43,394 nt of DNA from Bacteroidota bacterium (GTDB taxonomy: Bacteria; Bacteroidota; Bacteroidia; Flavobacteriales_D; Sanyastnellaceae): assembly GCA_027624855.1 (NCBI GenBank), contig JAQBTQ010000022.1, positions 1-43,394 on the forward strand, in the 5' to 3' direction. Position 1 is the stretch's first letter, and every line of letters begins with the position of its first letter. The notes beneath the pieces were generated by a model, which made no database searches, was not told the DNA's origin, and saw nothing but the letters and a program-made list of their open reading frames with translations. Of the stretch, positions 1 to 43,394 are shown piece after piece. The position numbers and the translations under genes are program-made.

Positions 1-60
1 GCAGGTGCTTCCTCAACGGCAGCTTCAGCAGCAGGTGCTTCCTCAACGGCAGCTTCAGCA
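1..60. repeat. 30-bp tandem repeat, two perfect copies, in rplQ tail
   Basis: Bases 1-30 and 31-60 are identical, and bases 61-69 repeat the first nine bases again before the sequence diverges. On the minus strand each unit encodes [10 protein letters not shown] in frame. More copies may lie beyond the window edge. Perfect identity at synonymous sites suggests recent slippage or unequal crossover. Confidence 0.9.
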
Positions 61-503
61 GCAGGTGCTGCGATTGGTTCCGTTTTCGCTCCTCCACGAC
101 GAGATCGACGTGACCGCTTCTTTTTGGTCTCAGAGCCATACAGCTCGTTGAAATCGACCAATTCAATCAAACACATTTCTGCATTATCTCCTAATCGATT
201 CCCTGTACGGATAATCCGAGTATAGCCACCTTCACGCGTTGCAACCTTTGGCCCTACTGATCTGAAGAGTTCAGCGACAGCATATTTATTTCCCAATACA
301 CTGAACACAACACGACGGCTGTGCGTAGTATCCTCTTTGGAACGCGTTACTATAGGCTCTACGAATTGACGCAGCGCCTTGGCCTTTGCGACGGTCGTTG
401 AAATTCGCTTATGCTCAATCAATGAACATGCCATGTTCGATAGCATGGCCCGTCGATGCGCGGTCTTTCGACCTAGATGATTAAAATTCTTATTGTGCCG
501 CAT
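1..503 (-). CDS. rplQ: 50S ribosomal protein L17, C-terminus cut by window edge
   Basis: Large-subunit protein near the exit tunnel. The start is the ATG at 503-501, four bases after the rpoA stop, and the protein opens [20 protein letters not shown], the standard L17 beginning. The L17 fold fills about residues 1-120 (to IELVDFNE). It is followed by a basic linker rich in Lys and Arg and then an Ala/Glu/Pro tail made of a decapeptide ([10 protein letters not shown]) encoded by two identical 30-base repeats at 1-60. The reading frame is still open at base 1, so the tail length is unknown. Acidic or alanine-rich tails on L17 are common in Bacteroidota. It is the last visible gene of the ribosomal operon. 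Confidence 0.97.
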
Positions 504-507
504 GACT

Positions 508-1500
508 TCACTCTTTGTCGAGTTTATACTTACTCACATCCATACCGAATGAGAGGTTCTTGTTCTCGACCAAATCCTCCAATTCCGTCAAAGACTTCTT
601 GCCGAAGTTTCGGAATTTCAACAGGTCGTTTTTATTGTAGCTTACTAATTCGCCGAGGGTTTCAATGTCCGCAGCTTTCAAACAATTCAAGGCGCGAACG
701 CTCAAATCCATATCGCTCAATTTTGTTTTGAGCAACTGGCGCATGTGCAAGCTGGTCTCGTCGAATTCTTCCACTTCAACTCGCTCTTCCAATTCCAGCG
801 AAATGCGCTCATCGCTGAAGAGCATGAAGTGTTGAATCAAAATCTTTGCAGACTCTTGAAGGGCATCTTTTGGCGAAATGCTTCCGTCACATTCAATGTG
901 CAGAATCAATTTTTCATAGTCCGTTCGCTGCTCAACACGGTAGTTTTCGACTTCATATTGAACATTCCGAATAGGCGTAAAGATGGAATCCATCGCGATG
1001 GTTCCCAATGAAGAGCCTTCACGCTTATTTTCTTCAGATTGAACATAACCACGACCTTTTCCAATGACAATCTCCAGAGTCAAAGAGACGGACTCATCCA
1101 TGTTGCAAATGACATGGTCTGGATTCATGACTTGGAAGGCAGAAGTGAACTGTCCAATGTCGCCAGCTGTGAATGCTTGTTGACCGGAAACTTTTACCGT
1201 TACCGTTTCGCCTTCACTGCCTTCGATTTGACGCTTGAAACGAACCTGCTTCAAGTTCAAAATCATTTCAGTCACATCTTCTTGAACGCCTTTAATGGTC
1301 GAATACTCATGCTCAACGCCTTCAATTTTGATGCTCGTAATGGCGTAGCCCTCTAATGAAGACAACAAAATTCGGCGTAATGCATTGCCCACTGTGATGC
1401 CAAATCCTGGCTCGAGCGGACGGAATTCAAAGGTTCCGTTGAACTCGGTTGAGTCCAACATGATCACCTTGTCTGGTTTCTGGAAATCTAGAATGGCCAT
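508..1500 (-). CDS. rpoA: DNA-directed RNA polymerase alpha subunit
   Basis: Core RNA polymerase alpha subunit, 330 residues, the usual family length. The N-terminal dimerisation domain (about 1-230) carries [20 protein letters not shown] near residues 31-50, the conserved alpha motif. The C-terminal domain (about 250-318) shows [18 protein letters not shown] and [13 protein letters not shown], the helix-hairpin-helix surface that contacts DNA and activators; the arginine matching E. coli R265 is kept. It sits between rpsD (18-base gap) and rplQ (4-base gap), as in the alpha operon of other bacteria. Confidence 0.99.
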
Positions 1501-1518
1501 TTGCTTGAGGGATTTGGA

Positions 1519-2124
1519 TTACTTAGAGTACAATTCTACGATGAGGGATTCCTTGATGTTTTCAGGAATCTGATCACGTGTGGGGACATTGATAAACGTG
1601 CCGGACATGTTTTGGACATTCCAGTCCAACCACTCCAATCGCTTTGGTGCACCTCCTAAAGAGCTTGTGATGACGGTCATCGACTTGCTCTTTTCTCGCA
1701 CAGCGACTACGTCACCTGGACGCAAACGGTAGGATGGAATATTCACCAAATGTCCGTTTACCATAATGTGACGGTGCGTCACCAATTGCCGAGCTCCACG
1801 ACGTGAATTTGCAATGCCCAAACGGTACACTACATTGTCCAATCGGCTTTCACAGAACTGAAGCAATATTTCACCTGTGATTCCAGGGCGTGCGTTGGCT
1901 TGCTTGAACATGTTGGAGAACTGCTTCTCCAAAATGCCGTACGTATATTTCGCTTTTTGCTTTTCAGCTAGCTGAACTGAATATTCAGATTCTTTCTTTC
2001 GGCGACGGTTGTTGCCATGTTGGCCTGGGCCATAAGGTCGACGCTCGAGCGCCTTATCCGGTCCGAAGATTGCCTCCTTAAATCGGCGGCTAATTTTTGA
2101 TTTGGGTCCGCGGTAACGTGCCAT
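1519..2124 (-). CDS. rpsD: 30S ribosomal protein S4
   Basis: Primary 16S rRNA-binding protein of the 30S body, 201 residues. It begins [15 protein letters not shown] and contains the S4 RNA-binding core with [20 protein letters not shown] near residues 92-111 and [19 protein letters not shown]. The N-terminus lacks the four-cysteine zinc knuckle of some S4 proteins, so this is the zinc-free form. In other bacteria S4 autoregulates the alpha operon; no such leader structure was recognised here. It ends 18 bases before rpoA. Confidence 0.99.
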
Positions 2125-2158
2125 ATCGGATTACTATTCTTTGATTCGACGATGATGA

Positions 2159-2542
2159 TTATACGCGACGACGCTTTGGTGGGCGGCATCCATTGTGCGG
2201 GAATGGTGTGGCATCGACGATTTCGATGATTTCAATTCCCATGTTGTGTAAGGCGCGCATGGCACTCTCACGACCCGCACCGGGTCCTTTTACAAATGCA
2301 CGGATTTTTCGCAATCCGAGATCGTGCGCTTCACGACCACAATCTTCTGCTGCAACTTGAGCAGCATAAGGGGTGTTCTTCTTGGAGCCCCGGAAACCCA
2401 TCTTACCGGCGCTAGACCATGAAATCACTTGCCCGTTGTTGTTGGTCAGCGAAATGATGATGTTGTTGAAGGATGAGTGGATGTGGGCTTGGCCTGTGGC
2501 CTCCACAACGACTTTCTTCTTTTTCTTGACGTTTTTCGCCAT
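2159..2542 (-). CDS. rpsK: 30S ribosomal protein S11
   Basis: Platform protein of the small subunit, 127 residues. Family signatures are [18 protein letters not shown] near the N-terminus, [18 protein letters not shown] in the middle, and the C-terminal run [13 protein letters not shown]. The start follows rpsM by 49 bases. A lysine-rich stretch at residues 5-10 is typical of Bacteroidota homologues. Confidence 0.99.
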
Positions 2543-2591
2543 CGTCTTAGGATTTAGGTGATCAGTTCCGAATGGAACTCAATGTTTGATG

Positions 2592-2960
2592 TTATTTCTT
2601 CTTATTTGCTACCGTCTTGCGCTTTCCTTTACGCGTACGGGAGTTATTCTTTGTGCGCTGTCCACGCAATGGAAGTCCATTACGGTGACGGATGCCTCGG
2701 TAACTACCGATGTCCATCAAACGCTTGATGTGAGACTGAACTTCCGAACGCAACTCACCTTCCACTTTGAAACCAGTGGAAATGGCGTTTCGAACGGCAC
2801 CAACTTCATCGTCGGTCCAGTCTTCTACTTTTTTGTCTTCAGACACACCACAATCTGCGAGCAATTGTGACGCACGGCTGCGTCCAATACCGTAGATGTA
2901 AGTGAGTGCTACAACACCGCGTTTGTTGCGGGGAATGTCTATACCTGCTATACGTGCCAT
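2592..2960 (-). CDS. rpsM: 30S ribosomal protein S13
   Basis: Head protein of the 30S subunit that contacts the P-site tRNA and the large subunit. I place the start at the ATG at 2960-2958 ([15 protein letters not shown]), six codons inside a longer frame, because [10 protein letters not shown] is the conserved family start. This gives 122 residues. The basic tail [19 protein letters not shown] is typical. It begins 26 bases after the rpmJ stop. Confidence 0.98.
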
Positions 2961-2986
2961 GGGCGATGGGTTTGGCAAAATCAGGA

Positions 2987-3103
2987 TTAACCCTGACGTT
3001 GCTTCATTTTAGGATTCTTCTTGTTAATGACATACAAGCGACCTTTCCGACGCACAATTTTGCAGTCGGCAGTACGCTTTTTGAGGGAAGCACGAACTTT
3101 CAT
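2987..3103 (-). CDS. rpmJ: 50S ribosomal protein L36
   Basis: Very small large-subunit protein of 38 residues, beginning [20 protein letters not shown] and ending KMKQRQG. It has only one cysteine (residue 14), so the zinc-ribbon Cys/His set of the C+ form is missing; this is the zinc-free paralogue type usual in Bacteroidota. Start ATG at 3103-3101, stop TAA at 2989-2987. It lies between infA (7-base gap) and rpsM. Confidence 0.97.
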
Positions 3104-3110
3104 AGTGCAA

Positions 3111-3332
3111 TTATTTCTTGTATCTAAACGAGATCCGACCTTTTGTCAAATCATAAGGTGACATGTCCACGCGTACACGGTCTCCTGGAAGGATTTTGAT
3201 GTAGTACATCCTCATCTTTCCTGAAATGTGGGCAGTAATGATATGCCCGTTTTCTAATTCAACCCGAAACATTGCATTTGACAATGCCTCGAGAATCGTT
3301 CCGTCTTGCGTTATGGACGCTTGTTTCGCCAT
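3111..3332 (-). CDS. infA: Translation initiation factor IF-1
   Basis: Single S1/OB-fold initiation factor that occupies the ribosomal A site, 73 residues. Conserved elements are [40 protein letters not shown] and the C-terminal [15 protein letters not shown]. It lies between map and rpmJ, the usual place in this phylum. The 30-base gap to map is the only real spacer nearby, and no promoter was seen in it. Confidence 0.99.
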
Positions 3333-3362
3333 ATGGTATAAACTCTGGTTAGAATTTCGTTT

Positions 3363-4151
3363 TTAGTGTTGTAAGACTTTTTCTATTTCATCAAAACTTG
3401 AGAGAACGTCCGCTTGACCATTTCTCACTACGACATCATGTTCGAAGTGAGCACTGACTTTGCGGTCTGCCGTCACGATCGTCCATCCATCTTCCAAGTG
3501 AAAGACTTCTTTTCGACCAAGATTGATCATGGGCTCAATGGCCAAGACCATTCCATTCATGAGCCGAGGGCCATTGCCTCTGCGCCCATAATTGGGAACC
3601 TCCGGTGCTTCATGCAACGAACGACCCAACCCGTGACCTACCAATTCCCGAACAACTCCATAACCGTGCTTTTCAGCATGCTGTTGGCAAGCGAATCCAA
3701 TATCGCCGATGCGCTTCCCAACAACCGCTTGCTCAATGGCCAAACGGAGGCATTCTTTGGTGACGTCAAGTAGCTGCTGAATTTCAGGAGCAATCGCACC
3801 CACCGCAAAAGTGTAGGCACTATCTCCATAAAACTCGTTTTTCAGCACCCCACAATCAATGGAGACGATATCGCCCTCTTCGAGGGGTTTATCGTTTGGG
3901 ATGCCATGCACAACTGCTTCATTAACAGAAGTGCATAAGGAATTTGGAAATCCTCCATATCCCTTGAAACCCGGCTCTGCCCCGTGGTCGCGGATGAATT
4001 CCTCGGCTACGGCATCGAGCTCAAGCGTTGTGACTCCAGGACGAATCCTTTCTGCCACAGCAGCTAACGTTTTCCCAACAAGCAAAGAACTTTCCCGAAG
4101 GAGTTCGACCTCTTCGTCCGTTTTTATATGCACGCGTCGGCCAAAACCCAT
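3363..4151 (-). CDS. map: Methionine aminopeptidase, type I
   Basis: Cytosolic metallo-enzyme that removes the initiator methionine from nascent proteins, 262 residues. The expected metal and substrate ligands are all visible: His82 (VVHGIP), Asp99 (SIDCG), Asp110 (YGDSAYTF), His173 (VGHGLGRSLHEAP), Glu206 (LAIEPM) and Glu237 (AHFEHDVVV). There is no N-terminal zinc-finger extension. The start ATG is seven bases past the secY stop, so the two are probably translated together. The secY-map-infA order without adk between them is usual in Bacteroidota. Confidence 0.98.
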   Translation of the reverse strand: MGFGRRVHIKTDEEVELLRESSLLVGKTLAAVAERIRPGVTTLELDAVAEEFIRDHGAEPGFKGYGGFPNSLCTSVNEAVVHGIPNDKPLEEGDIVSIDCGVLKNEFYGDSAYTFAVGAIAPEIQQLLDVTKECLRLAIEQAVVGKRIGDIGFACQQHAEKHGYGVVRELVGHGLGRSLHEAPEVPNYGRRGNGPRLMNGMVLAIEPMINLGRKEVFHLEDGWTIVTADRKVSAHFEHDVVVRNGQADVLSSFDEIEKVLQH

Positions 4152-4157
4152 TTCAGG

Positions 4158-5498
4158 TTATCCCGTGATGCCACCCACAGGAGACTGCGGACGACCTCGT
4201 AATTTTCCAGACTTCATCAAACCATCGTAATGACGAGAAAGCAAGTAGCTCTCGATTTGCTGAAGGGTATCTAGAACGACCCCAACCATGATCAACAACG
4301 ACGTACCGCCGAAGAACATAGAGAAGCCTTGGTTTTCTGTTAAGCCCAGGCTGTACACAATCGCAGGTAAAATTGCGATGAATGCCAGCATCAATGAACC
4401 GGGCAATGTGATATTCGATAAGATTTTTTCCAAGAAGTCCGCTGTTGGCTTGCCTGGCTTTACTCCTGGAATGAAGCTATTCTGCCGCTTCAAATCATCC
4501 GCCATTTGATTGGGGTTGACCGTAATCGCCGTGTAGAAATACGTGAAGATTACAATCATCAGGAAGAAAATCAGGTTGTACCATAATCCATTGAAATCTA
4601 ACAATTGAGTCAAGAACGAATTATTCTCGAAAGTCTCGCTCTGCGTCAAGTACAGGGGAATAAACATGATGGCCTGCGCAAAGATGATTGGCATGACCCC
4701 AGCGGAATTGACTTTCAAAGGAATGTAACTTCTAGCGCCTTCACCTTGTGGCAAGTGCGATCCTCCAGTTTGCATTTTCGCCATTTGAACGTGCACCTTT
4801 CGCAAGGCTTGCACCAGCGCGACACTGGCACCAATAACAATCAACAAAAATGCGATCTCTACCAGGAAGAAGAACGGTGTGCTCGTGGTGGCTTCTTGAA
4901 GAAGGGATTGAGGGAAGGTTGCAATGATTCCGATCATAATCAACAATGAAATCCCATTTCCCACGCCTTTCTCAGTGATTCGTTCACCGAGCCACATGAT
5001 CAACAACGTAGAGCAAACGAGAATTAAGACAGCACTGAACCACCAAAACGTGCCGTCATCCTCCACAGCACCGTAACCAATGACGGATGTTTGGAGGTAA
5101 CCGGGTGCTTGAACTAGCGTGATGGCAATTGTCAAAAGACGCGTGTATTGATTGATTTTCTTCCTTCCACTTTCTCCATCTGCCTGCATTTTTTGTACCG
5201 CAGGAACAGCAATTCCCAACAATTGCATGATGATCGAAGCCGAGATGTAAGGCATGATCCCCAAAGCAAAAATCGAAGCTCTATTAAAGGCTCCTCCTGT
5301 AAACAAGGAAAGCAAATCTCCTAAGCCACCGCTTCCAGCAGTACCTAGTTGTTCAGCCAATTTATCGCTGTTTACCCCAGGGATTACAATGAATGATCCG
5401 ATTCGGTAAACCAAAATCATCCCCAAAGTGATGCCCAATTTTTGGCGCAACTCTTCGTGCTTCCAGATATTCGAGATTTGAGTAAAGAAATTCTTCAT
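4158..5498 (-). CDS. secY: Protein translocase subunit SecY
   Basis: Central channel of the Sec translocon in the inner membrane, 446 residues, with about ten predicted membrane helices. Family marks are the N-terminal RIGSFIVIPGVN, the plug-region GDLLSLFTGGAFNRASIFALGIMPYISASI, GNGISLLIMIGI, and the C-terminal TLQQIESYLLSRHYDGLMKS, where the cytoplasmic ribosome- and SecA-contacting tail lies. It sits between rplO (11-base gap) and map. This is the main chromosomal SecY, not an accessory SecY2. Confidence 0.99.
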   Translation of the reverse strand: MKNFFTQISNIWKHEELRQKLGITLGMILVYRIGSFIVIPGVNSDKLAEQLGTAGSGGLGDLLSLFTGGAFNRASIFALGIMPYISASIIMQLLGIAVPAVQKMQADGESGRKKINQYTRLLTIAITLVQAPGYLQTSVIGYGAVEDDGTFWWFSAVLILVCSTLLIMWLGERITEKGVGNGISLLIMIGIIATFPQSLLQEATTSTPFFFLVEIAFLLIVIGASVALVQALRKVHVQMAKMQTGGSHLPQGEGARSYIPLKVNSAGVMPIIFAQAIMFIPLYLTQSETFENNSFLTQLLDFNGLWYNLIFFLMIVIFTYFYTAITVNPNQMADDLKRQNSFIPGVKPGKPTADFLEKILSNITLPGSLMLAFIAILPAIVYSLGLTENQGFSMFFGGTSLLIMVGVVLDTLQQIESYLLSRHYDGLMKSGKLRGRPQSPVGGITG

Positions 5499-5509
5499 CT
5501 GAACCGGGA

Positions 5510-5956
5510 TTATGCTTCGTTCGCTTCACCTCCAGCTGCTTCAATTGCAGCTTTCGCAGATGCAGAAAATTTGTGAGCTTGAATTGCTACACCAGACTTG
5601 AGTTCACCTCGACCCAAGATTTTGACCAAATCGCGCTTTCCAGCCAAACCATTTTCCATCAAATCATTCAATGTGACGGCTTTTAGCTTTTTGCGATCAA
5701 TCAATTCTTGTAAGGTGTCCAAATTGATTCCTTTGTACTCAACTCGGTTTGGATTGGTAAATCCAAACTTGGGTACACGGCGTTGCAGAGGCTGCTGACC
5801 GCCTTCGAAACCAATTTTGCTTTTGTATCCCGAACGCGACTTTGCGCCCTTGTGTCCACGTGTTGAAGTTCCTCCGTGACCGGATCCTTCACCGCGTCCA
5901 ACTCGCTTGCGCTGCTTCCGAGAACCATCTGCTGGCTTGAGATTGCTGAGATTCAT
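5510..5956 (-). CDS. rplO: 50S ribosomal protein L15
   Basis: Late-assembly large-subunit protein, 148 residues. It begins [20 protein letters not shown] and has the glycine-rich, basic N-terminal extension ([20 protein letters not shown]) that reaches into rRNA. The C-terminal part ends [21 protein letters not shown], the conserved L15/L27e-type fold. It lies between rpmD and secY. Confidence 0.99.
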
Positions 5957-5973
5957 GGCTTGTGCTGGTTAAT

Positions 5974-6153
5974 TTAGAGTTCTTCGACCTTGACGAGGTG
6001 ACTGACTTTGCGCACCATGCCCAAAATCTGAGGAGTCGCTTCGTGTTCGACCGGATTGTGTAATTTTTTAATTCCGAGGGCTTCAATGGTAGCCTTCTGA
6101 CGCTTGGGGCGATTGATCGCGCTGCGCACTTGAGTGATTTTGATTTTTCCCAT
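5974..6153 (-). CDS. rpmD: 50S ribosomal protein L30
   Basis: Short large-subunit protein of 59 residues, start ATG at 6153-6151 and stop TAA at 5976-5974. The translation begins [20 protein letters not shown] and contains LGIKKLHN and [17 protein letters not shown], all typical of bacterial L30. It fills the space between rpsE (11-base gap) and rplO (17-base gap), exactly where rpmD is expected. Confidence 0.97.
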
Positions 6154-6164
6154 AACGTCAGAGA

Positions 6165-6704
6165 TTAACCGTTAAACACTTTGTGTACTGAAATGCCGCG
6201 AAGCTGGGCGATGTCATGCGCGCTGCGCAACTCCTGCAAAGCATTGAACGTCGCTTTTACAACGTTGTGCGGATTGCTGGAACCCAATGATTTTGCTAGT
6301 ACATCTTTGATCCCCGCACTTTCCAATACGGCACGCATCGCACCACCAGCGATGACTCCCGTACCAGGTGAAGCTGGTCGAATCATGATGTGAGCACCAG
6401 CATACTTCATTTCCTGAGCATGAGGGATGGTACCATTTACCAAGGGCACATCGATCATGTTCTTCTTGGCATCTTCGATTCCCTTCTGAATGGCTGTAGC
6501 GACTTCACGGCTTTTTCCCAAACCGTGGCCCACTCGGCCTTTCTCATCACCAACGACCATGATTGAGCTGAAGCTAAATGTTCGGCCCCCTTTGGTGGTC
6601 TTGGCAACACGGTTTATCCCTACCAAGCGCTCCTTCAATTCTGGATCGCCCGTGCGAGTTTGCTGCTGCTGATCGCGTCCTTTACGTTGTTGACGTTGTT
6701 CCAT
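6165..6704 (-). CDS. rpsE: 30S ribosomal protein S5
   Basis: Small-subunit protein at the mRNA entrance, involved in decoding fidelity, 179 residues. The N-terminal double-stranded RNA-binding domain has [20 protein letters not shown] and [19 protein letters not shown]; the C-terminal domain has [20 protein letters not shown] and [21 protein letters not shown] glutamine/arginine-rich leader precedes the core, a common variation in this phylum. It is five bases from rplR. Confidence 0.99.
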
Positions 6705-6709
6705 CTTTC

Positions 6710-7060
6710 TTAGAATTTAAGCCCTCCTTCGCGGGCAGCTTCTGCCAAGGTTTTCACCCGACCGTGATACAAGTATCCATTTCGATCGAAAACCACCGTT
6801 TCGATTCCTGCGGCTTTTGCCTTTTCTGCAATCATTTTACCTACTGCAGCAGCTTGATCCAATTTTGGACCTTTGGCCTCATCGGCACCCAGTGATCCAG
6901 CAGCCGCGAGCGTTTTTCCTGCTCGATCATCAATGATTTGAGCATAAATCTGCTTGTTGCTTCGGAAAACGGACAAGCGAGGGCATTCAGAGGTGCCGTG
7001 GATTTTTCCACGAACACGACGCTTGATGCGGTTGCGAGCAAATGTCTTTTTCGTTCCCAT
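6710..7060 (-). CDS. rplR: 50S ribosomal protein L18
   Basis: 5S rRNA-binding protein of the central protuberance, 116 residues. Landmarks are [20 protein letters not shown] near the N-terminus, [12 protein letters not shown], and the C-terminal [20 protein letters not shown]. It works with L5 in 5S rRNA placement. It is nine bases from rplF and five from rpsE. Confidence 0.99.
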
Positions 7061-7069
7061 GAGTCTCGA

Positions 7070-7621
7070 TTATTTAGCTGCTGTCTTACCCGCCTTGCGC
7101 CGAATTTGCTCTCCTGCATAGCGAACACCTTTGCCTTTGTATGGCTCTGGCTTACGCAGAGAACGAATCTTCGCTGCAACTGCACCTACGAGTTGCTTAT
7201 CGTGCGAGGTTAATTGTACATATGGATTTTCTCCCTTCTTGGTATCCGCTTCCAATTTGATTTCCTCAGGAAGTCGCATAACAATCTGGTGACTGAAGCC
7301 CAAAGCCAAAGTCAAATCTTGTCCTTGTGACGATGCGCGAAAACCTACACCTACCAATTCCAATCGAATGGTAAATCCAGTTAAGACACCCTCAATCATA
7401 TTGTTCACCAGTGCTCTGTACAAGCCATGCTTAGAACGGTGGTCGCGATGGTCTGAAGGACGTGTGAAAGTCAAAACATTGTCGTTCAACTCAACACCGA
7501 TTTCCGAATCGATTGTTTGCTCCAATTCCCCTTTTGGGCCTTTAACCTTGATTGAAGTGCCGTCCAACGTTACTGTAACGCCGTCTGGTACTGCAATGGG
7601 TGCTTTTCCTATCCGTGACAT
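7070..7621 (-). CDS. rplF: 50S ribosomal protein L6
   Basis: Large-subunit protein near the sarcin-ricin loop and factor-binding site, 183 residues. It begins MSRIGKAPIAVPDGVTV and has two duplicated L6 domains; the second shows the signature PEPYKGKGVRYAGEQIRRK near the C-terminus. It lies between rpsH (19-base gap) and rplR. Confidence 0.99.
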   Translation of the reverse strand: MSRIGKAPIAVPDGVTVTLDGTSIKVKGPKGELEQTIDSEIGVELNDNVLTFTRPSDHRDHRSKHGLYRALVNNMIEGVLTGFTIRLELVGVGFRASSQGQDLTLALGFSHQIVMRLPEEIKLEADTKKGENPYVQLTSHDKQLVGAVAAKIRSLRKPEPYKGKGVRYAGEQIRRKAGKTAAK

Positions 7622-7640
7622 TTGAGTGTACTTTCTTTAA

Positions 7641-8036
7641 TCAATAAACGGTGCAAACAACTTCACCTCCAATGTTCATTTTTCGCGCCTCTTTATCTGT
7701 CATCAACCCTTTTGAAGTTGATACAATGGCAACACCGAGGCCGTTGAGCACTCGTGGCAACTCTCCTGAACTCGAGTACTGACGTAAGCCAGGTCTCGAA
7801 ACACGCTGGAGTTCAGTAATTGCAGGACGCTTGGTCTTGCTATCATAACGCAACGCAATCTTAATGATGCCGTGACCTGCATCATCAAACTTATAGTTCA
7901 AGATGTAGCCTTTGTCGAACAAGATGCGGGTCATCTCTTTCTTCATGTTAGAAGAAGGAATTTCCACGACTTTGTGTCCTGCCATCTGCGCATTGCGGAT
8001 GCGGGTCAAGTAATCTGCTATCGGATCAGTATTCAT
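7641..8036 (-). CDS. rpsH: 30S ribosomal protein S8
   Basis: Central-domain 16S rRNA-binding protein, 131 residues. It begins MNTDPIADYLTRIRNAQMAG and ends with the conserved GLGVAIVSTSKGLMTDKEAR and NIGGEVVCTVY. S8 regulates the spc operon in E. coli; I did not recognise an equivalent RNA site here. It lies between rpsN (21-base gap) and rplF. Confidence 0.99.
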   Translation of the reverse strand: MNTDPIADYLTRIRNAQMAGHKVVEIPSSNMKKEMTRILFDKGYILNYKFDDAGHGIIKIALRYDSKTKRPAITELQRVSRPGLRQYSSSGELPRVLNGLGVAIVSTSKGLMTDKEARKMNIGGEVVCTVY

Positions 8037-8057
8037 AATCTTCAGTCTAATCGTGGG

Positions 8058-8327
8058 TTACCAACTTGCTTTCTTAACGCCAGGAATTTTGCCGGCCAAT
8101 GCCATTTTTCGGAATAAAACCCGAGAAATTCCAAACTGACGCATATAACCACGTGGGCGGCCTGTGATTTGGCAACGGTTGTGCATGCGAACGGCTGCGC
8201 TGTTTGGAGGTAATTTTTGCAATCCCTCCCAATCTCCTGCAGCTTTCAGCGCCTCACGCTTTTCTGCATACTTGGCTACCATTCGAGCCCGCTTGCGCTC
8301 TCGCGCTTTCATTGATTCCTTCGCCAT
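8058..8327 (-). CDS. rpsN: 30S ribosomal protein S14, zinc-free long form
   Basis: Head-domain small-subunit protein, 89 residues. This is the longer form without the CxxC...CxxC zinc ribbon: only one cysteine ([20 protein letters not shown]) remains. It ends [15 protein letters not shown], the standard S14 C-terminus. It follows rplE with a single-base gap, pointing to coupled translation. Confidence 0.99.
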
Positions 8328-8328
8328 C

Positions 8329-8880
8329 TTATTTCTTTTTGAAGGGGAAACCGAATCCCTCGAGCAAAGCCTGTGCTTCTTCGTCGGTATTCGCTGTGGT
8401 TACAATCGTGATATCCATTCCGTTGAAAAACTTGACTTCGTCTAAGCTGATTTCTGGAAAGATGATCTGTTCTTTTACACCAAACGTAAAATTGCCTCGG
8501 CCGTCAAACCCTTTTGGCTTAACACCCTGGAAGTCTCGTGTACGAGGCAATGAAATCGCAATCAAACGATCCAAAAATTCGTACATGCGCTCACGACGAA
8601 GCGTTACACGCGCACCGATTGGCATGCCCTTACGAAGCTTAAAGTTCGAAACGTCCTTGGTTGAAATCGTCTGAACCGCCTTTTGGCCAGCCACACGAGA
8701 CATTTCATCCGTTGCGTATTCGACAATTTTCTTGTCTGCAATGGCTTTACCCAATCCTTGGTTCAAGCAAATTTTTGTGATGCGTGGTACTTGCATCACA
8801 CTCTTGTACTCGAAACGCTCCTTGAGGTTAGGTACAATTTCCTCAGCGTACTGAGTCTGGAGTCGTGGAATGTAACTCAT
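8329..8880 (-). CDS. rplE: 50S ribosomal protein L5
   Basis: 5S rRNA-binding protein at the subunit interface, 183 residues. Signature pieces are [36 protein letters not shown] and the C-terminal [20 protein letters not shown]. The start ATG overlaps the rplX stop by one base (TAATG), a translational coupling arrangement. Confidence 0.99.
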
Positions 8881-9200
8881 TACTTCAGCTCCTCGTTGGT
8901 TTTCTTAGAATAACGAACAAGTTTTCCATCGTCGCCACGACGACGTCCAACTCGTGTGGTGTTGCCTGCAGCATCCACCACCATAACATTTGAGATGTGA
9001 ATTCCCGCTTCAACGGTTTCAATGCCTCCTTGTGGATTCGTTGGTCCTGGCTTAACATGTTTCTTTACCATGTTCACACCTTCAACCTTTACACGATCCG
9101 ACTTGCGGTCAACAGACAAAACAGTTCCCTGCTTGCCCTTACTTCCGCCTGAAATCACCTTAACGGTATCTCCTTTCTTGACTTTTACTCGCTTAAACAT
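8880..9200 (-). CDS. rplX: 50S ribosomal protein L24
   Basis: Assembly-initiating large-subunit protein, 106 residues. The KOW motif is visible as [20 protein letters not shown], followed by [20 protein letters not shown], the L24 signature. It overlaps the rplE start by one base and lies ten bases after rplN. Confidence 0.99.
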
Positions 9201-9210
9201 GGTCTTCGAA

Positions 9211-9579
9211 TTAAAGTACCTCAGGGGCTAGTGAAACAATTTTCATGAAATCCTTTTCACGGAGTTCACGCGCCACCGGGCCAAAAATCCGCGTTCCGCG
9301 CATTTCTCCGTTGGCATTCAAAAGGACAATCGCATTGTCATCGAAGCGGATGTAAGACCCGTCAGCTCGTCGAACAGATTTTTTCGTCCGAACAACTACG
9401 CCTTTGGAAACGGCTCCTTTTTTGATATTACCGTTCGGTGTCGCTTGTTTTACAGAAACGACAACGGTATCCCCGATGCTTGCATATCGCCGACGTGTAC
9501 CACCCAACACCCGGATGCAAAGGACTTCCTTTGCTCCGCTGTTGTCAGCCACCTTCATGCGGGATTCTTGTTGTATCAT
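9211..9579 (-). CDS. rplN: 50S ribosomal protein L14
   Basis: Interface protein that contacts 16S rRNA and forms part of a docking site used by silencing factors such as RsfS, 122 residues. It begins [20 protein letters not shown], the universal L14 start, and ends [13 protein letters not shown] 34-base gap separates it from rpsQ. Confidence 0.99.
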
Positions 9580-9613
9580 CTTTTGATTTCTTTCTCTTTA
9601 AACTCCAGCGTTA

Positions 9614-9889
9614 TTATTTCGCTCGTTCGATCACTTCCACCAATCGCCAGCACTTACGCTTGCTCAATGGTCGCGTTTCCATGATTCGAACCGTATCCCC
9701 GATGTTGCAGGTTTCTGCTTCATCGTGCGCCATGAACTTGCTCGTCTTTTTTACGAACTTTCCGTACTTCGGATGCTTTTCCTTTCGCTCCACCGTTACG
9801 GTGATGCTCTTGGTCATGGCATTGGAAGTCACAACTCCAATTCGTTCTTTGCGCAGGTTGCGCTCTGTAGTTGATGTTTCAGTACTCAT
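9614..9889 (-). CDS. rpsQ: 30S ribosomal protein S17
   Basis: OB-fold small-subunit protein, 91 residues. Family marks are [40 protein letters not shown] and [20 protein letters not shown]. The start overlaps the rpmC stop by four bases (ATGA). The first dozen residues ([12 protein letters not shown]) are a short variable extension. Confidence 0.99.
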
Positions 9890-10086
9890 GAGTTCGCGTT
9901 CTTACGGGCGTTCAATTCAGTCAATAATCGCGCTACGTCGCGCTTTTTGTTCTTCAAAGCAGTCGTCGACTCCAACCCCGCAACGGTATGGTTGAATCGC
10001 AACTTTTCAAGCGCTTCACGCTCTACATCGATCCGCTCTTGTAAATCAGAGTCGGAGAGCTGTCGGATTTCAGTCATTTCAATCAT
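9886..10086 (-). CDS. rpmC: 50S ribosomal protein L29
   Basis: Two-helix protein at the peptide exit, part of the docking site for signal recognition particle and trigger factor. I choose the ATG at 10086-10084 ([19 protein letters not shown]), whose A overlaps the rplP stop (TGATG); the ATG nine bases later (MTEIRQ) is an alternative. This gives 66 residues. Conserved parts are [20 protein letters not shown] and [15 protein letters not shown]. The C-terminus overlaps rpsQ by four bases. Confidence 0.95.
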
Positions 10087-10505
10087 CACTGAGCATAATC
10101 TGGTCGTACGACAAACTTGCACTTCACGGGCAATTTCTGAGCACCGAGACGCAAGGCTTCTTGAGCAGTTTCCATAGAAACTCCGTCCACTTCAAACATG
10201 AGTCGGCCTGGACGCACGGGTGCAACCCAATGGCTGGGAGCCCCTTTACCTTTACCCATACGAACCTCTGCAGGCTTCGAAGTAATAGGCTTATCTGGGA
10301 AGATTCGAATCCACACTTGACCTTCACGCTTCATGTAACGGGTGATCGCAATACGTGCAGCTTCGATCTGACGTGAAGTGATGAATCCAACTTCCATCGT
10401 CTTAATTCCAAAAGATCCATATGCCAAAGTGCTTCCGCGATACGCCAATCCGCGTACCCGGCCCTTTTGCATTTTCCTGAATTTCGTTCTTTTCGGCTGT
10501 AGCAT
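10086..10505 (-). CDS. rplP: 50S ribosomal protein L16
   Basis: Large-subunit protein near the A site, 139 residues. It begins [19 protein letters not shown] and contains [20 protein letters not shown] and [20 protein letters not shown], the L16 signature. It follows rpsC by 15 bases and is coupled to rpmC. Confidence 0.99.
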
Positions 10506-10520
10506 GACCTAAATCTTCTA

Positions 10521-11243
10521 TCAGTTGCGCGTTCGACGACGACCTCCTCCTTGACGGTTTGACCCGCCTCGACGCTCGTTCGATTGCTTTTGTGGTGGAA
10601 TAGGCGACAAGTCCTTCTTGCCGTAAACTTCACCTCGGCAAATCCAGCACTTGATGCCAATTCGTCCGTAAGTGGTATGTGCTTCCATCAACGCATAATC
10701 AATGTCAGCTCTGAAGGTGTGCAACGGAATGCGACCTTCTTTGTATGATTCAGAACGGGCGATTTCAGCTCCGTTCACACGGCCCGCAATGTTGATTTTG
10801 ATTCCCTCGGCGCCCAATCGCATGGTTCCAGCAATCGCCATCTTAATCGCACGACGATGTGAAATACGAGCTTCGATTTGACGCGCTACACTCTCAGCCA
10901 CCAATTTAGCATCAAGTTCAGGGCGCTTAATCTCGAAGATGTTGATCTGGACTTCTTTGCCAGTCAACTTCTTCAACTCTTCACGAAGTTTATCAACTTC
11001 CTGACCACCCTTTCCGATGATTACACCAGGACGCGCTGATTTCACTGTAACCGTAACCAATTTGAGCGTGCGCTCAATGATGATGTTGGAGACACTTGCT
11101 TTTCGCAAACGAGCCATCATGTACTCACGGATTTTTTCATCCTCTACAAGTTTGTCCTTGTAGTCATTGCCTCCGTACCAGTTTGAGTCCCATCCACGGA
11201 TGAAACCAAGGCGATTTCCTATCGGATTTGTTTTCTGTCCCAT
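10521..11243 (-). CDS. rpsC: 30S ribosomal protein S3
   Basis: mRNA-entry protein of the 30S head with helicase-like function, 240 residues. It begins [20 protein letters not shown]. The KH domain shows [20 protein letters not shown]; the C-terminal domain shows [20 protein letters not shown] and [20 protein letters not shown]. The tail is rich in Arg and Gly. It is two bases from rplV. Confidence 0.99.
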
Positions 11244-11245
11244 GT

Positions 11246-11644
11246 TTAGCTTTTGACGGAGTCTACAATGATGGTTATGTGATTGCTGCGCTTGCGAATG
11301 CGGTGAGCTCGACCTTGCGGTGCTGTCTGCAGACGCTTCAACATGCGTGCACTATCTACTTTCACTTCGCGAACAATCAAATCTGATTCTTCTGGGCGCG
11401 CACCGGAGTTTTTTGCTTCCCAATTGGCAATTGCAGAACGCAACAGCTTCTCCAATCGGTTGGAAGCCTCTTGTGGGCTAAATTTTAAAATGTTCAACGC
11501 TTGGAATACGTCCTTACCTCGAACGGTATCAGCTACCAATCGCATCTTTCGTGGAGACGTAGGACAATTGTTGAGCTTCGCGATGGCGATGCTCTTCATT
11601 TCTTCCTTGCGTGCTTCTGCAGCGAGTCTTTTACGTTTTCCCAT
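11246..11644 (-). CDS. rplV: 50S ribosomal protein L22
   Basis: Exit-tunnel protein whose beta-hairpin lines the constriction, 132 residues. Conserved elements are [20 protein letters not shown] and the hairpin [20 protein letters not shown] ending HITIIVD. A basic leader of about 20 residues precedes the L22 core, somewhat longer than in E. coli. It lies between rpsS and rpsC. Confidence 0.99.
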
Positions 11645-11649
11645 GACGA

Positions 11650-11925
11650 TTAGCGCTTCTTATCCTTCTTGTCCGCGTGACCACGGAACGTTCGGGTGGG
11701 TGAAAATTCTCCAAGCTTATGTCCAACCATGTTTTCAGTAACGAAAACTGGGATGAACTGTCGGCCGTTATGCACCGCAATGGTCAACCCAACAAAGTCG
11801 GGTGTGATCGTGCTTGTACGAGACCACGTCTTGATTACAGACTTCTTGCCCGAGGCTTGCATCGCCTCAACTCTTTGATTGAGTTTGTAGTGGACAAATG
11901 GGGGTTTCTTAAGTGAACGAGACAT
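11650..11925 (-). CDS. rpsS: 30S ribosomal protein S19
   Basis: Head protein that forms a complex with S13, 91 residues. It begins [15 protein letters not shown] and has [20 protein letters not shown] and [20 protein letters not shown], the S19 signature. Gaps of five bases on both sides place it firmly in the operon. Confidence 0.99.
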
Positions 11926-11930
11926 GGCTA

Positions 11931-12752
11931 TTACTTCTTGCGGCGTTCAATGATGTACTTCGAGCTGTTTTTGCGCGGATTTCGCGTCTTGTATCCCTTC
12001 GCTGGCAATCCCTTTCGAGATCGTGGGTGACCACCAGAAGAGCGACCCTCACCACCACCCATTGGGTGATCGACAGGATTCATTACCACACCACGAACAC
12101 GTGGGCGACGACCCAACCAACGAGAGCGACCTGCCTTACCTGAGACTTGCAAGTTGTGTTCTGCGTTGCTCACTGAACCAATTACAGCCATGCAAGTGAC
12201 CAAGATCATGCGGGTTTCTCCACTAGGTAATTTGACAATGGCGTACTTGCCATCACGTGCATTCAACTGAGCACTTGAACCCGCGCTCCTCGCCATCGCA
12301 GCTCCTTGACCTGGGTACAATTCTATGTTATGAATGACGGTTCCCAAAGGAATGTCAGACAAATACATCGCGTGTCCAACATTTGGCGTTGCGTCCTTTC
12401 CGCTATGGATGGTCATCCCAGGCTTTAAACCATTGGGAGCGACGATGTATCGCTTTTCTCCATCCTTATACTCGACCAAGCAAATGCGGGCTGAGCGGTT
12501 TGGATCGTATTCCACAGTCAAAACAGTGGCTTCCATGTGCTTATCACGCTTGAAATCAATCAAACGGTAGCGACGCTTGTGACCACCACCTCGATAGCGC
12601 ATGGTCATTTTACCATCTCCATTTCGACCACCTGATTTCTTCAGCGATCGCAGCAATGGCTTATGAGGCTTATCCGCCGTGATGTCCTCAAATTTTGACA
12701 ACACCTTATGGCGAGTACCTGGGGTTATGGGGTTGAATTTACGAAGTGCCAT
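11931..12752 (-). CDS. rplB: 50S ribosomal protein L2
   Basis: Core large-subunit protein needed for subunit joining and the peptidyl transferase centre, 273 residues. I place the start at the ATG at 12752-12750 ([15 protein letters not shown]), which matches the family start; the frame runs nine codons further upstream into rplW. The OB and SH3-like domains show [17 protein letters not shown] and [20 protein letters not shown]; the C-terminal region has [20 protein letters not shown], with the conserved histidine of the peptidyl transferase region. Confidence 0.98.
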
Positions 12753-12756
12753 TTGC

Positions 12757-13050
12757 TTAGATGTTCTCGTAGAAGTCAATCATTTCTCCTTCGGCCAAAC
12801 TCACGATGGCCTTCTTGTAACCAACTGTGCGACCTTTAATGATGCCAGTTTTTGTGTAGCGTTGACGGCGTTTACCATCAACTCGCAGCGTTCGAACTGA
12901 AGTCACGGTGACACCGTACTCTTTCTCGACTGCTTTTTTGATCTCAACCTTGTTCGCGCCATCCGCTACAACAAACCCGTAGGCATTGTTCTTCTCGGTA
13001 TCGGCGGTCATCTTCTCTGTGATGAGGGGCTTAACTAAAATCTGTGACAT
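12757..13050 (-). CDS. rplW: 50S ribosomal protein L23
   Basis: Exit-site protein and main ribosomal anchor for trigger factor and signal recognition particle, 97 residues. Sequence marks are [40 protein letters not shown] and the C-terminal [19 protein letters not shown]. It lies four bases before the chosen rplB start. Confidence 0.99.
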
Positions 13051-13058
13051 GACGATTC

Positions 13059-13688
13059 TTATTTGAGCATTCCCTCGATCACCTTGTGGGCATCGTCCAC
13101 GAAGATGAGGGTGTTACAATTCATGATATCATACGTGCTGAGGTCGCTTGCAACCATAACCCGATGCTTGGGAAGATTGCAGCTACTCTTGTACACATTG
13201 TTGTCAGGCGTTGGCAAAACCATCAAAGTTTTGTTGTCCGCCAACTCGAGCCCTTTCATCAAACCTGCAAAATCTTTGGTTTTTGGGGCGTCCATTTTCA
13301 AACCTTCAACGACAACAATCGCTTTCTCCTTGGCTTTGTAGCTCAATGCACTGCGACGAGCCAACTGCTTCACCTTATGGTTAAGCTTTTGAGTGTAGTC
13401 GCGTGGTTCAGGACCGAAGATCGTACCACCACCACGGAACAATGGGTTCTTGATGGAACCAGCTCGTGCGGTACCGGTACCTTTTTGCTTCTTCAACTTA
13501 CGCGTTGAACCAGAAACCAAACCACGGTGCAACGTGTCATGCGTGCCTTGACGCTGTGCAGCTTGAAAACGCTTTACGTCGAGGTAGATAGCATGATCGT
13601 TTGGCTCGATGCCGAATACCGCTTTGTCCAAGTTCACCGACTTGTCGGTCTTTGAACCTTTTGAGTTGTAAACATCTACTTTCATCAC
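13059..13688 (-). CDS. rplD: 50S ribosomal protein L4
   Basis: Exit-tunnel protein, 209 residues. The extended tunnel loop is visible as [20 protein letters not shown] and [20 protein letters not shown]; the globular C-terminus ends [18 protein letters not shown]. In E. coli L4 represses the S10 operon, but this operon starts at rpsL and I saw no comparable leader. The start overlaps the rplC stop by four bases. Confidence 0.99.
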
Positions 13689-14314
13689 GCTTCTGGTTTA
13701 CGGATTACAACAGTTGAACCTTTGTGTCCTGGAACCGCACCTTTGACCACCATTACGCCGTCTTCCGGCAAAATCTTCACGATTTCCAAGTTTTCGATGG
13801 TCACACGGGCGTTTCCGGTCTGTCCGGCCATTCGCATGCCTTTGAAAACACGAGCTGGTGTTGATGCTGCACCAATCGAACCGGGTGCGCGCAATCGGTT
13901 GTGCTGACCGTGCGTGGATTGACCTACACCACCAAATCCGTGTCGCTTTACGACACCCTGGAAGCCTTTACCTTTTGACTTTCCAATGACAGAGACATAC
14001 TCACCTTCGTTGAAAATATCTTCAACCTTCAATTGGTCTCCTTCTTTGTGGTCTTCGGCGAATCCTTTGAATTCAACCAATTTTCGCATGAGGCCCACGC
14101 CTGCGCGCTTGAAATGGCCTTGCAACGCTTTGGATGTGCGCTTTTCTGAGCGCTCACCATAGCCGAGCTGAATGGCTTCATAGCCATCCTTCTCCAGGGT
14201 ACGAACTTGCGTCACGACGCAAGGACCAACCTCTAAAACGGTGCATGGGATGTTCTTCCCAGAGGCATTGTAGACGCTGGTCATACCTAACTTCTTCCCT
14301 ATGAGTCCGGGCAT
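13685..14314 (-). CDS. rplC: 50S ribosomal protein L3
   Basis: Early-assembly large-subunit protein next to the peptidyl transferase centre, 209 residues. It begins [20 protein letters not shown] and carries [20 protein letters not shown] and [20 protein letters not shown], the long loop that reaches the A site. A 40-base gap separates it from rpsJ, with no promoter-like motif that I could see. Confidence 0.99.
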
Positions 14315-14354
14315 GATTTCGGTGTTTTTGTTTCGCGTTAATTAAAAATTCCCG

Positions 14355-14660
14355 TCAGACCTTGATTTCAACTTCAACGCCGCTTGGAAGCTCCAAGCGC
14401 ATCAAAGCATCAACGGTCTTTGAGGATGAACTATAGATATCAATCAATCGCTTGTAAGCGTTCAATTCAAATTGTTCACGTGACTTCTTGTTCACGTGAG
14501 GTGATCGCAATACAGTGTAAATGCGCTGGTGAGTCGGCAACGGAACAGGTCCGCTAATGACTGCGCCAGTGGTCTTCACCGTCTTGACAATTTTCTCAGC
14601 CGATTTGTCGACGAGGTTGTGATCGTACGACTTGAGTTTGATTCGGATTTTTTGCGTCAT
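14355..14660 (-). CDS. rpsJ: 30S ribosomal protein S10
   Basis: Head protein of the small subunit and partner of NusB in antitermination, 101 residues. It begins [20 protein letters not shown] and has [20 protein letters not shown] and [20 protein letters not shown]. It follows fusA directly: no tuf gene lies between them, unlike the str operon of proteobacteria. Confidence 0.99.
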
Positions 14661-14672
14661 CTTACTTCCTTA

Positions 14673-16778
14673 TTAGCCTTTGCCTTGAGCTTCAGCGATC
14701 ACTTTTTCTTGGATACTACTTGGTGCTTCAGTGTAATGGCTGAATGACATAGAAGATGTCGCTCGGCCTGAAGTCAACGTACGTAAATCTGTTACATAGC
14801 CGAACATTTCAGACAATGGCACCTTGGCGTTTACAATGGTTTTTCCAGAACGTTCGCCAGTTCCTTCAATCAAGGCGCGGCGCTTGTTCAAGTCACCAAT
14901 TACATCACCCATGTTTTCGTCTGGAGTTACAACTTCCAATTGCATCATTGGCTCAAGAATCTTCGGCTGGCAATTTCTTACCGCATTTCGATACGCCATC
15001 TTGGCTGCGAGCTCGAACGACAACTGGTCGGAGTCAACCGCGTGGAATGAACCGTCTACCAATTCAACAGCCATGCTGTCCATTTGGTAACCCGCCAACA
15101 CACCATTCTTCATCGCTTCTTCGAAGCCCTTTTGAACAGAAGGAACAAATTCCTTTGGAACGTTACCACCTTTTACTGAGTTGGTGAATACCAATCCAGC
15201 CTCTTCTGGTTTTGGCGATGGGCCAATCTTGACAATGATATCTGCAAACTTACCACGACCACCAGATTGCTTCTTGTAAACCTCACGATGATCCGTGTTG
15301 CCAAAGATTGCTTCCTTGTAGTTTACCTGTGGTGCACCTTGGTTGCATTCTACTTTGAACTCACGACGCAATCGGTCGACCAGTACTTCCAAGTGAAGCT
15401 CGCCCATCCCAGAGATGACCGTCTGACCCGTTTCCTCATCGGTACGCACTTTAAACGTCGGATCTTCTTCAGACAGCTTCGACAAACCATTTGAAAGTTT
15501 GTCCAAGTCAGCTTGTGATTTGGGCTCAACAGCAATCCCGATTACGGGGTCAGGGAACGACATGCTTTCCAAGACCAATGGAGCTCCTTCAGAACACAAG
15601 GTATCCCCAGTGCGGATGTCCTTAAATCCGACAACCGCTCCAATGTCACCCGCTTCAAGTTCCTCAATGGGGTTTTGCTTGTTCGAGTGCATCTGGAAAA
15701 TTCGCGAGATACGCTCCTTCTTTCCGCTTCGGGTGTTTATAACGTATGAACCGGCAGGCAACTTACCTGAGTAAGCACGCACAAAGCACAATCGACCAAC
15801 AAACGGGTCGGTGGCAATTTTAAATGCGAGGCCAGCAAATGGCTCTTCTGGATCGGGCTTGCGCTCAATCTTTACTTCTTCATCATCTACAGCAGTTCCA
15901 ACGATTGCTTCCACGTCATATGGTGAAGGCAAATACATCATCACTGCATCGAGCATGGTTTGCACCCCTTTATTCTTAAATGCAGAACCGCACAAAAGTG
16001 GAGTGATTTCCATGCCAATGGTCGCCTTTCGGATTGCAGCGATGATTTCATCCGCTGTTAAGCTATCTGGATCATCAAAGTACTTCTCCATTAAAGCTTC
16101 ATCCTGCTCTGCAGCAGCTTCAATCAATAGCCCTCGGTATTCTTCAACCGTGTCCACCAAGTCATCAGGAATAGAAACTTCATTCCATGTCATTCCCTGG
16201 TCTTCCTCGTTCCAAACGTAGGCCTTGTTGGTAATCAAATCGACCACGCCCTTAAAGTCATCTTCGGCGCCAATCGGAACTTGCAAAGGCACTGGGCGTG
16301 CTCCCAACATTTCCTTGATCATACCAACGACATTGAAGAAATCTGCACCTGAACGGTCCATCTTGTTGATGAATCCGATACGTGGCACCTTGTACTTGTC
16401 AGCGAGGCCCCAGTTGGTTTCTGATTGTGGCTCTACGCCAGATACAGCGCAGAAAAGTGCCACGGCACCGTCCAAGACACGCAATGAACGCTCAACCTCT
16501 ACAGTAAAGTCAACGTGACCTGGTGTGTCGATGATGTTGATTCGGTATTGTTCGTCATTGAACTTCCAGAAGCATGTCGTTGCAGCCGATGTGATCGTAA
16601 TACCACGTTCCTGCTCTTGCTCCATCCAGTCCATGGTCGCAGCTCCATCGTGCACCTCACCAATTTTGTGTGAGATACCCGTGTAATAAAGGATACGCTC
16701 GGTCGTAGTTGTCTTACCAGCATCAACGTGAGCCATGATGCCGATGTTCCGAGTGTAGTTGAGGTCTCTTTTAGCCAT
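14673..16778 (-). CDS. fusA: Elongation factor G
   Basis: Translocation GTPase of the ribosome, 701 residues, full family length. The G domain shows [20 protein letters not shown] (P loop, about 15-34), the switch-region [27 protein letters not shown] and NKMDRSG. Domain IV shows [20 protein letters not shown] and the C-terminus ends [20 protein letters not shown]. The location between rpsG and rpsJ marks it as the main EF-G. Bacteroidota often have a second EF-G elsewhere; this one looks like the canonical translocase. Confidence 0.99.
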
Positions 16779-16805
16779 GATTATAAGCCGTATTCAATGC
16801 AGTTA

Positions 16806-17273
16806 TCAGAAACGGAAATGAGAGAATGCTTTGTTCGCTTCAGCCATACGGTGCGTGTCTTCCTTCTTCTTGAAGGTTGCACCTTCTTCTTTCGCTGCCG
16901 CTAACACTTCAGCCGCTAGTCGATCAGCCATTGATTTTTCATTGCGCTTGCGAGCGAATCCAATCAACCACTTCATGGCAAGGCTTTGCTTTCGAGAATC
17001 ACGGATTGGCTGAGGAATTTGGAATGTTGCACCACCCACACGTCGGCTGCGCACTTCCACGGCTGGAGTAACGTTTTCCAATGCTCGTTGGAATACCTCC
17101 AATCCATTCTCTTCAGATCGCTCCTCGACCTTGTCCATTGCTTTATAGAAGATGTCGAACGCAACGCTCTTCTTACCATCCAACATCAAGTTGTTGACGA
17201 AACTCGTTACGAGAACGCTGTCGAATCGTGGATCCGGCAGAATCAAATGCTTCTTGGCTACTCTTCTTCTCAT
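16806..17273 (-). CDS. rpsG: 30S ribosomal protein S7
   Basis: Primary binder of the 16S 3' domain, 155 residues. It begins MRRRVAKKHLILPDPRFDSV and carries FVNNLMLDGKKSVAFDIFYK, the S7 signature, then VEVRSRRVGGATFQIPQPIR and a C-terminus ending EANKAFSHFRF. It lies between rpsL (five-base gap) and fusA (27-base gap). Confidence 0.99.
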   Translation of the reverse strand: MRRRVAKKHLILPDPRFDSVLVTSFVNNLMLDGKKSVAFDIFYKAMDKVEERSEENGLEVFQRALENVTPAVEVRSRRVGGATFQIPQPIRDSRKQSLAMKWLIGFARKRNEKSMADRLAAEVLAAAKEEGATFKKKEDTHRMAEANKAFSHFRF

Positions 17274-17278
17274 GACAA

Positions 17279-17662
17279 TTAGCTCTTAGCTGCTTTAGGT
17301 CGCTTGGTTCCATACTTAGAGCGTCGTTGTGTACGACCCTCGACACCCGCTGTATCCAATGCACCGCGTACGATGTGATATCGAACCCCTGGCAAATCCT
17401 TCACACGACCACCTCGAACCAACACAATGCTGTGTTCTTGGAGGTTGTGTCCTTCCCCACCGATGTAGGCGTTGACTTCATTCCCGTTCGTCAATCGAAC
17501 ACGCGCAACTTTACGCATGGCCGAGTTCGGCTTCTTGGGAGTGGTGGTGTAGACGCGCACACAAACGCCACGGCGTTGTGGACATGAATCCAAGGCGGCA
17601 GATTTGCTCGCTTGGGACTTCGTGATGCGCCCTTTTCGGATGAGCTGCTGGATGGTTGGCAT
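17279..17662 (-). CDS. rpsL: 30S ribosomal protein S12
   Basis: Decoding-centre protein, 127 residues, first gene of the ribosomal operon. It starts [17 protein letters not shown] and contains [20 protein letters not shown] and [20 protein letters not shown]. The lysines in TPKKPNS and RVKDLP, where streptomycin-resistance changes usually occur, are the wild-type residues. A strong promoter lies 60-90 bases upstream. Confidence 0.99.
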
Positions 17663-17702
17663 TCGACCTATCTATCAGATTACGTGTGTACAAAAACTTT
17701 TT

Positions 17703-17718
17703 CCCCACAATAAAGGGG
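17703..17718 (-). other. Possible hairpin at the 5' end of the rpsL transcript
   Basis: On the minus strand CCCC at 17718-17715 can pair with GGGG at 17706-17703 across an eight-base loop. The predicted transcript start from the adjacent promoter falls at about 17717-17719, so the hairpin would sit at the very 5' end of the message. It may protect the RNA, or be chance; the stem is only four to five pairs. Confidence 0.25.
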
Positions 17719-17721
17719 GTG

Positions 17722-17751
17722 CAAAAGTAGCAGATTATCTCTTAAAAGCAA
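17722..17751 (-). promoter_or_regulatory. Promoter of the ribosomal operon (Bacteroidota -33/-7 type)
   Basis: Read on the minus strand, TTG at 17751-17749 is followed by 19 bases and then TACTTTTG at 17729-17722, a perfect match to the TAnnTTTG -7 box of the primary sigma factor of Bacteroidota. Transcription should start about 17717-17719, giving a leader of roughly 55 bases before rpsL. The 19-base spacing equals that of the tRNA-Gly promoter at 40903-40933. Confidence 0.75.
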
Positions 17752-17942
17752 TAGATAGGCACTCCTTTTTTCAAGTACACAGGGCAAATAGGGGATTACG
17801 ATGAAAAACGAATTGGAATTCAAGGGGTTTGGATGGGAATTTGTCCTTCTTGGTTTGGTCAAAAACGACAACTTTTAAACAAGTTGATGAAGACTTCGGT
17901 TCCGTTTACAAGGAATTTACCACCCTGTTATAACTTCGAAAA

Positions 17943-20324
17943 GTGGAATTTTTGAACGAATTAAACGAGGCTCAAAGGGCCGCTGCCGAGCACAATGAAG
18001 GACCACTCATGGTCATCGCCGGTGCAGGCTCCGGCAAGACCCGCGTGTTGACCTATCGAATTGCCCACTTAATCGCCCGTGGAATCGACCCTTTTTCCAT
18101 TCTTGCCTTGACCTTCACCAACAAGGCGGCGAGGGAAATGAAAGAGCGAATCGGACGTGTCATTGGAGAAGGAGAAGCTCGAAACATATGGATGGGGACA
18201 TTCCACAGCATTTTCGCCCGCGTTTTACGCATCGAATGCGAGCGAATCAATTACCCGCGGAATTTCACCATTTATGACACACAGGACAGCCGAGCGCTGA
18301 TCAAAGACATCATCAAAGGCATGGGCCTTGACGATAAAGTGTACAAGCCGGCAAGCATACAATCGAGAATTAGCAATGCCAAAAACAACTTGATCGACGC
18401 GAAAGGATACGCAGACAATCCTGAAATCATGTCAGAAGACCATCAAGCCGGAAGACCGCGCTTGGCTGAAATCTTCCGAGCTTATGAAAGCCGGTGCTTC
18501 CGAGCGCAAGCCATGGATTTTGATGATCTGTTGTTCAAAATGAATGTCTTGCTTAGGGATTTTCCGGATTTGCTGCTCAAGTACCAGCACAAGTTTCACT
18601 ACATCTTAGTGGACGAATACCAAGACACCAATTTTGCTCAATACCTCATCATTAAACAATTGGCGGCATTGAGAGAAAATTTGTGTGTGGTCGGAGATGA
18701 TGCCCAATCGATTTATGGTTTTCGTGGAGCCAACATTCAGAACATCTTAAATTTCAAGCAAGACTATCCAGATTTTGCTCTTTACAAGCTAGAACAAAAT
18801 TACCGGAGCACCCGGTACATTGTAGAAGCGGCAAATAGCGTCATTGCGAACAACAAGGACCAAATTGAAAAAGTCGTTTGGACGGCAAATGGAGATGGTG
18901 AACGAATCAAGATCCATCGATGCTACAGTGACAATGAAGAAGGACGTTGGGCCGCATCGCAAATTTTTGATTTGCACAACCAGCGTCAGCAGCATTGGCA
19001 AAACATGGCCATTCTGTACCGAACGAATGCACAGTCTCGCTCTTTTGAAGAAAGCCTCCGCAAACTGAATATCCCCTATCGCATCTACGGCGGGCTTTCA
19101 TTTTACCAGCGCAAAGAAATCAAGGATCTCATTGCCTACTTCCGTTTGACAGCCAACCCTCGGGATGACGAAGCACTGAAACGAATCATCAATTATCCGG
19201 CTCGCGGAATTGGAAAAACGACAATGGATCGGCTGCTTGTAGAATCCACTGAACGTGACGTGAGCATTTGGGACTTGGTAACCGATGCGGCTTCCCCACC
19301 GACAAGCATCAAAGGTGCCAGCCTGACGAAAGTTCTTGATTTCATCCATATGATCAAAGGGTTCAGAGCTGAGCTCGCTACCAAAGATGCCCATGATTTG
19401 GGTATGCACATTGCCAAACACACAGGGTTGGTTCACGCGCTTTATCAAGATAAGACCCCCGAAGGAGTCGCTCGCTATGACAACGTTCAAGAGCTGTTGA
19501 ATGGGATGAAATCATTCGTTGAGCAAACGAACGAATCCCAACCCGATGCCACCGCGTTGCTCGGAGACTTCCTCTTAGATGTCGCGCTATTAACGGATGC
19601 AGATCAAGGCAACGAAGATGAAAACACCGTCAGCCTCATGACCATTCATGCGGCAAAAGGACTCGAGTTTGAACATGTATTCATCGTCGGCCTCGAGGAG
19701 GGGCTTTTTCCTTCTACCATGGCATTGCAGTCCCGTCCAGATTTAGAAGAAGAACGCCGACTCTTTTACGTGGCGATTACACGAGCGAAACAAACCTGCT
19801 CCATGAGCTATGCCCTTACACGTTATAAATGGGGCCAGTTGATTCAAGCTGAGCCGAGCCGGTTCATCGACGAAATCAACGCGGACTGTGTGATCATGCC
19901 ATCCACTCAAGATCCGAAGCCAAATCCATTTGCAGGGGGTGATGATTTCACAAAGCAGCGCAATGCTTGGCAATCCATGGGCGGATCGAATGCTCATGCT
20001 GCGTTCAACCGAATGACGACCGCTAAAAAATCACCGGTAACGCATCCCTTGAAAAAGAAACCAACCCCCTCACCTCCTGTCTCTTCAACCGGGAATCGAA
20101 TGAGCCGGGTTAATGCAGACGCTGGTGACAATCGGCCCTCAGGAATGCCGAATACCAATATTGCAGTTGGCGTAAGTGTCATGCATGAAAAGTTTGGGAA
20201 AGGAAAGGTGCTACGAATAGAAGGCACGAGCCCCAATGAGAAGGCAACGGTATTTTTTCCAAGCGCTGGACAAAAACAACTGCTGCTCAAATTTGCCAAA
20301 TTAGAAATCATCGAATCCGCATGA
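17943..20324 (+). CDS. uvrD: ATP-dependent 3'-5' DNA helicase, PcrA/UvrD family
   Basis: SF1A helicase for nucleotide excision repair, replication restart and removal of RecA or stalled polymerase, 793 residues. Domains in order: UvrD N-terminal ATPase with Walker A AGAGSGKT (26-33), LTFTNKAAREMKERI, Walker B ILVDEYQDTN (about 221-230), GDDAQSIYGFRGA; then the C-terminal helicase half with TIHAAKGLEFEHVFIVGLEE and FYVAITRAK. After a low-complexity linker the end VGVSVMHEKFGKGKVLRIEG and LLLKFAKLEII is the Tudor-like domain that binds RNA polymerase in PcrA. The start is GTG at 17943. The gene overlaps the next by four bases. PcrA and UvrD cannot be told apart here. Confidence 0.97.
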   Translation: MEFLNELNEAQRAAAEHNEGPLMVIAGAGSGKTRVLTYRIAHLIARGIDPFSILALTFTNKAAREMKERIGRVIGEGEARNIWMGTFHSIFARVLRIECERINYPRNFTIYDTQDSRALIKDIIKGMGLDDKVYKPASIQSRISNAKNNLIDAKGYADNPEIMSEDHQAGRPRLAEIFRAYESRCFRAQAMDFDDLLFKMNVLLRDFPDLLLKYQHKFHYILVDEYQDTNFAQYLIIKQLAALRENLCVVGDDAQSIYGFRGANIQNILNFKQDYPDFALYKLEQNYRSTRYIVEAANSVIANNKDQIEKVVWTANGDGERIKIHRCYSDNEEGRWAASQIFDLHNQRQQHWQNMAILYRTNAQSRSFEESLRKLNIPYRIYGGLSFYQRKEIKDLIAYFRLTANPRDDEALKRIINYPARGIGKTTMDRLLVESTERDVSIWDLVTDAASPPTSIKGASLTKVLDFIHMIKGFRAELATKDAHDLGMHIAKHTGLVHALYQDKTPEGVARYDNVQELLNGMKSFVEQTNESQPDATALLGDFLLDVALLTDADQGNEDENTVSLMTIHAAKGLEFEHVFIVGLEEGLFPSTMALQSRPDLEEERRLFYVAITRAKQTCSMSYALTRYKWGQLIQAEPSRFIDEINADCVIMPSTQDPKPNPFAGGDDFTKQRNAWQSMGGSNAHAAFNRMTTAKKSPVTHPLKKKPTPSPPVSSTGNRMSRVNADAGDNRPSGMPNTNIAVGVSVMHEKFGKGKVLRIEGTSPNEKATVFFPSAGQKQLLLKFAKLEIIESA

Positions 20325-20998
20325 AGTCGAGGGGTGGCTCTGACGACATCAATCGCCTCGCGGTGATTTTGATTGTTCTCATCGCAATGGTTAGCAGTTG
20401 CAGGCCAGAACCAGATGCCCAGCTAACCCTAACCGTGCATCTTCAACATGCATATGACGCCGCACCGGTTCCCGACGTTGATTTGGAACTGGAACGGCGA
20501 GTGCTAGAAAATGGAGTGCTGAATGGCAATTACCAGTGGGTCGGAGCCGAAAGCACGAACGAGCAAGGAGTCGCTCAATTTTTATTTAATCGCGTCAATG
20601 CGCTTGATTACCAAGTCAATTTGCTTTCCGAAGATTGGTTTGAGCGGACTGATTGGATTCACCCTGATGTTTTTCTAACAAACTCAGAGGTTGAATTGGA
20701 AACCGCGGCCACCCCGCGCGGCACTGTTCACATCGAATTGATCAATCAAGCACCTGGAAATGAACTGGATGTGATTCAATTCCGAACATTGAATGTTCCG
20801 GGTGAATACACCACCTGCTCCAATGCATGGGAAAGCCATGATGGAACCGTCCCCTACATTGAACGAACCTGCGATGTAGAGGCTGATCGGTATCTGCCCT
20901 TTCGCCATCATGTAACAAGGAATAACCAAACCATCGAAACACTCGATTCGATTTGGATTCCTCGCGGTGAGACAACGAGTTTGCAAATCGTTTGGTAA
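20321..20998 (+). CDS. Predicted lipoprotein of unknown function
   Basis: Protein of 225 residues that I do not recognise. It has a short basic N-terminus, a hydrophobic helix (about 13-24) and a lipobox VSSC with Cys27, so it should be lipidated in the cell envelope. The body (about 32-225) is beta-rich in appearance, with a segment VPDVDLELERRVLENGVLNG and STNEQGVAQFLFN that resembles carboxypeptidase-regulatory or transthyretin-like folds, though this is a guess. The ATG overlaps the uvrD stop by four bases (ATGA), so its translation is tied to the helicase. The next gene starts two bases after its stop. No role in DNA repair is implied by the sequence. Confidence 0.85.
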   Translation: MKSRGGSDDINRLAVILIVLIAMVSSCRPEPDAQLTLTVHLQHAYDAAPVPDVDLELERRVLENGVLNGNYQWVGAESTNEQGVAQFLFNRVNALDYQVNLLSEDWFERTDWIHPDVFLTNSEVELETAATPRGTVHIELINQAPGNELDVIQFRTLNVPGEYTTCSNAWESHDGTVPYIERTCDVEADRYLPFRHHVTRNNQTIETLDSIWIPRGETTSLQIVW

Positions 20999-20999
20999 G

Positions 21000-21647
21000 A
21001 TGCGACCTGAATCACACTCCATCGAAGTAGTCAAGACTGCCAGGTATGTGAGCATGGGGCCTCCCATGACTGAAGCAACGGACCTATTGATTGTTTTGCA
21101 TGGGTACGGGCAACTGCCGTCGTTTTTCATCCAAAAGTTTGAATTTCTTGCAACCGCAGGATGGACCATCATTGCTCCCGAGGGGCCCCACCGGTTCTAT
21201 TTGGACGGCACCAGCGGTCGCGTTGGCGCTTCATGGATGACGAAAGAAGATCGTGAAAATGACATCGCCAATTACGTATCCTACCTTGATGCTGTCATGA
21301 CCAATCTCCACGAGAAAGGAGCTCCGGCCGATCCCGTTTTGCTTGGTTTTTCTCAAGGAGTAGCCACGGCTTCCCGTTGGGCGGCGCTCGGGCGGCATTC
21401 TTTCTCAAAAATAATCCTGTGGGCCGGAGTTTTCCCTCCAGATTATCCATGGGAAAATGGTTGTGACGCCCTACAGAACAACAAAATCCACATTGTCCAA
21501 GGAACCCAGGACCCTTTCTTAAAAGACATGGACACGGATCAAACGCGTCTCATACTCCAAACCAACGGCGTTGATTTTAACATGCATTCATTCGAAGGCG
21601 GGCATGATATTCATGCCGATTCATTGAAATCCATCTTGGATCATTGA
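21000..21647 (+). CDS. Alpha/beta-hydrolase, phospholipase/carboxylesterase family
   Basis: Predicted cytosolic serine hydrolase of 215 residues, acting on an unknown ester. The start is the ATG at 21000, directly after the lipoprotein stop; a longer frame begins at 20967 but would overlap. The catalytic triad is visible: Ser118 in the elbow GFSQG, Asp171 in GTQDP and His202 in GGHDIH. The oxyanion strand is LLIVLHGYGQ (29-38). Size and motif layout match the Abhydrolase_2 (YpfH-like) esterases. There is no signal peptide. It is the third gene of the uvrD transcript. Confidence 0.85.
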   Translation: MRPESHSIEVVKTARYVSMGPPMTEATDLLIVLHGYGQLPSFFIQKFEFLATAGWTIIAPEGPHRFYLDGTSGRVGASWMTKEDRENDIANYVSYLDAVMTNLHEKGAPADPVLLGFSQGVATASRWAALGRHSFSKIILWAGVFPPDYPWENGCDALQNNKIHIVQGTQDPFLKDMDTDQTRLILQTNGVDFNMHSFEGGHDIHADSLKSILDH

Positions 21648-21674
21648 TTGACGAGAGGTTGGTCATAAGCGCAG

Positions 21675-21682
21675 TACTTTTG
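21675..21682 (+). promoter_or_regulatory. Candidate -7 box before the secreted deiminase gene
   Basis: TACTTTTG matches TAnnTTTG exactly and lies 21 bases before the preferred start at 21704. No clear TTTG is found 19 bases upstream, so the promoter is incomplete. It overlaps upstream alternative starts, which favours the ATG at 21704. Confidence 0.45.
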
Positions 21683-21703
21683 AATCCAATGCAAGAGAAA
21701 AAC

Positions 21704-23497
21704 ATGAATGGTAAGCGCGCAATTTTATCATCCCTGATCATCTTATTTGGGATGACCGCACAAGCTCAACACGTCACTTGGCCGCATCAATTGGGCGAAA
21801 ATGAGCGCAATTATGTGGAGCGAATAGGATTTGCTCCGCCCACCGTTCGGGGAATTGAAACGCCTCCTCCATTTGATTCTTTGCGAACGGCCGCAGAATG
21901 GGAAGAGGTGGAAGCATTAACCATTTCTTGGACCTCGTTCCCTTGCATCCAAAAGCAAATTGTCGCAGCATCGAAGGAGGAATGCACTGTTCTCATCTTT
22001 GCGGAGGACATTGACGAGGTCGAGTCGTACTTGACAGGTTCAGTTTGTGGAGGTGCTATGGATCTGGAAAACGTCCAAATCGTGCCTGCCGAATACAATT
22101 CCATCTGGATCCGAGACTATGGTGCCAATACCGTGTATGGAAGTTGGGATGATGATCGCGTCCTGGTGGATTGGATGTACAATCGACCGCGTCCCGATGA
22201 CGATGCCATACCAGACTTACTCGGGGAAACCATGGGCATCGAAGTTTACAGCACAACGGCCAGTCCCAACGATTTGATGAACACTGGCGGCAATTGGATG
22301 TCCGATGGTTTTGGAACGGCGTTTGCTTCCGAATTGATATTGGAGGAGAACGATGGTGGGTCAACTTGGTGGACTGACTTTCCAGATCATTCAGAAGCAG
22401 AGGTTGATCAAATCATCGCAGATTTTCATGGGGTGAACACCTACATCAAAATGCCGACCCTTCCGTATGACGGCATTCACCACATAGACATGCACATGAA
22501 GCTTTTGGATGAAAGCACACTACTGGTTGCAGAATATCCGATGGGAGTCGCTGATGGACCCCAGATCAATGCCAACATGGAGTACGTTTTGTCCAACTTC
22601 ACGACCCGTTGGGGCACTCCCTTCAACGTCATTCGAATTCCGAGCCCTCCGGAACAGGGCTGGGGTTACCCTGATCAAAACGGCTGGTATCTCACGTACA
22701 CCAATTCGGTTTTCGTCAACAACACCATATTGCTTCCCACCTATTACACGCAATATGACACCACTGCTATTCGAATTTATGAAGAGGTATTGCCTGGCTA
22801 TGAAATTGTGGGCATCGATTGCGACAACAGCGGGTCAGCGATTATTTCATTGAGTGGGGCGATTCACTGCATCACGCATACGGTTGGGATTGAAGATCCA
22901 TTGATGATCAGCCACCTTCCGCTGCCAGATACAGAGGATGATCAAAATGATTACATCGTTGAGGCGTACTTGAGTCATCGCAGTGGGGTGGCTGAGGCAA
23001 TGTTGCATTGGAAAGAAGAAACTTCCCCCGACTGGAATAATGCCACCATGGCTCCGGTTGATGATGAAGGAAATTGGAGCGCGTCCATTCCGGCTCAACC
23101 CCAAGGAACAACCATTGTCTATTTCGTCGAAGCAACAGCTAACTCTGGTAAAAATGGCACGCGCCCCATGCCTGCGCCAGAGGGGTGGTGGAGTTTCGAT
23201 ATCATCGATCCAACGGCTCAAATCAATGGGCTTTCCGGAGAAATTCGATTCGAAGTCTTTCCCAATCCAGCCAACGCCATTACATGCATTCCCATTGAAT
23301 TCCTTCATACCACGGAAGGAACATTGGAACTCTACAATGCCTGGGGCAAACTGTCCGAAACCATTCACTCTGGGACCTTTCCATCTGGTGAGTCCAAGTA
23401 TTTTTTCAATGCTGAACCCCTCGCTCCAGGCCCCTATGTACTCATGCTTCGAACAGAGGATGGCGGCCATTGGACGCGCAACCTCATCATTCAATAA
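21704..23497 (+). CDS. Secreted agmatine/peptidylarginine deiminase-family enzyme with type IX sorting domain
   Basis: Predicted exported guanidino-group hydrolase of the PAD_porph family, 597 residues from the ATG at 21704. Residues 1-22 form a signal peptide (ending MTAQAQ). The catalytic domain (about 50-400) keeps the expected residues: Asp138 in IWIRDYG, His260 and Asp262 in HHIDMHMKLLDE, Asn339/340 in SVFVNNTILLPTY, and nucleophile Cys389 in SGAIHCITHT. An immunoglobulin-like domain follows (about 415-500, ending RPMPAPEGWWSFDI), as in Porphyromonas gingivalis PPAD. The end (about 515-597, FEVFPNPAN... and GPYVLMLRTEDG) is a type IX secretion C-terminal domain. Free agmatine or protein arginine are the possible substrates; export argues for peptides or proteins. 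Confidence 0.88.
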   Translation: MNGKRAILSSLIILFGMTAQAQHVTWPHQLGENERNYVERIGFAPPTVRGIETPPPFDSLRTAAEWEEVEALTISWTSFPCIQKQIVAASKEECTVLIFAEDIDEVESYLTGSVCGGAMDLENVQIVPAEYNSIWIRDYGANTVYGSWDDDRVLVDWMYNRPRPDDDAIPDLLGETMGIEVYSTTASPNDLMNTGGNWMSDGFGTAFASELILEENDGGSTWWTDFPDHSEAEVDQIIADFHGVNTYIKMPTLPYDGIHHIDMHMKLLDESTLLVAEYPMGVADGPQINANMEYVLSNFTTRWGTPFNVIRIPSPPEQGWGYPDQNGWYLTYTNSVFVNNTILLPTYYTQYDTTAIRIYEEVLPGYEIVGIDCDNSGSAIISLSGAIHCITHTVGIEDPLMISHLPLPDTEDDQNDYIVEAYLSHRSGVAEAMLHWKEETSPDWNNATMAPVDDEGNWSASIPAQPQGTTIVYFVEATANSGKNGTRPMPAPEGWWSFDIIDPTAQINGLSGEIRFEVFPNPANAITCIPIEFLHTTEGTLELYNAWGKLSETIHSGTFPSGESKYFFNAEPLAPGPYVLMLRTEDGGHWTRNLIIQ

Positions 23498-23513
23498 TCA
23501 GAATCACCATTCA

Positions 23514-23557
23514 CCAAAAGAAAAAAGCCTGCGACAATGCAGGCTTTTTTCTTTTGG
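23514..23557. terminator. Bidirectional intrinsic terminator
   Basis: A perfect 19-base-pair stem (ccaaaagaaaaaagcctgc with its complement) encloses a six-base loop, gacaat. The GC core is GCCTGC/GCAGGC, and A and T runs flank it on both sides, so it can end transcripts from the deiminase gene (plus) and the Bax-inhibitor gene (minus), whose stop codons face it. Confidence 0.93.
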
Positions 23558-23582
23558 CTAACTCAATTTATGACTCACTGCA

Positions 23583-24302
23583 TCAATCCCTTCGCCCGAG
23601 TAGTCTGAGCAAAAACAGAAACAGGTTCACAAAATCGAGGTACAAACTGGTCGCGCCGAGGATGGCCAACTTGGACCCCACTTCCGATCCATATTCTACT
23701 CCACTGGCAATGCGCTTTAATTTTTGGGTGTCATAAGCTATGAGTCCAGTAAAAATCAAAACTCCGAGTACGCTGATGATGAGGTCCATCATGGACGACC
23801 CCATAAAGAAGTTCACGACGCTTGCGATGATGATTCCAATCAACCCCATCATCAAAATGCTACCAAACTTGGTCAAATCCGTGTTGGTGGTATAGCCGAC
23901 CGTGGCCATGACACCAAACGTCGCTGATGTAATCAAGAACACTTGGGTAATGCTTTCGATGGAATAAATAAACAAAATGCTGCTCAATGACATTCCCATC
24001 ACGCCACTGAAAGCCATGAACAGCAAGGTGAGGCTCATTGAGGACCAGCGATGAAAACCCATGTTCATGGCCAATATGAATCCAAAGGGAGCCAGCATCA
24101 CAACCCAACCCAAAGCACTCATTCCGGTATCGGTGTAAAGCTGTTCGATAAACCCTGATTCGGCGGTGTAATAGGCGGCAGTTGCTGTCACCAGCAAACC
24201 CGCAACCATCCAACTGAAAACGTTGGTAATAAAACGCGAGATTGATCGATCATCCTGGAGAATCGAATCTTCAAAAATTCTTGGTGTTTCCATTTCATTC
24301 AT
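23583..24302 (-). CDS. Bax inhibitor-1/YccA family membrane protein
   Basis: Inner-membrane protein of 239 residues with about seven hydrophobic helices, in the Bax inhibitor-1 (UPF0005, TMBIM) family. Bacterial members such as BsYetJ are pH-sensitive calcium channels and YccA interacts with the FtsH protease; which applies here is unknown. Family marks are the N-terminal RFITNVFSWMVAGLLVTATA, the central MALLF-type segments, and the C-terminal TGLIAYDTQKLKRIASG with the conserved Asp of the ion site. The ATG at 24302 is used; a second Met at 24293 is possible. Its own promoter lies immediately upstream. It is convergent with the secreted deiminase gene. Confidence 0.93.
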   Translation of the reverse strand: MNEMETPRIFEDSILQDDRSISRFITNVFSWMVAGLLVTATAAYYTAESGFIEQLYTDTGMSALGWVVMLAPFGFILAMNMGFHRWSSMSLTLLFMAFSGVMGMSLSSILFIYSIESITQVFLITSATFGVMATVGYTTNTDLTKFGSILMMGLIGIIIASVVNFFMGSSMMDLIISVLGVLIFTGLIAYDTQKLKRIASGVEYGSEVGSKLAILGATSLYLDFVNLFLFLLRLLGRRD

Positions 24303-24306
24303 GAAG

Positions 24307-24337
24307 CAAATGTGAGAACAATTTTCTCAATTCCAAA
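24307..24337 (-). promoter_or_regulatory. Promoter of the Bax-inhibitor gene, possibly leaderless
   Basis: Read on the minus strand, TTTG at 24337-24334, 19 bases, then CACATTTG at 24314-24307 (one mismatch to TAnnTTTG). The last G is five bases from the first base of the start codon at 24302, so transcription would begin at or beside the ATG. Confidence 0.6.
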
Positions 24338-24387
24338 TCCTTCGCGCCAGACGAAATGCCAAAAATTGATTACGGGAACTTTAAAGC

Positions 24388-24999
24388 TTATCCGCGACCG
24401 TACGAAGAACCGATGGCCAAGCGCATAAATTCCTCTCGCGTTTTCGGATCGGTGAGAAACAACCCTGTGAATGCACTGGTCGTCGTGATGGTATTCTGCT
24501 TTTCCACACCTCGCATTTGCATGCACAAGTGCCTCGCTTCAATGACGACAGCAACGCCTTTCGCTCCTAGCGTTTCTTGAATGCAATCACGCACTTGTTC
24601 GGTCAGCCTTTCTTGAACTTGAAGCCGACGTGCAAATGCGTCGACCACCCGCGGAATCTTGCTTAAGCCAACAATTTTTCCATTTGGGATGTAAGCAACA
24701 TGCGCTTTTCCGAAGAATGGCAACATGTGATGCTCGCACAAACTGTAGACTTCGATGTCTCGAACCAAAACCATTTCATCACTTGGTTCGGTGAACAACG
24801 CGCTCTTCAATATGTCACTCGGGACCACTCCATTGCCAGACGTCAGCACCGCCATCGCCTTTGCAGCTCGCTCTGGTGTTTTGAGGAGGCCTTCGCGTTC
24901 TGGATCTTCGCCTATGCGTTGCAGGATTCCTTCAAAATGACCGCGCAAATCATGCACAGCCTCATCATCCCATTTCTCTATTCTTTCATAAATCGCCAT
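24388..24999 (-). CDS. folE: GTP cyclohydrolase I
   Basis: Cytosolic enzyme converting GTP to 7,8-dihydroneopterin triphosphate, the first step to folate, biopterin and queuosine. It has 203 residues, the usual length. Zinc ligands Cys88 and His91 ([10 protein letters not shown]) and Cys159 (RHLCMQMRG) are all present, as are [20 protein letters not shown] and TSAFTGLFL. The start overlaps the stop of the upstream pterin synthase by one base (TGATG), so the two genes form a coupled pair that could carry GTP to a tetrahydropterin. Confidence 0.98.
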
Positions 25000-25421
25000 C
25001 AGGACTCTCCGTAATAATCAGCATAATTGTTTTCGGTCTCGTACAAACGAACCCGCTCAAGTACACAACCGCTTTTGGCCAGATGAGGTTCTAATTGCTC
25101 CCAAATACCGATGACCAAATTTTCTACGGAGGTCTGCTTTCCGAAAAGCCAAGGAACGTCCAAGTTTAGATTTTTGTGATCCAACGGCTCTTCCACATAT
25201 TCCTGAATCAATGCCTTCAGCTCTGTGAAATTCATGAAATAACCCGTCGATTCGTCAATGGTTCCACGCACGGTAACGAATACTTCGTAATTGTGCCCAT
25301 GCCAATTGTGGTTGGCACATTTTCCGAACACTTCAAAATTCTTTTCCTCGCTCCAACCTTCATTCCAAAGCTTGTGGGCTGCATTGAATCTTGCTCGACG
25401 CGTAATGGTAACTTGTTTCAT
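24999..25421 (-). CDS. queD: 6-carboxy-5,6,7,8-tetrahydropterin synthase / 6-pyruvoyl-tetrahydropterin synthase
   Basis: Enzyme acting on dihydroneopterin triphosphate, the FolE product, 140 residues. Zinc ligands His16 (FNAAHKLW), His41 and His43 (NWHGHNY) are present, with Cys35 ([14 protein letters not shown]) as catalytic thiol, the Asp81-His82 pair (PLDHKNLN) and the pterin-binding glutamate in [10 protein letters not shown]. The Cys spacing resembles both QueD and PTPS groups, so the product may be carboxytetrahydropterin for queuosine or pyruvoyltetrahydropterin for biopterin. No queC or queE lies nearby to decide. The gene is divergent from hldD with only 48 bases between. Confidence 0.9.
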
Positions 25422-25457
25422 CGCTGTAGTCCGCGAAGATACGCGATGTGCCTTTCT

Positions 25458-25465
25458 TACCTTTG
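25458..25465 (+). promoter_or_regulatory. -7 box directly before hldD
   Basis: TACCTTTG is a perfect TAnnTTTG box. Its last base is five bases before the A of the hldD start codon at 25470. No TTTG is seen 19 bases upstream. If used, the transcript would be leaderless. Confidence 0.45.
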
Positions 25466-25469
25466 CCTT

Positions 25470-26471
25470 ATGATCGTAATAACTGGAGCCGCTGGTTTCA
25501 TTGGCAGTGCATTGGCCGCCCGCCTCAATGAATCAAGATTTTATGATTTGGTCCTTGTGGATGATTTCAGTCGATCGGATAAAAAAGCCAATCATGAAGG
25601 GCTGATTTGTTCCGAAAAAGTGGACCGCCAGGATTTTTTTGATTGGCTCGATCAAAATGAAAACCAAGTTCAATTCATTTTTCACCTAGGAGCACGCACG
25701 GATACCACCGAACAAAGCAAGGCCATCTTTGACGAGCTCAATGTTGCGTACAGTCAAAAAGTATGGAAAGCTTGTGTCAAATACGGTTTACCATTGGTCT
25801 ACGCATCATCCGCAGCGACATACGGCGGTGGAGAATTTGGGTATTCAGACGATCATGCTTGCGTGCAAGAACTCCGTCCTTTGAATCCATACGGAGCATC
25901 CAAAAATGAGTTTGACCAATGGGCTTTGGAGCAAGAGGAAACTGGCTCTTCCCCATACTTCTGGGTTGGATTGAAATTTTTCAATGTATTTGGCCCAAAT
26001 GAATTTCACAAAGGCCGCATGGCCAGTGTTGTCTTTCATACCTTCAATCAAGTCAATCAAACAGGCGCGATGAAATTGTTTCGTTCGCATCGCCCTGATT
26101 TCGAAGACGGCTGTCAATCGAGGGATTTTGTATACGTCAAAGACCTCGCGGAAGTCTGCTTTTTCTTGATGCACCATAGGAAACGATCCTCATGTGGATT
26201 GTACAATTTGGGTTCAGGAAAGGCGCGAACATTTTTGGATTTAGCAAAGGCGACTTTTTCCGCCATGCAGCGCGAACCCAGCATCTCATTCATTGACACC
26301 CCAGAGGACATCAGAGATACATATCAGTACTTCACTGAAGCGGATCTTTCAAAGCTCCGAAGCATTGGTTACGATAAACCCTTTGCATCGTTGGAAGATG
26401 CCATTGATGATTACGTCAAGCATTACTTGGTGCCTCATCAAACATGGGGGGCGGACACGGAAAAAGTGTAG
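25470..26471 (+). CDS. hldD: ADP-L-glycero-D-manno-heptose-6-epimerase
   Basis: NADP-dependent sugar-nucleotide epimerase making the heptose used in the lipopolysaccharide inner core, 333 residues. The chosen start is the ATG at 25470 (MIVITGAAGFIGSALAA), since the Rossmann glycine motif GAAGFIG (6-12) should lie near the N-terminus; the frame extends almost 300 bases further upstream but only through the divergent queD region. The extended SDR catalytic set is visible: Ser114 (YASSAATYGGG), Tyr141 and Lys145 (NPYGASK). FHLGA (71-75) and KFFNVFGPNEFHKGRMASVV (169-188) are HldD-specific. No other heptose genes are in view. Confidence 0.93.
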   Translation: MIVITGAAGFIGSALAARLNESRFYDLVLVDDFSRSDKKANHEGLICSEKVDRQDFFDWLDQNENQVQFIFHLGARTDTTEQSKAIFDELNVAYSQKVWKACVKYGLPLVYASSAATYGGGEFGYSDDHACVQELRPLNPYGASKNEFDQWALEQEETGSSPYFWVGLKFFNVFGPNEFHKGRMASVVFHTFNQVNQTGAMKLFRSHRPDFEDGCQSRDFVYVKDLAEVCFFLMHHRKRSSCGLYNLGSGKARTFLDLAKATFSAMQREPSISFIDTPEDIRDTYQYFTEADLSKLRSIGYDKPFASLEDAIDDYVKHYLVPHQTWGADTEKV

Positions 26472-26510
26472 CGCTTCATCGGCGCTGAGGTTAGGCCGTC
26501 AGGAAAACGG

Positions 26511-26891
26511 TCAAGACAACGAATCGTTCCAGTCTTCCAAAGTGGCTTTGACCTTGAGCAATCTCTCTTTAAGTGTGGCTTGATCAAATGCGGCTTGATC
26601 AACCGGTTGAGGAGCGGCAGCTGTCATCGAATCGGCAACTTCACTTCGCTTTCTCATTGCCTTGCGCGCACCCTCTATGGTATACCCCTGATCTTTTACC
26701 AACCAAGCGATTTGCTGAATGATTTCAATGTCATTCGAAGAATAAAATCGTTTTCCTCGTGCGTTGGTTCGAGGCTTCAGTGGAGTAAACTCCTTTTCCC
26801 AATAACGAAGCTGGGAAGCAGTCAAACCCAATTGATCAGCAACCTCAGTGATTGAAAAGTAGCGTTTCTCTATGGGTTTGTTGAACGGCAT
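26511..26891 (-). CDS. MerR-family transcriptional regulator
   Basis: DNA-binding protein of 126 residues. The winged-helix domain fills about residues 10-80: YFSITEVADQLGLTASQLRY, then WEKEFTPLKPRTNARGKRFY and DIEIIQQIAWLVKDQGYTIE. The remaining C-terminal part (about 85-126) is Ala/Gln-rich and then helical, with no cysteines, so metal sensing is unlikely. The target is unknown. It lies downstream of the M23 peptidase in the same orientation (66-base gap), an arrangement seen beside alaS in many Bacteroidota. It converges on hldD. Confidence 0.92.
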   Translation of the reverse strand: MPFNKPIEKRYFSITEVADQLGLTASQLRYWEKEFTPLKPRTNARGKRFYSSNDIEIIQQIAWLVKDQGYTIEGARKAMRKRSEVADSMTAAAPQPVDQAAFDQATLKERLLKVKATLEDWNDSLS

Positions 26892-26957
26892 AATGCAGCG
26901 GAATCGTCAGTTCCAACGAATATAAAGGAGAAACTCCGAAATCCGAAGTAGCGTCAA

Positions 26958-27935
26958 TCAATCAAACGATTGATTCGAATTCTCGGATTGAATCAGCATC
27001 GCTTCATACTGCTCAGGGGTCAAATCATTGAAATAATATTGAGCCGGATTGACTTTCTCCCCGTTTTTGTGAACTTCATAATGCAAATGCGGCGCGACCG
27101 ACGTCCCTGTTGACCCAATTAGGCCGATCACCTCTCCACGTTTCACTCGTTGACCCTGCTTTACCAGGACTTTACTCATATGGGCATAGAGCGTTTCATA
27201 ACCAAAACCATGACGAATAATGACATGGATGCCGTAGCCGTTGTAAGTCTGTTTGGCGAGGATCACCACACCGTCACCTGTGGCAAAAATTTCTGTGCCT
27301 GTTGGCGCAGCAAAATCCATCCCATAGTGCATCTTTCTCACTTTGTAAATGGGGTGAATTCGGTACCCATAGCCACTGGCCATCCTTCTCAGTTCAGTAT
27401 TTCGAACAGGCTGAATAGCCGGAATCGATTGGAGCATCTCCGTTTGTTTATCGGCCAATTCCATGACCTCCTCGAACGACCGGCTTTGTGCCACCAACCT
27501 TCGCTGCAACTCTGAGATCTTGGATTCTGAAGAGATAACCGCTTCGGAATGGTCATATCCGCGAAATTTTTTCATGCGATCTGCCCCACCAATTCCTGGC
27601 ACGCGCAGATGATTGGGGTAAGCATCTACACCAAAGATCGAACGATAAATCGCATCATCACGATCTGCGATGTCATCTAAGATCAACGACATGTCCTCCA
27701 GTTCACCATTCAATTCTGTGAGCCTCTCTTCAAGAAATGCCACTTCACGTTGATGCGTGCGGTCCTTGGGACTTTCAAAAAAGCGATCGAACAACAGTAC
27801 GCTGCCTCCTGCAATCAGGACAAAAACCAAAAGCTTCTTCCCAAAGTGTTTGACATAATCCCTCAAATCGAAGGGAACTTCTTCCATGCGAAGTGCCCTT
27901 TCATTGTAATGGTATTTTTTGAAGCGTTTTTTCAT
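26958..27935 (-). CDS. M23-family metallopeptidase, membrane-anchored
   Basis: Predicted peptidoglycan endopeptidase or regulator, 325 residues from the ATG at 27935 (MKKRFKKYHYNERALRMEEV); a frame six codons longer exists. Order: basic cytoplasmic N-terminus, one membrane helix (about 34-50), a coiled-coil stretch (about 60-170), then the M23 domain (about 185-300). The zinc and catalytic residues are visible: His203 and Asp207 (MHYGMDFAAPTG), His252 (YAHMSK) and His283/His285 (APHLHYEVHKNG), so it should be active. It is divergent from alaS and upstream of the MerR gene. Confidence 0.93.
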   Translation of the reverse strand: MKKRFKKYHYNERALRMEEVPFDLRDYVKHFGKKLLVFVLIAGGSVLLFDRFFESPKDRTHQREVAFLEERLTELNGELEDMSLILDDIADRDDAIYRSIFGVDAYPNHLRVPGIGGADRMKKFRGYDHSEAVISSESKISELQRRLVAQSRSFEEVMELADKQTEMLQSIPAIQPVRNTELRRMASGYGYRIHPIYKVRKMHYGMDFAAPTGTEIFATGDGVVILAKQTYNGYGIHVIIRHGFGYETLYAHMSKVLVKQGQRVKRGEVIGLIGSTGTSVAPHLHYEVHKNGEKVNPAQYYFNDLTPEQYEAMLIQSENSNQSFD

Positions 27936-28011
27936 CAGCGTGCAAAAGTGCATATTTCTTAACGATCACCCTGAAATTTCTATTGTATTTATGGATTTTT
28001 GCATATATGAA

Positions 28012-28029
28012 AGGCGTTTTGAACCGCCT
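28012..28029. other. Small inverted repeat in the alaS upstream region
   Basis: AGGCG (28012-28016) and CGCCT (28025-28029) flank an eight-base spacer 17 bases before the alaS start. Five base pairs is short, so it may be chance. It lies where an operator or leader hairpin for alaS could act. Confidence 0.2.
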
Positions 28030-28045
28030 GCAACCTTCTCAATTC

Positions 28046-30655
28046 ATGGAATCTCATCTGATTCGACAACGCTTCCTCGAATTCTTCGCCTCTAAAGGCC
28101 ACGAAATCGTCCCATCGGCCCCGATGGTCATCAAAGACGACCCGACGCTTATGTTCAACAACGCCGGGATGAATCCGTTCAAAGACCTGTTTTTGGGCAA
28201 CAGCCCGGTGGTCCATCCTCGGATCGCGGATACGCAGAAGTGCCTGCGGGTGAGCGGCAAGCACAACGACCTCGAAGAAGTGGGCGTGGACACTTACCAC
28301 CACACGATGTTCGAGATGTTGGGGAACTGGTCGTTCGGGGATTATTTTAAAGAAGACGCTATCGACTGGGCATGGGAATTGCTCACTGAAGTGTACGGGC
28401 TGGATAAGGATCGCCTCTACGTCACTGTGTTCGAAGGCGATGAAGGCGACGGGTTGCAAGCCGACGCTGAGGCGAAAGAAATTTGGGCCAAGTGGGTGCC
28501 CACAGAACGGATTTTGCAAGCTTCGAAAAAGGATAACTTCTGGGAAATGGGCGAAACCGGGCCGTGTGGGCCATGCTCGGAAATCCACATCGACTTGCGC
28601 GACGAGACCGAACGAGCAGCCACCCCAGGAGCGGAGTTGGTCAATGCCGACCACCCGCAAGTCGTCGAAATCTGGAACCTCGTCTTCATGCAGTTCAACC
28701 GCATGGCCGACGGATCATTGGTGCCACTTCCCGCAAAGCACATCGATACGGGAATGGGCTTTGAGCGCTTGGCGATGGCCATGCAGGGCAAACAATCCAA
28801 CTACGACACCGACGTGTTCCGCCCTTTGCTCGAGCGTGTTGCTGAGCTGAGCGGCAAGACTTACGGCCATTCCGACAGCAAAGCCGATGTGGCCTTCCGC
28901 GTCATCTCCGATCACATCCGTGCGGTGGCCTTCAGCATCGCGGACGGCCAATTGCCATCCAACACCGGCGCAGGCTACGTCATTCGCCGCATCCTCCGCC
29001 GCGCCATTCGATATGGCTACTCCTTCTTGGATTTGAATGAACCCTTCATGCATGCCCTCGTCCCGACCCTCGCCGGTCAAATGGGCGAGGCATTCCCCGA
29101 ACTGAAAGCCCAGCAGCAGCTGATTGAACGGGTCATCTTGGAGGAAGAAGAATCCTTCTTGCGCACCCTCGCCAAGGGCATTGAACGCCTCGAGGCGCGT
29201 TTGGACGAATTCAAAAGCACCAAGGTTCTTCCCGGCGACGTCGTTTTTGAACTGTACGATACGTTCGGGTTCCCCGTGGATTTGACGGCACTGATGGCCG
29301 GCGAACAACATGTCGAGGTCGACGAGGCCGGATTCGAAGCGGCCATGGAAGCCACCAAGGCCCGGAGTCGCGCCGCGGGCAAACTCAGCACCGACGATTG
29401 GGTGCAGGTGCACGATGACAGCGAGACCACCTTTGTGGGCTACGACGTGCGCGAAGCGGAATGCCGCATCCTGCGTTACCGCGAGGTCAAGGCCAAAAAC
29501 AAGCAATTTTACCAAGTTGTCCTCGACACAACCCCATTCTACCCCGAAGGCGGCGGACAAGTCGGTGACGCCGGTACCCTCACGGCACCCGGTGGCAGCA
29601 TAGCGGTCTTTGACACCAAGAAAGAAAACAACCTCATCGTTCATTTCGTGAACGAATTGCCGGCTGATGTCAAAACCACCTTTGTGGCGCAAGTCAAGTC
29701 ATCCCGCCGCAACGACACCCAACGCAACCACACGGCGACCCACCTCGTGCACGAAGCTTTGCGTGAAGTACTGGGCACCCACGTGGAACAGAAAGGGTCC
29801 CTCGTCAAGGCCGAGTCCTTGCGCTTTGACTTCTCACACTTCTCGAAGGTCACGGACGAAGAGCTCGCCGAAGTAGAGGCCAAGGTGAATGCCAAGATCC
29901 TCGCGAACCACCCACTCGTGGAACACCGCGCCATCAGCATGGAGGAAGCCAAAGCGAGCGGCGCCATGATGCTCTTCGGAGAGAAATACGGCGACGAGGT
30001 GCGCATGATCGAATTCGATTCGTCCAAAGAACTCTGCGGCGGCACCCACGCACCGGCCACCGGCGCACTGGGCTCGTTCCGCATCACGCAAGAGACGGCT
30101 GTCGCATCCGGCATCCGCCGCATTGAAGCTATCACGGGATCGGCAGCCCTTCAGGCCATGAACACGGAACGCACCGCCTTGCAGGCCATCAAGTCCCTGC
30201 TTAAGGCACCTGCCAACATCGAGAAGGCCGTCGAAGACCTCATCGCCAAGCAGACAAGCCTCCAAAAGGAATTGGATGCGGTGAAGCAAAAAGAAGCCGC
30301 AGCGGCCAAATCGGACCTCGCGAGCAACCTCGACACCATCAACGGCATCAACACCTTCATCGGTGAAATGCCACTGGATGCCGGTGCCATCAAAGACATC
30401 GCGTTTCAGCTGAAAAACGAGAAAGCCCCGTTCTTCGGTGTGTTCGGCTCAAACCTCGGTGGCAAAACGACCCTAACTGTCGCCATCAGCGACGACCTCG
30501 TCAGCGGCAAGGACTTGCATGCGGGCAACATCGTCCGCAACCTTGCCAAGCACATTCAAGGTGGCGGCGGCGGCCAGCCGTTCTTCGCCACGGCGGGTGG
30601 AAAGAATCCGGATGGACTCGGAGCAGCTTTCGAAGATGCCAAAGGCCTCCTCTGA
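28046..30655 (+). CDS. alaS: Alanyl-tRNA synthetase
   Basis: Charges tRNA-Ala, 869 residues from the ATG at 28046 (MESHLIRQRFLEFFASKGHE); an in-frame ATG at 27983 would add 21 unlikely residues. Order: catalytic domain with MFNNAGMNPFKDLFLG and VGVDTYHHTMFEMLGNWSFG, tRNA-recognition domain, editing domain with the zinc set HTATH (about 564-568) and CGGTH (about 665-669), and the C-Ala domain ending GGGGGQPFFATAGGKNPDGL. The gene is clearly richer in G+C (about 52-68% in sampled lines) than its neighbours (about 43-47%), with mostly C-ending codons. It is divergent from the M23 peptidase gene. Confidence 0.99.
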   Translation: MESHLIRQRFLEFFASKGHEIVPSAPMVIKDDPTLMFNNAGMNPFKDLFLGNSPVVHPRIADTQKCLRVSGKHNDLEEVGVDTYHHTMFEMLGNWSFGDYFKEDAIDWAWELLTEVYGLDKDRLYVTVFEGDEGDGLQADAEAKEIWAKWVPTERILQASKKDNFWEMGETGPCGPCSEIHIDLRDETERAATPGAELVNADHPQVVEIWNLVFMQFNRMADGSLVPLPAKHIDTGMGFERLAMAMQGKQSNYDTDVFRPLLERVAELSGKTYGHSDSKADVAFRVISDHIRAVAFSIADGQLPSNTGAGYVIRRILRRAIRYGYSFLDLNEPFMHALVPTLAGQMGEAFPELKAQQQLIERVILEEEESFLRTLAKGIERLEARLDEFKSTKVLPGDVVFELYDTFGFPVDLTALMAGEQHVEVDEAGFEAAMEATKARSRAAGKLSTDDWVQVHDDSETTFVGYDVREAECRILRYREVKAKNKQFYQVVLDTTPFYPEGGGQVGDAGTLTAPGGSIAVFDTKKENNLIVHFVNELPADVKTTFVAQVKSSRRNDTQRNHTATHLVHEALREVLGTHVEQKGSLVKAESLRFDFSHFSKVTDEELAEVEAKVNAKILANHPLVEHRAISMEEAKASGAMMLFGEKYGDEVRMIEFDSSKELCGGTHAPATGALGSFRITQETAVASGIRRIEAITGSAALQAMNTERTALQAIKSLLKAPANIEKAVEDLIAKQTSLQKELDAVKQKEAAAAKSDLASNLDTINGINTFIGEMPLDAGAIKDIAFQLKNEKAPFFGVFGSNLGGKTTLTVAISDDLVSGKDLHAGNIVRNLAKHIQGGGGGQPFFATAGGKNPDGLGAAFEDAKGLL

Positions 30656-30675
30656 TTAACTCACTGTTCAGAAAT

Positions 30676-30704
30676 AAAAAAGCACCGCCTAGCGGTGCTT
30701 TTTT
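30676..30704. terminator. Bidirectional intrinsic terminator after alaS
   Basis: A perfect 13-base-pair stem, six A:T pairs followed by GCACCGC/GCGGTGC, encloses a three-base loop (cta). T runs on either strand let it serve both alaS (plus) and the convergent DUF5684 gene (minus). Confidence 0.93.
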
Positions 30705-30724
30705 CGTTTAATGACGTTCAGGCT

Positions 30725-31138
30725 TCAAGCCGTTTGCAAGCTTGAGCCTTGTCGTGCAGTGGTCCCGTAAACAGGACCTTCGTATTCTTCTTGGTATGCG
30801 AGGCTCAAATTGAGCACATAAAACACGTTGAACAAACTCGCTAGCACAAAATCCAGATTGGATGTTTTACCAAAGCTCTGAGCCAACTCAATGATGGTGC
30901 GGAAAAAGAAATAAATGTTCAAAACCGGAACCAAGAAAAGCAAAGCGTGTGCATCAGGTCGTCCAATGATTCGCATTGCAATGACGACGTTGTATCCGGG
31001 AACGAGCGCGGCCCACATGGGTTGACTGCATTTTGTAAAGAGCCTAGCATTTGCTCCTATTGCAATAAGCGTAATGATTACAGCTGCAGCCATGGTAGGA
31101 CCACTGTATTCCAATCCAAAAATTGTAGAGGTATCCAT
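30725..31138 (-). CDS. DUF5684-family small membrane protein
   Basis: Protein of 137 residues from the preferred ATG at 31138 (MDTSTIFGLEYSGPTM); an upstream ATG at 31201 would add 21 charged residues. It has about three or four hydrophobic segments. The run MWAALVPGYNVVIAMRIIGR, then LVPVLNIYFFFRTIIELAQSFGK, fits DUF5684, also seen in the N-terminal part of some Bacteroidota signal peptidases; no peptidase residues are present here. The function is unknown. It follows the response regulator after 93 bases and converges on alaS. Confidence 0.8.
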   Translation of the reverse strand: MDTSTIFGLEYSGPTMAAAVIITLIAIGANARLFTKCSQPMWAALVPGYNVVIAMRIIGRPDAHALLFLVPVLNIYFFFRTIIELAQSFGKTSNLDFVLASLFNVFYVLNLSLAYQEEYEGPVYGTTARQGSSLQTA

Positions 31139-31171
31139 AAAATTGACGTTGCGTTCAAAATCAAGACGTGT

Positions 31172-31185
31172 CCTTTGGACAAAGG
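31172..31185. other. Perfect 14-base inverted repeat upstream of the DUF5684 gene
   Basis: CCTTTG-GA-CAAAGG forms a perfect six-plus-six inverted repeat, 34 bases before the preferred start at 31138. It could be an operator for a dimeric regulator, or chance; it lies inside the coding frame if the longer start at 31201 is correct. Confidence 0.3.
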
Positions 31186-31231
31186 TTGCCTTCCAATCCA
31201 CCTAAATTGAATCACTTACGTTTTGAACTCA

Positions 31232-32413
31232 TCAAGAGAGACTCCCAAATCGATCAACTAGTTTTCCGTCTATTTCACTTCCTTTTGGCGTTAAAATCAC
31301 CAGTCGTTCGACCACATTTCGCAATTCCCTGATGTTGCCCGTCCAATTCGCTGATGTCAGCATATCCATCGCTTCTTGGGTCACTCCGAGCAGCACTTTA
31401 CCATGCTGATCACAGATCAACCGCAGGAAATGATCAACTAACAGAGGTATGTCATCCCTTCGGTCGTTCAAGGCCGGAACATGAATGGGTATCACCGCCA
31501 ACCGATGAAAGAGGTCTTCACGGAAATTTCCCGCTTCAATTTCTTTTCTTAGGTCTTTGTTGGTGGCGGCGACCACACGCACATTGATTTCAATTTCCTT
31601 TTCTCCTCCCACTCGCGAAATGCGATTTTCCTGCAAAGCACGCAATACCTTGGCCTGAGCTGAAGGACTCATATCTCCAATTTCATCCAAAAACAATGTT
31701 CCGCCTTCGGCCTGTTCAAATTTGCCCTTGCGCTGTTTGACTGCACTGGTAAAAGCCCCTTTCTCATGACCGAAGAGTTCACTTTCAATCAGTTCAGAAG
31801 GAATCGCAGCGCAATTCACCTCGATAAAAGGTCCATCATGTCGGGTGCTGAGTTCGTGGAGTTGCCGCGCTACCAATTCCTTGCCCGTTCCATTTTCGCC
31901 TGTGACCAGAACACGGGCATCGGACGGTGCCACCGTGCAAATCATCTCGACGATGGACTGAATTTGTTTCGAATCACCTACGATGGCAGTGGATTTCTCC
32001 GTATGAATTTGACGAGACAATCGCTCGGTCTCTTTCTCCAATTTTCCTTGATCCAATGCATGGCGAACAGTGAGCAAAATGCGATTCAGATCCAGCGGCT
32101 TTTGAATGAAATCAAATGCACCTTGCTTAATTGATTGGACCGCTGTTTCCAACGTCCCATGACCGCTCACCATGACCACATGGCCTTTAAAGCCATTCTC
32201 TACCAGCACTTGGAGGACTTCCAGGCCATCCATTTTTGGCATCTTGATGTCACAAAAAACCACATCAAAAGCAAACTTGGTCGCTAATTTGACTCCCTCT
32301 GCGCCATCCTCAGCTTCAGAGACTTGAAAGTTCTCGTATTCAAGGATTTCCCGAAGGCTGGTCCTTATGGGAGCTTCGTCGTCAATGATGAGAATTTTGG
32401 GAGAAGTATTCAT
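31232..32413 (-). CDS. Sigma-54-type response regulator (receiver plus AAA+), no DNA-binding domain
   Basis: Two-component regulator of 393 residues from the ATG at 32413 (MNTSPKILIIDDEAP). The receiver domain (about 5-120) has Asp11/Asp12, phosphorylation site Asp55 (FCDIKMPKMDG) and Lys105 (FIQKPLD). The AAA+ domain (about 145-375) has Walker A GENGTGKE (172-179), Walker B TLFLDEIGD (239-247) and the arginine-finger region. The sigma-54 contact loop reads GAFTSA rather than GAFTGA. It ends at LVDRFGSLS with no Fis-type helix-turn-helix. It is the last gene of a six-gene run, 14 bases after the phosphatase gene. No histidine kinase is nearby. Confidence 0.95.
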   Translation of the reverse strand: MNTSPKILIIDDEAPIRTSLREILEYENFQVSEAEDGAEGVKLATKFAFDVVFCDIKMPKMDGLEVLQVLVENGFKGHVVMVSGHGTLETAVQSIKQGAFDFIQKPLDLNRILLTVRHALDQGKLEKETERLSRQIHTEKSTAIVGDSKQIQSIVEMICTVAPSDARVLVTGENGTGKELVARQLHELSTRHDGPFIEVNCAAIPSELIESELFGHEKGAFTSAVKQRKGKFEQAEGGTLFLDEIGDMSPSAQAKVLRALQENRISRVGGEKEIEINVRVVAATNKDLRKEIEAGNFREDLFHRLAVIPIHVPALNDRRDDIPLLVDHFLRLICDQHGKVLLGVTQEAMDMLTSANWTGNIRELRNVVERLVILTPKGSEIDGKLVDRFGSLS

Positions 32414-32427
32414 TTGGCTACGCCGCT

Positions 32428-33450
32428 TTAAGAGTTTTCGGAGGCTCCTGCCCCTTGAGCACCATCCTTGCAAAGATGCTGCCAAAACGAATTCATGATG
32501 CCCTCACGCATAGCATAAGGTGAGCGAAATGCTTTTGAATCATCTGGCATGATTCCTAAAACCCATTGAACGAGCATACTCGATAATGGGATTAAATGCG
32601 CTCGCACTGGAGACATTCCAGGTATGGCCAATCGGTCTTTCAAAGAAAGGGTAATCAATTGCTGGTGTACCGCTTTCAATTTCACTCGATCAATTTCATG
32701 AATTTCAGCAGCGCGCTTGGAATTCCATGCAGGCAACGCTCCGTCGATGATCTCCACGAATGTATCAAACGAGCCGCTGCTTCCGATCAAGGCTTTCGGT
32801 TGATAGCGATGAATGACATCGACCACGGGCCTCATCAATTCATCCATGAATTCGTGGTATCGCTGTTCTCCAGAAGCAAGCAATGGATCATTGGGCTTCC
32901 CGAATTCCTCGAGTCTGCCAACACCGACGTCAATACTCAGTTTTTCCAGTGCCTTCCACTCTCCTGAGGTCGACCAATCACTCAAGATAAATTCCACGCT
33001 GCCACCCCCAATGTCCATGATCAAAATGGGAGATGACCATTGATTGGGCAATGTTAAAGCGACTCCGTCGTGAATCCATTGCGCTTCTTGCTCTCCATCA
33101 ATGATTTCGATTTGCCAGTCAAGTTGATCACGCACGCATTGCGCAAAACGCTGGCCGTTGTTCGCATCGCGAAGCGCGCTTGTGCCAGCCACTCTCACGT
33201 GGGTTACATTGAAATTTTTACAAGCTTGATGGAACACCTTCAATGCATCGATGCCCCGTGCGAATCGATCTGGTACGATGATGCGACTTTGAAATCCGCC
33301 CCGACCGATGAAGACCGGCTGCCGTAAGACCAATTGGGTGCGCCAACCATCGTGGGTACCCTCACCAATCAACATCGTGAACACATTCGTTCCGCAATCA
33401 ATGACTGCTGCCCGAAGTTGAGGTGTTGAGGATTGGACTTGATTTGGCAT
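32428..33450 (-). CDS. Ppx/GppA-family phosphatase (exopolyphosphatase-like)
   Basis: Predicted hydrolase of polyphosphate or the pppGpp 5'-phosphate, 340 residues. It is the short two-domain form of the ASKHA fold. Phosphate-binding loops are AVIDCGTNVFTMLIGEG (15-31) and ILIMDIGGGSVEFILSD (142-158); the likely catalytic glutamate is in DGEQEAQ (118-124). The extra C-terminal HD-like domain of long Ppx proteins is absent. The gene lies 11 bases after the ABC permease and 14 before the response regulator. Polyphosphate and GppA activities cannot be separated from sequence alone. Confidence 0.92.
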   Translation of the reverse strand: MPNQVQSSTPQLRAAVIDCGTNVFTMLIGEGTHDGWRTQLVLRQPVFIGRGGFQSRIIVPDRFARGIDALKVFHQACKNFNVTHVRVAGTSALRDANNGQRFAQCVRDQLDWQIEIIDGEQEAQWIHDGVALTLPNQWSSPILIMDIGGGSVEFILSDWSTSGEWKALEKLSIDVGVGRLEEFGKPNDPLLASGEQRYHEFMDELMRPVVDVIHRYQPKALIGSSGSFDTFVEIIDGALPAWNSKRAAEIHEIDRVKLKAVHQQLITLSLKDRLAIPGMSPVRAHLIPLSSMLVQWVLGIMPDDSKAFRSPYAMREGIMNSFWQHLCKDGAQGAGASENS

Positions 33451-33461
33451 CCAATGATTGG

Positions 33462-34778
33462 TTAGCGATAACGCAGCCAGCGAAACAACTCTTTGAAAGT
33501 GGCTTTTTTACCCTGCATCAGGATTCCTGTTTGAAAAACTTTAGCTGATATCCGGACCATCACATAAGCAGTCAGGATCACGCCCAACATTGAAAAAACC
33601 AATTCCCACCATTGCACTCCCAAAGGCAATCGAATCAGCATCAAAATGGGAGCCGTAAAGGGAATGTAAGAACCAATGACAGCCAAGTCTCCTTCAGGAT
33701 TTTCCATGGCCATTCCCGCCATGAGGTATGCTGCCAAAAGAGGCAACATCGCTGGAAGCATCAAGTATTGCGCATCAGACTCTTGATCCACTGCAGAGCC
33801 GATTGCCGCAAATAGGGAGGCGTACATAAAGAATCCTGCAATGAAGTAAACCAATGCCGTTCCTATCATCAGCGGCCAATTCACATCGAACAAAAATCCC
33901 ACCGATGAGCTCTGTGCAATCCACGTTTTGAAATCCAATTCCAGCTCTGCATTGGTTCCAGACGTCAGTGCGCCCGACCATTCGAGTGAAAGCCCACCAA
34001 TCTGAAAAATCAAGAAACCGAGTAAGGTCAGCGCCAATACCTGCGTTACACCAACCAGTCCAATTCCAATGATTTTACCAGCCATCAACTCCACAGGCCT
34101 GACAACACTGATGATGATTTCGACGATTCGATTTGACTTTTCCTCAATCACCCCCCTCATCACATGCATTCCATAAACCAGTATCTGGATGAACATGAAC
34201 AAACTAAAAACGAACCCGATGATGGATCGTCCAAAAGCGTTACCGTCTTTCGTCACCACATCTTCATCGACCAGGTTGATTTTCGTTTTGAGCCGCTGGT
34301 ACGTTTGAAAATCAAGTTCCAATTCTTCCTGCACTTTCAATCGTTCTATGGCAGCAGAAATATCACTTTCTACGCTGGCTTTTGTGCGAAGGGAAGGTGT
34401 TTTGTCAAAAATGAATTTGGCTTTGTTGTGCTGCAAAATTCCATCATCGAAAAAAACCATCGCGGTGTATTCCGATTGCAAAAACGCTTGATCCGATAAG
34501 GCTTCATTTGTAAAGCGATAAACCAAATGCTCCCGTTGCGGAAAACACCTTGGGCACCTCGGCAATCGGGCGTTGGCAGAATCATTTTGAAATGTTATGA
34601 TGCCAGATTCATCGATCACCAACACCCTGTGGTATTCCATTTCAGATTGATCGAGCCATGCAACCAAGCCCACCAAGCCCGCAATCAAAATGGGCACCAA
34701 CAACGTTCCCAAGATGAAGGCCTTTCGCCTCACCCGTGTATGCCATTCACGATAGATAATGTGTCCCAAACGACTCAT
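33462..34778 (-). CDS. ABC transporter permease, NatB/ABC-2 type
   Basis: Inner-membrane permease of 438 residues. The layout is typical: cytoplasmic REWHTRVRRKAFILGT start, first membrane helix (about 22-42), a large external domain (about 45-185), then five or six helices (about 188-410). The motif GVIEEKSNRIVEIIISVVRP VELMAGKIIG region near residues 210-240 is the conserved cytoplasmic loop of this family. It is probably an exporter, as for NatAB sodium export, but the substrate is not known. The start overlaps the ATPase stop by four bases, so the two form one transporter. Confidence 0.93.
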   Translation of the reverse strand: MSRLGHIIYREWHTRVRRKAFILGTLLVPILIAGLVGLVAWLDQSEMEYHRVLVIDESGIITFQNDSANARLPRCPRCFPQREHLVYRFTNEALSDQAFLQSEYTAMVFFDDGILQHNKAKFIFDKTPSLRTKASVESDISAAIERLKVQEELELDFQTYQRLKTKINLVDEDVVTKDGNAFGRSIIGFVFSLFMFIQILVYGMHVMRGVIEEKSNRIVEIIISVVRPVELMAGKIIGIGLVGVTQVLALTLLGFLIFQIGGLSLEWSGALTSGTNAELELDFKTWIAQSSSVGFLFDVNWPLMIGTALVYFIAGFFMYASLFAAIGSAVDQESDAQYLMLPAMLPLLAAYLMAGMAMENPEGDLAVIGSYIPFTAPILMLIRLPLGVQWWELVFSMLGVILTAYVMVRISAKVFQTGILMQGKKATFKELFRWLRYR

Positions 34779-35731
34779 GGCATTTCTGTGATTTTTTGTT
34801 CAACGGCGTGAATGAAAATCTCACGCATTCCGGGACGCCAAGGCGTGCATGATGTTAAGGCCACCGAGCCCGTAATCCAATGCAACCACTCTGCCACATC
34901 GGTTTTTTCGGGCAAACGCAACATGGCGCGGTGTTCGCCAGCATGCGTTGAATCCTCCTGGATGGAAAGCAGCTCGGCGCTTGCTCCAATGGCCACCGTA
35001 AATGCCATCACCGTACCGCGAAAAGTCACCTCAATCCGTCCATCTCTGGCTGCTTCGCGCAACGCGGGAACCTTTCCATTGAGCACCAAATGCCCTTTGT
35101 TCAGCAAAGCAACTTCATCGCACATTTCTTCTACGCTGCCCATGTCATGGGTTGAAAGCAGAATGGTGGTATCTCCTTTTTCCTTCAATTCAAGGATGAC
35201 TTCCCGTACCCTTTGTGCATTGATGGGATCAAATCCACTCAACGGTTCGTCCAAAATCAACAGCCTCGGCTCATGAATCACCGACAGAATGAATTGGATT
35301 TTTTGGGCCATGCCTTTGCTGACCTCGCTGACCTCCTTATTCCACCACCCGTCGACTTCCAACCGCTCAAACCATTTCTTCAATCGACTGCGGGCTTCTG
35401 ATTTTTCCATACCCCGCAATTGCGCAAAGTACAGTGCTTGTTCGCCAACCCTCATGGACTTGTACAATCCGCGCTCTTCTGGTAAATAACCAATCGATGG
35501 AAGATGGTGCCGCCCCAATGGCTCACCATAAAATGAAATCTTTCCCCGATCCGGAGCCGTAATGCCATTGAGCATGCGCAACAAGGTTGTCTTGCCGGCA
35601 CCGTTGGGACCGAGCAACCCGAATATTCCTTGTTGAGGAACCGAAAATCCCACGCGATCCAGAGCGAACTCCGAGCCAAATTTTTTCTGAATGTTGGAAA
35701 TTTCCAGCGCTAACGGTTCGGTCATGGCCAC
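34775..35731 (-). CDS. ABC transporter ATP-binding protein, NatA-like
   Basis: ATPase partner of the adjacent permease, 318 residues. Walker A is GPNGAGKT (41-48), the signature is EVSKGMAQKIQ, Walker B LLILDEPLSGFDP and the switch histidine is in STHDMGSVEE. About 80 C-terminal residues after the ATPase core are a variable domain seen in NatA-like proteins. The ATG at 35731 (MAMTEPLALE) or the one six bases on (MTEPLA) may be used. It follows dnaJ after ten bases, placing a transporter in a chaperone transcript. Confidence 0.95.
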   Translation of the reverse strand: MAMTEPLALEISNIQKKFGSEFALDRVGFSVPQQGIFGLLGPNGAGKTTLLRMLNGITAPDRGKISFYGEPLGRHHLPSIGYLPEERGLYKSMRVGEQALYFAQLRGMEKSEARSRLKKWFERLEVDGWWNKEVSEVSKGMAQKIQFILSVIHEPRLLILDEPLSGFDPINAQRVREVILELKEKGDTTILLSTHDMGSVEEMCDEVALLNKGHLVLNGKVPALREAARDGRIEVTFRGTVMAFTVAIGASAELLSIQEDSTHAGEHRAMLRLPEKTDVAEWLHWITGSVALTSCTPWRPGMREIFIHAVEQKITEMP

Positions 35732-35741
35732 AAATTAACCA

Positions 35742-36857
35742 TCAAGTAAACATGTCCCGCACTTTATCGAAAAAGCCTTTTTCTTGATGATTGACATCAG
35801 GTTCGAAATTCTCGGATCCCTTCAGTTGCTCGAGCAAAGCTTTTTCTTCTTTTGATAGTTTTTTGGGCGTCCACACATTGATGTTTACCAACAAATCGCC
35901 GTTGCCGTAGCTATCGACCGCAGGTAAGCCTTTACCGCGCAATCGCACAATGCGGCCACTTTGGGTGCCGGGCTCAATGGTGATTTTTGCTTTGCTATTT
36001 ACCAAAGGAACTTCGGCCTGGGCTCCCAAAGCCGCATCCGTGAAAGGGATGTACAAATCATAGTGCAGGTTCTTTCCATTGCGCTGCAAGGTTTCATGCG
36101 GAATGGCTTCGATGACTACGAGCAAATCACCAGGAACCCCACCCATGGGAGCGCCATTGCCTTCTCCTCGAACATTGAGCTGCATCCCATCTTCAACCCC
36201 TGCTGGAATTTCAATGGAAACGACCGATTCCTTTCGGACCATGCCCCACTCATCAGAGCCCGAGGGTCGCTTTTTGACGGACTGTCCACTTCCTTGACAT
36301 TGATGGCAAGTCGAGGCCGTTTGCATCTGTCCCAAAATGGTGTTTTGTACCCTTCTGATTTGGCCCGTACCTCCGCAAGTCTGGCAATCCCCATATTCCG
36401 CACCGTCGGCCTGAACTTGCTTAAAAACCTTGACTTTTTTCTCTACACCTGATGCAATTTCTTCGAGCGTCAACTTGACTTTGATTCGCAAATTGGAGCC
36501 CTTCATTCGACGGCGACGCCCCCCTCCAGCTCCGGCTCCTCCGCCGAAAGCCCCACCGAAAATATCTCCAAACTGACTGAAGATATCTTCCATGTTCATA
36601 CCACCAAATCCAGCTCCTCCTCCTGGACCACCGCGAAGACCGTCATGACCAAAGCGGTCGTACTGCGCGCGCTTTTGATCATCACTTAACACTTCGTAAG
36701 CCTCCGCTGCCTCTTTAAATTTTTCCTCGGCTGCAGTATCTCCCGGGTTTTTATCCGGATGAAATTTCAATGCGAGTTTTCGGTAGGCTTTTTTGATGTC
36801 AGAAGACGAGGCTTTCCGATCAATGCCCAGAATTTCGTAGTAGTCCCTTTTCGCCAT
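35742..36857 (-). CDS. dnaJ: Chaperone protein DnaJ with a reduced zinc-finger region
   Basis: Hsp40 co-chaperone that stimulates DnaK, 371 residues. The J domain has the HPD triad at 33-35; a Gly/Phe-rich linker runs from about 74 to 112. The cysteine region has only CQTC (158-161) and CHQC (184-187); the first and fourth CxxCxGxG repeats are missing, so only one zinc site (centre II of E. coli DnaJ) can form. Substrate-binding domains follow (about 205-345; [32 protein letters not shown]-type). The same reduction occurs in Flavobacteriales as far as I recall. It follows grpE by seven bases. Confidence 0.97.
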
Positions 36858-36864
36858 AGCCGAT

Positions 36865-37458
36865 TTATTCTCCTACAACCACCTTCGCGTAGCGCAAGAC
36901 GGTATCGTTTAATTTATAACCAGCCTCAACCACATCGACCACCTTTCCGGATAACTCAGGCATTGGAATGCGTGTGATGGCTTCATGCAAATCCACATCA
37001 AAATTGTCACCTGCCTTGACGTCCATCTTTTCTACGCCTTGGGCCTTGAGCATCTGCTTCAACTTGTTTTGAATGAGTGCTTGACCTTCCTTTAATCCAG
37101 CAACATCAGCCACATCGGCTGCTGCTGCCTCCGCCCGCTCGAAATCATCCATCACCGGCAAGATCGCTTCCAAAACATCTTTGGAAGCGTTGCGAATCAA
37201 ATCCACACGCTCGCGCATGGTTCGTTTGCGGAAGTTGTCGAATTCGGCGTAGAGTCGCATGTACTTATCCTGCCAATCCGTCTGCTCTTCCTTTGGCGAC
37301 TCTTCAGAATTGTCAGATGAATCTCCTTGATCCGGTGCTTCTTCCGTATGCCCATCGCTCATTTCACCTTCATTTTCAATCGGTGAATCCGTATTGACCT
37401 CTTCTTCTTGTGCAGCGTTCGTCGCCGTCTCTTCCACTTTTGACGTATTCATGTCCAT
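36865..37458 (-). CDS. grpE: Nucleotide exchange factor GrpE
   Basis: Releases ADP from DnaK, 197 residues from the ATG at 37458 ([14 protein letters not shown]); the next Met (37452) is equally possible, and a frame starting at 37509 adds 17 unlikely residues. The acidic, disordered N-terminus (about 1-65) is followed by the long dimer helix with [20 protein letters not shown] and the C-terminal beta domain with [20 protein letters not shown] and [20 protein letters not shown]. It is the first gene of the chaperone-transporter-phosphatase-regulator run. Confidence 0.96.
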
Positions 37459-37516
37459 AGCGTTGTACAAATATTTTGCATGCACTAGGTCAAATCCAGT
37501 GCCAATCAAGAATAAA

Positions 37517-37531
37517 CAGACATCCTGTCAG
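37517..37531 (-). terminator. Weak hairpin after the thioredoxin gene
   Basis: On the minus strand CTGACAGGATGTCTG can fold around a GACA/TGTC stem with a three-base loop and is followed by TTTATTC. The stem is short and has a mismatch. It might reduce read-through from the thioredoxin gene into grpE. Confidence 0.3.
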
Positions 37532-37542
37532 TTTGGTTCCCT

Positions 37543-38115
37543 TTAGAAAGAGGCCACGTGTTGATCGATTTGCCGATGCAATTCAAAACCCCTCAAATTT
37601 TTGGCCACAATCACACCATTTTCATCAATCAAAAAACTCATGGGAATCGAATTCACTCCATACACTGCAGCGGCTTCGCTTTGCCATCTTTTCAAATCTG
37701 AGACATGCCATTTCCAGCTCAATTGGTCCTGATTGATGGCCGCCTCCCAGCGTGCCACATCGCTGTCCAAAGAGACGCTAAACACCTCAAAACCTTTGGC
37801 TGATTTGAACTTAGCCTTCTTGTACTTTTCGTAGGCTTGGACGACGTTTGGGTTTTCCCGGCGGCAAGGCCCACACCAAGAAGCCCAAAAATCTACAAGC
37901 ACCAAACTACCCCGCAGCTCACTCAACTTCATGGTTTTACCCTTTGGATTGGTCAAGGAAATTTCAGGCGCTGTATCGCCAATTCCGGTGCCGATCCGGT
38001 TGGTTGGCACCACCGACTCGACGGCGTGTTCTTCAGGTGTTGAGGTAAAACCAACTACTGCAATCAAAAGCGCTGTCACAACAATGAGCACCCCGGAGGT
38101 AATTCTAGCTTTCAT
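37543..38115 (-). CDS. TlpA-family thioredoxin-like protein, membrane-anchored
   Basis: Redoxin of 190 residues. An N-terminal hydrophobic helix (about 7-23) should anchor it or act as a signal, leaving the thioredoxin fold outside the cytoplasm. The active site is WCGPC (Cys81 and Cys84) in VLVDFWASWCGPCRREN, and the cis-proline segment is GVNSIPMSFLIDENG. This family reduces periplasmic or surface disulfides, for example in cytochrome maturation, but no such partners are nearby. It follows murA after 17 bases and probably shares its transcript. Confidence 0.93.
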   Translation of the reverse strand: MKARITSGVLIVVTALLIAVVGFTSTPEEHAVESVVPTNRIGTGIGDTAPEISLTNPKGKTMKLSELRGSLVLVDFWASWCGPCRRENPNVVQAYEKYKKAKFKSAKGFEVFSVSLDSDVARWEAAINQDQLSWKWHVSDLKRWQSEAAAVYGVNSIPMSFLIDENGVIVAKNLRGFELHRQIDQHVASF

Positions 38116-38132
38116 GAATGCAATTTACAACG

Positions 38133-39443
38133 CTAATCGACCCTTTCGATGCGGGCACCCAAAGCTTTTAACCTTCCTTCGATATCCTGATAGCCCCGAT
38201 CAATTTGACCGATGTTGTGAATGACCGACTGTCCTTCGGCCGAAAGCGCTGCGATGAGCAATGAAACTCCCGCTCGAATATCGGGGGAAGTCATGGTCAC
38301 GCCGCGCAATGGACTTTGACGATTCAATCCAATGACCGTCGCTCGGTGAGGATCACATAAGATGATCTGCGCTCCCATGTCAATGAGTTTATCTGTAAAG
38401 AACAGACGGCTTTCGAACATCTTTTGATGAATCAGGACGCTGCCCTTTGCTTGCGTGGCCGTCACCAAAACAATGGATAGCAAATCTGGGGTGAATCCTG
38501 GCCACGGTGCATCGGAAACGGTCAGGATGGAACCGTCGATGAATGTGTCGATTTCATAAGATTCTTGGGCAGGAATAAAGATATCATCTCCCCTGCGCTC
38601 CAATTGGATCCCTAGCCGACGAAAAACCTTCGGAATCACACCCAATTCATCGTAGGCGACGTCTTTGATGGTCACTTCTCCTTTGGTCATGGCGGCTAAG
38701 CCAATGAAACTCCCGATTTCAATCATGTCCGGCAAACAGCGATGGTCGGTTCCGCCCAACTGATCTACCCCTTCGATGGTGAGGAGGTTTGAACCAATTC
38801 CACTGATTTTTCCGCCCATGCGGTTGATCATTTTGCAGAGTTGTTGGAGGTAAGGCTCGCATGCTGCATTGTAAATGGTGGTTTTTCCCTTTGCCATGCA
38901 AGCTGCCATCACAATGTTCGCCGTTCCTGTGACTGAGGCCTCGTCCAATAACATATGGGTACCCTTCAATCCGCCGTTTGCCGATGCTTGGAAAAATCCT
39001 GTCTTTGCATCGTACGTGAACGTCGCTCCCAAAGACTCGAATCCAATAAAATGCGTGTCCATTCGCCGCCGCCCGATTTTGTCTCCCCCTGGTTTGGGTA
39101 ACGCACCGACTCCAAATCGCGCAAGCATGGGTCCAAGTATCATGGTGGAACCTCTGAGCGACCCTGCCTTTTGACTGAATTCCTCTGAATTTAGATAATC
39201 CAAGTCCACATCGTCGGCTTGAAATCGAAAAGCCCCAGCACCTTTTCGTTGAGTTTTTACGCCCATACCAGCCAACAAGTCGATCAATTTGTTGACATCT
39301 ACGATATCAGGCAAGTTGGATATGGTTACCGGCTCCGGCGTCAATAGCACCGCACATAATATTTGTAACGCCTCATTTTTTGCGCCTTGCGGAATGACCT
39401 CTCCGCTGAGCTGTTTACCGCCTTCGATGATAAAGCTGGACAT
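38133..39443 (-). CDS. murA: UDP-N-acetylglucosamine 1-carboxyvinyltransferase, Asp-type active site
   Basis: First committed enzyme of peptidoglycan synthesis: transfers enolpyruvate from PEP to UDP-GlcNAc, cytosolic, 436 residues. The inside-out barrel is complete. Lys22 (GAKNEALQ), Arg126 and the later Asp (GFTPDLLS) match E. coli K22, R120 and D305. The residue matching E. coli Cys115 is Asp121, in KPGGDKIGRRRMD where E. coli reads PGGCTIGARPVD. Fosfomycin alkylates that cysteine, so the enzyme should be insensitive. The gene lies between DUF4290 (130-base gap) and the thioredoxin gene. Confidence 0.97.
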   Translation of the reverse strand: MSSFIIEGGKQLSGEVIPQGAKNEALQILCAVLLTPEPVTISNLPDIVDVNKLIDLLAGMGVKTQRKGAGAFRFQADDVDLDYLNSEEFSQKAGSLRGSTMILGPMLARFGVGALPKPGGDKIGRRRMDTHFIGFESLGATFTYDAKTGFFQASANGGLKGTHMLLDEASVTGTANIVMAACMAKGKTTIYNAACEPYLQQLCKMINRMGGKISGIGSNLLTIEGVDQLGGTDHRCLPDMIEIGSFIGLAAMTKGEVTIKDVAYDELGVIPKVFRRLGIQLERRGDDIFIPAQESYEIDTFIDGSILTVSDAPWPGFTPDLLSIVLVTATQAKGSVLIHQKMFESRLFFTDKLIDMGAQIILCDPHRATVIGLNRQSPLRGVTMTSPDIRAGVSLLIAALSAEGQSVIHNIGQIDRGYQDIEGRLKALGARIERVD

Positions 39444-39528
39444 ATTCCCTTTTTTGGATTAGATGATCGCCTTGAGAGTTCATTTCTCTCCCTCATTCAC
39501 TTCTCGAAATAACGGCGTAACCCGAAAG

Positions 39529-39545
39529 GAGCGTATGGCACGCTC
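39529..39545. other. Hairpin between the DUF4290 gene and murA
   Basis: GAGCGT (39529-39534) and ACGCTC (39540-39545) form a perfect six-base-pair stem with a five-base loop. No T run follows on the minus strand, so it is not a normal terminator. It lies in the 130-base spacer before murA and could be an operator or RNA element. Confidence 0.3.
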
Positions 39546-39573
39546 AAAACTTTTCAACCTGAAAAATTGAACT

Positions 39574-40185
39574 TTAACGCTTCCGCTTTTTGCCACGTTG
39601 GCGATCAAGCGCGTCACTGGTCTTGCGCTTGCTTTTGAGGATTTCCGCAGAACTAACCAACTCCGCGTCCTCAGGTAACTCCAACGCTCCCCCACTCATT
39701 TCCTTCAATTGCGCTCGAAGCAATCCACTTTCTACGGTACCCTTGTTCCAAGTCAGGAAGTGGCGTTTCATCAAATTCGCGATGGTGAGCACCAGCGCGG
39801 CCTTTTCCTCTCCCTCAGGATATTCCTTTGCCTTTTCTATTAAATCCCGCGTCAGTTGGCCGTAGTGACCTAATCGTGAAGTTGCAGAAGGATAACCCAA
39901 TCTTGCAGGAGCCTCTTGTCGGCTTTCGCGCGTAGGGGTTTCAAAAGGACAATCCACATCCAAATCGTAATTGGCCATCAAATACAATTGGCCCCACAAC
40001 TTCTTTTGAACCTCTTCAGGCTCTCCGTCTTGGGGAACCACAGAATTCATTACGCTTACAATGGCTTTCGCACAAGTGTTACGCTCATTTCGATCCGCAA
40101 TGGATTTCAAATGATCGACCATCTCCTGAATGGTGCGTCCGTATTCCGGAATCACCAAGTCTGAGCGTGTGCTGTTGTATGTCAT
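39574..40185 (-). CDS. DUF4290 domain-containing protein
   Basis: Cytosolic protein of unknown function, 203 residues from the ATG at 40185 (MTYNSTRSDLVIPEYGR), which matches how the family begins; ten more codons lie upstream in frame. It is mostly helical: IQEMVDHLKSIADRNERNTC, LWGQLYLMANYDLDVDCPFE and YPEGEEKAALVLTIANLMKR. The last 30 residues are very basic (KSKRKTSDALDRQRGKKRKR), suggesting nucleic-acid or ribosome contact, by inference only. DUF4290 is largely confined to Bacteroidota and, as I recall, is often found beside murA. Confidence 0.88.
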   Translation of the reverse strand: MTYNSTRSDLVIPEYGRTIQEMVDHLKSIADRNERNTCAKAIVSVMNSVVPQDGEPEEVQKKLWGQLYLMANYDLDVDCPFETPTRESRQEAPARLGYPSATSRLGHYGQLTRDLIEKAKEYPEGEEKAALVLTIANLMKRHFLTWNKGTVESGLLRAQLKEMSGGALELPEDAELVSSAEILKSKRKTSDALDRQRGKKRKR

Positions 40186-40221
40186 TTCCACAATCACGGC
40201 GGTAAAGGTAATCAATCCCGT

Positions 40222-40851
40222 TCAAGTCTGCGCCTCTGATTTGTGCAGGCTATCGCTGAATTGAAAAGCGGGATTTGCAGATCGGATGTCCTTCCAAAAT
40301 TCTTCAAATCGTCCCTCCAGAAATTCGTAGCCTGCTGCATCTGCGGCAACGAATAATTGATGAAGCGTTGGCTCAACACCCAATCGTTCTTGAAGACGAA
40401 CATCCATTGATCGGCATACGCGGAGCATCGCTTGTCGGTCGCCATATCCTTTGAGCCAGTCATTGGCTTTCATGGCATGAAAGAAATTTCTGCTTCTCAC
40501 TGGCATAATGGATTGACGCTCGTTCAATTCGTCCAATGCGCACTCAATGAAATGTTCCAAGTCGATTTCTGGAACAAGCTCGTTGAAGTTTTTGGACAAA
40601 AAATGATCAAAAAGCAAGTCCACACCAACTCCGGAGAATCGACCCAAGTGGGGTCTTAACGACGCCCTCGTGTCTTTTCCAATTGGATGTGAATCTGCGT
40701 AGGAATCAATCCATCGGTGTAATTGAATTCCCGCAGCAATGGTCGCATCGTATTGCAGTTTTGGATTGCCTTTGACTGCATCCCCAATAAAATTCCCCAA
40801 CATCAGGTCTGGATTCAACTGACTCAGTGCAAGATGTGCGAGGTAATTCAT
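40222..40851 (-). CDS. Acyl carrier protein phosphodiesterase-like protein (AcpH/DUF479)
   Basis: Predicted HD-like hydrolase of 209 residues from the ATG at 40851 (MNYLAHLALSQLNPDLMLGN), the usual family start. AcpH removes the phosphopantetheine arm from acyl carrier protein. Conserved positions include Asp24 (NFIGDAVKGN), His45 and Asp49 (GIQLHRWIDSYADSHP) and LLFDHFLSKNF, consistent with a manganese-binding helical bundle. It runs head to head with tRNA-Gly and is 36 bases before the DUF4290 start. Confidence 0.87.
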   Translation of the reverse strand: MNYLAHLALSQLNPDLMLGNFIGDAVKGNPKLQYDATIAAGIQLHRWIDSYADSHPIGKDTRASLRPHLGRFSGVGVDLLFDHFLSKNFNELVPEIDLEHFIECALDELNERQSIMPVRSRNFFHAMKANDWLKGYGDRQAMLRVCRSMDVRLQERLGVEPTLHQLFVAADAAGYEFLEGRFEEFWKDIRSANPAFQFSDSLHKSEAQT

Positions 40852-40902
40852 TGGGCAAACTTCGATAATGTTTTCCAACGAAGAAGATTTTTACTCGAAA
40901 GC

Positions 40903-40933
40903 TTTGCACCCCGCGAAGTGTTCCGTAATTTTG
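40903..40933 (+). promoter_or_regulatory. Consensus promoter of tRNA-Gly
   Basis: TTTG at 40903-40906, 19 bases, TAATTTTG at 40926-40933: both boxes match the Bacteroidota consensus exactly. Transcription should start near 40938, about 30 bases before the mature tRNA. It is the best promoter in the window. Confidence 0.85.
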
Positions 40934-40967
40934 CTGTCCGCGTGATTCGAACGAGAGTGACGTGTAA

Positions 40968-41040
40968 GCGAGAATAGCTCAGTTGGTAGAGCACAACCTT
41001 GCCAAGGTTGGGGTCGCGAGTTCGAGTCTCGTTTCTCGCT
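40968..41040 (+). tRNA. tRNA-Gly (anticodon GCC)
   Basis: Full cloverleaf of 73 bases. The acceptor stem is GCGAGAA paired with TTCTCGC (41033-41039), and the discriminator base is T at 41040. The D arm is GCTC/GAGC, the anticodon stem CAACC/GGTTG has loop TTGCCAA with anticodon GCC, reading GGC and GGU, and the T arm is GCGAG TTCGAGT CTCGT. CCA is not encoded. A consensus promoter and a terminator enclose it, so it is a stand-alone transcription unit. Confidence 0.97.
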
Positions 41041-41045
41041 CAACG

Positions 41046-41072
41046 AAAAGCCTTCCACTACGGGAGGCTTTT
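41046..41072 (+). terminator. Intrinsic terminator of tRNA-Gly
   Basis: An 11-pair stem (AAAAGCCTTCC with GGGAGGCTTTT, one T-G pair) has a five-base loop, actac, and ends in a T run. It lies six bases after the tRNA. Confidence 0.88.
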
Positions 41073-41141
41073 TCTATTGGAGGCATGGCTTTCAGAGGAT
41101 CTGAAACAAGAAAAGCCTGGCCGCGATTTTACCGGAGTATG

Positions 41142-41174
41142 TTGCTTTCAACGTTTCAAGTGCACTTAACTTTG
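41142..41174 (+). promoter_or_regulatory. Candidate promoter of the cyclophilin gene
   Basis: TAACTTTG at 41167-41174 matches TAnnTTTG. A TTG at 41142-41144 lies 22 bases before it, three more than in the best promoters here. The start codon is 32 bases downstream of the box, giving a short leader. Confidence 0.55.
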
Positions 41175-41205
41175 CGCACCCAACATTGAACCAAAACAAT
41201 CCAGC

Positions 41206-41637
41206 ATGCAAGCAAAAATCATCACCGACCACGGCTCTATGACCGTTGAATTCTTTGAAAACGATGCTCCCAAAACAGTGGCAAACTTCATCAAATTGGC
41301 CAAGGAAGGATTCTATGAAGGTTTGAAATTTCACCGAGTCATCCCCGGATTTGTCGCACAAGGTGGATGTCCAAATGGCATCGGAAATGGCGGGCCTGGC
41401 TACAGCATCGATTGCGAATTGGACGGCGATAACCAATACCATGACCTTGGGGTGTTATCCATGGCTCATGCAGGAAGAAACACCGGAGGATCACAGTTCT
41501 TTATCGTTCACAGCCGAGAAGCCACTGCACATTTGGATCGCAATCACACCTGCTTTGGTAAGGTTGTCAATGGAATCGAAATTGTCACCCAAATTCAACA
41601 AGGCGATCGATTTTCTGTGGAAGTAATTGAGGGATAA
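41206..41637 (+). CDS. Peptidyl-prolyl cis-trans isomerase, cyclophilin type
   Basis: Cytosolic cyclophilin of 143 residues without signal peptide. It catalyses proline isomerisation during folding. The core is [20 protein letters not shown] (catalytic Arg44 in FHRV), then [20 protein letters not shown] and [15 protein letters not shown]. The tryptophan that gives cyclosporin binding in the human enzyme is replaced by histidine ([11 protein letters not shown]), as in many bacterial members. It stands alone after tRNA-Gly and converges on the next gene. Confidence 0.96.
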
Positions 41638-41645
41638 ATCCCACT

Positions 41646-42089
41646 TTAGCTCATGGCTACAGCGAAGATACCGAAGAGTATCATAGCGAGGAAGTAAAGA
41701 ACTGGAACAATTACAAAGAATATTAGTTGGCTTATTCCTACAAATTGAAAATAATACTTCAGCTGCTCTATACCATCAGTATGATCTTCATGCCTGTTTG
41801 TTTTCAATGCCATTCTAGATTTTCGAGAAAATTGAACAAGCTTAAAACTAGGGTATGCGCTTACAAGGCCTAGAATGAAATAAAACAATGCAATGAAACC
41901 ACTGGCAAAAGGACCAGCAGGAACAACTAATACAGCAAGTGAGGCAATAATCATAAACCCAGAACCAATCAAACCCAGAATACCAATCAATAAAGACCAA
42001 TACACCATGATATCCAGGGCGCTTTTGAATCGGTCATTCACTGCCAAATCTTTCTCAGACTCTTTTTCGAAATCCACTAATTCTGTCAT
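41646..42089 (-). CDS. Small AT-rich membrane protein, unknown function
   Basis: Protein of 147 residues from the ATG at 42089 (MTELVDFEKESEKDLAVN); a frame from 42158 would add 23 residues. About four hydrophobic helices are visible: MVYWSLLIGILGLIGSGFMI, a proline-containing AVLVVPAGPFASGFIALFYF, YPSFKLVQFS border, and VGISQLIFFVIVPVLYFLAM. The segment EQLKYYFQFVGI resembles DUF5362-type proteins of Bacteroidota; this is a memory-based suggestion. Its base composition is unusually AT-rich (27% and 37% G+C in two sampled lines). No promoter was recognised. Confidence 0.7.
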   Translation of the reverse strand: MTELVDFEKESEKDLAVNDRFKSALDIMVYWSLLIGILGLIGSGFMIIASLAVLVVPAGPFASGFIALFYFILGLVSAYPSFKLVQFSRKSRMALKTNRHEDHTDGIEQLKYYFQFVGISQLIFFVIVPVLYFLAMILFGIFAVAMS

Positions 42090-42268
42090 TTGACTTTGTT
42101 TTGGTAAAACTTTTTTCCGACTTGTAAACGGGAAAATAAGGGAAAAATTTCTAGTCAACCTACTATTTGATAGATCTATTTCAAATAACTACGCTATTCA
42201 TCAATGATTTTGAAAACACGCATTTCACGGCATAATCCCTACCTTGACGATTCACCCAATCGTCTCCT

Positions 42269-43003
42269 ATGCGTTTTTCTGCCTTTTCGCAATCTTCTTT
42301 TCTAAGCTTTCTGACCGGTCTATTGCTGCTCTCTAGTTGCAGCGTTCAGAACCATCAGTTTCTCGCTGGTTTTGAAGTGGCAACGGCTACTCAGCAGCCC
42401 GCTGACCTTGTTTCGCAGGAGTTCGAACCCGTTGAATCCAGTTTCAATCAATTTGCCCCGCTATGCATCAAATCGACCAAATCGGTCAGCAGCGAGGCTC
42501 ACGAATCACAAGTCAAAGCCGAGTCCCCATTGGAACTGAAAGCGATCCCGACGATCAAGAATAGAAGTCCAAAAACTCCAAACGATGTTGCGTCGAATGC
42601 AGTCACAGTTGAGCAACTTGAAATCAGAACTCCAAAGAACACTGCTGAGACCCAACAAGCAGCCATAGCTGATCCTAAACCTGATTTGGAAGTGCTGAGA
42701 AGGAAAGCTGCTTTCAAGGGGTTCATGCGCTTGTTCTTGGCTCTTTTATTGGGAACATTATTTATTTTCTTGGATCCGATGTTGGGGCTGGGAGTAAGCA
42801 TAATCATTTTTATGCTGCTCATCTCTGCATTAAAATGGCGCTCCATTTCAAGAAGCTCCGACCGTTTGATCAAATGGTGGGAGGAAAAACAAGAAAGAAA
42901 AAACAAGAAGTTTGTTCAAAAGATACCCTCCTACTTAAAATGGCTCATTGCCATCCCCATATCGGTTTTCATGTTCTTGGTGTTTTTCCTTGGGCAACTT
43001 TAA
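42269..43003 (+). CDS. Putative lipoprotein with C-terminal membrane helices, tandem copy 1
   Basis: Unrecognised protein of 244 residues. It has a lipoprotein signal (MRFSAFSQSSFLSFLTGLLL, lipobox LSSC with Cys24), then a long hydrophilic, Ser/Thr/Glu/Pro-rich linker (about 25-145), two closely spaced hydrophobic helices (about 152-187, KGFMRLFLALLLGTLFIFLD then PMLGLGVSIIIFMLLISALK), a basic loop (DRLIKWWEEKQERKNKKF) and a last helix (about 222-243). A lipid anchor followed by membrane helices is an unusual layout. A second copy starts 780 bases further on. No promoter or partner gene points to a role. Confidence 0.8.
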   Translation: MRFSAFSQSSFLSFLTGLLLLSSCSVQNHQFLAGFEVATATQQPADLVSQEFEPVESSFNQFAPLCIKSTKSVSSEAHESQVKAESPLELKAIPTIKNRSPKTPNDVASNAVTVEQLEIRTPKNTAETQQAAIADPKPDLEVLRRKAAFKGFMRLFLALLLGTLFIFLDPMLGLGVSIIIFMLLISALKWRSISRSSDRLIKWWEEKQERKNKKFVQKIPSYLKWLIAIPISVFMFLVFFLGQL

Positions 43004-43048
43004 TCTAATTCTTAAACAAACAACTAACTTATTACCTAATCGCCTGTC

Positions 43049-43394
43049 ATGCGTATTTCTGCCCTATCGCAATCTTCTTTTCTCTGCTTTCTGACCGGTT
43101 TAATGCTGCTTTCGAGTTGCAGCGTTCAGAACCATCAGTTTCTCGCTGGTTTTGAAGTTGCAACCGCTACCCAGCAGCCCGCTGAACCTGTTTCAAAGGA
43201 GTTTGAACCCATTGAATCCACTTTCCATCAAGCGGCTCCGCCCTCCATCAAATCAACCAAATCGGTGAGCAGCGAGGGTCAGGACTCACCAGGAAAAGCC
43301 GGGTCCCCATTGGAACTGAAAGCGATTCAAATAATAAAGAATCGAAGTCCAAAAACTCCAAACGACGTTAAGTCCAATGCAGTCGCAGTGGAGC
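43049..43394 (+). CDS. Putative lipoprotein, tandem copy 2, cut by window edge
   Basis: The first 115 codons are visible from the ATG at 43049 (MRISALSQSSFLCFLTGLML). It aligns with copy 1 without gaps; by eye about 80% of residues agree. The region just after the lipobox, SVQNHQFLAGFEVATATQQP, is identical in both, while the linker has diverged (QEFEPVESSFNQFAP against KEFEPIESTFHQAAP). The 16 bases before each start are also alike. The rest lies beyond the window. Confidence 0.8.
   Translation, partial: MRISALSQSSFLCFLTGLMLLSSCSVQNHQFLAGFEVATATQQPAEPVSKEFEPIESTFHQAAPPSIKSTKSVSSEGQDSPGKAGSPLELKAIQIIKNRSPKTPNDVKSNAVAVE

Follow-up and report, generated by a model that had tools for sequence, protein, structure and literature searches.

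What are the two neighboring lipoprotein genes at the end of this contig, and why would a protein that begins with a presumably lipidated cysteine end in membrane helices? The window, that is, the whole stretch of DNA analyzed here, is the entire contig C13 of genome G000 (43394 bases) and stops inside the second gene, of which only 361 bases are visible. An earlier note had described the genes as a tandem pair that fits no known family and had suspected variable surface or partner-binding proteins. The relevant features are as follows.

40968-41041: tRNA-Gly, near the contig end.
41206..41637, plus strand: cyclophilin gene (PF00160, E 1.3e-40), a syntenic landmark for the family gene within the genus.
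42254..42614, plus strand: repeat unit, first copy (comparable part), ungapped match to 43034-43394.
42269..43003, plus strand: copy 1 lipoprotein gene, a complete ORF of 244 aa with a syntenic homologue, L003 (BLASTP E 6e-12).
42269..42337, plus strand: predicted signal peptide of copy 1 with the lipobox LSS-C at its end; residues 8-26 are a helix in the structural model.
42338..42385, plus strand: presumably lipidated Cys with the 16-residue tag of copy 1, a diverged family form, identical in copy 2 and the most deviant of 112 tags.
42386..42685, plus strand: predicted disordered linker of copy 1 (pLDDT <50 across most of residues 35-132).
42686..42784, plus strand: predicted membrane helix 1, residues 140-172 (AlphaFold, pLDDT ~75-80).
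42791..42892, plus strand: predicted membrane helix 2, which continues into a basic segment, residues 175-208 (AlphaFold; 11 K/R in residues 190-224).
42932..42997, plus strand: predicted membrane helix 3, residues 222-243 (AlphaFold).
43034..43394, plus strand: second copy of the repeat unit, truncated where the contig ends, ungapped match to 42254-42614.
43049..43394, plus strand: copy 2, same family, 115 codons visible, an ORF to 43393 that is open at the contig end.

The two ORFs lie head-to-tail, with 45 bases between the stop codon of copy 1 and the start of copy 2. Their repeat units start 780 bases apart and agree without gaps at 307 of 361 bases, which bears out the tandem pair of the earlier note. 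The 780-base unit that it described as shared, upstream bases included, is right in its spacing, but the match is seen over 361 bases; identity starts 15 bases 5' of the ATG, and because the preceding 40 bases agree at only 13 positions, little upstream DNA is common to both copies. The 115 codons that the copies share give a dN/dS of 0.29. Residues 24-43, the 20 codons from the lipobox Cys, carry no nonsynonymous and three synonymous changes, so the protein is identical there in both copies, and the signal peptide carries four nonsynonymous changes in 23 codons. The linker has diverged, as claimed, by amino-acid changes without gaps, with about 22 nonsynonymous and 15 synonymous changes in 72 codons and a dN/dS of 0.38. 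The contrast between tag and linker lies in the nonsynonymous changes (Fisher p 0.005) and is missing from the synonymous ones (p 0.74), and the tag is therefore kept by selection at the protein level. The linker of this pair is relaxed and on average not diversifying: the dN/dS comparison of linker and anchor that the note had proposed points, at 0.29 overall and 0.38 in the linker, to constraint. The visible part of copy 2 contains no stop and no gap, is constrained, and gives no sign of a pseudogene. When the proteins of the same assembly were searched with copy 1 (E ≤10), only the two copies and a paralogue on contig C5 were returned, and no further piece of copy 2.

The layout proposed earlier, a lipidated Cys followed by a disordered linker, helices and a basic loop, is supported for copy 1 at moderate confidence; the helices of copy 2 fall past the contig end. 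The AlphaFold model of copy 1, built on a thin alignment of 21 rows, has a mean pLDDT of 61 and a pTM of 0.34; its helices are mostly at pLDDT 70-80, and residues 35-132 are below 50 almost throughout. Lipidation of the Cys is presumed, the lipobox being read from the sequence alone. From this Cys to the first membrane segment there are about 124 residues, a distance inside the family range of about 100-140.

No name could be given to the protein. Pfam, NCBIfam, PHROGs, PADLOC and the PDB sequences yielded no credible match to it. Against Pfam, the sole matches of copy 1 were 8xMP (E 0.038) and TctB (E 0.084), neither of which reaches its cut-off, and the Pmp3, TM2 and DUF4190 models did not match it; PHROGs gave phrog_7742 at E 0.0057. 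A match to Plasmodium PYST-D (E 0.0032) was rejected, as it is just 18 residues long and far under its own cut-off. Neither Pfam nor NCBIfam holds a model for the N-terminal part of the family described below. In the open-access literature, searched in full text and judged by title and the start of the abstract, no description of the family was found, and the tag strings and a DUF4190 lipoprotein appeared nowhere.

Relatives of the window protein nevertheless exist. A protein search of 100 related genomes gave two real homologues beyond the genome's own copies, L003 in the genus mate G017 and L005 in G082. L003 occupies the same place behind the cyclophilin gene and matches copy 1 at E 5.3e-12 (25% over query residues 6-238); the direct BLASTP alignment covers 221 columns and spans tag, linker and module. 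Its tag is near-canonical, and it scores E 1e-12 against a profile built without L003, L035 and the window rows. L005, the second weak match that was followed, is also a family member; L004, a weak match of the same search, was rejected because it has two stops and the lipoprotein ORF is absent there. A third paralogue in the window's own genome, L035 (217 aa, contig C5), came from a weaker own-genome search. The N-ends of these homologues and of the paralogue have a common motif behind the lipobox, which was the source of the first profile, A2. Both A2 and the wider A5 include window rows, and their E-values for the window are thus circular. With the profile that leaves out the window, L035 and L003 rows as the clean test, neither window copy is recovered (copy 2 at E 0.73, copy 1 unlisted at E 10). 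The membership of the window genes therefore rests on the homologue L003; judged by these alignments, they very probably belong to the tagged lipoprotein family. The profile search for distant homologues suggested by the earlier note led on from these homologues to a family of 117 members. Its view that the protein has no named family is confirmed for the curated libraries, but the wider statement that the layout fits no family has to be amended: the proteins belong to a large, unnamed, lineage-specific family that carries recognizable Pfam modules in other members.

The site behind the cyclophilin gene was read in 17 other genomes, 16 of the genus and one of the family. It holds a family gene in G002, G016 and G017 and a shortened ORF with the tag in G009 (4/17); the remaining 13 sites, some with little contig left, showed no ORF of the family that reaches 110 aa. 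In the window, a 147-aa multi-helix membrane ORF (41646-42089, minus strand) without a credible family match separates copy 1 from the cyclophilin gene. The G017 contig C21 stops 13 bases past L003, and the window contig stops inside copy 2; that contigs break at the family gene in both genomes is suggestive, though only that, of repeat-like behavior.

Family members are built from a lipobox, a tag, a linker of about 120 residues without sequence conservation and an exchangeable C-terminal module, which may be Pmp3, TM2, DUF4190 or unnamed. The tag consensus is C-[ST]-[IVM]-[EQ]-K-R-x-[YHL]-x-x-G-[YFW]-H-[VI]-E-W. In the fetched loci there are 117 distinct members, 112 of them at E <1e-5 (profile A2, then the wider A5). 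Counted over the 117, the tag columns hold T/S (+1) in 104, K (+4) in 114, R (+5) in 107, G (+10) in 114, H (+12) in 102, E (+14) in 89 and W (+15) in 87. The Cys is kept in 117/117, partly through profile selection, and residue -1 is S, G or A in 64/64; this 64-member set comes from a pattern that fixed the Cys, K/N at +4 and G at +10, while the family counts come from the profile-based set. In a second tag form, the tag lies about 10 residues farther from the Cys.

As far as searched, the family is restricted to a single Bacteroidota order. When a collection of 84,980 species was scanned with a degenerate DNA version of the tag, for which well below one match is expected by chance (bit count), 66 stretches were found. 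The record titles of 62 name Bacteroidota (Flavobacteriales, Crocinitomicaceae, Fluviicola, Cryomorphaceae and others); two of the other four read plain 'bacterium' and two 'Saccharospirillaceae'. Some titles of metagenome-assembled genomes (Saccharospirillaceae; 'Chryseobacterium gleum', CAMCVP010000001.1), at L170, L175 and L195, do not fit the family range, and some of them look wrong. Profile scans scored at most 19 (first phylum scan) or 24-25 candidates per genome and thus give lower bounds: in the window's order, the first tag form is present in at least 124 of 299 genomes and the second in at least 82 of 298, with 26 genomes in both lists and a union of at least 180. Within the genus, 14 of 22 genomes carry the first form. 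Across the phylum, this form was found in 10/395 genomes at E 1e-3, and stronger than 1e-5 only in G000 and G068, both of the order; L127, L128 and L132, three of the eight weaker matches, look like unrelated lipoproteins and were dropped from the strong set. The second form was found in 1/296 genomes of the phylum, a member of the window's own taxonomic family.

Adjacent copies on the same strand recur in the family, among the matches listed with four in contigs G072:C320 and G061:C131, three in G688:C5 and two in several others. In 13 adjacent pairs that were read, tag identity is 56-100%. The linkers of 11 pairs could be compared; ten are at 16-30% identity and the window pair is at 74%, which marks the latter as a recent duplication in an often-tandem family.

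Modules were assigned in two ways. Pfam at E 0.01 applied to 59 members gave Pmp3 in nine, DUF4190 in nine and TM2 in two, and local clustering of 98 complete members gave 14 Pmp3, 17 TM2, 18 DUF4190 and 49 other; spot checks of the module agree in 10/10, one DUF4190 match being below the curated cut-off. The module of the window falls in the class 'other' and is shared by L003. The 98 members are the 112 strong ones minus 11 cut by the sequence end and three without a membrane segment, the segments being hydropathy calls, not those of a trained predictor. In this set the first membrane segment follows the Cys at a median distance of 124.5 residues (quartiles 119-133, minimum 101, maximum 213), which lies at 100-140 in 79/98, with medians of 123 for Pmp3, 128 for TM2, 136.5 for DUF4190 and 123 for other modules. 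Linkers of random pairs are 22.1% identical versus 21.5% after shuffling, and the corresponding values are 52% for the tag and 29% for the module. Because these statistics ignore relatedness, the similar linker lengths could reflect common descent and not selection. Two kinds of departure from the usual build were seen: the tagged lipoprotein L180 (6055, plus strand) has a mature part of 330 aa in which no membrane segment was found, and in L077, L083, L085, L086, L110 and L115 the linker seems lengthened by a small extra domain (D-G ... I-x-Y-x-x-C, by eye).

As a control, the analysis was started from the module, Pmp3 matches being picked without regard to the tag in 100 genomes of the order. 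The 62 matches lie in open frames of ≤80 aa (22) or ≥172 aa (40), with none between. At 60 loci that were read there are 32 distinct Pmp3 proteins, of which nine are bare, one is intermediate and 22 are extended by >100 residues. The bare proteins are, unlike family members, without lipobox, tag and long linker, whereas the extended ones have a lipobox (by pattern) in 22/22 and the tag in 18/22. In the extended tagged proteins the tag-to-module distance is 113-131 residues (sd 5.1), whereas the Cys-to-tag distance is 3, 8 or 13. The four untagged ones are L248, L249, L252 and L253. Three of these (L248, L249 and L252, in G499, G521 and G529) are Pmp3 lipoproteins of about 200-220 aa whose N-end reads C-[AS]-Q-L-R-Y-T-D-Y-G-K-P, possibly a third tag form. 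Among 31 TM2 proteins, eight are bare, 15 intermediate and eight extended; 7/8 extended ones carry lipobox and tag, and their tag-to-module distance is looser, at 119-182 (n=7).

The two tag forms bear on where the distance is counted from. All 38 members of the A6 (shifted) form were compared with the 82 of 103 A5-form members that have the usual Cys-to-KR spacing, after 45 (A5) and 6 (A6) rows that misfit the pattern, some of them possibly duplicates, and 3 and 1 members without a membrane segment had been dropped. From the tag (KR) to the membrane, the median is 124 in shifted (n=38) and 121 in unshifted members (n=82; p 0.32), whereas the distance from Cys to membrane differs between the forms (p 5e-6). 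This suggests that the tag is the point from which the set distance is measured.

Known systems resemble the family in part only. Pmp3/YqaE (PF01679), TM2 (PF05154) and DUF4190 (PF13828) are the C-terminal modules of other members, and the window module matches none of them; to our knowledge, the function of these bacterial modules is little understood. In E. coli, the outer-membrane lipoproteins NlpE, RcsF and Pal likewise have a lipidated Cys followed by an unstructured linker, but the family linker is of nearly constant length. We know of no multi-helix membrane module at the end of these three proteins. Disordered linkers are reported to let NlpE reach across the periplasm and to thread RcsF through outer-membrane proteins (PMC12846838). 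Surface-exported (LES) lipoproteins of Bacteroidetes also carry a lipobox and a signal directly behind the Cys; that signal is described as acidic, K-(D/E)2 or Q-A-(D/E)2 (PMC5080379), and the family positions are neutral to basic instead. An acidic pair at +2 to +6 was found in 0/112 strong members, both window copies included, and these positions carry a net charge of 0 to +2.

Within the searched range, then, these are members of a real, unnamed, order-restricted family of modular lipoproteins, and a linker of fixed length with exchangeable modules suggests a measuring strap within the cell envelope. The explanation that we tentatively prefer, and the most likely of several readings, is a modular lipoprotein tether. 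The protein would be exported and lipidated, as its lipobox implies; the tag would be held at the outer membrane or wall; the C-terminal module would be placed in the inner membrane; and the linker would act as a flexible strap of set length that ties the membrane module to the layer above. Whether some tether with a length constraint operates at all we consider evenly balanced, and a position of the lipid end in the outer membrane is somewhat doubtful. Unstructured linkers are reported to aid Lol-dependent extraction of lipoproteins in E. coli (PMC12846838, PMC11671585) and LolA and LolB are reported to be present in Bacteroidota (PMC11885536). If the tether is real, Pmp3, TM2 and DUF4190 modules of one order are joined, at a fixed distance, to an address tag that they have in common; this would offer a handle on the targets of the modules and a simple system in which to study the sorting of lipoproteins with membrane helices.

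The distribution of charge conflicts with the export of the linker. Of the three-helix members, 36/40 have the positive charge of the module on the linker side (two opposite, two ties); their second loop, between helices 2 and 3, averages 6.4 K/R and their first loop 0.6. In two-helix members the charge lies on the linker side in 30/48, on the opposite side in 17 and is tied in one, and the other 11 members split 6 and 5. The bias is thus pronounced for three-helix modules and weak or inconsistent for those with two helices, and the basic segment of the window likewise falls on the linker side. A linker on the outside would mean that the basic segment joining helices 2 and 3 is outside too, whereas the positive-inside rule together with the linker-side charge would make the linker cytoplasmic. 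Either the rule does not hold for these modules or the topology differs from the lipobox prediction. An inverted topology, with a cytoplasmic linker, a module in its usual N-in orientation and an N-terminal segment that is not a working lipoprotein signal, would account for the charge pattern in 36/40 and 30/48 members; it is improbable in view of the strongly kept lipobox (S/G/A at -1 in 64/64; Cys in 117/117, partly by selection), which moreover appears by pattern in 22/22 extended Pmp3 proteins selected by module. The orientation of the module would also matter less if the module were cleaved after insertion to leave a soluble lipidated tag-linker peptide as the product; the free combination of tags and modules speaks for this. 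We regard it as a distant prospect, since a conserved site is absent from a linker at shuffled identity, and known modules such as Pmp3 and TM2 remain conserved far beyond their cut-offs (7/7 spot checks), which would be needless for a discarded tail.

Another arrangement would leave both ends in the inner membrane, the lipid anchor being retained, the periplasmic linker looping back and the tag recruiting a periplasmic or inner-membrane partner. A helical module such as the one modeled by AlphaFold would be expected in the inner membrane, and lipid extraction of a protein held by helices would not be needed. We know of no rule that excludes such retention. A paper on Lol in Bacteroidota (PMC11885536) uses neither 'retention' nor 'sorting signal' in its main text. 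We nevertheless consider this arrangement unlikely, as it gives no reason for the lower limit near 100 residues or for the near-constant distance from tag to membrane. The variable surface or partner-binding family of the earlier note keeps its observation that the linker diverges more than the tag: tandem copies with an identical tag and a diverged linker, with a nonsynonymous excess in the latter (Fisher p 0.005), are what it would predict. Diversifying selection and surface export did not follow, given the linker dN/dS of 0.38 and a surface-export signal in 0/112 members, and three helices would hold the protein in the inner membrane; such a family is thus very unlikely.

The canonical K-R at +4/+5, H at +12 and E-W at +14/+15 are absent from the window tags, which have N-H, E and A-T instead. 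Among the 112 tags, the three from G000 deviate most, with scores of 4.4, 4.4 and 14.1 against 20.9 for the next and a median of 47.7, on frequencies that leave out the G000 rows and so somewhat lower these scores relative to members with relatives present. L035 matches the non-circular profile weakly (E 0.0074), and its full-length identity to its likely G017 orthologue, L103, is 37% (E 3e-41). Copy 1 and L035 have 11/16 tag residues in common with each other but only 5/16 and 6/16, respectively, with their likely G017 orthologues; same-module pairs across genomes of the genus (n=26, those two included) agree at a mean of 11.7/16. Two genes on different contigs and with different modules have therefore changed their tags in the same direction. 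That the three tags moved to a common new form would be expected if one partner reads the tag, and the shared change fits such a partner. A fuller proposal, in which the tag is the address for a dedicated envelope partner, tag and linker are a ruler for different inner-membrane modules, and partner and tags have changed together in the window's species, would amount to a lineage-specific trans-envelope tethering system with interchangeable cargo and is speculative and rather unlikely as a whole; the parallel change would still be a concrete route to the partner. It is a single case, because tags of the same genome with different modules (10.9/16, nine pairs) are across the genus not closer than same-module tags of different genomes, pairs that share neither being at 9.2/16 (174 pairs). 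Recent gene conversion is an unlikely cause of the alike G000 tags, since six of the 11 tag residues shared by copy 1 and L035 are encoded by different codons; older events are possible.
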